A stretch of 39,732 nucleotides of DNA, taken from a virus. The stretch spans positions 1-39,732 of IMG/VR virus record IMGVR_UViG_3300044970_001020. One strand, written 5' to 3'. The notes under the pieces were generated by a model. The model saw nothing but the letters and a program-made list of their open reading frames with translations. It was not told the origin of the DNA and searched no databases. Each line of letters opens with the position of its first letter. The stretch's first letter is position 1. Both the position numbers and the translations under genes were made by a program. Shown here piece after piece: positions 1-39,732 of the stretch.

Positions 1-127
1 AATATTCAGTTAGTGACTTATTTGTGTTGTAAGTCCAATACCTTAAATCATGATAATTTGTTTTATTTGCTTTATTAAGCCTTATCCAGAATTGAAATGA
101 TTTAACCATTATAGCTTCATCAACTCC
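1..127. repeat. Terminal direct repeat, left copy (contig overlap)
   Basis: These 127 bases are identical to the last 127 bases of the window (39606-39732). A reading frame on the minus strand runs uninterrupted across the join. The simplest reading is a circular or circularly permuted genome whose ends overlap by an assembler k-mer length, since 127 is a common maximum k. A true short terminal repeat of the packaged DNA cannot be excluded from sequence alone. Confidence 0.95.
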
Positions 128-166
128 GTATCTTTTTGCGAATTCAATGTTAAAAGAAAAATCCAT
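1..166 (-). CDS. Replication initiator-like protein, N-terminal part across the join
   Basis: This is the true 5' end of the gene that occupies the right end of the window. Reading the minus strand from the ATG at 164-166 gives MDFSFNIEFAKRYGVDEAI, then continues directly into the frame that begins MVKSFQFW at 39714. The complete protein is about 342 residues, 19 longer than the part seen with an ATG at the right end. The ATG lies one base past the TAA (168-170) of the HNH gene, so the two are probably co-transcribed and translationally coupled. The opening residues look like the start of a phage winged-helix replication protein. Bases 1-127 duplicate the right end and should be counted once. 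Confidence 0.85.
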   Translation of the reverse strand, partial: MDFSFNIEFAKRYGVDEAIMVKSFQFWIRLNKANKTNYHDLRYWTYNTNKSLTEY

Positions 167-167
167 T

Positions 168-653
168 TTAGTCTATTTTATTAAGGTGAGCAAATTCCCC
201 GTGGTATTTTATGGCGGCGGCGTTGTAGGCACGGGCAGCGTCGATTGGGTCAATGAACGAGCCTAAATTCAATAATTTATTATTAAAACTTATATGTGCC
301 TCCCATTTTTTATATCTTTTATTATAAGAAACCCCCTTATAACCACTTGTATTATTTATAGGAATTTGAGAATTTCTCATATTTTCTGCATGAGTACATA
401 TTCTAAGATTATTTTTTTGATTATTTAAAGCATCGCCGTCAATATGGTCTATAACATATTCTTTTTTAGCGTTTAAAATTAATCTATGCATATAGATTTT
501 ACCTTGTTTATTATTAGATATTCTAAAATTTCTATTAACATAAAATGTATTACCATTTTTATTTGCTTGCCAATTAAACTGATTTAAAAAGTCAAAGTCC
601 TCATCGTCTACTATTGCGACTTTTCCCTGAGTTAACTGAATTTCTTTAGCCAT
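168..653 (-). CDS. HNH homing endonuclease with C-terminal AP2 DNA-binding domain
   Basis: This 161-residue protein begins MAKEIQLTQG. The HNH part is at about residues 50-95, with His56, the Asp69-His70 pair in VIDHIDGD, and Asn residues in LNNQKNNLRI. An AP2-like DNA-binding domain follows at about 103-160, with SGYKGVSY, a KKWEAHI strand and DAARAYNAAA. This HNH-AP2 layout is that of free-standing phage homing endonucleases, which nick or cut DNA and spread themselves. I chose the ATG at 651-653. The frame stays open to a TTG at 765-767, but that stretch forms three RNA hairpins and encodes no recognisable domain. It sits immediately before the replication gene, a usual kind of target for such elements. 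It is AT-rich except for its last 80 bases. Confidence 0.85.
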   Translation of the reverse strand: MAKEIQLTQGKVAIVDDEDFDFLNQFNWQANKNGNTFYVNRNFRISNNKQGKIYMHRLILNAKKEYVIDHIDGDALNNQKNNLRICTHAENMRNSQIPINNTSGYKGVSYNKRYKKWEAHISFNNKLLNLGSFIDPIDAARAYNAAAIKYHGEFAHLNKID

Positions 654-665
654 TTTAATAAAATG

Positions 666-698
666 AAAAACCCCAACGGGTAGGAGTCCATCGGGGTT
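666..698 (-). terminator. Intrinsic terminator-like hairpin before the HNH gene
   Basis: The stem AACCCCGATGG/CCGTTGGGGTT (11 bp with two wobbles, 8-nt loop) runs into TTTTT on the minus strand, 12 bases before the HNH start codon. A terminator in front of a start codon implies attenuation, or a short RNA that ends here. Confidence 0.65.
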
Positions 699-759
699 AG
701 TGAAACAAAATAAATGTTTCAAAATTTCTTTTGAGCCGCTCCTACCTGATTCAAAAGAA
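666..759 (-). ncRNA. Structured RNA leader or small RNA: three hairpins with a loop-loop pairing
   Basis: Read on the minus strand, three hairpins follow one another. Hairpin A is a 9-bp perfect stem TTCTTTTGA/TCAAAAGAA (751-759 with 726-734) and a 16-nt loop. Hairpin B is a 7-bp perfect stem TGAAACA/TGTTTCA (715-721 with 701-707). Hairpin C is an 11-bp stem with two wobble pairs (688-698 with 669-679), an 8-nt loop and a T tract. Loop A holds GGTAGGAG (739-746), the exact complement of CTCCTACC in and beside loop C (679-686), so a kissing or pseudoknot contact of 7-8 bp is possible. A -7 box ends 6 bases upstream of hairpin A. This is either a self-contained small RNA or an attenuator controlling the HNH and replication genes. 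I recognise no known family. Confidence 0.6.
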
Positions 760-764
760 TAATA

Positions 765-772
765 CAAAAATA
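765..772 (-). promoter_or_regulatory. Bacteroidota -7 box for the leader RNA, HNH and replication genes
   Basis: TATTTTTG on the minus strand fits TAnnTTTG. Transcription would start at about 758-760, exactly at the base of hairpin A. An upstream TTG (787-789) lies only 14 bases away, closer than usual for the -33 element. Confidence 0.45.
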
Positions 773-809
773 CAAAATATTATTTACAATTTTACATTTT
801 TTTTTAATT

Positions 810-949
810 GTGCAAGGGCTGGACTCAAACCAGCATAAATCCTTTGGTTGGTGTGATTTATTTATCTTCTTAAACAAGGTGTTCAGCCACTAACCAACAT
901 TGCCAAATCCTCTATTTTAAGTTGAGCGTCTACCTTCCGCCACCTTGCG
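810..949 (-). tRNA. tRNA-like gene, Leu/Ser type, with an expanded or rearranged anticodon region
   Basis: On the minus strand the ends pair as an acceptor stem, GCAAGG (943-948) with CCTTGC (812-817). Next to the 5' strand is a D-arm of tRNA-Leu type, TGGCGGAAGGTAGACGC, with GCG/CGC pairing. The 3' half has a class II variable arm (ATAAATC/GATTTAT, 855-861 with 835-841) and a clear T-arm GCTGG-TTTGAGT-CCAGC (818-834). About 60 nt lie between the D-arm and the variable arm, far more than the roughly 20 expected. That stretch holds a CTTAAAA that would suit a Leu UAA anticodon loop, then a second D-loop-like segment of Ser type (TTAGTGGCTGAACACC). No CCA is encoded. It may be a tRNA with an insertion, a fusion of two tRNA remnants, or a tRNA mimic. 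I cannot assign the anticodon by eye. Confidence 0.5.
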
Positions 950-952
950 CCA

Positions 953-960
953 CAAAGATA
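953..960 (-). promoter_or_regulatory. Bacteroidota -7 box for the tRNA-like gene
   Basis: TATCTTTG on the minus strand matches TAnnTTTG. It would place the start of transcription at about 947, at the acceptor end of the tRNA-like RNA. I see no convincing -33 TTG. Confidence 0.5.
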
Positions 961-1008
961 AAAATAATTTTGTTAAAAATAATATTTAATTTATAAAATA
1001 ATAAAGTT

Positions 1009-1016
1009 TATATTTG
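1009..1016 (+). promoter_or_regulatory. Bacteroidota -7 box for the plus arm
   Basis: TATATTTG matches TAnnTTTG and ends 4 bases before the ATG at 1021. The transcript would therefore be leaderless or nearly so. With the box at 953-960 it forms a divergent promoter region in about 50 bases of almost pure A+T. Confidence 0.55.
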
Positions 1017-1020
1017 TGGT

Positions 1021-1722
1021 ATGAACTACTTGATTATAACCTCAATTACTGGAAACAAAGACGTGCTGGTTGACCCTGACACGACCTTTGATAATTGTAC
1101 TTACGTCGCTTTTGTCGATGAAATCAACCATAACTTAAATGTTTGGAATCAAGTCCAGAACCATCAGTTTAGCATGATTGACCCGTTGAAGCATAGACGA
1201 AACGCAAAGGCTGAAAAAATACTTTGCATTCCACAGGCTTTAAAGATTGACTTTGATTATATTATATGGCATGATGGAACACACCAACTGGCAATCCATC
1301 CCGAAGAAATTATTAAGGAATACGGCGACGCTGATTTATATGTTTTCCGTCACGCGCAAAGACGTTGTTTATATCAGGAAGTTGCCGCCGTGCTTGAGGC
1401 AAAGTTAGACAATGAAGACCTTGTAAAAAGTCAAATGAACTTTTATCAATCGGTTGGAATGCCGCCGTACTTTGGGCTATATGAAATGGGTTGCTATATC
1501 AGGAAGGTGAATCAAATTACGATTGATTTTGGCTTAGCTTGGTTTGAGCAAGTCTGCAAGTTTTCCAGCCGTGACCAGATTAGTTTTCCTTTTGTCCTTT
1601 GGAACTATGAAGAAAGAATAAAGGTTGCAATCCTAAAAGGCAATTGTTCAAAATATATCGGGACGCCTTTTGAAAACGAGGGGAATAAATATTTTATAAA
1701 TCATGCAAACCACATTAAATGA
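1021..1722 (+). CDS. DUF616-type glycosyltransferase-like protein
   Basis: This 233-residue cytoplasmic protein resembles the DUF616 (TOD1/MUCI70-like) glycosyltransferase family. It has a GT-A-like opening MNYLIITSITG, an acidic IIWHDG at residues 81-86, a basic FRHAQRRCLYQE at 109-120, and SSRDQISFPFVLW at 182-194; this last resembles the SxRDQ motif near the end of that family. It starts at the first ATG after a -7 box and is the first gene of the plus arm. Its TGA overlaps the next ATG (ATGA), coupling it to the aminotransferase. The acceptor could be virion protein, phage DNA or a host surface glycan; the sequence does not say which. Confidence 0.75.
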   Translation: MNYLIITSITGNKDVLVDPDTTFDNCTYVAFVDEINHNLNVWNQVQNHQFSMIDPLKHRRNAKAEKILCIPQALKIDFDYIIWHDGTHQLAIHPEEIIKEYGDADLYVFRHAQRRCLYQEVAAVLEAKLDNEDLVKSQMNFYQSVGMPPYFGLYEMGCYIRKVNQITIDFGLAWFEQVCKFSSRDQISFPFVLWNYEERIKVAILKGNCSKYIGTPFENEGNKYFINHANHIK

Positions 1723-2828
1723 TACCATTATTTAAAGTTGCCATGAACCCAGAGGCATCAAAAGCCGTGGACAAAGTTTTATTATCAGGCTTCATCGGTC
1801 AAGGGGAAGTGGTCGAGGAATTTGAACGCCAATTAAAACAAAGCTTCAATAATCCTTATCTTATTACAGTCAACTCAGGGACAAGCGCTTTGCAACTTGC
1901 TTTAAGGTTAATTAAGGACAAACACCCCGAAAAAAAATACATTATATCAACCCCGTTGACTTGCACGGCGACGAACTGGGCAATACTTGCGGCTGGGTTT
2001 GAAATCATTTGGGCAGATATTGACCCTAACACTTTAAATATTTGTCCCTTATCGGTGGCAAAATCTGTTACTCCTTTGGTTGCGGCGGTTACGGTTGTCC
2101 ATTGGGGAGGTGCAGCAGCAGACGTAAAAAAAATAAAGTCATTAACGGGACTTGATATTATCGAAGATTGTGCTCACGCCTTCGGCTCATATTACGAATT
2201 ACCAGCCACTAAAGACGAAAGTACATTGGTCGGGAACTCAGGAAATTACTGTTGCTTTTCCTTTCAAGCAATAAAACACCTTACCACGGGTGACGGTGGA
2301 TTGTTGATTTTACCAAATGAGGAAGAATATAAAAAGGCAAAGTTACTCCGTTGGTATGGCATTGACAGGGAAGGTGACAGAAAGGACTTTAGATGCGAAG
2401 CACCGATAAACGATTGGGGCTATAAGTTTCACATGAACGATATTAATGCCGCCATTGGTATTGAGAACCTTAAAATATTTGGTGATAACATTAGAAGACA
2501 CCAGAATAACGCTGGGTTTTACGACTGGTGGTTAAATGAAAACAGTAGGTTTATAACCCCTTTGTATTTTGACGAAGGCTCGTCATATTGGATTTATTCC
2601 ATTTTAGTTGAGGACAGGGACAATTTTCAAAGGGCAATGAAAGATAGGGGAGTTATGACATCGCAAGTTCATGAACGCAATGATTTACACCCATGCGTAA
2701 AGCAATTTAAAACAGAACTACCAAACATTGAACAAGTAATTGGCAAGTTGTCAAGCCTTCCAGTCGGCTGGTGGGTAACGGACGAGGATAGAGAATATAT
2801 TGTTGAACAGATAAAAAAGGGTTGGTAA
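1719..2828 (+). CDS. DegT/DnrJ/EryC1/StrS sugar aminotransferase
   Basis: This 369-residue PLP-dependent aminotransferase belongs to the family that converts keto-sugar nucleotides to amino sugars. Visible are the phosphate-binding NSGTSAL (residues 52-58), EDCAHAFGS with Asp150 for the PLP ring nitrogen, and SFQAIKH with Lys186 as the Schiff-base lysine. GDGG follows, as is usual in the family. Length is typical and the protein looks intact. I see no partner dehydratase or epimerase here, so the keto-sugar nucleotide would have to come from the host. It is coupled by ATGA to the glycosyltransferase before it and by TAATG to the small gene after it. Confidence 0.9.
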   Translation: MIPLFKVAMNPEASKAVDKVLLSGFIGQGEVVEEFERQLKQSFNNPYLITVNSGTSALQLALRLIKDKHPEKKYIISTPLTCTATNWAILAAGFEIIWADIDPNTLNICPLSVAKSVTPLVAAVTVVHWGGAAADVKKIKSLTGLDIIEDCAHAFGSYYELPATKDESTLVGNSGNYCCFSFQAIKHLTTGDGGLLILPNEEEYKKAKLLRWYGIDREGDRKDFRCEAPINDWGYKFHMNDINAAIGIENLKIFGDNIRRHQNNAGFYDWWLNENSRFITPLYFDEGSSYWIYSILVEDRDNFQRAMKDRGVMTSQVHERNDLHPCVKQFKTELPNIEQVIGKLSSLPVGWWVTDEDREYIVEQIKKGW

Positions 2829-3067
2829 TGGAAAATAAATTTACAGATGAGCAATTAAAAGATTTATATATTTATTTAAATGAAAACACAAAAAGACCAA
2901 ATAAATATTTACTTGAAATAGTAGGATATGTAAATGCTGGAGGGAAAGATGCTTTTTCTTATTTTGTTGATAAAGCTAATTTGACAAAAAATGAAAAAGA
3001 TAAGATTAAAAAGAAAGCATTGCAATTAGAAAATATTTATCAAACCTTTTTAAAAACAAAAGCATGA
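2828..3067 (+). CDS. Small AT-rich hypothetical protein
   Basis: This is a 79-residue protein of unknown function. I start it at the ATG at 2828, which overlaps the aminotransferase stop as TAATG. A TTG six bases upstream is in frame but less likely. The protein is mostly helical and charged (EQLKDLYIYLNENTKRP, then KNEKDKIKKKALQLE). Its base composition is far more AT-rich than the flanking genes, suggesting a recent insertion. It overlaps the SSB start as ATGA. Confidence 0.65.
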   Translation: MENKFTDEQLKDLYIYLNENTKRPNKYLLEIVGYVNAGGKDAFSYFVDKANLTKNEKDKIKKKALQLENIYQTFLKTKA

Positions 3068-3447
3068 TTAAATTAATTGTTTCGGGTCGCGTCGGTCAGG
3101 ACGCTGAGGTAAAAAATGTAGGTGATAATACCGTTTGTTCTTTTTCCGTAGCACACACGGAAAAGGTTTACGGTGCAACTCCCTCGGAAAAGACTATTTG
3201 GGTGACGTGTTCAATTTGGGGTGAACGTGGTGTCAAACTTGCGCCTCACATTGTAAAAGGTACATTTGTAGTGGTTGAAGGAACAGGCGGGGTAAATGGA
3301 TACCTAAACAAGAATACTGGTGCAGCCGAAGCTGTCATTAGGTGTATGGTAAATTCTTTGGAATTTGGAGGCAAGCCAACGACAGGTGAAAATCCAAAGG
3401 TAACAGAATCAACGACATTTAAATCAGAATCAGAATTTCCTTTTTAA
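3064..3447 (+). CDS. ssb: Single-stranded DNA-binding protein
   Basis: This 127-residue SSB has one OB fold (residues 1-105), with the N-terminal IVSGRVGQDAEV strand, a VTCSIWGERG strand and a VVVEGTGGVNGY strand. A short polar linker follows, and the protein ends in SEFPF, the acidic and aromatic tip by which SSBs recruit partner proteins. It protects single-stranded DNA in replication and recombination. Its place inside the glycan cargo block, on the plus arm and away from the minus-strand replication genes, is unexpected. Confidence 0.9.
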   Translation: MIKLIVSGRVGQDAEVKNVGDNTVCSFSVAHTEKVYGATPSEKTIWVTCSIWGERGVKLAPHIVKGTFVVVEGTGGVNGYLNKNTGAAEAVIRCMVNSLEFGGKPTTGENPKVTESTTFKSESEFPF

Positions 3448-3448
3448 T

Positions 3449-3631
3449 ATGAATGCTGAAAGAAAAAAAGAATACAGGTTAACCATAAGCGATTATCAAA
3501 GAAAAAAGCATTTGGAATATCTCAGAAATAAATACAATGCTTTATCACCAGAGAAAAAGGCTGAATTGCTTGCTAAAAGAAAAGCAAATTATCAAGCAAA
3601 CAAACAAAAAAAGATTAATGGCATATTTTAA
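3449..3631 (+). CDS. Short Lys/Arg-rich helical protein
   Basis: This 60-residue, very basic protein (RKKEYRL, YQRKKHLEYLRNKY, SPEKKAELLAKRKANYQ) has the pattern of repeated basic helices seen in small phage proteins of unknown function. The 90-residue gene at 34841-35113 has the same style, with TPEEKAKRKEANREHY, so the two may be distant paralogues. Nucleic-acid binding is plausible from charge only. It overlaps the next gene by 14 bases. Confidence 0.6.
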   Translation: MNAERKKEYRLTISDYQRKKHLEYLRNKYNALSPEKKAELLAKRKANYQANKQKKINGIF

Positions 3632-4157
3632 CTACGATATACCCTCAAGTTATTATAAGAATAATATCGGTAAGACCCTTTACAATACGGTGCTTACAAT
3701 GAATCCATCTGTTATCATTGAGTTCGGCACGTTGCACGGTTATTCAGCCGTCGCAATGGCTCAGGCTTTACGAGACTTAGATAGCGATACCGTCATTATG
3801 TGTCATGACCTTTGGCAAAAGTACCCGTATAAAAATACGTCGATGGAAAAGACGCAAGATACCATCGACGCGCTGGGGCTAACAAAATATATTGAATTGA
3901 TTGAATGGGATTTTTATAATTGGAAACCCGAACCTTTTGATTTAATGCACTTTGATATAAGCAACCACGCTGGGCATTTAAAGTATTTAAAAAGTTTAAA
4001 GGAATACCATTTTTTAAACGGCTCAATTTTATTTGAAGGCGGGAGCAAGGAAAGAGACAAAGTAGAATGGATGAAAGATTTTCAGCCTATCAATTCATCT
4101 GGTTTAAACTTTATTACAATTAACGAGGACTTTCCTTCTTTATCCCTACTCCTATGA
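3618..4157 (+). CDS. Class I SAM-dependent methyltransferase-like protein
   Basis: This 179-residue protein starts at MAYFNYDIPSS; the frame is open further upstream, but that part lies over the previous gene. The glycine-rich SAM loop is EFGTLHGYSA (residues 35-44), the acidic end of strand 2 is MCHDLW (61-66), and LMHFDISNHAGH (109-120) sits at the usual strand 4 position. This resembles small Methyltransf_24-type enzymes that often accompany glycosyltransferases in polysaccharide clusters. Methylation of a sugar is plausible from context. Its TGA overlaps the next ATG. Confidence 0.7.
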   Translation: MAYFNYDIPSSYYKNNIGKTLYNTVLTMNPSVIIEFGTLHGYSAVAMAQALRDLDSDTVIMCHDLWQKYPYKNTSMEKTQDTIDALGLTKYIELIEWDFYNWKPEPFDLMHFDISNHAGHLKYLKSLKEYHFLNGSILFEGGSKERDKVEWMKDFQPINSSGLNFITINEDFPSLSLLL

Positions 4158-4858
4158 GGTTAGCCGTTGTTGCCTCAGGTTGGCATTTCCCCTTAGATTT
4201 TTATGAATCAGTCGCAAGGCAAATCGTTGTCAAAGATTGGGCGTATGATTTATTTTGCATCTCACACCGTGACCCAAAGTATTCAAAGGAGGAAAAAAAG
4301 GATTTGGCATTAAAGGAATTGGACACTATTCTTTATAAAGAAATTGCAACCATTGAGCAGATTAAAGACTTAGGCTGGAATTATAAAGAATACCCGAACA
4401 CCGTTGGCGATTGGGGATGTTCTAACCAATGGCTGGAAGAACACAATTTTACTGAATACGATTTACTTCTTTTTACGCATGATGACAATTTTATTCATAA
4501 CTACAAATGGTTCGGGAACATCATTCACTTTATGGGAGAAAACTGGGAAATACTTTCTAATTCATGCGGTGACCCTGTTGGTTGGCTTCGGGGTTCATGT
4601 GAGTTCTTTAAGCCTTCTTTGTTGCATAAGATTGGCGGCAAGTTTGATTTGTCATTGGTGACGTTGAACAGGGAAGAAGAAGTTTATTCACCAGATAAAT
4701 GGGTTGATATTTTTGATTGGAACAACACGGTACACCCGTTGATGAAGTTTATATCGGAAAACAAAATAGTAGTTGGACATCTGTCAAATACTTACAGGCA
4801 TTCAATGTTTGTGTCCGAGGGTGAACGTGGATTTATTTCCCCAATTTTAAAAAAATAA
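4154..4858 (+). CDS. GT-A-like glycosyltransferase
   Basis: This 234-residue protein opens with MRLAVVASGW and has LLLFTHDDNF at residues 104-113. That is a hydrophobic strand ending in an HDD acidic motif, like the metal and nucleotide-sugar binding site of GT-A enzymes. A LRGSCEFFKPSLL segment follows, as in acceptor-side regions of such enzymes. I recognise the fold type, not the specific family. ATGA coupling to the methyltransferase suggests the two act on the same glycan. Confidence 0.6.
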   Translation: MRLAVVASGWHFPLDFYESVARQIVVKDWAYDLFCISHRDPKYSKEEKKDLALKELDTILYKEIATIEQIKDLGWNYKEYPNTVGDWGCSNQWLEEHNFTEYDLLLFTHDDNFIHNYKWFGNIIHFMGENWEILSNSCGDPVGWLRGSCEFFKPSLLHKIGGKFDLSLVTLNREEEVYSPDKWVDIFDWNNTVHPLMKFISENKIVVGHLSNTYRHSMFVSEGERGFISPILKK

Positions 4859-4861
4859 TAT

Positions 4862-4869
4862 TATATTTG
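4862..4869 (+). promoter_or_regulatory. Bacteroidota -7 box inside the cargo block
   Basis: TATATTTG, identical to the box at 1009-1016, lies in the 29-base gap after the glycosyltransferase stop and 18 bases before the next ATG. No clear -33 TTG is visible. It could start an internal transcript for the second half of the block. Confidence 0.5.
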
Positions 4870-4887
4870 TATAATAATTTAAAAAAA

Positions 4888-5058
4888 ATGAACACAACAA
4901 AACCTCAAGAAATGTACGGGGTAACCTTTAGAAACAAGGTTATAAGGGAAAGGCTGCTGGATATTCAATTTGATTTATGGAAGGCAACAGGGAAAAAGCA
5001 TTCAATGGAAGCAGTCCTTGAAGTTTTATTGAATACCTACAAAAGTATAAATAAATGA
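4888..5058 (+). CDS. Small hypothetical protein, possibly ribbon-helix-helix
   Basis: This 56-residue protein begins MNTTKPQEMYG after an A-rich leader. The order of a short strand (YGVTFRNKVI), a helix (RERLLDIQFDLWKATG) and a second helix (SMEAVLEVLLNTYK) is compatible with a ribbon-helix-helix DNA-binding protein, but length and pattern alone do not prove it. It has its own -7 box and overlaps the next gene by ATGA. Confidence 0.6.
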   Translation: MNTTKPQEMYGVTFRNKVIRERLLDIQFDLWKATGKKHSMEAVLEVLLNTYKSINK

Positions 5059-6062
5059 GGATTGGCATAGTTTGTAATCTAAGCAGCCCAACGACTGACT
5101 ATTATCGCACGGTGAACCCATTTATTAGGCTTCGGGAGGTTTGCCCTCCGAACTTTGTCATAAAGATGATTAACCCTGATACCGTTAAGTGGTATGATTT
5201 TTATGACGTTGATGTTGTTATCTTCCAGCGTGCCAACGGCAATGATTTACTTGGAATGATTAATGAGGTTAAGCGAATGGGTAAGAAGATTATCTTAGAC
5301 CACGACGACCTATTACACGAGGTTAGTGCAGCCAATCCAGCAAGTCAACATTTTAACAAGCCTCAGGTAAAAGAATCAGTCGAAAAGGCGTTTAAATATG
5401 CTGATTGGGTTATGACCTCAACCCCGTACCTAAAAGAATTTTACTCCCAGTTTTACGATACAGACAAAATTACCGTTGTTCCAAATGCTATTGACTTTAC
5501 CGTTACACCGATGCAGCCTGTAAAAAGGGATAAGTTAATGGACGCAAAGAAACGAGTTATGTGGCGCGGAAGTCAGACGCACCTTGAAGACCTTGCAACG
5601 GTAAAAAACTTTTGGATTGAGTTACAAAAAAACGATAAGGTTGAATTAGGTATGGTTGGTTTAGCTGATTGGTTGGGCAAAACATTGTATCCTAAGGCAA
5701 TTATTGTACCGTGGAATAATTCCCTTTTCCAATACTTTGAAATGGTTAAACACTCAGCGCCACACTATGGCGTATTCCCTTTGACGATTGATAATTTTAA
5801 TCAAGCGAAGTCAAATAATTTTGCGATGGAAATGTTGGTCGCTGGTTGTATTTCATACGCACCTGAGGAAATCAAGGAATTTAATATTCCAGGGGTGCGG
5901 ACATATAAAAACGAATTAGATTTAATCCACAAATTTACTAAGGCTTTAGACAAAGATGATGCGTACTTTGTTGACTTAGAGGCTGGACGCAAATGGCTGA
6001 AGGAAGAAAGGGACTTGGTTAAGGTAAATGAATTAAGGGTAAATGTATTAAACGCTATATGA
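5055..6062 (+). CDS. GT4-like glycosyltransferase (GT-B fold)
   Basis: This 335-residue protein follows a GT-B layout. An N-terminal Rossmann half starts MRIGIVCNLS and contains IILDHDDLLHE (79-89). VVPNAID (141-147) marks the linker to the donor half, as in GT4 enzymes. RGSQTHLEDL (171-180) and the stretch AKSNNFAMEMLVAG (251-264) correspond to the donor-binding region, with the glutamate of the EX7E-type motif at about residue 259. It is the third glycosyltransferase-like protein of the block. ATGA overlaps join it to its neighbours on both sides. Confidence 0.8.
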   Translation: MRIGIVCNLSSPTTDYYRTVNPFIRLREVCPPNFVIKMINPDTVKWYDFYDVDVVIFQRANGNDLLGMINEVKRMGKKIILDHDDLLHEVSAANPASQHFNKPQVKESVEKAFKYADWVMTSTPYLKEFYSQFYDTDKITVVPNAIDFTVTPMQPVKRDKLMDAKKRVMWRGSQTHLEDLATVKNFWIELQKNDKVELGMVGLADWLGKTLYPKAIIVPWNNSLFQYFEMVKHSAPHYGVFPLTIDNFNQAKSNNFAMEMLVAGCISYAPEEIKEFNIPGVRTYKNELDLIHKFTKALDKDDAYFVDLEAGRKWLKEERDLVKVNELRVNVLNAI

Positions 6063-7318
6063 AATTAAAGGATATAAAACCAAACCCAAACAACCCACGG
6101 GTTCTTAGAGATGACAAGTTTCAAAAGCTAAAGCAAAGTATCACGGAGTTTCCAAAGATGTTAAGCCTTCGCCCAATGGTCATTGATGAAAACAACGTGG
6201 TTCTTGGTGGCAACATGAGGCTAAGGGCTTTACAAGAACTTGGATTTAATGACATTGACGAGGCATGGGTAAAGCGAAGCAGCGATTTAACTGAGGAAGA
6301 AAAGAAGCGGTTTATCATTGCGGACAATGTTGCTTTCGGTGAATGGGATTGGGACACACTTGCGAACGATTGGGAGGTTGTGGACTTGGAGGCATGGGGC
6401 TTGGATATACCGCAGTTTGACACTGTGGAGCAGTTGGAGGCAAGTGAGGACGATTACGACGTGCCTGAGGGAGGCATTGAAACGGATATTGTTATTGGTG
6501 ACTTGTTTGAAATTGGGGAGCATCGGTTACTTTGTGGGGATAGCACGGACTCGGACGCGGTTGCAAGGTTAATGAACGGGGAGAAATGGAATTTATTAGC
6601 TACTTCCCCTCCCTACAATCAAGGTGAAAGTAATGGTGATTTATTACATACAAAAGGATTAGGGGTTGGTAAAAAACAGGCAAGTTTATATAATCAAAAA
6701 AATACCGATAATAAAACTTCCGAAGATTATTTTAATTTTTGTATTAATATATTAAACACATCATCAATATATAGAAATATAGAAGACCATTCAGTTTGTT
6801 GGAATGTAGCTTATAATGCTAAAAGTAGAAATGATTACGGTAAAATTATATTTTCAGATTTAAATCCTTTTGATGTAAAAGAAACAATTATATGGGATAA
6901 AACACATTCTATAAATTTACCACAAATAGGAATATATTCAAGAAGATGTGAATTTGTTTTTGTTATGTCTTCAAATGATAAATATAGAACAAGTCAAATT
7001 TATAATGATTGTCGTTGGAATTATTGGCAGATTAAATCGGCTGGGAGTCAAATTACTGGAGAAGAAATTGAACATAGGGCAACATTTCCTATTGAGTTTG
7101 CATCTAAAATGATTGCAGATTTTTCATTGCAGAATGATTTAATATACGAACCATTTACAGGCTCTGGAACAACAATGGTAGCCGCGCACCAACTTAAACG
7201 CAAGTGTTATGGCATGGAACTTGACCCAAAGTATTGTCAAGTCATCATTGACAGGATGCGTAAACTTGATTCATCATTGGTTATTAAGCGTAATGGCATG
7301 GAGTTAAAAACTTCGTAA
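6059..7318 (+). CDS. ParB-like domain fused to a beta-class DNA methyltransferase
   Basis: This is a 419-residue fusion. Residues 1-95 are a ParB/sulfiredoxin-like domain, with IKPNPNNPR and GGNMRLRALQELG. The rest is an amino-methyltransferase (N6-adenine or N4-cytosine). Catalytic motif IV, SPPY, is at 183-186 and the SAM-binding motif I, FTGSGTT, at 366-372, the order of the beta class. The piece between them is the target-recognition region. It is much more AT-rich than either end (about 6620-7160), which suggests it was swapped. No restriction partner is seen. The likely role is protecting phage DNA from host restriction. It is the last gene before the terminase. Confidence 0.85.
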   Translation: MKLKDIKPNPNNPRVLRDDKFQKLKQSITEFPKMLSLRPMVIDENNVVLGGNMRLRALQELGFNDIDEAWVKRSSDLTEEEKKRFIIADNVAFGEWDWDTLANDWEVVDLEAWGLDIPQFDTVEQLEASEDDYDVPEGGIETDIVIGDLFEIGEHRLLCGDSTDSDAVARLMNGEKWNLLATSPPYNQGESNGDLLHTKGLGVGKKQASLYNQKNTDNKTSEDYFNFCINILNTSSIYRNIEDHSVCWNVAYNAKSRNDYGKIIFSDLNPFDVKETIIWDKTHSINLPQIGIYSRRCEFVFVMSSNDKYRTSQIYNDCRWNYWQIKSAGSQITGEEIEHRATFPIEFASKMIADFSLQNDLIYEPFTGSGTTMVAAHQLKRKCYGMELDPKYCQVIIDRMRKLDSSLVIKRNGMELKTS

Positions 7319-7328
7319 AACATCGTAA

Positions 7329-7637
7329 ATGAGAGAAGGAAGGAATGGCGGGAAACTTAGAAATGGAGGTACGGGAGCAGGCGGACGCCCTAAGAAACTC
7401 CCAGCCCTTGACTTGATTATGGCTAATGTCATGGGACAGGAAAAGGACGGTATAACGGCAGCCGAAGCCATTATCATGAAGCTAAGGGAACAGGCGGCAA
7501 AGGGTGACATCAAGGCGGCTCAGTTGCTCCTTGACCGTGCCTACGGTAAAAGCAAACAGAACATTGACATAACGACGCAAGGGGAAAAGGTGACCGTGCC
7601 AACGATAATATTTACAAAGGATGCAGATAAAGGTTAG
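7329..7637 (+). CDS. Probable small terminase subunit
   Basis: This 102-residue protein has an N-terminal Gly/Arg-rich stretch (GGTGAGGRPKK) and a helical part, TAAEAIIMKLREQAAKGDIKAAQLLLDRAYG. This recalls the DUF5681-like proteins found just before large terminases. Position supports a DNA-recognition role in packaging: it directly precedes the large subunit and overlaps it by 17 bases. The family itself is not diagnostic. Confidence 0.55.
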   Translation: MREGRNGGKLRNGGTGAGGRPKKLPALDLIMANVMGQEKDGITAAEAIIMKLREQAAKGDIKAAQLLLDRAYGKSKQNIDITTQGEKVTVPTIIFTKDADKG

Positions 7638-8850
7638 TGAAAAGTATGAAGCCCTTTGGCAACCGAAAACCCGTTACTTCCTTATAACTGGTGGACGTGG
7701 TTCGGCGAAGTCATTTACCGTGGGGCTTTGGGCGTGTAATATGCTTTTGGCAAACAAGGGTTGGAAGGTACTTTTCACACGTTATACCTTATCAAGTGCT
7801 AACATTTCCGTGATACCTGAGTTCCGTGAAAAGATTGACTTACTTGGCGTCGGTGATGAGTTTCAAATGACCAACGCGCAAATAAGTCACAAAGTAACAG
7901 GGAGTGAAATAATCTTCTCAGGTATTAAAACAAGTTCGGGAAATCAAACGGCAAAGTTAAAGTCAATACCAGCGTTAAACGTGTTCATCGTTGATGAGGC
8001 TGAAGAGTTTGTAAGCGAAAAGGACTTTGATACAATAGATGAATCAATTCGTATGCCTGACACGCCTAATATTGTAATACTGGTTATGAACCCTCAAGAC
8101 GTGGAGCACTGGATATGGAAACGGTGGTTTGAAAAGTCGCATCGCATGGAAACGATTGACGGGCAAATGATACCGATAAGCACACACGCAGACATAACAC
8201 ACATACATACAACGTACTTTGATAATTACCACAACCTAAGCAAAGATTACTTAAATAAGATTGAGCAAATAAAAAGCCAATACCCTGAGGCATACGCGCA
8301 CAGGTTCTTAGGTAAATGGCTGGATAAAAAACAAGGGGTGATATTTGACAACTGGGCTGAGGGAGAGTTCGATGTTAGCCTTCCTTTTGGTTACGGGCTT
8401 GACTTCGGCTTTTACCCTGACCCGTTGGCATTGGTCAAGGTGGCAGTCGACAAAGGTGCAAAGAAAATATACGTTGAGGAAATCATTTATAAACAGTCCC
8501 TTTCTTACGAGGCAGTCATTGAGCAAATGAACCATTTCGTTAGCCCCAACGCTATGGTAATTGCGGACACAAGTGAACCACGTTTGATTGAAGCTTTGCA
8601 GCAACGGGGCTTGAATGTGCAAAAGGCGGAGAAAGGGGCTGGTTCAATCGTGGAAGGGATAAAGAAAATGTTGGATTATCAAATCATTGTGACACCTGAG
8701 TCTTATAATTTAAAGCATGAGTTAAGGAATTATATTTGGAACGACCGCAAATCTTCCACGCCCTTAGACGCAGATAACCACGGGTGCGATTCCCTTAGGT
8801 ATATATTTTCAAGGCTGGCGCAAGGCAGCGATTTACTTGCATTTAATTAA
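7621..8850 (+). CDS. terL: Terminase large subunit
   Basis: This 409-residue packaging motor has two domains. The ATPase has Walker A GGRGSAKS (24-31) and Walker B VFIVDEAEE with Asp125-Glu126. The C-terminal RNase H-like nuclease begins at YGLDFGFYPDP, its first metal-binding Asp. It continues with VIADTSEP and ends with DADNHGCDSLRY, the last acidic cluster. Length and motifs fit the Terminase_3-type enzymes. It translocates DNA into proheads at the portal and cuts it. Confidence 0.95.
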   Translation: MQIKVSEKYEALWQPKTRYFLITGGRGSAKSFTVGLWACNMLLANKGWKVLFTRYTLSSANISVIPEFREKIDLLGVGDEFQMTNAQISHKVTGSEIIFSGIKTSSGNQTAKLKSIPALNVFIVDEAEEFVSEKDFDTIDESIRMPDTPNIVILVMNPQDVEHWIWKRWFEKSHRMETIDGQMIPISTHADITHIHTTYFDNYHNLSKDYLNKIEQIKSQYPEAYAHRFLGKWLDKKQGVIFDNWAEGEFDVSLPFGYGLDFGFYPDPLALVKVAVDKGAKKIYVEEIIYKQSLSYEAVIEQMNHFVSPNAMVIADTSEPRLIEALQQRGLNVQKAEKGAGSIVEGIKKMLDYQIIVTPESYNLKHELRNYIWNDRKSSTPLDADNHGCDSLRYIFSRLAQGSDLLAFN

Positions 8851-8861
8851 AATAAAGAAAT

Positions 8862-9158
8862 ATGACAGATAAAGAAAAGGCGTTAATCATCATTGACTTA
8901 ATCGAAAAGATTACTCAGGAAATCATTGATAAGCCAATGCAAAGAAAGAAATACTTGCAAATGCGAGGTCACCTTGAAAAAGCCGTGAAGCTAACAGGGA
9001 ACGGAATCAAACGGGAATGGTCACGACCGCCCAGCCTTCCATTGGTAAGTCATGCCAAAGCAGAACCAGTTCCTTTCGTGCCAACAACAAAGGAAACCAA
9101 TGGCGATTTATTGGCTGATAACATTCCCGTGATAATCAAAAAAGCAAGGAAAAGATAA
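8862..9158 (+). CDS. Hypothetical protein between terminase and tail chaperone
   Basis: This 98-residue protein has a helical N-terminal half (KEKALIIIDLIEKITQEI) and a Pro-rich C-terminal half ending in KKARKR. I do not recognise a family. It overlaps the tail chaperone gene as TAATG. Confidence 0.6.
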   Translation: MTDKEKALIIIDLIEKITQEIIDKPMQRKKYLQMRGHLEKAVKLTGNGIKREWSRPPSLPLVSHAKAEPVPFVPTTKETNGDLLADNIPVIIKKARKR

Positions 9159-10039
9159 TGGTAGTATTTAACATTGGCAACAAAGCCATCAAGTACAATT
9201 ATCCTGAGACGGCTGAGGATATAACATTGGAACAATACATCTACTTTGCCAAATTCCTTTTGCCCGAACATCCCAAAGTTGAATTGGAAGCGATTCAATA
9301 CATGAACGAAAGGGACGCGGTTTATCAAAAGATTTTACCGTATGCAAAGAAGTTGAAAGTTTATACAAAAAACGCTGAGCAAATAGACGTTGTTTATGAC
9401 TTAGGCAAAATATTACAAGAACAGGAGGTAAAGGACAATGTACGTCGTTTCTTACCATCATTAATAAGCCAATGGAATGAACTTGATAAACAACTTGAAT
9501 CACGCCTTGAAATCATGGACGAGGTCTGGGAGGCAAAAGAAAGATACCCTTACATGGCAAAGGTGGTAAACTACTTTACAGGCATTCCCCTTGACGCTTG
9601 CTTTGGCAAGGTGGCGGATAGCTTAGAATTAAAATACCTTGTATTCATTTACAGTAAGATAATGAATGCTATCAATACGCCAGCCGAAACCAAATATAAG
9701 CAACTGTACGATTTTAACGGCAAGGTTTACACGCTTCCAGAAAGGTTAATGGAAAAGTCAACACTCCTTGAGTTTACAATGGCGGCTCAGTACGATAAGG
9801 CAATGAATCAAGTTAAGAACGGTGACCCTCATGGGTTGTTAAACATCATGGCGGTTCTTTTAAAACCATTGGGCGAAGATTACAGCGACGAACTGTTTGA
9901 ACAAAACAAGATCGACTTTTTACAAATGTCCTTGCAAACATCATACGAGGTTGCTTTTTTTTTGACCAAGTTAAGCGAGAAATATACCTTAGATTTGCAG
10001 ACCTCTATGTTGCAAAGGGCGATGGAAAATCTCAATTAG
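9158..10039 (+). CDS. Tail assembly chaperone, zero-frame product (lambda G-like)
   Basis: This 293-residue, helical protein has a late region DPHGLLNIMAVLLKP (about 227-241) followed by a YEVAFFLTKL-type segment. This resembles siphovirus tail assembly chaperones, where a LAILYRPI-like stretch precedes the frameshift site. These chaperones coat the tape measure protein before tail tube polymerisation. The run of nine T at 9955-9963 near its 3' end allows a -1 shift into a conserved second frame. It lies six genes before the tape measure instead of directly before it. Confidence 0.65.
   Translation: MVVFNIGNKAIKYNYPETAEDITLEQYIYFAKFLLPEHPKVELEAIQYMNERDAVYQKILPYAKKLKVYTKNAEQIDVVYDLGKILQEQEVKDNVRRFLPSLISQWNELDKQLESRLEIMDEVWEAKERYPYMAKVVNYFTGIPLDACFGKVADSLELKYLVFIYSKIMNAINTPAETKYKQLYDFNGKVYTLPERLMEKSTLLEFTMAAQYDKAMNQVKNGDPHGLLNIMAVLLKPLGEDYSDELFEQNKIDFLQMSLQTSYEVAFFLTKLSEKYTLDLQTSMLQRAMENLN
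9955..9963 (+). promoter_or_regulatory. Slippery T9 run for -1 frameshift or transcriptional slippage
   Basis: The zero frame reads GCT TTT TTT TTG. Slipping back one base, or adding one T to the RNA, moves into the frame GAC CAA GTT. That frame stays open for 90 codons and ends exactly on the next gene's start as ATGA. Confidence 0.7.
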
Positions 10040-10236
10040 CAAGTGAAAGGCTCAATGAAAAATACGGTTGGTACTTGACAATAAAGAAAGTGGCGGAGTC
10101 TGGATTGTTTAATTTAAGCGGTTATACACCGATGGAATCAGCAGAAAAAGCAAAATTGTACCAAGTGTTTCAATACCTTGCAAGCAAAGCGGCAGAAGAA
10201 AAGGTAATCGATGATATATCTAAAAGCAAAAAATGA
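9964..10236 (+). CDS. Tail assembly chaperone, -1 frameshift extension (lambda T-like)
   Basis: This is 90 codons in the -1 frame, with no suitable start codon of their own, after the T9 run. The peptide contains EKYGWYLTIKKVAESG and YQVFQYLASKAAEEK. This is the GWY-x-T-I and v-x-x-x-L-A pattern of the second reading frame of siphovirus tail chaperones. Its TGA (10234-10236) overlaps the ATG of the next gene at 10233, the coupling seen throughout this operon. It also fills what would otherwise be a 193-base gap. The fused product would be about 359 residues. Confidence 0.7.
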   Translation, partial: DQVKREIYLRFADLYVAKGDGKSQLASERLNEKYGWYLTIKKVAESGLFNLSGYTPMESAEKAKLYQVFQYLASKAAEEKVIDDISKSKK

Positions 10237-10688
10237 GTTTAGTTCAATTAGCAAATATATTCGAAGCAGCCACAGACGCCGTAAACGGGTTAAACGGCTT
10301 TTCCTTTGGCTGGGCATCAGACCGCGTCCGCTCTCAAATATATACAGAAGAAGGCGAAAATAATACCAACATATTTCCACGTGTATTCTTTGCCGTGCCA
10401 ACCTTGACAAACAATCCAGTCACTCGGAGGGACACCTATCAAGTGACTTTGTTTTTTGATGACCTTTTAGGCTACGATGAAAACGGGGACGTTGATACAA
10501 CTTTACAAATAACCAAATGGTCAAATCTTATTGCCTTTGCTGAAAGGTTTATTTTGGAATTGGGAACAACGAAAACAACCAATAGCATTCCAGACCAAGT
10601 AAATCTTGTTTTGGATTCCTTTACATCGATTCAAAGGTTAATCACGGTGCAAGCTACTTTTAATATTTCAATCAAAAGCGAATGTTAG
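10233..10688 (+). CDS. Putative tail terminator or tail completion protein
   Basis: This 151-residue protein shows strand-rich patterns (YQVTLFFDDLLG, LITVQATFNISI) and a helix around SNLIAFAERFIL. Size, fold pattern and position among tail genes suit a tail terminator-type protein. I do not recognise a specific family. Confidence 0.45.
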   Translation: MSLVQLANIFEAATDAVNGLNGFSFGWASDRVRSQIYTEEGENNTNIFPRVFFAVPTLTNNPVTRRDTYQVTLFFDDLLGYDENGDVDTTLQITKWSNLIAFAERFILELGTTKTTNSIPDQVNLVLDSFTSIQRLITVQATFNISIKSEC

Positions 10689-11209
10689 AAGGGTTACAAA
10701 AGTTAGCGGACGATATAAGCGCTTTAGCCATTGAGGTCATTGCGATGGAATGGCGGGCACAGGGGCATGAGTTATCAGGCTCAGCGGTTAAACAAATGGA
10801 AACGGTTGTAAAGTTTGAAATCAATACGCTTGTCATTGAGGGGCTTGTTCCTGATTACATGGCAATAAATAACTCAGGGGTAACGGCGGCAAGGATTCCT
10901 TACACGCCTAATTCTGGCAGACCGCCAAGTAAATATATAAGCGGCTTAATTGATTACGTCAAACGACGAATGGGTAAAAGTGACAAAGAGGCAAAGAGTA
11001 TCGCTTTTGCCATTGCATCAAAGCATAAGAAAGAAGGAATGCCAACAAAAGGCTCAGTAAGATTTAGCACAACGGGTAAACGAACAGGGTTCATCGAACA
11101 GGCTTTGGATAAGAATAGTGCAAAGTTTATTGAGTTAATCGAGAATGCCATTACCTTTAGCGTGGAGGCAACTATTGAAAGTTATTACAAATCAATTCTT
11201 AACAGATGA
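10682..11209 (+). CDS. Putative neck or tail completion protein
   Basis: This 175-residue protein has a helical start (LQKLADDISALAIEVIAMEW), a middle with IPYTPNSGRPPSKYI, and a C-terminal VRFSTTGKRTGF then helix. The size and the arrangement of helices around a basic, glycine-containing loop recall HK97 gp10-type neck proteins. The assignment rests on position. It overlaps both neighbours. Confidence 0.4.
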   Translation: MLEGLQKLADDISALAIEVIAMEWRAQGHELSGSAVKQMETVVKFEINTLVIEGLVPDYMAINNSGVTAARIPYTPNSGRPPSKYISGLIDYVKRRMGKSDKEAKSIAFAIASKHKKEGMPTKGSVRFSTTGKRTGFIEQALDKNSAKFIELIENAITFSVEATIESYYKSILNR

Positions 11210-12408
11210 GTTACACGATAAATCCAGACACGTTATCAAGCCTTCTTTATCCTGTATCTTATCGCAGCCTTGAGCCTTCGGCGGTTGTTCAGCAACAAAT
11301 AGACGTTTATGTTGGTGGCAGCCTTGCGGGTTCTTTTCTTGCGGCTCAAACGGGTACAAGTGGAAGCAGCGCGGTCTTTGATACCAATGTTCAATCTTTC
11401 CTTTACTCAGACGTTGCACCCGTAACAGGAACAAAGACAAGTTTCTTTGGAACGCTTGATACTTATTCCTTGACAAATAACACGGATGTAATAAAGTCCG
11501 TTTACACGGTGGCAAAGAACCAAACGGTATCAAGTGCTGGATTCCTTGTAACCTCAACGGCAAGCCAAACAAGTAGCACGGCATATGTTATTCCTTCCCA
11601 GTTTTACGGGGATGAATTTGACTTAAACGACTTTTATCAACCGTCGGCAAATCCTTTTAGATTCCTTACCACTAATAACCAAGATAGGCGATGCAATGAG
11701 GATGGCAATATATTTCTTTCATTTGTTGGCAAAGGGGTAAACGCTGGAAGGTTTCAATTTTATACAAAGGCTGGGTCAAGTGCGGAGACGATTGTGGACT
11801 TTGTTGTTTCCTCAGCTTCAAACGATTTATATTCTTTGTCGGTTGGTGCGGCTAATGTCTTTGGAAGTTCGGCAGTATTTCACATGGGTAATTTTCCAGC
11901 CTCACCAAGCGCGTACAATTATTATTCCGTATCGGTTGGGTATTACGACGGTAGTTATACGCAGCACTCAGAAAGTATTGAGATTTTCCTTGAGCCTAAT
12001 TGTTCAGATAATATTGATTTGCATTGGTTCGGAAAATATGGCGGTGCTGAAAGTTACCAGTTCCGTGGTTTGATAATTGACCTACAAAATGCCAATGCTG
12101 ATATAATCAATATATCGCAGCCGTGGAATGTGGCGGCAAGTCCACGGGCAAACAGTTTTGATAAAACAATCATCAAGACAAATCAAAGGGTAAATAAAAG
12201 AAAGCAAGTTAAATGTAATATTCCACACGAAGACGCAGTTTACATTGCCTCAATGTTTTATTCCCCTGAGGTCTACATCATCGAAAATGGTAAGTATGTC
12301 AATGTTACTATTTCCAACGCGGAAACATTGACGGACAACAACAGGGCAACTGATATCGAAGTTAACTTTGAAATTACCTATCCAAATAAACCAACCGCCC
12401 AGTTATGA
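11206..12408 (+). CDS. Structural protein upstream of the tape measure, probably distal tail or baseplate
   Basis: This 400-residue protein is rich in Ser, Thr, Tyr and beta strands. It ends in a compact domain with KRKQVKCNIPHEDAV and TDIEVNFEITYPNKP. No motif identifies it. It pairs with the 807-residue gene after it (ATGA overlap) and precedes the tape measure, so a distal tail role is most likely. Confidence 0.5.
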   Translation: MSYTINPDTLSSLLYPVSYRSLEPSAVVQQQIDVYVGGSLAGSFLAAQTGTSGSSAVFDTNVQSFLYSDVAPVTGTKTSFFGTLDTYSLTNNTDVIKSVYTVAKNQTVSSAGFLVTSTASQTSSTAYVIPSQFYGDEFDLNDFYQPSANPFRFLTTNNQDRRCNEDGNIFLSFVGKGVNAGRFQFYTKAGSSAETIVDFVVSSASNDLYSLSVGAANVFGSSAVFHMGNFPASPSAYNYYSVSVGYYDGSYTQHSESIEIFLEPNCSDNIDLHWFGKYGGAESYQFRGLIIDLQNANADIINISQPWNVAASPRANSFDKTIIKTNQRVNKRKQVKCNIPHEDAVYIASMFYSPEVYIIENGKYVNVTISNAETLTDNNRATDIEVNFEITYPNKPTAQL

Positions 12409-14828
12409 TAAAATTATTTATAGGCGGGCAAGAAGTAGATTTAAATCAAGATGAAGTCAATGTAACGATTGATTATTCCATTGAAAACATTGACTTTGGT
12501 AATATATCGGGTGCGCATTCTAAAAGAAATGTGACGTTACCCGCAACAAAAACAAACGTAAACATATTCCAAAACATCACCGACGCTGGAACGATTGTAA
12601 CCAATGCTTATAAATTATTATCAGCAAGGCTTGAAGCCGATGGCGTGCCAATTCTCACAGGGAAAGCAAGGTTGGAGGGTGCAGATTTACAAGCAATCAA
12701 TTCGGGTTTTGTTGCGTCCAATTTCAAGGTCTCATTGATTGGAAACAATGCTGATTGGTTTTCCGACGTGGGCAACACATTAGTGAGGGATTTAGGCTGG
12801 GACGACATAGAAATAAATACGGCAAATGTAAAAACCAATTACGACCCGTTGACCTCAGAACATTGCTACATCTTGATGAAATGGAAGGCATGGGAAAATG
12901 AAACATTCATTGTAAACAATGAAATGACCCCAGCCATTTTTGTTTGGCAAGTATTGGAAAAGGCATTTTTAAATAGAGGTTATCAGTTAAACAGTATTTT
13001 TAAGACCGACCCTTTTAACCGCCTTATTATTCCAATGGGTTTAGAACTTGGCGCGGATTATTTAAATGACTTTGTAAACCTCAGGGCTTCGTCTCCGAGT
13101 CCGTCATTATTAAGCAATTCAAATCCTTCGCCTATTCTTATAACCTTTACAGACGAAACAACATCGCCAAACTTTGACACAGGCGCTAACTATTCAAGTG
13201 GGGTTTATACTGTGCCAATTACGGCAACATATACGTTAAAGGCTGAATTAAATATTGCAACTACTATTATTATACCAGCGCCAACCGATGAAGTATTAGT
13301 AGGCTGGGAAATAAACGGGGTATTTGAGGAAGGTGAAGACCTTGGACAAGAAACAGATTTTGACGATTCGGTAATCATTGAATTTATTACCGATTTGGTT
13401 GAAGGCGACTTAGTTCGATTTGTCGTAAAACATAATAACGCTGGCTTCATTATGGGGTTAAACGGCTCAATCGAAATCATAGGAAGCAAAGCTATCTTTG
13501 AGGCTGGAAGAACATTTGATTTACAATATGTTATTCCTATTACATGGTACGTCCGTGATGTAATTGCAGACCTTACAACCATTTTCAACCTTGCATGGGA
13601 AACCAACGTACAAAGCAAACAAGTTTACGCGTACCCAAAAGATGATTATACAATAAGGTATAGGGCTGATGCTACGGGAGCAATAAGCCTTACAAGTTTT
13701 GACGGCTTTTTTAAAGCTTCAGATAAATACGATTTAAATACCCGTGACCTTGATGGCTCGGAGTTCCAAATCTTAGACGGCTACAAATCAAGTCAGGTGC
13801 TTGCTTATGCCACGGACGATGATACAACAAACAAAGAGGAAGAAAGACGCGGGGTAAATATTTATTCTGGTGGTTACAATTTTCCTACGGACAGATTTGA
13901 CAACGGGGTTGAATTTATTTATACAAAGTTCTTTGCCAAAACAATTCACATAAGCGATGTTGAAATAACATCGGGAGGAATTTACGGCGCACAAATGCCG
14001 CTTGTCTTTGGTGACGATTATAACACGGTAACAGATGCTGAACCCAATTATAATCTTGCACCTCGTTTGCTTTATTACGCTGGTAGGCGCAACGGATTAG
14101 ATGGATATATAAGGTTATACGATGAAACATCAAGTGCCTCAAGTGCTTTTGATTTTCCTGCTGCCTTCATGGTAAATTACAATGACCCGAGTGGAGGGGA
14201 TTTTAATCTTTCCTTTTCCGATGAGGTTACCAATTTTACAAACGTAATGCAAGGTATTTTTAAGACCTTTCATTTACAGACTTACAAGCGCATTGAACTG
14301 GGAAAGGTTTATACCACCTTTGCAAAATTGAAGCCAAAGGACATAACGCAGCTTTCATTTAGGCGCAAGGGAATCATTGGTTCATCAAACTTTATTATAC
14401 AAAGTATTGAGTATAACCCGAAATCAAACAGTCCAGCCAAAACGGTTTTATTATATGATGAAAAACCAAATGTAAATGATTTGACAAAAGTTGTCAACAC
14501 GATAACATTGGCTGGGGCTTCGCCTCAATCGGGAACGGTAACAGGGTCGGGCAGCGGCTTAGTGGGAGCAAATGGAGCGACGGTGAACATCCAATTATCT
14601 TACACGCCGTTTATTAACTCAATGACTAATGTACTTGTACTTCCTGTTAACTCTGGTATCACTCAGGTAAGCAACACGAATGCAAATGTACTTGTATTCC
14701 AGAACGGGCAAAAGTTGATACCAACTATTCAATATATAATTAGTGGTTCAACTATTGGAATTAATGTGAATACTCATTACGATGGTGCAAATTATGAAGT
14801 AGTTGTAAATGGCGTAACAAAAGGATAA
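12405..14828 (+). CDS. Large tail or baseplate protein with a C-terminal fibre-type module
   Basis: This 807-residue protein begins MIKLFIGGQEVDLNQDE, followed by SKRNVTLPATKTN, which recalls baseplate hub or tail-associated proteins of Bacteroidota phages. The last 60 residues (about 745-805) form a module with VLVFQNGQKL and GANYEVVV. The same module occurs twice in the large fibre gene (about 25640-25770 and 26170-26345), so the domain is shared between baseplate and fibre. No peptidase motif is visible. Confidence 0.55.
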   Translation: MIKLFIGGQEVDLNQDEVNVTIDYSIENIDFGNISGAHSKRNVTLPATKTNVNIFQNITDAGTIVTNAYKLLSARLEADGVPILTGKARLEGADLQAINSGFVASNFKVSLIGNNADWFSDVGNTLVRDLGWDDIEINTANVKTNYDPLTSEHCYILMKWKAWENETFIVNNEMTPAIFVWQVLEKAFLNRGYQLNSIFKTDPFNRLIIPMGLELGADYLNDFVNLRASSPSPSLLSNSNPSPILITFTDETTSPNFDTGANYSSGVYTVPITATYTLKAELNIATTIIIPAPTDEVLVGWEINGVFEEGEDLGQETDFDDSVIIEFITDLVEGDLVRFVVKHNNAGFIMGLNGSIEIIGSKAIFEAGRTFDLQYVIPITWYVRDVIADLTTIFNLAWETNVQSKQVYAYPKDDYTIRYRADATGAISLTSFDGFFKASDKYDLNTRDLDGSEFQILDGYKSSQVLAYATDDDTTNKEEERRGVNIYSGGYNFPTDRFDNGVEFIYTKFFAKTIHISDVEITSGGIYGAQMPLVFGDDYNTVTDAEPNYNLAPRLLYYAGRRNGLDGYIRLYDETSSASSAFDFPAAFMVNYNDPSGGDFNLSFSDEVTNFTNVMQGIFKTFHLQTYKRIELGKVYTTFAKLKPKDITQLSFRRKGIIGSSNFIIQSIEYNPKSNSPAKTVLLYDEKPNVNDLTKVVNTITLAGASPQSGTVTGSGSGLVGANGATVNIQLSYTPFINSMTNVLVLPVNSGITQVSNTNANVLVFQNGQKLIPTIQYIISGSTIGINVNTHYDGANYEVVVNGVTKG

Positions 14829-14830
14829 TC

Positions 14831-17800
14831 ATGGCAGAAAAGGTAATAGGTTTTAAAATCCAGATAGAAGGTTTAGCTGGAACAATCGAAACGGCAACGC
14901 AATTAAAAAGGCAAATAGCTGAATTAAATGCCGAGTTAAAAAAGACGGCGGACGTTGACGAAATCAAGAAACTTGAAAAGAAGTTAGTCGATTTAAAAGC
15001 GGCTCAGTCACTTGTTAACGATGTTACACGGGAACAAGTTAAGTTAAGAAAGGAAGAGATAGCGGGCATTGATAAATCACAGGGTGCTTACCGAAAGTTA
15101 AGCAAGGAATTAAACGACCAGCGCAACCGATACAAAGATTTAGCAGCAGCCGAACAGGAATCAAGTCAGGAGGCACGGGACTTATTAGTTTCAATCAATG
15201 CTTTAGATAAACGATTAAAGGGAATAGATGCCACGGTTGGACAATTTCAAAGAAACGTTGGCGGTTATACTGAGGCATTAGGGCAATTCTTTCCTAAGCT
15301 TGGTGGAACTATTGGCAATGTTACGGGCTTAATAGGTGACTTGTCAAGTGGCTTTGCACAACTTGGTAAAACAACAGGCGTCGCAAATATTGGGCTTGGT
15401 GGTATTGGTTTAGCATTGACGGCGTTTAGTGGTATTAGTGCTATTATTGACGAGGTGAGCCAATCAGCAAGAGCAATATTTGACCTTAAATTACAACTTG
15501 AAAACTTTGGCGTCGCGGCTGAGAACTTAGATGAAGTTGCGGTAAGGGCTCAAACCATTGGAGAAATATTTAAGGTTAGTGCGGACGAGGTTGCAGTTGC
15601 AGCTAATGTATTGGTTAAGGAATTTGGCGTACCTTTTGAAAAAGCATTTGATACTATTCAGTCTGGATTTTTAAAAGGCGCAGACGCTCAAGGAGAATTT
15701 ATACGTGAGTTAAAAGAATATCCTGCTCAATTTAAACTTGCTGGAATAGGCATTGAAGAATTTTTAGCTATATCAATAGATTCAGCAAATAAAGGAGTAT
15801 TTTCAGACAAAGCCTTAGATGCAGTTAAGGAATTTGGAATACAAGTTAGAGACCAAACTAAATCTGCAAAAGATGCTTTGATAGGTGCATTTGGCGAAGA
15901 ATTTACAACCAATTTATTTCAAAACATAAAAAACGGAAGCATCACAAGTGGTGAAGCTTTGCAACTTGTAACAAAAGAAATAAAAGAAACAGGTGTAAAT
16001 TCAGTCGATTTACAAAGGCTGATTTCTACTTTATTTGTTGGTGCTGGTGAAGACGCTGGAGCGTATGTACTAACCCTTGGAGATGTTTTAAATAATACAG
16101 ATAATTTATTTGGCGCTGAAACAGAATTACAAAAGCAACTTGAAAGAAATATAAAAGTTACTCAGGATTTAAATGAAGAAACGGCAAAGTATTCTCAAAC
16201 TGTTATTGATGCAGAAATATCAAGAAAGGAATTTTTAAATGGTTTAAAAAGCATTGCATTATTTATAGGTGATACTTTTATCGGTATTATAAATGCAGTG
16301 GCGGTAAGTTTTTCTGAATTGTTTGGTATTAATGATGAATTTGTAAAAAGAATAAAGGCTCAAAATGATAGAGCAAGTCAGGAAGATTATGAAAGGTTAG
16401 TCGCTCAAGGTGTTTTAAAAAAAAGTGAGACAAAAAAACAGGGCGAAGAAATATTAAAGGTTGGTAGTGAAGCATGGAAGAAAAGGGAAAATCAATTAAT
16501 GATTCAAAGGGAATCAGATTTAAATAAAGAAAAGGAAAAAGCAAAATTATTAAAAGAATCTTTACTTCAAACAGAAGATGGATTACAAAAAGAATTAGAC
16601 GCTAAGAAAAAGAAAAGAAAATCTATTGCTTTTGGTACTGAAGAATTTAAAAAGGTTGAATCGGAAATAAAGCAACTTGAAAAGGAATTAGAAAAGTTTA
16701 ATCCAAAGGAATCAGGAAAGAAAGGAGGTGAAAAATTTGTAAAAGAATTTACCGTTGGTTCAATCGCCGCATTGGAAAACAAGCGAAGCGAATTACAAAG
16801 CGCCTTTTCCAATGCCGTGGTTGGTTCTGATTCACAAAAAGAAATAGCGGTAAAATTAAACGAGGTCAACGCACAGATTAAAACGGCGGTTGATGCCCAG
16901 AACGAAATACTTGGTAAGTCAGACGAAGAAAAGAAAAGGATTGCCATTGATGAAATAAATCAAAATTTCAAAGTTGCTCAGTCTGTCATTAACCTTGCAC
17001 GTGCAAAGGAAACCACGTCCGAAGATGAGATTGAAAATATAAATCAAAGAAGAATTGTTTTAGACAATGATTACGCAAGGGAGGTACAAAGAATAAATAA
17101 TTTATTAGCACTTGAAAAAACTGGAAGTAAAGAGGCTGAAAACCTTTTAATTGAACGCAGAGCGGCTGAGGCAAATTACATTAAAGGCAAAGAAGGATTA
17201 GAAAAGCAAGAGAAAGGAATCAATGACAAAAGAGTTGCGACTGAAAAAAGTTTTAACGATAGGATTAAAAAGTTACAAATTGATGCAATAAAAGATAATC
17301 AAGAAAGGGAAATTGCAGCCGCAAAACAAAAAGGAGAAGATGATTTGGCAAATCTTAATAAAGAATTAGATGAAATTTTTGCATCGGAAACAGAAAAGGC
17401 AAGGTTAAGAAAGTTATTAACTGATAAAACAGAACAAGAAATAAAAGATATTGAGGATAAATATAAAAAGGCAAAAGATGAGGATGACGAGGACAAAAGG
17501 CGTAAATTAAGAGAAGCTATTGCAAATGGAATTAGTGAAATAATAAATTTTGTTGGTGTTTTACAGAAAAATGCAAACGATAAGGCATCTCAAATAATAA
17601 GTGAAAATATTGAGAAAACTCAATCAAATATTGAGGAACTTGAAGCCAGAGCAGACAAGGCATCAGGAATAAGAAAGAAAAGAATTGAAAAGGATATTGC
17701 GGCTCAAAAATTATTACTTGAGCAACAACAAGCCGAAGCCGAAGCGCTAAGGATTAAAAATGCAAAAGAAGAAAAACGCATTGCAATTATTCAAGCAATT

Positions 17801-18310
17801 ATTCAAGGTGCTTTAGCTGTATCCAGAGCGTTGTCAAGTGCGCCAATACCAATTAACTTTATAAACGCCGCCGCAGTTGGTATTGCAACAGGCGCACAAA
17901 TAGCAACAATAGCCGCCCAGCCTCTTGCGGAAGGTGGCGTTGTAACTGGTGAAAGAATAAACCGTAAACAAAACATTCCAACACGTTCAAACGGGGACAA
18001 TGTACTTGCGTATGTTAAACGAGGTGAGGTGGTATTGAATCAACGGCAACAAAGTTTATTAGGCGGTTCACCAACGTTCAGACGCATTGGAATCAAAGGT
18101 TTTGCCGAGGGTGGTTTAGTGCCGCCAATTTCTGCACCAATACAAGCCTTATCAGGTAACAATGATTTAAGCAACTTTTTACAAGTCATTGAGGCAAAGA
18201 CGGACGCAATTAATAATCGCATTGACAGGCTTCAAGCCTATGTCGTGTCCGATGACATTGCACGTGATTTGGCTGAGGGAAATAAACTTAAAGTAAAAGC
18301 AACTTTATAA
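14831..18310 (+). CDS. Tail tape measure protein
   Basis: This 1159-residue protein is the longest uninterrupted helical gene of the late arm. It has an N-terminal coiled coil (about 10-100), then a hydrophobic, glycine-rich stretch GLGGIGLALTAFSGISAI (about 187-204). Long Lys/Glu coiled coils follow (about 430-980). An Ala-rich hydrophobic segment (IIQGALAVSRALSS) and a Gly-rich GIATGAQIATIAAQP lie near 985-1030. This is the pattern of tape measure proteins, which set tail length and are ejected with the DNA. The part encoded by about 15640-16600 is more AT-rich than its flanks, a possible internal exchange. Confidence 0.85.
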   Translation: MAEKVIGFKIQIEGLAGTIETATQLKRQIAELNAELKKTADVDEIKKLEKKLVDLKAAQSLVNDVTREQVKLRKEEIAGIDKSQGAYRKLSKELNDQRNRYKDLAAAEQESSQEARDLLVSINALDKRLKGIDATVGQFQRNVGGYTEALGQFFPKLGGTIGNVTGLIGDLSSGFAQLGKTTGVANIGLGGIGLALTAFSGISAIIDEVSQSARAIFDLKLQLENFGVAAENLDEVAVRAQTIGEIFKVSADEVAVAANVLVKEFGVPFEKAFDTIQSGFLKGADAQGEFIRELKEYPAQFKLAGIGIEEFLAISIDSANKGVFSDKALDAVKEFGIQVRDQTKSAKDALIGAFGEEFTTNLFQNIKNGSITSGEALQLVTKEIKETGVNSVDLQRLISTLFVGAGEDAGAYVLTLGDVLNNTDNLFGAETELQKQLERNIKVTQDLNEETAKYSQTVIDAEISRKEFLNGLKSIALFIGDTFIGIINAVAVSFSELFGINDEFVKRIKAQNDRASQEDYERLVAQGVLKKSETKKQGEEILKVGSEAWKKRENQLMIQRESDLNKEKEKAKLLKESLLQTEDGLQKELDAKKKKRKSIAFGTEEFKKVESEIKQLEKELEKFNPKESGKKGGEKFVKEFTVGSIAALENKRSELQSAFSNAVVGSDSQKEIAVKLNEVNAQIKTAVDAQNEILGKSDEEKKRIAIDEINQNFKVAQSVINLARAKETTSEDEIENINQRRIVLDNDYAREVQRINNLLALEKTGSKEAENLLIERRAAEANYIKGKEGLEKQEKGINDKRVATEKSFNDRIKKLQIDAIKDNQEREIAAAKQKGEDDLANLNKELDEIFASETEKARLRKLLTDKTEQEIKDIEDKYKKAKDEDDEDKRRKLREAIANGISEIINFVGVLQKNANDKASQIISENIEKTQSNIEELEARADKASGIRKKRIEKDIAAQKLLLEQQQAEAEALRIKNAKEEKRIAIIQAIIQGALAVSRALSSAPIPINFINAAAVGIATGAQIATIAAQPLAEGGVVTGERINRKQNIPTRSNGDNVLAYVKRGEVVLNQRQQSLLGGSPTFRRIGIKGFAEGGLVPPISAPIQALSGNNDLSNFLQVIEAKTDAINNRIDRLQAYVVSDDIARDLAEGNKLKVKATL

Positions 18311-18574
18311 ATGTGTAATTGTATGAAAGGAAATAGCATTTGGGGAGAATTGGCAGACCGTATCCCTGAGGAATATAAGACGCAAGTCATGGCAACGGTT
18401 GACAGAACTTACCGTGTTTTATCCATTGACCCGTCGGATATGGATTATTTATTTCAGATTTATAACAACTTTGTCAACCATTACGAGCCTGAGCGAAGAA
18501 ATTGCCCAGCGTGTCGGACAAAAGTAGTGGGTAAAATGAGGCAAATAGTACAATTTTGGAGAGATGAGCAATGA
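18311..18574 (+). CDS. Small Cys-rich hypothetical protein
   Basis: This 87-residue protein has two Cys pairs, MCNCM at the N-terminus and NCPACR near residue 70, enough to bind one zinc. The rest is helical. I do not recognise a family. It starts just after the tape measure stop and overlaps the next gene by 11 bases. Confidence 0.6.
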   Translation: MCNCMKGNSIWGELADRIPEEYKTQVMATVDRTYRVLSIDPSDMDYLFQIYNNFVNHYEPERRNCPACRTKVVGKMRQIVQFWRDEQ

Positions 18575-18917
18575 GAAAAATAACATTGATAAGGAGTTAT
18601 TAATTGAATTTCAAATAAGCATCTTGGATAAATTCAAGGCATTGTGCGAAAAGGATAAAATAAAGCATAGTTATCCAGCTTTTATTGACTTCCTGTATCA
18701 AACCAACATTATAAAAGATTTGACGATAGCTAAATTCATGGTCATGGAACTTTACCCAGCCGCCTTGTTTGAAAATGAAAGCAAGATGAATGCCATTTTA
18801 GATATTAGTATTCAAACGGGGCTAAGTGAAAAAACCGTGTATAACATGATTCAACACCCTGAGTCCTTTGGCTATGGAATCAGCAAAAAAAGGAATAAGA
18901 AAAATAATAATAAATAA
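18564..18917 (+). CDS. Hypothetical protein with helix-turn-helix-like end
   Basis: This 117-residue helical protein has a C-terminal part, LDISIQTGLSEKTVYNMI, that reads like a helix-turn-helix, followed by a basic tail KKRNKKNNNK. DNA binding is plausible but unproven. It sits in the late operon before the prohead protease. Confidence 0.55.
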   Translation: MSNEKNNIDKELLIEFQISILDKFKALCEKDKIKHSYPAFIDFLYQTNIIKDLTIAKFMVMELYPAALFENESKMNAILDISIQTGLSEKTVYNMIQHPESFGYGISKKRNKKNNNK

Positions 18918-18926
18918 ATTTACTGC

Positions 18927-20315
18927 ATGACTTACGCTGATTATCCAGACACGGCAAAAAATAACGCAAGGAAAGCGTTAAACCATAAGAAGGACAACGG
19001 CTCTTCATGTGGAACTCGCGTTGGCTGGTTAAGAGCAAACCAAATCGCAAACGGCGAAGGCTTGTCGGAGGATACCGTCCAAAGAACTTACAGTTTTCTT
19101 TCCCGTGCGCAAACGTATGACCAAGGAAAATACTTTGACGAAGATGGAAATGAAATATGTGGTTCAATAATGTACGACGCATGGGGCGGAAGTGCGATGA
19201 GGGATTGGGCTGAAGCAAAGTTTAAAAAGATTGAAAAGGAAAAGGAAAGCAAAGCGATGGCAAAATTTAATATTGATATTTTAGGGGAAATTTCTGAATC
19301 TGTTAATTCGTACAATGCAGTACAAAGGGAAATTAACAACGCAAAGGGTAAGGAAATTAACTTGGTTATTTCATCTGGTGGTGGCTCAGTTACCGAAGGA
19401 ATGGCGATAGCTGATTTAATTGCTAATTACCCTGAGGAAACAACGGCAACAGGAATCGGACTCGTAGCGAGTATTGCAACGGTTGTACTGTTGTCTGCGG
19501 ATAATGTTAAAATGACTGAGAACGCCTTCATGATGATTCACCGACCTTGGAGTTACACGATGGGTAACGCCGACGAACTTGAGGCAACGGCAGAATTATT
19601 AGACAAGATGGAAGCAAAGTTATTGGACATTTATACCGCATCAGTTTATAAGCGCAAAGGGAGACAGAAAGACCTTAGTAACAAGATTACAGAAATGATG
19701 GCAGCCGAAACATGGTTGACTGCACAGGAAGCATTAGAGTTTGGATTCATTGATGAAATTGTGAAAGTTGGCGAAAAAAATATTGATTTATTACCGTTGC
19801 AAAATAGCCTAAACAAATTTCTAAATGTACCAGCCGCATTATTAACCAACAACAAAAAAAATGATGACATGGGTAATTCCATTTTAGAAAAAATCAAATC
19901 GCTTTTAAATAATATGGACGATAAAGAAAATATCGAAAATGTTATGCACGAAGAAGAGGAGATGAAAAAAGACGAGCCAAAGAATGACGAGGTTGGCGAT
20001 GCCATTCAAATGTTAAAAGACAATGGCTACTTTGTAATGAGCCCCGAAGAAATGGAGGCAATTCATTCAAAGCAAAAAGAGGAAATGGAATCGATGTACA
20101 AGAAGACCGATGAGCAAAAGAACTCTATTAATGAAATTGAAACAGTTCTGGAAACATTGGGAAAAGAATTAGTAGCCCTTAGGGCACAAGTTAAAAAAGG
20201 CATTGGACTTCCTTCGGGCGGAACAACGGCTGAAAAGATTATTGAAACAAAAGCAAAATTGAGTCCGTTTGATTCTTTTGCTTCATTAGTTAAATCTAAA
20301 ATTTCACAAAGATAA
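18927..20315 (+). CDS. Prohead protease (ClpP type) with N-terminal XkdF-like and C-terminal scaffold parts
   Basis: This is a 462-residue three-part protein. Residues 1-60 (YPDTAKNNARKAL, SCGTRVGWLRANQI) match a small domain often found with phage capsid maturation genes. Residues about 112-285 are a ClpP-like serine protease, with the oxyanion stretch SSGGGSVTEG, nucleophile Ser182 in VASIA and His205 in MMIHRPW. The third triad residue aligns with Glu261 in AETWLTA, where ClpP has Asp. Residues about 315-462 are an acidic coiled coil, scaffold-like. It would cut the scaffold and capsid precursors during head maturation. It lies just before the head genes. Confidence 0.85.
   Translation: MTYADYPDTAKNNARKALNHKKDNGSSCGTRVGWLRANQIANGEGLSEDTVQRTYSFLSRAQTYDQGKYFDEDGNEICGSIMYDAWGGSAMRDWAEAKFKKIEKEKESKAMAKFNIDILGEISESVNSYNAVQREINNAKGKEINLVISSGGGSVTEGMAIADLIANYPEETTATGIGLVASIATVVLLSADNVKMTENAFMMIHRPWSYTMGNADELEATAELLDKMEAKLLDIYTASVYKRKGRQKDLSNKITEMMAAETWLTAQEALEFGFIDEIVKVGEKNIDLLPLQNSLNKFLNVPAALLTNNKKNDDMGNSILEKIKSLLNNMDDKENIENVMHEEEEMKKDEPKNDEVGDAIQMLKDNGYFVMSPEEMEAIHSKQKEEMESMYKKTDEQKNSINEIETVLETLGKELVALRAQVKKGIGLPSGGTTAEKIIETKAKLSPFDSFASLVKSKISQR
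19869..20315 (+). CDS. Possible nested scaffold protein, in frame
   Basis: An in-frame ATG at residue 315 of the protease gene follows a run of A's (AACAAAAAAAATGATGACATGG), the kind of A-rich leader used here for starts. From it, 148 residues beginning MGNSILEKIK would give an acidic, coiled-coil scaffold. This parallels the C/Nu3 arrangement of lambda. It is inferred from layout only. Another ATG lies at 19861. Confidence 0.4.
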   Translation: MGNSILEKIKSLLNNMDDKENIENVMHEEEEMKKDEPKNDEVGDAIQMLKDNGYFVMSPEEMEAIHSKQKEEMESMYKKTDEQKNSINEIETVLETLGKELVALRAQVKKGIGLPSGGTTAEKIIETKAKLSPFDSFASLVKSKISQR

Positions 20316-20788
20316 TGGCATTCAATCCAACCGCCCAGAATGAGAATGGCTTTTTACAATCCAACACGTACATTGGAAAAAATAGCCTTAATCGAACAAA
20401 CCCCTATGCAAATGTTGACGGCTTAAACGCTGAACAACTTTACGGGGTTGATACCTATGAAGACCGTATTCCAGTATCGTTTACTTGGCATATTGCTTCA
20501 GCTGGTGACAGAACTACGGTTACACCAATTTACGGTGTTACAAGTGCTTCCGATTATTTAAAGTTTAACTTGATTGACGAAAGTGGTAATGAGGCTTACG
20601 GTGCTTGGATTTCTTCAGCGCCTTCAGCAGCCTTTAACATTACAACAACGGCGTTAAACACGGCGAACGATTGGAAGGCTTTCTTTGCAACCTCTAAGTC
20701 TGGAGCAAAGACCGAGTTCTCATTTAAAATTGAATCAGCAGCGGTTTTAACAAACACAACTGCGACGATTACTTACGCAAACCTTTAA
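20315..20788 (+). CDS. Putative head decoration or structural protein
   Basis: This 157-residue, beta-rich protein sits between the protease-scaffold and major capsid genes, where head decoration proteins are usually found. It contains DRIPVSFTWHIA and SFKIESAAVLT. No specific family is recognised. It overlaps the protease stop as TAATG. Confidence 0.5.
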   Translation: MAFNPTAQNENGFLQSNTYIGKNSLNRTNPYANVDGLNAEQLYGVDTYEDRIPVSFTWHIASAGDRTTVTPIYGVTSASDYLKFNLIDESGNEAYGAWISSAPSAAFNITTTALNTANDWKAFFATSKSGAKTEFSFKIESAAVLTNTTATITYANL

Positions 20789-20800
20789 AATTAAAAACAA

Positions 20801-21784
20801 ATGGCATTAGTTGAAATAAGCCAACTTGACGTATCCTTTAGAGGTACAGAGGCAAACAACATATTTTTAGAGCCTGTCTTTTTTGACGATGATTTACGCG
20901 GACAATTCCGTGTTCTTGGAAACGTCGCAAATAAAAAGAAAATGGTATTTGTCCAAGACCTTGAGAATATTGTAAGAAAATATTCTGGTTGCGGATTTAA
21001 TCCAGTTGGCTCGGTTGACATTTATCAGCGTACAATCGACGTTGAAAAAATGAAAGTTGACCTTGAAATGTGCTGGGACGAATTTGAAGACACCGTTTTT
21101 GAGGAGTTATTGAAAACAGGCACAAGGCTTCCAGATGTTTCGGGAACATTGATTGAAAACATTTTATTGACCCGTACACAACAGGCAATAAGAAATGACA
21201 TTACCCGTCTTTCTTACTTTGGTAATCAGGCTTCCAACAATCCTAACTATGACTCATTGGATGGATTTTGGACTGTTTATTACCCTCAGTTAGTTGCTGA
21301 TGATTTGATTCCAAGAACCAATACAGGCTCAGGCTCTGACCTTGTAGCTGGTGATGGCTTTGCGATTCTTCGTGCAATCTACGACCAAGCACCTTTGCAG
21401 TTAAAAGGTTTACCCGCTAACCAAAAGGTGTTTAATGTAACTGGTTCTGTATATTCTCAACTTCGTGAAGACATCGAAGAAGGCGGTGGGGGTGACTACG
21501 GTTTACTCCAGTTGATTAACGGGGTTGAGCAATTTACCTTCCGTGGTGTGCCTGTTGTGGCTCAATGGAGATGGGATGACATCGCAACATCTTTGGGAAC
21601 AACCAAGCCTCATTATGTGGAATATACAACGCCACAAAATAAGGTTATTGCAACCGACGTGTTAAGCCCTGAGACGGCTTTAGAACTTTGGTATGACCAG
21701 AAGGACGAAAAGGTGTATATTAAGGCTCGTTTCAAGATGGGTGTTAATTATATCCACCATTCATTAATCAGCGTAGGCTACTAA
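20801..21784 (+). CDS. Major capsid protein
   Basis: This 327-residue protein is consistent with an HK97-fold major capsid protein by size, position after protease and scaffold, and layout. It has an N-terminal arm, a helix-rich middle (IENILLTRTQQAIRNDI) and a C-terminal part with GVPVVAQWRWDD and YDQKDEKVYIKARFKMGVNY. Capsid proteins of Bacteroidota siphoviruses show this kind of ending. It starts after an A-rich leader (ATTAAAAACAAATG) with no overlap, as expected of a highly expressed gene. Confidence 0.75.
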   Translation: MALVEISQLDVSFRGTEANNIFLEPVFFDDDLRGQFRVLGNVANKKKMVFVQDLENIVRKYSGCGFNPVGSVDIYQRTIDVEKMKVDLEMCWDEFEDTVFEELLKTGTRLPDVSGTLIENILLTRTQQAIRNDITRLSYFGNQASNNPNYDSLDGFWTVYYPQLVADDLIPRTNTGSGSDLVAGDGFAILRAIYDQAPLQLKGLPANQKVFNVTGSVYSQLREDIEEGGGGDYGLLQLINGVEQFTFRGVPVVAQWRWDDIATSLGTTKPHYVEYTTPQNKVIATDVLSPETALELWYDQKDEKVYIKARFKMGVNYIHHSLISVGY

Positions 21785-21794
21785 TCCAAAATAA

Positions 21795-22343
21795 ATGAGT
21801 AGTATAACAAGCGGATGGCTTAATCAATGCGTCGATGGAACTTGCGCTGGTGGTATCGGTAAACTTTATATCGCCAATGCGAATCAAGTGACTGGTTTCA
21901 CCGCCAATGCCACGGCAGCGGTTACAGCGATTACAATGTCATCAACTGCCTCAGTATTTTACGAGGTAGAATTTCGGGACAATTCGGGAGCATTTACGGA
22001 AACGGTAACGCAAGACCCAGATACTCTGTCTGTTGCAGTTGAGCAAAGTTTGGTTGGTATAATCAACTGCCGCGACCAAGAGTTAAGAAACCTTATTCAA
22101 GATATGGCTGGACAGGCTTGCGGCTTGGTTTGTGTACACGTTGAAAATACGGGTAATTATTGGATTTGGGGTGCGGAAACCATTGGCGCAAAGAAAAGAC
22201 CAGCAAGGCTAACAAGCGCTGAAGGTTTATCTGGTGCTTTGTTTACCGATTCAAATCAGGAAACATTGACGATAACTTGCCGTACCACGAACAAAGCAAG
22301 ATTCATAGTTGACGGTGCAACCGTAATGGGAGCGCTTGATTAA
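21795..22343 (+). CDS. Probable tail tube (major tail) protein
   Basis: This 182-residue, beta-rich protein has VFYEVEFRDNSGAFTETV, an internal CRDQELRNLIQDMAG helix, WIWGAETIGAKKR, and an ending with ETLTITCRTTNKARFIV. The order of a strand pair, a helix, a strand with a G-A-E loop and a final strand fits the tube-protein fold. If correct, the tail tube gene lies among the head genes, far from the tape measure. Confidence 0.5.
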   Translation: MSSITSGWLNQCVDGTCAGGIGKLYIANANQVTGFTANATAAVTAITMSSTASVFYEVEFRDNSGAFTETVTQDPDTLSVAVEQSLVGIINCRDQELRNLIQDMAGQACGLVCVHVENTGNYWIWGAETIGAKKRPARLTSAEGLSGALFTDSNQETLTITCRTTNKARFIVDGATVMGALD

Positions 22344-22353
22344 AACATGAAAT

Positions 22354-22578
22354 ATGATAGTCAGGGAAAAAAGTAAGTTGATGATTTACGTCGGGGCTGA
22401 CCCAACGGGAAAGGCGGGAATACTAAAGAAGGCTATCGGAAATTTTACCCAAGCAGAATTAAGGGGTTGGTACAGTACCAACCCCACATCTGTTAGCCAA
22501 CACGTTATTTTTACTCCCGAGAAAAAAACCTATGAGCCAAATAAAGAAGACGATTCAAGCAGTTCCGAACAGGGCTAA
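22354..22578 (+). CDS. Small hypothetical protein before portal
   Basis: This 74-residue protein, IVREKSKLMIYVGADPTGKAG with an acidic Ser-rich tail (KEDDSSSSEQ), overlaps the portal start by 47 bases. No family is recognised. It may be a head-tail accessory protein. Confidence 0.55.
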   Translation: MIVREKSKLMIYVGADPTGKAGILKKAIGNFTQAELRGWYSTNPTSVSQHVIFTPEKKTYEPNKEDDSSSSEQG

Positions 22579-23959
22579 CAGAAATTTAAAAAGAAACAAT
22601 AGCCCTTTATTGGCTTCCGTTACTTTGGACACCTCAAACACTATGTTAGTGCAAGAGGATATTTTCAATGAACCTTCCAGAGAAAGGCTTGATTTCACAG
22701 GGGCTAAATGGGTTAGATTTTTTACTCAGAAAGACGACTTTTTAAAAAGTCTTATTGCCATTGTAAACAATTCCCCGACGCTTCGGCGTATCATTGAGGA
22801 CAAGGTTAACATGGTTGTCGGTGATGGATTTATTCCAATGAAAGGTAAGTCTAATACCTTGCTTACAACATCAATGAAGGGTGAGGTAATAACCGACGAT
22901 TCTTTAAATGAGATTGAGGAAGTTATTGGGCAAGTTAATTTGCATTCCCAAAACTTGCAAGAGGTGCTTGGCTCATTGGCTTTTGATTACGATGCTTTTG
23001 GAAATTGCTTTGCAGAAATTGTACGGGGAAAGGTTGGTTCTCAGCCTTTCACCTACATTTACCATGTCCCAGTTTACAACATTGGAATAAGAAAAGCAGA
23101 GGCTGACCAGATTATACGTTCTATTGGCATTTATGATAATTGGGAAGAAGTACCACTTACAACCGAGGGGACATATTACGAAAGGGAAGGGTTTAGGGAA
23201 ATACCAATTTACCCTGAGTTTAAGAAATTAGAAGACGGGACGGAGCGGTCAATTATCCATGTTAAACAATACGCGGCTGGATACTTTTACTTTGGTTTAC
23301 CTGAGTGGATAGGCGCGAAGATGTGGGCTGAAATTGAATATAGAATCCAGCGTTTTAATACAAGCAAGTTTGAAAATGGCTTCATGCCATCGGGAATATT
23401 ACAATTTTTTGGTTCAATGACATCGGTTGAGGCAAAGAGCCTTGTTGAAGGTATTGAATCAAAGTTTACAGGAATGGGAAATAATCATAAATTATTCGTC
23501 CAAGTTTTACGAGATGAAAAATTAAAGGCTAATTTTATTCCTACGTCAAAAGAAAGCGAAGGCGAATTTTTAAACCTTCAGAATCTTGCAGCCTCAGCGA
23601 TTGTTGTGGCTAACCGTTGGTCAAAGTCTTTAGCTGGTTTTGCAACATCGGGGCAACTTGGAACAAACCAACAGATACGGCAAGAAATGGAATACTTGCA
23701 AAACACCGTAATTAAGCCACGTCAAAACCTTTTGTTATCGAAGATTATTAACCCGTTCTTAAAAGAAATTGGGGTTTATAATCCAGCATTCACCGACGTG
23801 ACGTTTGGTATTTCCAACACATTACCCGTGTCTTTCATGGGTGATGTTGCAGTTGAACAAAATCTTTCATTAAACGAGAAAAGAGAAATATTGGGTTACG
23901 CACCCGTAGAAATAGAACAAACAACCCCAACCAATGAGCCAATTAATACAACCGAGTGA
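22532..23959 (+). CDS. Portal protein
   Basis: This 475-residue protein has the layout of siphovirus portals. The N-terminal region contains KDDFLKSLIAIVNNSPTLRRIIEDKVNMVVGDG, split by the usual clip-side segments. A central YIYHVPVYNI follows, then a helical stem region with TNQQIRQEMEYLQNTVIKPRQ, as commonly seen near portal C-termini. It forms the dodecameric ring through which DNA is packaged. The start overlaps the previous gene by 47 bases; the next in-frame Met (residue 38) would shorten it. Its position after the capsid gene, instead of beside the terminase, is unusual. Confidence 0.8.
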   Translation: MSQIKKTIQAVPNRANRNLKRNNSPLLASVTLDTSNTMLVQEDIFNEPSRERLDFTGAKWVRFFTQKDDFLKSLIAIVNNSPTLRRIIEDKVNMVVGDGFIPMKGKSNTLLTTSMKGEVITDDSLNEIEEVIGQVNLHSQNLQEVLGSLAFDYDAFGNCFAEIVRGKVGSQPFTYIYHVPVYNIGIRKAEADQIIRSIGIYDNWEEVPLTTEGTYYEREGFREIPIYPEFKKLEDGTERSIIHVKQYAAGYFYFGLPEWIGAKMWAEIEYRIQRFNTSKFENGFMPSGILQFFGSMTSVEAKSLVEGIESKFTGMGNNHKLFVQVLRDEKLKANFIPTSKESEGEFLNLQNLAASAIVVANRWSKSLAGFATSGQLGTNQQIRQEMEYLQNTVIKPRQNLLLSKIINPFLKEIGVYNPAFTDVTFGISNTLPVSFMGDVAVEQNLSLNEKREILGYAPVEIEQTTPTNEPINTTE

Positions 23960-24476
23960 AGTAATAGCTGGAGGGGTTGCACGTCCAACACCAGCCGATA
24001 TAAGACTTGATAAGTCGCTTATTAGTCCACATATTCAAGATGCGGAGTTCCGTTGGATTGTTCCCGCCATTGGATTAACCTTGTATGATTCAATGGTGAC
24101 AGACAAGGGAAGTTCAACCGCGTTTACATCAACTTCTTATCAGGACATTTGGGATAAACAATTAAAATCTTTTTGCGCTAATGCCGTCTTATATGAAGCT
24201 TCGCCCTACATGGTAATGCAACTTGGCTCAAATGGTTTATATACCCTTGATAATGAATACGGACAAAACGTCGGGGTTGATGGTTTAAAGTTTTATCAAG
24301 ATACCTTGTTACAAAGGTTGGACGTAAAGAAGAAAAGGATTAAAGATTTGCTTTGCAATTACTCAACACCTTTGACGGCGTTTATACCAAGCGCCATTGG
24401 TTGCCCTGAGTCAACTTGCGACGAACACGAGGAAGAGATTACAGACATTTACAACACTTTAGGCATTGTGCTATGA
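23934..24476 (+). CDS. Head-tail connector (adaptor) protein
   Basis: This 180-residue, mostly helical protein has RLDKSLISPHIQDAEFRWIVPAIG, as in the DUF6712-type proteins of Bacteroidota phages that resemble gp6 or gp15 adaptors. It overlaps the portal end by 26 bases, the place expected for an adaptor. Its TGA overlaps the next ATG. Confidence 0.6.
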   Translation: MSQLIQPSEVIAGGVARPTPADIRLDKSLISPHIQDAEFRWIVPAIGLTLYDSMVTDKGSSTAFTSTSYQDIWDKQLKSFCANAVLYEASPYMVMQLGSNGLYTLDNEYGQNVGVDGLKFYQDTLLQRLDVKKKRIKDLLCNYSTPLTAFIPSAIGCPESTCDEHEEEITDIYNTLGIVL

Positions 24477-27400
24477 TAGAGAAACCAAAAAAAGAAAGGC
24501 GATTCCTCAAGGCATTGGGGCGAGTCGGTGAAATATTAATACAAGAGGTTTTAATCAAAGTCGGGAGTAGTTTAATCAAGAGGATTGGAGGTAAAAAACA
24601 AATACCTTCAATTCTTTTTTTATTCCTTTCGATAAGCCTTTACGGTCAATTCCCAATTAATATAAATAAACAAAGATTAGGTTTCCAGACCACCGCCGAC
24701 GGATTGGTTTGGAGGGGTTCAATTTCCGATACGGCAAGCATTCAACCAGTTTCAAACCAATATGCGTGGGTTATTCTTGACACCGTTAACCTAAAATTAT
24801 ATTCATTTGATTTTACTTCCAATGTTTGGGGATTGGTTGGCGGAGGTTCAGCAGCATTTACGCAGCCTATTGACTCTTTATTTTTTAAAACAAGCGTATC
24901 CCCTAACAATGTGGACACGGCAAAAATGCGATGGGATTCGGAATTAGGTACAGTGGTTTTAGGAATGTATGATGCCGTGCCCAATGAATTAGGATTTAAA
25001 AACTTTTGGTTGGTTAAAAATCAAACAGGCTCAACCATTACAAAAAATAGCCTTGTTTACGCATCGGGAACAGTTGGCTCAAGTGGACGTATATCTGTAT
25101 CTAAATTTATAGCAAATGGCACAATAGATGCAAAGTATTTATTAGGAATAACGGCTCATGATTTGACCGATGGCGAAGATGGATACGTTATTTCATTTGG
25201 AAAAATAAGACAGGTTAATACTGATACATTTGCGGCTGGTGCTATCCTTTACCCATCTCCAACTACTGCTGGTGTTTGGACAGATGTTGAGCCAGTTGCA
25301 CCAAACATTGATATGCCTATTGGCTTTTGTATAAATTCATCTTCAAACAATGGCACAATATCTATTCGTGTAGCATCGGGTTATAGTTTAAATGAATTGC
25401 ATAATGTGGCAATTACCTCACCAGTTGAAAAATCAAGTTTATATTATACAAGTGGATTATGGCGCGATACAACTGCTGCTCTTTTAATAAGCGATACTTC
25501 AGCAATGTTAGCCAACTATGCCACTAAAGCATACGCAGATACAAGCGGCAGATTTTATGCAAGGCAAGATTTTACCAATGTTTCTTCCTCGACTTTGACA
25601 TGGACACAATCAGACACATTAGTAGTTGGTGGCGTAAATGTAGTGCAAGTTTACCGTAACGGACAAATATTACTACCTACCCAATACACGATACCAACCA
25701 ATGCTTCGGTTGTAATTGGTGCAACGGCTTATAAAGTAGGTGAAAATTATACGGTAATTTTTCCCCGTGGTGGTGGTGCTGGTTCGGGTGCTTCGGGTTC
25801 ACTAACCTCAATTTCTGGTGGCACAGGAATAATTGTTAATCCAAATCCTATCACAACCACGGGCACGGTGTCGGCTGATACCTTATTTTTATTTACTCAG
25901 TCCGATACTTTAAGCCTTAACCTTACTTCCAGATTTGCGACTAAATTAAATGCAGCGGACACGGCTTCATTATCTACAAGGATAGATGCAAAAGGAACGG
26001 GCACGGTAACAAGTGTAGGCTCAGGCTTCGGCTTGCTTGGTGGCACAATTACAACGACGGGAACTTTGCGTTTAGATACGTCAACCATTTACGCAAGGTT
26101 ACAAGATTCAATCGATGTTGCCATTGGTGGCGATACAATTAAGATTTTAAAACAGGAATATCAACCAGCCTTATCAAATGTTTTAACGTGGACAATTACG
26201 CCTAAATTCCCCATTCAATTAAAGGCATATATTTTAGTGTTTAGAAATGGTCAACTATTAAATAATGACCAATATAATTTGACTGACACAAATAAGATTA
26301 CCATTGTTTCGACATCTTTTAAAGTAGGCGCTAATTACACCGTCGCAACGGTTAGCGGCATTGGTTCGGTTGGTTCGGCTCAGGCTGGAAATCCTGTTTA
26401 CCCTGAGGCTGGAATAGCCTTGTCAACGGGTTCAACGTGGGCTTCATCCATTCCTAATAATTCGGCTAATTGGAACACGGCTTACAATGACAAAGTAAAT
26501 AGCTTAGCGGTAACGGGAACAACGACAAAAACCATTACTTTGACCCAACAAGACGGAGGCACGGTTTCGGGTAATTTCACGGACAACGGCTCGGTAACAA
26601 GTGTTGACATGACCGTACCAACGGGTTTAGCTATTTCGGGACAACCGATAACAACATCAGGAACATTGGCGTTAAGCTATGCTTCGGGTTATGCCATACC
26701 AACAGACATAAAACAAAACGAATGGAATACGGCGTATAATGACAAGATAAACAATGCAGTTTTCACGGGAACAGATACAAAGACATTAACTTTAACCCAG
26801 TTAGACGGTGGAACATTAACACCAACCTTTAACGATTTGCAAGGCGTGACGGGTGTAACGGCGGGAACAGGGTTAACGGGTGGAACAATAACCACAACGG
26901 GAACTTTAGCGGTTGATACCAATTATCTTGTAACAAGGTTTGATACAAGCGCAATGCTTACAAATTATTTGCGTTCGGGCGTTGCGGCATCGACTTATTT
27001 GCCATTAACAGGGGGAACATTGACTGGTGGTTTAACAGGAACAACGGCAGAATTTATATCAGCATCTTCTCAAATAACATTAAGTCATTCGGGTACTGGT
27101 CAAAACAATATTTTATTTAAATCTGGAAGTAATGAAATATTTAAAATGGGTATTGCAAGTAATAATTCTTCGATAATATTTGAAAATTTACCTTTATCAC
27201 AAAAAACAAGTGGATTTAAATTTTATTCAGTTAGTGGTTTAACTCAAACTTTAGGTTTAGACCAAGATATAAATGGAAATTTAGGTATAAAATCAGAATC
27301 AACACCAAGCTCCTTACATCCAAATACATTGTATGTGAATGGCACACTTGGTGTAACTGGCAACATTACCGAAGGCGGTAACAATGTTTTAACCAACCTT

Positions 27401-28096
27401 GATACTGCCTCTTTATCAACCCGTATTGATGCAAAGTTAAGTCCAAGTGACACGGTTTCTTTGTCAAGTAGGATTGATGGCAAAGTATCTTTAACAGGAG
27501 ACCAAACAATAAGTGGAATTAAAACATTTGGAAACCAAGTAAATATGTCGGGGCAAATCACTATAAGCGGCTCAGTATCTGGTTCAAATAGATTACTTGG
27601 TAAAAATACAAGTAATAATGGTGTAGGTGATATTACGCTTGGCACAGGATTGAGTCTTGCAAGTAATATTTTGACTGCAAGCGGAACAGACACAACCTTT
27701 CTTTCAGATAGAATAAATTTAAAGTACAATAGTTCTGGCGGCACAATTTCGGGAGCGGTCACCCTTTCTACGACCACGGCAACTCCAACAAGTTTACTTG
27801 GCAAAGATGGTAGCAATGTGGTTGGCACAGTTACAACGGTGGCGCAAACAGGGCTTTTTGGTAGAGGCTCAGTAACAAACGCAATAACTGATGCAAATGG
27901 AAATATTACCGTTGCGCATGGTTTTAACTTTACTCCTATAATGGCATTTGCAAATTTACCAGCGTCAACAACTAATATTGTAAATGTCAAAGAGGTTGAC
28001 GGAACAAATATTACTTTTATTGTAAGAGATGGAGCAACAAACAACGTATTAAATGCGCAAACGGTAACTAAAATTGAATTTTTCGCAATAAAATAA
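24473..28096 (+). CDS. Large tail fibre-like protein with an internal signal-like segment
   Basis: This 1207-residue protein starts at the ATG in the ATGA overlap with the connector gene. Residues 1-43 are basic and helical. Residues 44-57 (IPSILFLFLSISLY) form a hydrophobic signal-like segment preceded by KKQ. Next is an N-terminal fibre domain (QTTADGLVWRG, WVILDTVNLKLYSF) shared with the next protein. The shaft carries at least three GTGL-x-GGTITTTGTL-type repeats and two V-x-V-[FY]-R-N-G-Q modules that also end the baseplate protein. It would be a host-recognition or tail fibre protein. The signal-like segment behind 43 residues is unusual: either a membrane anchor, or the real start lies further in. 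Confidence 0.7.
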   Translation: MIEKPKKERRFLKALGRVGEILIQEVLIKVGSSLIKRIGGKKQIPSILFLFLSISLYGQFPININKQRLGFQTTADGLVWRGSISDTASIQPVSNQYAWVILDTVNLKLYSFDFTSNVWGLVGGGSAAFTQPIDSLFFKTSVSPNNVDTAKMRWDSELGTVVLGMYDAVPNELGFKNFWLVKNQTGSTITKNSLVYASGTVGSSGRISVSKFIANGTIDAKYLLGITAHDLTDGEDGYVISFGKIRQVNTDTFAAGAILYPSPTTAGVWTDVEPVAPNIDMPIGFCINSSSNNGTISIRVASGYSLNELHNVAITSPVEKSSLYYTSGLWRDTTAALLISDTSAMLANYATKAYADTSGRFYARQDFTNVSSSTLTWTQSDTLVVGGVNVVQVYRNGQILLPTQYTIPTNASVVIGATAYKVGENYTVIFPRGGGAGSGASGSLTSISGGTGIIVNPNPITTTGTVSADTLFLFTQSDTLSLNLTSRFATKLNAADTASLSTRIDAKGTGTVTSVGSGFGLLGGTITTTGTLRLDTSTIYARLQDSIDVAIGGDTIKILKQEYQPALSNVLTWTITPKFPIQLKAYILVFRNGQLLNNDQYNLTDTNKITIVSTSFKVGANYTVATVSGIGSVGSAQAGNPVYPEAGIALSTGSTWASSIPNNSANWNTAYNDKVNSLAVTGTTTKTITLTQQDGGTVSGNFTDNGSVTSVDMTVPTGLAISGQPITTSGTLALSYASGYAIPTDIKQNEWNTAYNDKINNAVFTGTDTKTLTLTQLDGGTLTPTFNDLQGVTGVTAGTGLTGGTITTTGTLAVDTNYLVTRFDTSAMLTNYLRSGVAASTYLPLTGGTLTGGLTGTTAEFISASSQITLSHSGTGQNNILFKSGSNEIFKMGIASNNSSIIFENLPLSQKTSGFKFYSVSGLTQTLGLDQDINGNLGIKSESTPSSLHPNTLYVNGTLGVTGNITEGGNNVLTNLDTASLSTRIDAKLSPSDTVSLSSRIDGKVSLTGDQTISGIKTFGNQVNMSGQITISGSVSGSNRLLGKNTSNNGVGDITLGTGLSLASNILTASGTDTTFLSDRINLKYNSSGGTISGAVTLSTTTATPTSLLGKDGSNVVGTVTTVAQTGLFGRGSVTNAITDANGNITVAHGFNFTPIMAFANLPASTTNIVNVKEVDGTNITFIVRDGATNNVLNAQTVTKIEFFAIK

Positions 28097-28101
28097 TAAA
28101 C

Positions 28102-29334
28102 ATGAAACAACTCCTTTCCCTCTTCCTCTTCCTTTTGCCTTGCCTTGCATGGGCACAGTATCCGAGCAATGGCAACCAAAAGATAACGCTCGGAGAACAG
28201 ACGACTGCCGATGGGCTTATTTTTAGAGGTGTAATTGGTGATACTGCTTTAATTACACCATTGAGCGATACAAGCGCGTATATTATTCTTGATACGGTAA
28301 ATCATAGATTTTACAATTACAACCGTGCTACAAATGTTTGGAGCGTGGCAGGAGGCGGTACTGCGGTTACAAGCATAACTGGTGGCACAGGCTTAACAGG
28401 TGGAACGATTACAACATCGGGAACACTTGCTGCTGATACCAATTTTCTTGTAACAAGATTCGACACGGCTTCGATGCTTACAAATTATTATCGTAGTGGC
28501 AGAGCTTTAGGCACTCCTTCAAGCGGTGTTTTAACAAGTGCAACGGGATTGCCATTGACAACGGGAGTAACGGGCACTTTGCCTGTGGCAAATGGGGGAA
28601 CGGGAGCAACTACTTTTACATCTGGTAGAATATTATTTGGAAATAGCACAACTAATATAAATAGTTCCTCAAATTTATTTTGGGATAATACTAATAATCG
28701 TATGGGCATAGGTACATCTTCTCCAGGAGCAACTTTAACAATAATAGGTAATGCAAGGTTTCAAGGCTATGACGCAGATTACTACAATGCAAATTTTATG
28801 GCATTAGGAGATGCTACTCGTAGACCTAAAATTACCCTTGCATCAAATGGAGGGTATAGGTGGAGTGCATATGTAAAAGACCCAACTGGCGATGGAGAAT
28901 ATGTAGTTAGATATGAAGAGGGTAGTTTAGATGCATTAGTTATTGATAGAAATGGTATAACAAAAATTGATAATTTAAGTGGTTCGGGAAGTAGGGGAGT
29001 AAATGCAGCCTCAGATGGCACATTAAGTGCAGGATCATCTATTTTAATTAAAGAAAATGTTGAAAATATAAATTATGGTTTATCAGATGTTTTAAAATTA
29101 AAGCCTGTTATTTTTAATTATATTGACAGAAATAAATGGGGTGAAGGTAAGGATTTGGGTTTTGTGGCGGAAGATGTTATGAATGTTATTCCAGAAGCAA
29201 CAGGAGTAATGAATAATTCAGATATATATTTTGATTTACAAAAATTAATTCCAGTGCTGACCAAAGCCATCCAAGAGCAACAAGCCCTCATCAAAGCCCT
29301 TGAACAAAGAATTATTAACCTTGAAAATAAATAA
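28102..29334 (+). CDS. Fibre-like protein with Sec signal peptide and Peptidase S74 intramolecular chaperone
   Basis: This 410-residue protein begins with a textbook signal peptide, MKQLLSLFLFLLPCLAWAQ, with a likely cut after AWA. Residues 20-90 repeat the N-terminal domain of the previous fibre (QTTADGLIFRG, YIILDTVNHRFY). A GTGLTGGTITTSGTL module and a collar-like GTGATTFTSGRILFGN follow. The end (about 312-405) is a Peptidase_S74 chaperone: SSILIKENVE, LKPVIFNY, LGFVAEDV and a final coiled coil. S74 domains trimerise fibres and cut themselves off at the Ser at their start. A signal peptide on a virion fibre is odd, since tails assemble in the cytoplasm. Confidence 0.8.
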   Translation: MKQLLSLFLFLLPCLAWAQYPSNGNQKITLGEQTTADGLIFRGVIGDTALITPLSDTSAYIILDTVNHRFYNYNRATNVWSVAGGGTAVTSITGGTGLTGGTITTSGTLAADTNFLVTRFDTASMLTNYYRSGRALGTPSSGVLTSATGLPLTTGVTGTLPVANGGTGATTFTSGRILFGNSTTNINSSSNLFWDNTNNRMGIGTSSPGATLTIIGNARFQGYDADYYNANFMALGDATRRPKITLASNGGYRWSAYVKDPTGDGEYVVRYEEGSLDALVIDRNGITKIDNLSGSGSRGVNAASDGTLSAGSSILIKENVENINYGLSDVLKLKPVIFNYIDRNKWGEGKDLGFVAEDVMNVIPEATGVMNNSDIYFDLQKLIPVLTKAIQEQQALIKALEQRIINLENK

Positions 29335-29335
29335 A

Positions 29336-29932
29336 ATGAGATACCTATTTTTATTCCTTCCCTTGTTTTCCTTTGCGCAAGATGTTGTCAAAGACACGGT
29401 GTACATTCAAAAGCAAGGAAACATTTATTACATTATTCAGCAGACAACTTTGTCTGATAGCACAGTCACAGGCTCAAAGCAAATATTGGGCGATAGTGCA
29501 ACTGCCATTCAAAGCCTTGTTACCGATGCAGAAAGGCAAAGTAATACATTAGCCATTCATGCAAAGCCTATTATAACAAAGGGCAAAGCGGTGCAAAGGA
29601 TTAATTACTACAATGACTTACACGTTCAAATTAGTGGTAAGCCTGTTTATTTTACAACGGCACAACGAGACACGGCAAAGTTTCTTGGAGACTGGAAGTT
29701 AAATTTTAACGGTGAAATTATTGATGGTAAGATTGAGTTAAATGTAAACAAGCGTTTAATATTCAACCCAGACAATGGCAAGGTTTACAGCATTTCAACC
29801 AATCTACTTTTATCTACATTTACCAATCAAGTTTCCTTTGCCTTCAACGGTATTAAATACGACTTGTACAAATATGCTGATGGCAAATTTGCAACGGTGG
29901 ATGGAGATGTGAGGTTAATAAAACTTGAATAA
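29336..29932 (+). CDS. Exported protein of unknown function after the fibre genes
   Basis: This 198-residue protein starts at 29336 with MRYLFLFLPLFSFAQ, a short signal peptide with a probable cut after FAQ or FA. An in-frame ATG 12 codons upstream lies inside the fibre gene and would spoil the signal. The mature part is a mix of strands and short helices (LNFNGEIIDGKIELNV, FAFNGIKYDLYKYADG). No family is recognised. It is the third consecutive gene with a signal-like N-terminus and lies just before the holin. Confidence 0.65.
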   Translation: MRYLFLFLPLFSFAQDVVKDTVYIQKQGNIYYIIQQTTLSDSTVTGSKQILGDSATAIQSLVTDAERQSNTLAIHAKPIITKGKAVQRINYYNDLHVQISGKPVYFTTAQRDTAKFLGDWKLNFNGEIIDGKIELNVNKRLIFNPDNGKVYSISTNLLLSTFTNQVSFAFNGIKYDLYKYADGKFATVDGDVRLIKLE

Positions 29933-30336
29933 TGAAAGCAGTTATTTACAACATTTTTAAACTTGGTTACGATGGCATTGCCTATTCCATTTGTTGCGGA
30001 GTGCTATTCTCGTTTTTCCTACCCATCAAACATTTCTTGATATTTACAATCTTTGTAGTTTTTGCAGACACGGTAACGGGAATCATGGCGGCAAGGAAAA
30101 GGGGAGAGCCAATTACGAGCAAAGGGCTTTATCGCACATCGCAAAAGGTTGTGACCTATTTCTGTGGTATAATGATTTTTCACGGGGCAAGTATTACTTT
30201 TCAACTGCCATCGCAAATCACCTATTCTGTCAGCTTCATCATTGCAGCTACGGAATTGTTTAGTATTTCGGAAAATATAAAATCCATAACTGGAACAAAT
30301 ATTGGTACAATTATTCTTAGATTTTTCAGACGTTAA
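29932..30336 (+). CDS. Holin (phage_holin_4 type)
   Basis: This 134-residue membrane protein has three or four hydrophobic segments: about 17-33, FLIFTIFVVFADTVTGIMAA at about 35-54, 75-90 and 96-110. The segment ADTVTGIMAARKRGEPITSKGLYR is the signature of the toxin secretion/phage lysis holin family: D-x-x-T-G, then a basic loop and SKG. It would form the holes that start lysis. The amidase follows one gene later. Confidence 0.85.
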   Translation: MKAVIYNIFKLGYDGIAYSICCGVLFSFFLPIKHFLIFTIFVVFADTVTGIMAARKRGEPITSKGLYRTSQKVVTYFCGIMIFHGASITFQLPSQITYSVSFIIAATELFSISENIKSITGTNIGTIILRFFRR

Positions 30337-30347
30337 AAACAAATAAT

Positions 30348-30641
30348 ATGCAAACTAATTTAAAAGATGCCCTTAAAAATGCAGATGGAATAAAGTCACC
30401 AATGGGCGACGTGGCTTGTTACTCAATGAACTTTGCGGAACTTGCAAGCGAAATCAATGTTCATCTTGAAGGCAACAAGGTAAAATTTACTTGGCGCGAA
30501 TACATCCAACTGGCTCAAATCATTTGGGATAAAATCAAAGAGACAAGCCGCGAATGTGCTGGCAAGGAGATTTCGGTTAGTTTACCGCCAAAATTTTCTT
30601 TGATTTCCGCAGCATTTTCGCTCATCGGGTTTAAATTATAG
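30348..30641 (+). CDS. Hypothetical protein between holin and endolysin
   Basis: This 97-residue protein is mostly helical, ending with a weakly hydrophobic LISAAFSLIGFKL. A lysis accessory role is possible from position. I recognise no family. Confidence 0.55.
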   Translation: MQTNLKDALKNADGIKSPMGDVACYSMNFAELASEINVHLEGNKVKFTWREYIQLAQIIWDKIKETSRECAGKEISVSLPPKFSLISAAFSLIGFKL

Positions 30642-30673
30642 GCGCAGACAGATTCGCTACCTTATGCGTTTAC

Positions 30674-30701
30674 AGGGCGGTGCATTGATTTGCGTCGCCC
30701 T
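30674..30701 (+). promoter_or_regulatory. Hairpin just before the endolysin start
   Basis: AGGGCGGTGCA pairs with TGCGTCGCCCT (11 bp with two wobbles) around a 6-nt loop, ending 14 bases before the amidase ATG. No T tract follows, so it is not a normal terminator. An upstream GGCGCA (30641-30646) could compete for the 3' arm. It may set the translation or stability of the endolysin message. Confidence 0.45.
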
Positions 30702-30715
30702 TAAAAATATAAAAT

Positions 30716-31375
30716 ATGAAAGCAAATAAATTTTGTGTTTTCCTTGATGCTGGTCACGGCGGCATTGATGCAAAGAAAAAGTTACCTTTTAATTATACGA
30801 CTTACCCTTCAAAGTGCTTCCAACATAACAACTCAATGTTCCACGGTTACGGCTGGTTCTTTGAAGGCGTGTTCAACAGGGAAGTTGCGGCAAAGATTGA
30901 GCAGTATTTAAAGGACTGGGGAATGTCGGTAATTAATGTTTACGACCCTGTTTTAGATGTTAGCCTTACTAAGCGTGTAGCAAAGGCGAACATGAACGCC
31001 CAGAACTATGAAGCTTCGTTGTTCCTCAGTATCCACGGCAACGCGGCAACACCAACGGCAAGGGGCTTTGAAGTGTTCACATCAATCGGGCAAACAAAGG
31101 CTGATATTTACGCCACCTTCCTTTTTAATGAGGTCAAGGAGGCATTCCCAAAATGGGTTTATAGAATGGATACGATTGACAATGACCCAGACAAGGAGGC
31201 TAATTTCTTTGTACTGAGCCAAACCAGTATGCCAGCCGTCTTATCGGAAAACGGTTTTTTTACCAATTACAAAGATGCCGTCATGATGTTCGACCCAGCC
31301 TTCCAAGACACATTGGCTCTTTGTCATGCACGGTCGGTGGTTGATTACGCAAAGACGCAAGGGGTTACCTTTTAA
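30716..31375 (+). CDS. N-acetylmuramoyl-L-alanine amidase (endolysin, Amidase_3)
   Basis: This 219-residue endolysin cuts the bond between MurNAc and the stem peptide of peptidoglycan. The zinc site is visible: His14 in DAGHGG, Glu56 in FNREVAAK and His107 in LSIHGNA, with catalytic Glu178 in VLSENGF. It is a single catalytic domain with no signal peptide and no wall-binding repeats, as expected for a holin-dependent lysin. It is the last gene of the plus arm. Confidence 0.92.
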   Translation: MKANKFCVFLDAGHGGIDAKKKLPFNYTTYPSKCFQHNNSMFHGYGWFFEGVFNREVAAKIEQYLKDWGMSVINVYDPVLDVSLTKRVAKANMNAQNYEASLFLSIHGNAATPTARGFEVFTSIGQTKADIYATFLFNEVKEAFPKWVYRMDTIDNDPDKEANFFVLSQTSMPAVLSENGFFTNYKDAVMMFDPAFQDTLALCHARSVVDYAKTQGVTF

Positions 31376-31382
31376 AATGGAA

Positions 31383-31406
31383 AGGGTTGACGCAACTGCC
31401 AACCCT
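31383..31406. terminator. Hairpin between the convergent arms
   Basis: AGGGTTG/CAACCCT forms a 7-bp stem with a 10-nt loop, 8 bases after the amidase stop. The T tract is poor on both strands (TTTCCATTTT on the minus side), but the position between convergent operons suits a bidirectional terminator. Confidence 0.5.
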
Positions 31407-31457
31407 CTAATTCACCACTCCTAAACTAATTAACATAAAACAAACGTAATCAATTTC

Positions 31458-31745
31458 TTAATTTATAATTTGATTTATAATTTTCAAAGATAAATTTGTG
31501 ACCGTGTCACCGTCCGTGCTTTTATATAACCGATAAGCGATTGTAAGCATTCGCCCTTTGTCCATTGACTCAATAGGCGGCTTCCCGTTGGGTAGTAATG
31601 GCTCAAGATAAAATTTTAATAATGCAATTTTACTATTTAAACCGTCTGAAAATCTAATCGGCTTAGGGTAGGTTTTAGCAATCCTTTCAATTTCCTTCCA
31701 AGTGCTGATATCAATGCCGTCGATTAATTCATTATTTCTTTTCAT
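31458..31745 (-). CDS. Hypothetical protein after the RuvC-like resolvase
   Basis: This 95-residue protein starts at MKRNNELIDG; an upstream in-frame ATG lies inside the resolvase gene. It is helical, with WKEIERIAKTYPKPIRFSDG. No family is recognised. It overlaps the resolvase by 14 bases and is the last gene of the minus arm. Confidence 0.6.
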   Translation of the reverse strand: MKRNNELIDGIDISTWKEIERIAKTYPKPIRFSDGLNSKIALLKFYLEPLLPNGKPPIESMDKGRMLTIAYRLYKSTDGDTVTNLSLKIINQIIN

Positions 31746-32217
31746 GTTTTTGGTAATTTTTAGCCTGTAAAGCAAGGGTAAAACAATCGATTTCGTCCTG
31801 ACTTATTTTGGCTGGTTTAAAATTTGGTTCAAACTTATAACCTTCGCTTTGGAAGATTTTTAAAAATATTTCTTTTTTCCACTTCTTCCCCTTTTGCTCA
31901 GGGCTAATGTTGTAACCCTCGTACCCATTTTCCTTAATCCATTCATAAGCTATTCTTGATGCACCTTGATTCATGCCCACGTTTCGGGACATACGGGAAA
32001 GGATAGCGCGGTTAATGGAAGAGTTGAAAGTTACATTTTGTAGACTGGAATCTTCCACCAGTACAACAGGGTTTTCGTATTGTACCCACTTTGGAACATC
32101 AAGGATAAAATCCACGAACCTTTTATATTTCGTGAATTTTACCTCTTTGCCTTGAATGATGCAAGCCGCCATTCCGTTTATCCTTATTGCTGGGTCAACC
32201 CCGATGTATGTCCTCAA
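31732..32217 (-). CDS. RuvC-like Holliday junction resolvase
   Basis: This 161-residue RNase H-fold nuclease has acidic residues in the right order: Asp8 in YIGVDPA, Glu55 in VLVEDSS, and the cluster Asp141, Glu142 and Asp144 in SQDEIDCF. It resolves branched DNA from recombination or replication before packaging. Length and motifs match phage RuvC-type resolvases. It overlaps the membrane protein gene upstream by 4 bases. Confidence 0.8.
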   Translation of the reverse strand: MRTYIGVDPAIRINGMAACIIQGKEVKFTKYKRFVDFILDVPKWVQYENPVVLVEDSSLQNVTFNSSINRAILSRMSRNVGMNQGASRIAYEWIKENGYEGYNISPEQKGKKWKKEIFLKIFQSEGYKFEPNFKPAKISQDEIDCFTLALQAKNYQKHEKK

Positions 32218-32750
32218 AGTGTTATCGTTTGAAACGAAGTTACATAACCCTTACTTTCTTTTGGTACATCTTCCGTGACTTTTTTTACAACGACCTTTCT
32301 TTTACGTCTTTTGATTACTTTTGGCTCAACTAAACCGTATGCTTCAACCCCTTTGTTGACAAAATTTATTTCCAAAAGGTAGCCAAAACAGACGATTGTT
32401 CCAACAAAAAAGAACATTGTAATAAATTCCGCGCCAGAATACTTTTCCATTAACCCGAAGAAAACTTCGATTAAGGCTATTATCGTTGCGCCTAAGGCTA
32501 TTTTAGGTGGGAAAGGGCTTCTACCTTTGGTAGGGTTTAGAAAATCCATGAAAACGACGGCAAATCGTCCAAGTTGTAAAATGGTGGAAGCGGTGATTGC
32601 AACCCAAAAGTTAATTGGCAAAAAGATGGCGGTCAAATAAGCATTAACCCCGTAGGTAAGGACGATTGTCAAAAGCATGATTGTTGGAATGTTGTCGCTA
32701 ATGCTTTCAAAAGTCCATTTGAATTGAGTGTTTGTGAAATTCTTTTCCAT
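32214..32750 (-). CDS. Membrane protein with four predicted helices and a basic tail
   Basis: This 178-residue protein has hydrophobic segments at about 22-42, 44-66, 84-98 and 108-126, followed by a strongly basic tail (KRRKRKVVVKK). The topology resembles small phage inner-membrane proteins of unknown role. It shares the leader TCACCACTTAA...AAACAAA before its ATG with other minus-strand genes. I cannot assign a function. Confidence 0.65.
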   Translation of the reverse strand: MEKNFTNTQFKWTFESISDNIPTIMLLTIVLTYGVNAYLTAIFLPINFWVAITASTILQLGRFAVVFMDFLNPTKGRSPFPPKIALGATIIALIEVFFGLMEKYSGAEFITMFFFVGTIVCFGYLLEINFVNKGVEAYGLVEPKVIKRRKRKVVVKKVTEDVPKESKGYVTSFQTITL

Positions 32751-32772
32751 TTGTTTGTTTGTTAAGTGGTGA
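32751..32772 (-). repeat. Conserved leader CACCACTTAA before a start codon, copy 1
   Basis: On the minus strand TCACCACTTAA, then ACAAACAAACAA-type sequence, leads into the ATG at 32750. The 11-mer TCACCACTTAA (32762-32772) recurs at 33073-33083 and 37593-37603, each time just before a start codon. Confidence 0.55.
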
Positions 32773-32801
32773 AAAAAGTAGGGCAGCTGGGGGACTGCCC
32801 T
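32773..32801 (-). terminator. Intrinsic terminator after the 84-residue gene
   Basis: AGGGCAG/CTGCCCT is a 7-bp stem with an 8-nt loop (32780-32801), followed on the minus strand by ACTTTTTTC. It lies 8 bases after the stop of the upstream gene. Confidence 0.75.
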
Positions 32802-32808
32802 GTGAGGT

Positions 32809-33063
32809 TTACCAATTTGTTGTTATTTCAATCGCGTTTCCGTAAGTGTAATGTGAATGAGACTTTGTACCAGTTTTAAAAAAACTATGGTAAAAATCAT
32901 AAAAACATTTAACACCATTTCTGTCATAAAAATCAAGAGTCCTTACTTGAAAAGTTTTATCATTTACACTTGTGACAATTCCTTGTTCTATCATTTTATT
33001 TTGATTATAAAATGATACTATATTACCTTCTTTTACATTTTCAAATTTTCTTGACTTTCTCAT
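32809..33063 (-). CDS. Small AT-rich hypothetical protein
   Basis: This 84-residue protein begins MRKSRKFENVKEGNIVSFYN. The short strands (GIVTSVNDKTFQVRTLDF) suggest an SH3- or Tudor-like barrel. It has its own dyad/leader element upstream and a terminator downstream, so it appears to be a single-gene unit. Its composition is more AT-rich than the structural genes. Function is unknown. Confidence 0.65.
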   Translation of the reverse strand: MRKSRKFENVKEGNIVSFYNQNKMIEQGIVTSVNDKTFQVRTLDFYDRNGVKCFYDFYHSFFKTGTKSHSHYTYGNAIEITTNW

Positions 33064-33147
33064 TTTGTTTTTTTAAGTGGTGAAATATCGTTTGTTTGTT
33101 TCGATATGTAAATATATAAATAAATATTTAAACAAAAAAATATTTAC
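33064..33147 (-). promoter_or_regulatory. Early-arm dyad and leader element, copy B
   Basis: This gene-free stretch holds GTAAATAT (33108-33115) and ATATTTAC (33140-33147), an exact inverted pair 32 bases apart start to start. It also holds the leader TCACCACTTAA (33073-33083). The same layout occurs at 34520-34559 and 37628-37667. On the minus strand it reads TTGT..AAATATTTTTTT, about 30 bases, TATATTTAC. It is probably a shared promoter or operator. Confidence 0.6.
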
Positions 33148-33166
33148 ACAAATAAATAAAAAAAAG

Positions 33167-34012
33167 TTAAAAAACATTGTAATCTTTCTTTAAAGGAAAG
33201 TTATCCCGTTTGATTTGCCAGTATTCCGCCATTAATGAGGCACGGAACTTGTAATCCCTGTCGGTATGGTATCCCGATTTATAAACGCATTTACAAATAG
33301 ATTCGTACAACTTTATTCCTTTCATCTTGTAATTTGCCTTTTTACAGGCGGCGTATCTTCCTGAGTTCAAAACACCAGCCCAAAGGTTCATACCTTCTTC
33401 CGTTGTTTCGGCTTTCATAAATTTAGCCCTTATGTATTTATCTTTTCCCCTGATAACCTCACGGGTCTTGTAGGTTACCGATTGTTGACCTTTTAAAGCC
33501 TTAACCCCTCCAGCGTTTGCGTGCTTGCGCCAAAGTTCGGTTTCAATTCCCTGACTGGTTGCCTCGATGATGAAAAAGGAATAAATCATTGACACGGGAA
33601 AATCTGTTAAAACGTGGACGTTCATTAACATTGACTCATAACAATAAGCAAGGTATATGCGACGAAGCTTCGCCCTGTCAACCTTTGCAAGGTTTCGAAA
33701 ACCTCTACCTTCCAGCGTTTGCCTAAGTTGTAATCCTGATAACTTGCGCACCTCGTAACCGTAGGAGCGTGACCCGTAGGCGGTTTCGTCAATCTCTTTG
33801 TCCTCAGCCTTCGCGGGGAAAGTCAGGGTCGTTATTTTGTGGACATACACCGTGTCCCGTTGAATAATAGGAACAAAGGAAGTATAATTGTAATTTGTGT
33901 TTATTGGGGAATAAATCAACCCGATAATAAAGGCAATGCCAACCCCTGCAGCAATCTGGAAGGGAAGGCGTTTGTTTTGCGGAACGTATGTTTCAATAAT
34001 TGGCTCTTTCAT
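33167..34012 (-). CDS. Membrane-anchored glucosaminidase-like cell wall protein
   Basis: This 281-residue protein has one transmembrane segment (about 18-35, AAGVGIAFIIGLIY) and then a probable outside domain. Residues 135-175 (FPVSMIYSFFIIEATSQGIETELWRKHANAGGVK, here in parts) follow the glucosaminidase/lysozyme pattern. That pattern is a helix with a catalytic Glu (Glu150), then G-x-x-[ST]-x-L/LW and an N-x-G-x-K turn. It could cut peptidoglycan from the membrane side. Being on the early arm it is unlikely to be the main lysin; wall remodelling or superinfection exclusion are alternatives. Neighbours are small unknown genes. Confidence 0.6.
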   Translation of the reverse strand: MKEPIIETYVPQNKRLPFQIAAGVGIAFIIGLIYSPINTNYNYTSFVPIIQRDTVYVHKITTLTFPAKAEDKEIDETAYGSRSYGYEVRKLSGLQLRQTLEGRGFRNLAKVDRAKLRRIYLAYCYESMLMNVHVLTDFPVSMIYSFFIIEATSQGIETELWRKHANAGGVKALKGQQSVTYKTREVIRGKDKYIRAKFMKAETTEEGMNLWAGVLNSGRYAACKKANYKMKGIKLYESICKCVYKSGYHTDRDYKFRASLMAEYWQIKRDNFPLKKDYNVF

Positions 34013-34036
34013 TTTGGTTTGTTATAAATTTATTAA

Positions 34037-34207
34037 TTATCTAATCCAAGCTTGTTTACCACAAGATGAAATAATATAAGTTCTTCCAATTAATCCAAAT
34101 TTTTCATGCAAATTTTGAGCAAGAATAATTCCGTGCTGGAATGAATAAACAGGTTTTACCCACTCAAAATTTTTATGCTGAATTGTTATTATAATTTGCT
34201 CTTTCAT
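34037..34207 (-). CDS. Small hypothetical protein (56 residues)
   Basis: This short AT-rich frame starts at the ATG at 34205-34207, overlapping the TAA of the upstream gene as TAATG. It begins MKEQIIITIQHKNFEW and ends GKQAWIR. Coupling to its neighbour and the fit into the gap before 34012 support it as a real gene. Function is unknown. Confidence 0.6.
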   Translation of the reverse strand: MKEQIIITIQHKNFEWVKPVYSFQHGIILAQNLHEKFGLIGRTYIISSCGKQAWIR

Positions 34208-34473
34208 TATACGGTTATTAATGGTTCAGCGTAAAAGTGTCCGCCATCGTACTCAATCGTTTCGTCATTGGCATCTGCAATAACATTGCCGTCGCAGTCT
34301 CGGATAAGTCCACCCCATGAAAACTCATCCTCAGGGAAATAATTTTCATTAAGCATCTTTTCGTAAACCTTTTCAACTGCGTGGCGCTTTGAATACGCTG
34401 CAATTTCCTCGTTTAAATCTTGATATCTTTTGGCATTGCCAAAGTACATAACTGAATAAATTTGCTTTTCCAT
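34207..34473 (-). CDS. Small hypothetical protein
   Basis: This 88-residue acidic protein has SVMYFGNAKRYQDLNEEIAAY and DEFSWGGLIRDCDGN. It is the first gene after dyad element copy C and has an A-rich leader, AAAACAACCAAAATG. No family is recognised. Confidence 0.65.
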   Translation of the reverse strand: MEKQIYSVMYFGNAKRYQDLNEEIAAYSKRHAVEKVYEKMLNENYFPEDEFSWGGLIRDCDGNVIADANDETIEYDGGHFYAEPLITV

Positions 34474-34559
34474 TTTGGTTGTTTTTAAAAAGTGATAAAA
34501 TCTAAATTCCTTTAGGTTCGTAAATTTAATTTAAATTATTTACATAAAAAAATATTTAC
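34474..34559 (-). promoter_or_regulatory. Early-arm dyad and leader element, copy C
   Basis: GTAAATTT (34520-34527) and ATATTTAC (34552-34559) are again 32 bases apart, just downstream of a terminator and upstream of the 88-residue gene. The leader is a variant (TATCACTTTTTAAAAACAACC). The terminator-then-element order matches copy A. Confidence 0.6.
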
Positions 34560-34571
34560 AACATTATTTAT

Positions 34572-34602
34572 AAAAAAAATCCCGTACCAATAAGATACGG
34601 GA
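34572..34602 (-). terminator. Intrinsic terminator of the 35.7-34.6 kb operon
   Basis: TCCCGTA/TACGGGA is a 7-bp perfect stem with a 9-nt loop (34580-34602), followed on the minus strand by TTTTTTTT. It sits 6 bases after the stop of the 44-residue gene. Confidence 0.9.
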
Positions 34603-34608
34603 CAAAAT

Positions 34609-34743
34609 TCAACCAAATGATGCAATACTTATTTCTTTATCTTCAACCTCTATACCCAGTTCTTTAAACTTTTTTATCGCATCTTCAACATTTTCTGCGT
34701 CGGTAATAATTCTCCCGCTTTTCCACTTAATTTCGTATTTCAT
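34609..34743 (-). CDS. Small hypothetical protein (44 residues)
   Basis: This short frame, MKYEIKWKSGRIITDAE then VEDAIKKFKELGIEVEDK, is compatible with a small alpha-beta domain. Its ATG overlaps the TGA of the upstream small membrane protein as ATGA. An in-frame ATG three codons earlier is less likely for that reason. A strong terminator follows directly. Confidence 0.6.
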   Translation of the reverse strand: MKYEIKWKSGRIITDAENVEDAIKKFKELGIEVEDKEISIASFG

Positions 34744-34871
34744 TCGTACCATTTTTTTACAAGGTCAACAATGAAGTAAATGGCAAAAGCCAAAGTTAGG
34801 ATGCCTCCAGCGGCTACAAAGATTGTTGCGGCGTCCCTGATTAATTTTTCTCTTTCTCGTTCTGTAAGCAT
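34740..34871 (-). CDS. Small single-pass membrane protein (43 residues)
   Basis: This frame begins MLTEREREKLIRDA, has one hydrophobic segment (TIFVAAGGILTLAFAIYFIV) and ends VKKWYE. Charges place the C-terminal end next to a basic patch. It overlaps the upstream gene by 31 bases and the next by ATGA. Function is unknown; small membrane proteins of this kind are common in phage early regions. Confidence 0.6.
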   Translation of the reverse strand: MLTEREREKLIRDAATIFVAAGGILTLAFAIYFIVDLVKKWYE

Positions 34872-35113
34872 TTTTTTTCTTTTTGTTTTTGACGGTACGC
34901 CTTCGCGTATGCCTTAATTTTATCAATGTTTTTTAAATAATGCTCGCGGTTAGCCTCTTTTCGTTTTGCCTTTTCCTCAGGCGTCTTATCGTGGTATTTT
35001 TGTTTCTTTTGTTCCAGGTTTTTAATTCTTCGTTTTTCCTTTTGGTAGCGGGAAAGGTTCTTGTAATAATTTCTCATGTATTCGTTTCGCTTTGCTCTTT
35101 GTTCGTCGGTCAT
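34841..35113 (-). CDS. Lys/Arg-rich helical protein
   Basis: This 90-residue protein is made almost wholly of charged helix (RAKRNEYMRNYYKNL, TPEEKAKRKEANREHYLKN). It resembles the 60-residue protein at 3449-3631. A nucleic-acid-binding role is plausible from charge. It lies directly after the PD-(D/E)XK nuclease. Confidence 0.6.
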   Translation of the reverse strand: MTDEQRAKRNEYMRNYYKNLSRYQKEKRRIKNLEQKKQKYHDKTPEEKAKRKEANREHYLKNIDKIKAYAKAYRQKQKEKKCLQNEKEKN

Positions 35114-35119
35114 GGCTGG

Positions 35120-35725
35120 TTAATTAAATGAGTGTAAAAAACTTGTATACGTTTCGCTTATCTCTTTGCACGTTTGTTCAATCAGGACAATGGCTTTCAA
35201 AAGTTCTTCCATTTCAAAAGTGTGGTTCAATTCATGGCTTTCGCCCGTGAAAGATAAGCCGTCTTTTGTTCTTTTTGTCCCTAACCAGTTGATTTGACTT
35301 TCTGGTATTGATTCACCGTTGACAAACATTGCCAGCGCGTACACCTTCATTTGAAGGCTATCTTTTAACGTGTCCATTGTCCACGGTTTTCCTGAGGTTT
35401 TAAAGTCAATAACCCTGTTATTTTCAACGTCCCAAACGTCAATAAAACCTTTGACTTGAATGTCATTAATCGATAGACTAATTTCCTTTTCAGCCTCGCA
35501 ACCTTTGAAGCTTTGTATCTTGTCAATGTAAAAATCGGGGAAGGTTTCCATAATGATTCCATTTTTAATATACGCCTCGGTATCCTCGGCAAACTGTTTT
35601 CCAAAGTTCATGTAAATGGAAGGTTCTTCGGGAAGGTTTAAAAAATATCGGTTAATGTACTTTTGTCGGTCGGAGTACCAAAGATTAATTTGGCTGACTG
35701 ATATATATGGTTTTGGTAAAAGCAT
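35120..35725 (-). CDS. PD-(D/E)XK nuclease (Cas4/RecB-like exonuclease)
   Basis: This 201-residue nuclease has catalytic residues in the expected order: a Glu near 77-79, Asp96 in KGFIDVWD, and Asp107-Phe-Lys109 in VIDFKTS. The QxxxY motif (Gln125, Tyr129 in LQMKVYALA) is typical of the RecB/Cas4/AddB group. No Cys cluster for an iron-sulfur centre is seen, so it is a plain PDDEXK_1-type enzyme. It probably works as a recombination exonuclease, with the SSB and RuvC-like genes as likely partners. Confidence 0.85.
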   Translation of the reverse strand: MLLPKPYISVSQINLWYSDRQKYINRYFLNLPEEPSIYMNFGKQFAEDTEAYIKNGIIMETFPDFYIDKIQSFKGCEAEKEISLSINDIQVKGFIDVWDVENNRVIDFKTSGKPWTMDTLKDSLQMKVYALAMFVNGESIPESQINWLGTKRTKDGLSFTGESHELNHTFEMEELLKAIVLIEQTCKEISETYTSFLHSFN

Positions 35726-35749
35726 CTAAGTTTTTTTGTATTGGTAAAT

Positions 35750-35773
35750 CCCCTGTCATATTTCAGACAGGGG
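35750..35773 (-). promoter_or_regulatory. Intercistronic hairpin before the nuclease gene
   Basis: CCCCTGTC/GACAGGGG is an 8-bp perfect stem with an 8-nt loop. Flanking TTGGT and ACCAA could extend it. No T tract follows on the minus strand, so attenuation or RNA processing is more likely than a full stop. It lies 24 bases before the nuclease start. Confidence 0.5.
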
Positions 35774-35792
35774 CAAACTAACCAATATGAGA

Positions 35793-36251
35793 TTAAAAGA
35801 ATTTTCCGATTTGAATAAATATCGTGGCGGCTGCTGGTTGCGCTTGCGCTGGTTCAAGTCCTGAGGCTTGCAACTGGTGAAATATGTCGGCGTAAATACC
35901 CGTCATAAAGGTTGCCTTTTCGCTTATTTCTTCAGCGGTCAATTTACCGTTCGTTTTAGGGGTTACATTTGCCGCTTGCTGCACGTTATTTCCTTCCGTG
36001 GTTGTTTGTACCTTTTCGGGTAAATCATTCGCCGTAACCATGTCAAAAGCAACCTTGTAACTTTTACCGTCGTGGATAATGGTCACGATGTCATCTTTTT
36101 GTAATGCCTTTAATTTTTCATCATCTGGTTTCCCGTACACGCGAATGTCCGTTCCGTTTTCCAATGTAATGGCGGCGTTGATGGAAAGTCCGTATTGACC
36201 TTCGAAAACTTTGCCCGCCGTGTATTTAACCCTGCCTTTTAGAATATTCAT
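35793..36251 (-). CDS. Hypothetical protein, OB-fold-like N-terminal half
   Basis: This 152-residue protein has strands at YGLSINAAITLENGTDIRV and DIVTIIHDGKSYKVAF, as in a small OB fold. A Gln/Thr linker and an Ala/Gln-rich helix follow. It lies directly before the nuclease, so a DNA-binding partner role is possible. The start overlaps the upstream gene by 26 bases. Confidence 0.55.
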   Translation of the reverse strand: MNILKGRVKYTAGKVFEGQYGLSINAAITLENGTDIRVYGKPDDEKLKALQKDDIVTIIHDGKSYKVAFDMVTANDLPEKVQTTTEGNNVQQAANVTPKTNGKLTAEEISEKATFMTGIYADIFHQLQASGLEPAQAQPAAATIFIQIGKFF

Positions 36252-36483
36252 GACCCATGTTTATTTGAAAGTTTTGAGAATCGTACCATAAACTTTTTTT
36301 ATGGTCACTTATTTTTTTCCAGTCGATTTCCTCGTTATAATGTATAGCATTTCCAGATACAAAGTATTTTTCAAGTTCACCGACTCCTCGCTGCCTCCAC
36401 CATTTTCTAAGGTGGATAGGCTCAACGATATGGGAAGGGCAAACGGTCGTAGTTACGTTTATTACAAATTCTTGGATACTCAT
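36226..36483 (-). CDS. Small hypothetical protein
   Basis: This 85-residue protein starts at MSIQEFVINV, where the ATG overlaps the upstream TGA as ATGA. It carries HLRKWWRQRGVGELEKY, rich in Trp and Arg. No family is recognised. Confidence 0.6.
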   Translation of the reverse strand: MSIQEFVINVTTTVCPSHIVEPIHLRKWWRQRGVGELEKYFVSGNAIHYNEEIDWKKISDHKKSLWYDSQNFQINMGHEYSKRQG

Positions 36484-36830
36484 TTGTTTTCTCTTATTGT
36501 ATCGCATTTAATAATCGCTTGTTTGCAACGGGTAATAACCTCAAGTCTTAATCGGTTTATTGCGGTATCCAACGCCTTTTCATCGTGAGCTTCTAAATTC
36601 TTTAAGATTGTTTTAATCATGTCCAAATAATGCTCATGGTTAGCATCTTTATGAAACATAACATATACTTCAATAATTCTCTGAGCGTAAATCCAAAAGT
36701 CCAAAGTAATCAGGTAATCGGCTCGCGCCTCATTCCTTAATCTTTCTTGTTCCCCTTCAAGGTATTTAATTCGAAGTTCATAATACCTTGTTAAGGCGTT
36801 GTCTGTAAGTGTGTTTGTTAAATAATCCAT
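36480..36830 (-). CDS. Hypothetical helical protein
   Basis: This 116-residue, almost wholly helical protein has YLEGEQERLRNEARADY and a Cys-containing end. It is coupled by ATGA to the next gene. An A-rich leader AAAACAACCAAG precedes its ATG. Function is unknown. Confidence 0.6.
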   Translation of the reverse strand: MDYLTNTLTDNALTRYYELRIKYLEGEQERLRNEARADYLITLDFWIYAQRIIEVYVMFHKDANHEHYLDMIKTILKNLEAHDEKALDTAINRLRLEVITRCKQAIIKCDTIRENK

Positions 36831-36854
36831 CTTGGTTGTTTTTAAAAATGTTAA

Positions 36855-37109
36855 TTAAATCTTTATAATCCTCCAGTCCATTTCGTTCTCATCCACAAGG
36901 GGCATAAGATTACGGTCATTAATAACTGGATATAAGGATAAGTCAATGTCATGCGGCTCAAATGTCCAGCCGTGGATTTCAATATTATCGTCCTCGTGAT
37001 GAGGTTTATTTCCTCCGTATAACCCGAAGCCGCTGGAAAAAATAACGTATACAAAGTGACCCAACTTTTTATCAAGGCAACATTTGACCGTATATTTTGT
37101 GATATTCAT
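36855..37109 (-). CDS. Small hypothetical protein
   Basis: This 84-residue protein starts at MNITKYTVKC, whose ATG overlaps the upstream TGA. It contains FGLYGGNKPHHEDD and EMDWRIIKI. No family is recognised. Confidence 0.6.
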   Translation of the reverse strand: MNITKYTVKCCLDKKLGHFVYVIFSSGFGLYGGNKPHHEDDNIEIHGWTFEPHDIDLSLYPVINDRNLMPLVDENEMDWRIIKI

Positions 37110-37318
37110 ATCCAAAAGGTTTTGTCGATTAAAAATTTTGCTTCTTTCCTCATGTGCTTTTTCTTTGCATTAAGGTGTGTGGAGGCAACAACAATTAAGC
37201 CGTTTGGTGCTTCAATGATTCTGGATTCAAACCTATAACAGGATTTATCTTTCAATATATCCTTTATGGTGTTTGCATCCTTCCAGTTTTTGTACTTGCC
37301 TACTTCAATGGTTTTCAT
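37106..37318 (-). CDS. Small hypothetical protein
   Basis: This 70-residue basic protein starts at MKTIEVGKYKNWKDAN, after the leader AAAACAACCAATC. The upstream in-frame ATG would read through a hairpin-rich gap. It ends DKTFWI and is coupled to the next gene by ATGA. Function is unknown. Confidence 0.6.
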   Translation of the reverse strand: MKTIEVGKYKNWKDANTIKDILKDKSCYRFESRIIEAPNGLIVVASTHLNAKKKHMRKEAKFLIDKTFWI

Positions 37319-37371
37319 GATTGGTTGTTTTAAATGCAGTTGGCTCGGATGCTGCACCCCGTTAAGGTTAA

Positions 37372-37581
37372 TTATAATGATAATGCTAAAATATACATAA
37401 CCATTTTTCTAAATTCTTTTTTCGTTACGGTTGGATGTTCAGTAGCTACGCTTACAGGCCAATTATCTTGCATTCTGGATGAATAAACTATAAAATTCAT
37501 ATATGTTTGACCTTCCAGTTTAGCTTTAATTTTTTCGGCTTGAATTTCACACCCAATGTTTCCTAATTTAATCTCAATCAT
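37372..37581 (-). CDS. Small AT-rich hypothetical protein
   Basis: This 69-residue protein, MIEIKLGNIGCEIQAEK to MVMYILALSL, is the first gene after dyad element copy A. A weak hairpin (TGCAG/CTGCA) lies in the gap after it. Function is unknown. Confidence 0.55.
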   Translation of the reverse strand: MIEIKLGNIGCEIQAEKIKAKLEGQTYMNFIVYSSRMQDNWPVSVATEHPTVTKKEFRKMVMYILALSL

Positions 37582-37667
37582 TTTGTTTGTTTTTAAGTGG
37601 TGATTTAACGTTTGTTTGTTTTGATATGTAAATTTATAAATAAATATTCATATAAAAAAATATTTAC
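37582..37667 (-). promoter_or_regulatory. Early-arm dyad and leader element, copy A
   Basis: GTAAATTT (37628-37635) and ATATTTAC (37660-37667) are 32 bases apart. The leader TCACCACTTAA (37593-37603) and AAACAAACAAA lead into the ATG at 37581. Together with copy B, about 85 bases are clearly related. It lies directly downstream of a terminator. Confidence 0.65.
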
Positions 37668-37678
37668 AACATTATTTT

Positions 37679-37709
37679 AAAAAAAAGTGGGAAATAAAAT
37701 ACTTCCCAC
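37679..37709 (-). terminator. Intrinsic terminator of the replication operon
   Basis: GTGGGAA/TTCCCAC is a 7-bp perfect stem with a 9-nt loop (37687-37709), followed on the minus strand by TTTTTTTT. It lies 34 bases after the stop of the 81-residue gene. Confidence 0.9.
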
Positions 37710-37742
37710 CATGAAAACCAGATTGCATGAAAATTATGTCTT

Positions 37743-37988
37743 TTACTTAATTTTTAAGTATTCTTTTACTAATTCTAAAAGGTATCTTCTTTTATCAATC
37801 AATGCCATTTTTTTAGTATAATTAAAATAATCCTTACCTCTTATTAACTTCCAGTCATGAACGGTTAATTTTACTGAAAGTTTAAAAAGTTGTTTTTCAA
37901 TTTTAGTTAGTAAATCGTTATGTTCTTTAATTTGTGAATTAAAAGCATTTAAAACTTTATCATAATGATATAATTCTGATTCTTTCAT
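37743..37988 (-). CDS. Small AT-rich helical protein of the replication operon
   Basis: This 81-residue charged helical protein (FNSQIKEHNDLLTKIEKQL, RRYLLELVKEYLKIK) is the last gene before the terminator. It is more AT-rich than the two replication genes upstream. Function is unknown. Confidence 0.6.
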   Translation of the reverse strand: MKESELYHYDKVLNAFNSQIKEHNDLLTKIEKQLFKLSVKLTVHDWKLIRGKDYFNYTKKMALIDKRRYLLELVKEYLKIK

Positions 37989-37995
37989 GGTTTTG

Positions 37996-38730
37996 TTATT
38001 TTTTGTTTAAAACAATCCTCCAGACCGCCAATTTTTGCGCTATGATGATTGCCCGCTTTTTTCCTTCTTCTTCCACCCGATGCAACTGGGTTTTAAAATC
38101 AATGTAACTGTCAGCTTGTATCTTTTGTTTCTTTGCTATTTCCTGAGCCTCTTCCCAGATTGCTCGTTTTTCCCCTTCGGCGTAACCGATTAACCCAGCC
38201 TCCATTGCTGCATCGTACCAATAAGACGGAACATCTTCGTATGATTCACCCTTAAAGCCGCTTAACATTTCAGGAAATTCTGCGTAAAACTTTTTCTTTG
38301 CCTCAACTTGCCTTTGTTCTTCTTCCATCTTTGCACGTTTCTTTTCGTCTTCCATATCTACGGTAAAATAAACCTTTTGCCGCCAGTTGATATAAGCCGT
38401 TAAAATCCTTCCAATAGCAGCTAAGTCAACTTTGCCGTAAAGTTTATGGTCATCAATATTCAATTCTTGCCGCGCAAACTTTTCAAAGGCAAGTTTAATT
38501 TCATCTACGGCAATTAATTTGTAAGTAGTTATAAACTTTGTAACCTCAAGCAAATGCTCTGGACTTGCCTCAATGCCGTAAAGGGGAAGGATTTGTTTTA
38601 CGACTTGGTTAATTTTGGGTAAAGATTCCACAATACCCGTTTTAAAAAGTCTTTTTTCTCGATTGTCGATAACAAGTTGAATATCCTGTATCTTTTCCTC
38701 GATTGTCATTGCAATGGCTGGTAAATTCAT
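37996..38730 (-). CDS. Probable replication accessory protein
   Basis: This 244-residue protein has a helical N-terminal part with IEASPEHLLEVTKFITTYKLIAVDEIKLAFEKFA (given in part) and LAAIGRILTAYINWRQKVY. A charged coiled coil follows (KKRAKMEEEQRQVEAKKKF), then a helical end. It directly follows the replication initiator-like gene. In many phages that place holds a helicase loader, but no Walker motif is visible. The assignment rests on position. Confidence 0.5.
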   Translation of the reverse strand: MNLPAIAMTIEEKIQDIQLVIDNREKRLFKTGIVESLPKINQVVKQILPLYGIEASPEHLLEVTKFITTYKLIAVDEIKLAFEKFARQELNIDDHKLYGKVDLAAIGRILTAYINWRQKVYFTVDMEDEKKRAKMEEEQRQVEAKKKFYAEFPEMLSGFKGESYEDVPSYWYDAAMEAGLIGYAEGEKRAIWEEAQEIAKKQKIQADSYIDFKTQLHRVEEEGKKRAIIIAQKLAVWRIVLNKK

Positions 38731-38742
38731 ATAAGTTGGTTT

Positions 38743-39732
38743 TTATTGTGTTTGATATTTCTTCATAGCCTCAGCCAAAAGCCTGTCAACTTCATCGTCA
38801 TACGCCTTTTTCTTTGCAGCTGGTGAAGACGTTTGGTAAGCCGTGTATATCTTTCCCGCCTGTCCGTATAAAATGGCTGGAGTAAAATTTGCTTTTAACC
38901 ATTTGTCATTTAATGACCAAGCGGCTTGTAAAAATACTTTTAATGCCTCATTCGTATCGTTATTCCTGTCAACTTTTTCAATCCACCGTAACAAATATAC
39001 CATACCTCCAGCATCTTTTGGGCTCATGATATAATGACCCTTTTGGTCAGTTGGGTATGCAGCGCCTGATAACTGTTCGAATGTTTGGCAAAACACGGTA
39101 AAGGCTTCGTAGGTCGGATTCGGCTTCCGCTCGGCTTTCGGCTCGGCGTCGGCTTTTCTTTCTTTTTGCGGCGCAACAATTTTTCTTTCTTTTTCTAAAT
39201 GTGTAATTAAAGTAAAGGGATTAACCTTTTGACTTTTGTCAATTTCATTTTCATCAATTACAATTTTTTCAAATGAAGTAAAATCTGAAAGATTTTTAAT
39301 ATCAACTGAGTTAGTAAATGTATTTAGTACTTGGTTAGCAACTGGTATAGGTTCGCCCTTTCGTGAAATTCCATTTGACTGTTTGGTATTTTCCATTTGC
39401 CCGTTTGGTAAAATGGTATTTACCTTTTGGTAATCTCCAATTTCCTCAAGATGGAAATTATCTGATAGATATAAATCTTCATTCAGAAACGCATACCAAA
39501 TAGTTCTATCGTAAGCAATTTTATTATAATTGCCTTTTATTAAAATTTCCTTACCTACCAATGATTCAATTATCCTTCTAACTTGTTTTTCAGTCCAAAA
39601 TGGATAATATTCAGTTAGTGACTTATTTGTGTTGTAAGTCCAATACCTTAAATCATGATAATTTGTTTTATTTGCTTTATTAAGCCTTATCCAGAATTGA
39701 AATGATTTAACCATTATAGCTTCATCAACTCC
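38743..39732 (-). CDS. Replication initiator-like protein, main part
   Basis: This gene is cut by the right edge and continues at 166-128 on the left. The complete protein is about 342 residues. Residues about 10-115 look like the winged-helix DNA-binding domain of phage replication proteins (HDLRYWTYNTNKSL, FWTEKQVRRIIESL, IWYAFLNED). A variable, low-complexity linker follows, with Lys/Glu/Ala repeats. The conserved C-terminal helical domain is at about 220-325 (YEAFTVFCQTFEQLSG, WSLNDKWLKANFTPAILYG). This is the two-domain plan of replisome organisers that bind the origin and recruit helicase. The origin may lie within the gene or upstream of it; I see no iterons. Confidence 0.7.
   Translation of the reverse strand, partial: GVDEAIMVKSFQFWIRLNKANKTNYHDLRYWTYNTNKSLTEYYPFWTEKQVRRIIESLVGKEILIKGNYNKIAYDRTIWYAFLNEDLYLSDNFHLEEIGDYQKVNTILPNGQMENTKQSNGISRKGEPIPVANQVLNTFTNSVDIKNLSDFTSFEKIVIDENEIDKSQKVNPFTLITHLEKERKIVAPQKERKADAEPKAERKPNPTYEAFTVFCQTFEQLSGAAYPTDQKGHYIMSPKDAGGMVYLLRWIEKVDRNNDTNEALKVFLQAAWSLNDKWLKANFTPAILYGQAGKIYTAYQTSSPAAKKKAYDDEVDRLLAEAMKKYQTQ
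39606..39732. repeat. Terminal direct repeat, right copy (contig overlap)
   Basis: This is identical to bases 1-127; see the left copy. It should be removed once when closing the circle. Confidence 0.95.

Follow-up and report, generated by a model that had tools for sequence, protein, structure and literature searches.

A family of phage leader RNAs with kissing hairpin loops and a terminator-like hairpin, suggestive of an RNA switch on replication and DNA-processing genes

A leader of about 100 nt stands before the replication and DNA-processing genes of an uncultured phage (IMG/VR record IMGVR_UViG_3300044970_001020, analyzed as one stretch of 39,732 nt that we call the window) and is, on comparative evidence, a member of a structured-RNA family of its own, described by covariance model R1, whose homologues carry compensatory changes in their stems and in a contact between two hairpin loops. 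The letters of the two loops differ from phage to phage, and both their pairing and the strength of that pairing are kept. These features suggest an undescribed RNA switch acting on phage replication and DNA-processing genes. Our preferred reading, to which we give a probability of about 0.5, is that the leader is a transcription attenuator on a phage early operon whose terminator would be governed by a kissing loop in cis.

All leader features of the window lie on the minus strand, where three hairpins, A, B, and C, occupy positions 759–669 and are preceded by a −7 box of the form TAnnTTTG (TATTTTTG, 772–765), assigned as a Bacteroidota-type promoter box from the sequence, the homologues, and the published consensus (PMC7366714). 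Hairpin A (759–726) has 12-nt arms, TTCTTTTGAATC and GGCTCAAAAGAA, with one mismatch and the loop AGGTAGGAGC; hairpin B (721–701) has 7 bp in the window; and hairpin C (698–669), which a terminator consensus scan marks as intrinsic-terminator-like, has 11 bp and the loop ACTCCTAC, followed by TTTCATTTTA. The kissing strand of loop A, GGUAGGAG at 746–739, has a perfect partner in CUCCUACC at 686–679, where hairpin C presents CUCCUAC(C), that is, the kissing strand of loop C and the closing base of the loop. The sequence-only reading had proposed three hairpins with complementary loops at these positions, and GGTAGGAG (746–739) and CTCCTACC (686–679) are indeed exact complements. Its description of hairpin C as a terminator-like stem before the start of an HNH gene also stands, with the corrections that the stem ends at 669 and not at 666 and that 15 nt, not 12, separate it from the ATG (653–651). 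The T tract that had been placed after hairpin C is a T-rich tail in the homologues (668–659 in the window), but in the window itself it is interrupted (TTTCATTTT), with five T when the tail is taken to include the last two A–U pairs of the stem. The leader of the window folds with a minimum free energy of −31.3 kcal/mol compared with −19.9 ± 3.4 kcal/mol for dinucleotide shuffles (z = −3.4; none of 200 shuffles was as good). A descriptor combining two hairpins of at least 8 bp, a 7-nt loop complementarity, and a T tract matches a single site in the 39.7-kb genome, with 0.1 matches expected per random genome.

About 70 homologues are present in about 50 viral contigs, and 59 distinct sequences were aligned. 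A pattern search with fixed loops led to five viral contigs, and many more loci came from searches with replication proteins and with stem patterns without fixed loops. Covariance model R1 gives members more than 60 bits and the rest less than 35 bits among 63 loci, and by this model 30 of 32 whole viral records contain one or more members. Without the model, a scan of 2.7 Mb for a promoter box, a hairpin, at least 6 complementary loop bases, a T tract, and an ATG recovered 54 distinct elements together with about five spurious 6-nt ones. Locus L043 and many matches to wide patterns were set aside as chance, mostly within coding sequence. The family is so far known only from uncultured phages of probable flavobacteria: the closest relatives of the terminase are those of Riemerella phages (identity at most 46%), so the host of the phage is probably a flavobacterium. 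A pattern scan of cellular genome contigs yielded zero members by the covariance model, and 395 Bacteroidia genomes gave one weak match (G161), which was judged to be chance since it lacks the kissing loops. The leader was likewise absent from the stretches read of Bacteroides phage B124-14, Flavobacterium phage elemoE, and Riemerella phage CRP6. Against Rfam 15, the window has no match at the gathering cutoff, its best subthreshold matches at a permissive cutoff are chance, and four homologous loci returned tRNAs only. Searches of the open-access literature turned up no account of such a leader.

The proposal that this is a structured RNA with a loop–loop contact, to be checked by compensatory changes in homologues, is borne out by two-sided covariation in stems A and C and at all seven kissing pairs, with hairpin B kept. 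Across the 59 distinct rows, 95.8% of the cells of the proposed pairs are paired, compared with 36–51% when the partner is slid by 1–3 columns; two-sided cells number 343 versus 83 in shuffles, and the covariation score is 0.625 versus 0.19, all of these being pair counts that kinship among the sequences inflates. Stem A covaries at 10 of 12 pairs and stem C at 10 of 10, the latter with 99.5% of cells paired, and a hairpin B of at least 5 bp is present in 59 of 59 homologues. In the kissing helix, 98.8% of cells are paired and two-sided changes occur at 7 of 7 pairs; the match is a perfect 7/7 in 49 of the 59 aligned rows, the others being alignment gaps except for a natural 6/7 variant (L160). 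The alignment, although written out with the pseudoknot, was fitted to a model lacking it and therefore did not impose the kissing counts. G–U cells (91) are common relative to A–C cells (43), and most of the latter fall in inner columns of stem A that are often open, which argues for a constraint at the RNA level, on this strand. Column entropies add that the outer part of stem A and the 3′ strand of hairpin B are conserved in sequence. A reading frame runs through the element of the window (767–168, with a TTG start). Protein coding was rejected as the explanation because element lengths fall into all three classes modulo 3, with no conserved frame, and the stems covary. Of the outcomes by which the sequence-only reading was to be refuted, neither a lack of covariation nor a conserved reading frame was thus observed.

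The sequence-only reading had also called the arrangement the layout of an attenuator, and at the level of sequence this claim fared well: a promoter, a terminator-like hairpin, and a start codon at fixed spacing accompany every homologue, in the order promoter, A, B, C, T tract, ATG. A TAnnTTT box ends 5–8 nt 5′ of hairpin A in 59 of 59 members and in 12% of shuffles, and TAnnTTTG is the known −7 element of Bacteroidota, including Flavobacterium johnsoniae (PMC7366714). The 8 bases after hairpin C contain 6–8 T in all 59 members, the T fraction of this tail being 0.73 versus 0.25 upstream of other open reading frames of the window, and hairpin C itself has a mean energy of −14.5 kcal/mol across members. 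The next ATG follows stem C by 12–22 nt (13–17 nt in most members). Promoter, leader, terminator-like hairpin, and ATG thus form one compact unit, and the element amounts to roughly the whole 5′ UTR. Next to the −7 box, between 45 and 15 nt 5′ of the leaders, TGTAAA occurs more often than expected (26 of 59 versus 3.1) and is possibly an activator site or a phage-specific promoter element. On the opposite strand, 4 nt separate the end of the −7 box TATATTTG (1009–1021 of the window, +) from the ATG that opens the divergent operon; the mRNA of that operon thus looks leaderless, unlike the one with the long leader on the other strand. Two further strong terminator-like hairpins with 7–8 T lie within the early operon at 34603–34579 and 37710–37686 (−).

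About 18 codes of loop A occur in the family: GUAGGAG, GUAGCAG, AGUGCAG, CUGGACA, GUGAAGG, GUAGGAC, GCACUAC, GUAGACA, GUGGACG, GUGGAGA, GUUGAGG, GUGCAAG, GUAGAGG, GUGGAAG, GUGAUAG, GUCGCAC, GUGGUAG, and CUAGACA. Their strength is nearly constant. In 13 of the 17 loop types used for this statistic, 4 of the 7 kissing pairs are G–C, a spread that all of 2000 column shuffles exceed, although the independent types are few and p becomes 0.02 once codes differing by one base are merged. This narrowness suggests that kissing strength is under selection for a set value, as it would be in a balanced switch. Cognate loop duplexes are worth about −9 kcal/mol and noncognate ones about −2 kcal/mol. Some phages carry two copies of the leader 0.6–2.5 kb apart, and these two-copy genomes (about 17 records, fewer of them independent) always have two different codes with weak cross-pairing. 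Since gene class and code are confounded, the difference gives only a hint of orthogonality and was discarded as a statistical test of it. Elements whose middles are 90–97% identical can differ wholly in their loops, as L089 and L044 do. The idea that loops evolve faster than stems was not supported in the comparison with stem C, which varies about as much as the kissing pairs, so that drift under a pairing constraint suffices to explain the variety of codes. A natural intermediate of a code change appears in contig 3300027971_000095 (L160 and L161, at its two ends), the end of which carries a strain-variant version of the same locus with one base of loop A changed and 6 of 7 kissing pairs; because the contig end repeats the same locus, this contig was left out of the two-copy genomes.

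The first gene behind the leader of the window encodes an HNH-AP2 endonuclease of 161 aa (653–168, −; PF13392, PF00847, phrog_99). The first 127 bp of the window are repeated exactly and directly at its end (1–127 = 39606–39732), so the contig closes into a circle, and the HNH gene adjoins, across the terminal overlap, a gene for a replication initiation or DnaD-like protein (39714–38743, −; phrog_11233, 3e-19; phrog_6493, 1e-11). The tie to the HNH gene that the sequence-only reading had drawn did not hold as a specific one: 57 distinct elements precede 13 gene classes, which excludes HNH-specific control, and HNH-AP2 follows only 16 of them. An N4/N6 DNA methylase, whose N-terminal part is ParB-like by eye, follows 10 of the 57, and the remaining classes include replication initiators, an HNH-helicase, a Dam methylase, a T5orf172 protein, and a small HTH_36 protein, among others. 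The same code stands before different genes and the same gene class behind different codes, which argues for a modular leader and against an autoregulatory site of one protein. Control of phage replication by the leader is plausible given the initiators within the operon and directly behind some copies. The first-gene slot itself (653–168 in the window; also L002, L004, L036, L057, L075, and L125) looks like a place for variable cargo behind a conserved promoter and leader, in which HNH, methylase, HNH-helicase, T5orf172, Dam, and other genes interchange. The replication initiators have unlike N-termini and one common C-terminal domain. Odd tRNA-like genes lie upstream of the leader in several phages. 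The one at 808–950 of the window (−) has the acceptor, D arm, anticodon loop, and T arm of a tRNA-Leu(UAA)-like molecule in which about 75 nt separate the anticodon stem from the T arm; ARAGORN reports it as tRNA-??? at 810–904, and Rfam has no match. Others lie at 4310–4408 and 3863–3955 (−) of L002, where two Rfam tRNA matches have 15–25 extra nt that ARAGORN reads as anticodon-loop introns, and at about 3790–4080 of L005.

In the mechanism that we favor, transcription would start from the host-type promoter, no more than a few bases from hairpin A, and the emerging leader would fold into hairpins A and B. Loop C would next pair with loop A in a kissing helix of 7–8 bp while hairpin C closes 12–22 nt before the ATG. 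That a T tract follows in every member argues for hairpin C as an intrinsic terminator, and the conserved contact with its set strength argues that pairing with loop A bears on this hairpin. The kissing helix would then set how often hairpin C terminates, the coupling of kissing to termination being itself assumed. Some transcripts would end as leader RNAs of about 90–100 nt and the rest would continue into the replication and DNA-processing operon. During infection, the balance might be shifted by a protein, of phage or host, that binds the conserved stems or by terminated leader RNA acting in trans. If complementarity and strength are all that matter, the loop letters can drift or diversify freely, giving each leader its own code. 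A classical either/or attenuator was not seen: no conserved nested antiterminator was found, the only alternative pairs being those of loop A with loop C before the 3′ half of C is made. Antisense −7 boxes number 5 versus 6.4 expected, with none inside the element, and this missing promoter signal speaks against a separate antisense RNA. Lacking both a nested antiterminator and an antisense promoter, the leader fits neither the classical attenuator nor a system of the pT181 type.

The same loops could act between molecules. Terminated leader RNA would accumulate with genome copies, and its loop A or loop C would kiss the partner loop of nascent leaders of the same code, raising their termination; we regard this as the main rival, though an unlikely one. 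If true, it would provide dosage feedback on early genes and immunity between same-code phages, as P4 CI RNA and plasmid attenuators do. Both contact partners are present on each leader, replication genes stand behind it, the kissing strength is tuned, and the codes differ between phages and within two-copy genomes, where cross-pairing is worth about −2 rather than −9 kcal/mol; in P4, moreover, the CI RNA is made from the leader and pairs with complementary sites in that leader (PMC4825925). Nevertheless, cis pairing between loops of a single molecule should be faster. The two copies mostly precede different gene classes with class-specific loops, so descent may explain their codes, and random pairing of codes would give only about one match, so that the missing matches are not significant. 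The loci also lack a separate antisense promoter, and beyond chance they contain no other hairpin with which the loops could pair. An extension of the same idea, which we think unlikely, makes the private seven-letter code an RNA-only system of dosage control and immunity, in which terminated leaders act in trans on siblings of the same code and different codes let operons and phages coexist without cross-talk.

The remaining readings fare less well. A passive 5′ UTR, in which the kissing fold and 5′ hairpin keep the mRNA from decay or insulate its translation, with hairpin C serving only as a leaky terminator or a barrier, would agree with a hairpin A that begins about at the presumed transcription start, a fold that spans the entire UTR, and 13 gene classes downstream, as expected of a general expression element. 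It needs neither 6–8 T of 8 after hairpin C in every member nor the narrow kissing strength, however, and we consider it distinctly unlikely. The conserved sequence of outer stem A and the 3′ strand of hairpin B would suit a leader whose stems A and B bind a ligand or protein and whose kissing loop relays the signal to hairpin C, and the L5–L13 kissing loops of cobalamin riboswitches couple aptamer and expression platform in such a way (PMC10653944). Yet Rfam has no match, neither an unpaired core nor a junction is conserved, and no common metabolic theme links the genes downstream; this sensing role appears very improbable. Finally, cumulative GC skew turns near 0–1 kb, where an origin or primosome site might be sought in the DNA. 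The tolerance of G–U and the near exclusion of A–C on the RNA strand largely refute a DNA-level element, the spacing of promoter, T tract, and ATG is fixed, and some phages have copies 0.6–2.5 kb apart, so that we give this explanation almost no credence.

The leader gives phages of an understudied host group a strongly supported RNA family. If trans action is true, it would amount to RNA-based immunity or copy-number control in phages that lack an obvious repressor.

In its probable working the leader is closest to P4 immunity, to the pT181 repC leader, and to kissing-loop riboswitches, and it shares the defining features of none of them in full. The loops of c4 antisense RNA pair with targets on the same transcript. 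Like the new leader, c4 RNA (RF01695) of P1/P7-like phages is a structured phage RNA, listed among RNAs from comparative genomics (PMC2864571), but the new leader has no Rfam c4 match, and c4 belongs to proteobacterial phages and has another fold and place. The P4 CI RNA system, too, involves a leader ahead of phage replication genes with internal complementary segments, premature termination, and a leader-derived RNA (PMC4825925). In P4, however, a processed CI RNA addresses two separate target sites, whereas here two hairpin loops kiss within one compact element that includes an intrinsic-terminator-like hairpin, and trans action of the new leader is hypothetical. In cobalamin riboswitches, too, an upstream hairpin is connected with the expression platform by a kissing loop whose strength is important (PMC10653944), but the new leader has no aptamer core or Rfam match, only three hairpins, and about 18 loop codes. 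The contact of known kissing-loop riboswitches stabilizes a separate stem that competes with or favors the terminator (PMC10653944), an arrangement that is not that of the new leader. The pT181 repC leader resembles it as an attenuator before a replication initiator with a terminator just before the ATG, kissing hairpins, and exchangeable specificity (PMC5435934), and differs in requiring a separate antisense RNA and an antiterminator, whereas the new leader shows no antisense promoter and no conserved antiterminator. Kissing-loop specificity tags derived from pT181 by synthetic biologists are the engineered parallel to the new leader, whose roughly 18 natural, nearly orthogonal codes of near-constant strength make kissing loops testable in nature as interchangeable tags for the control of termination.
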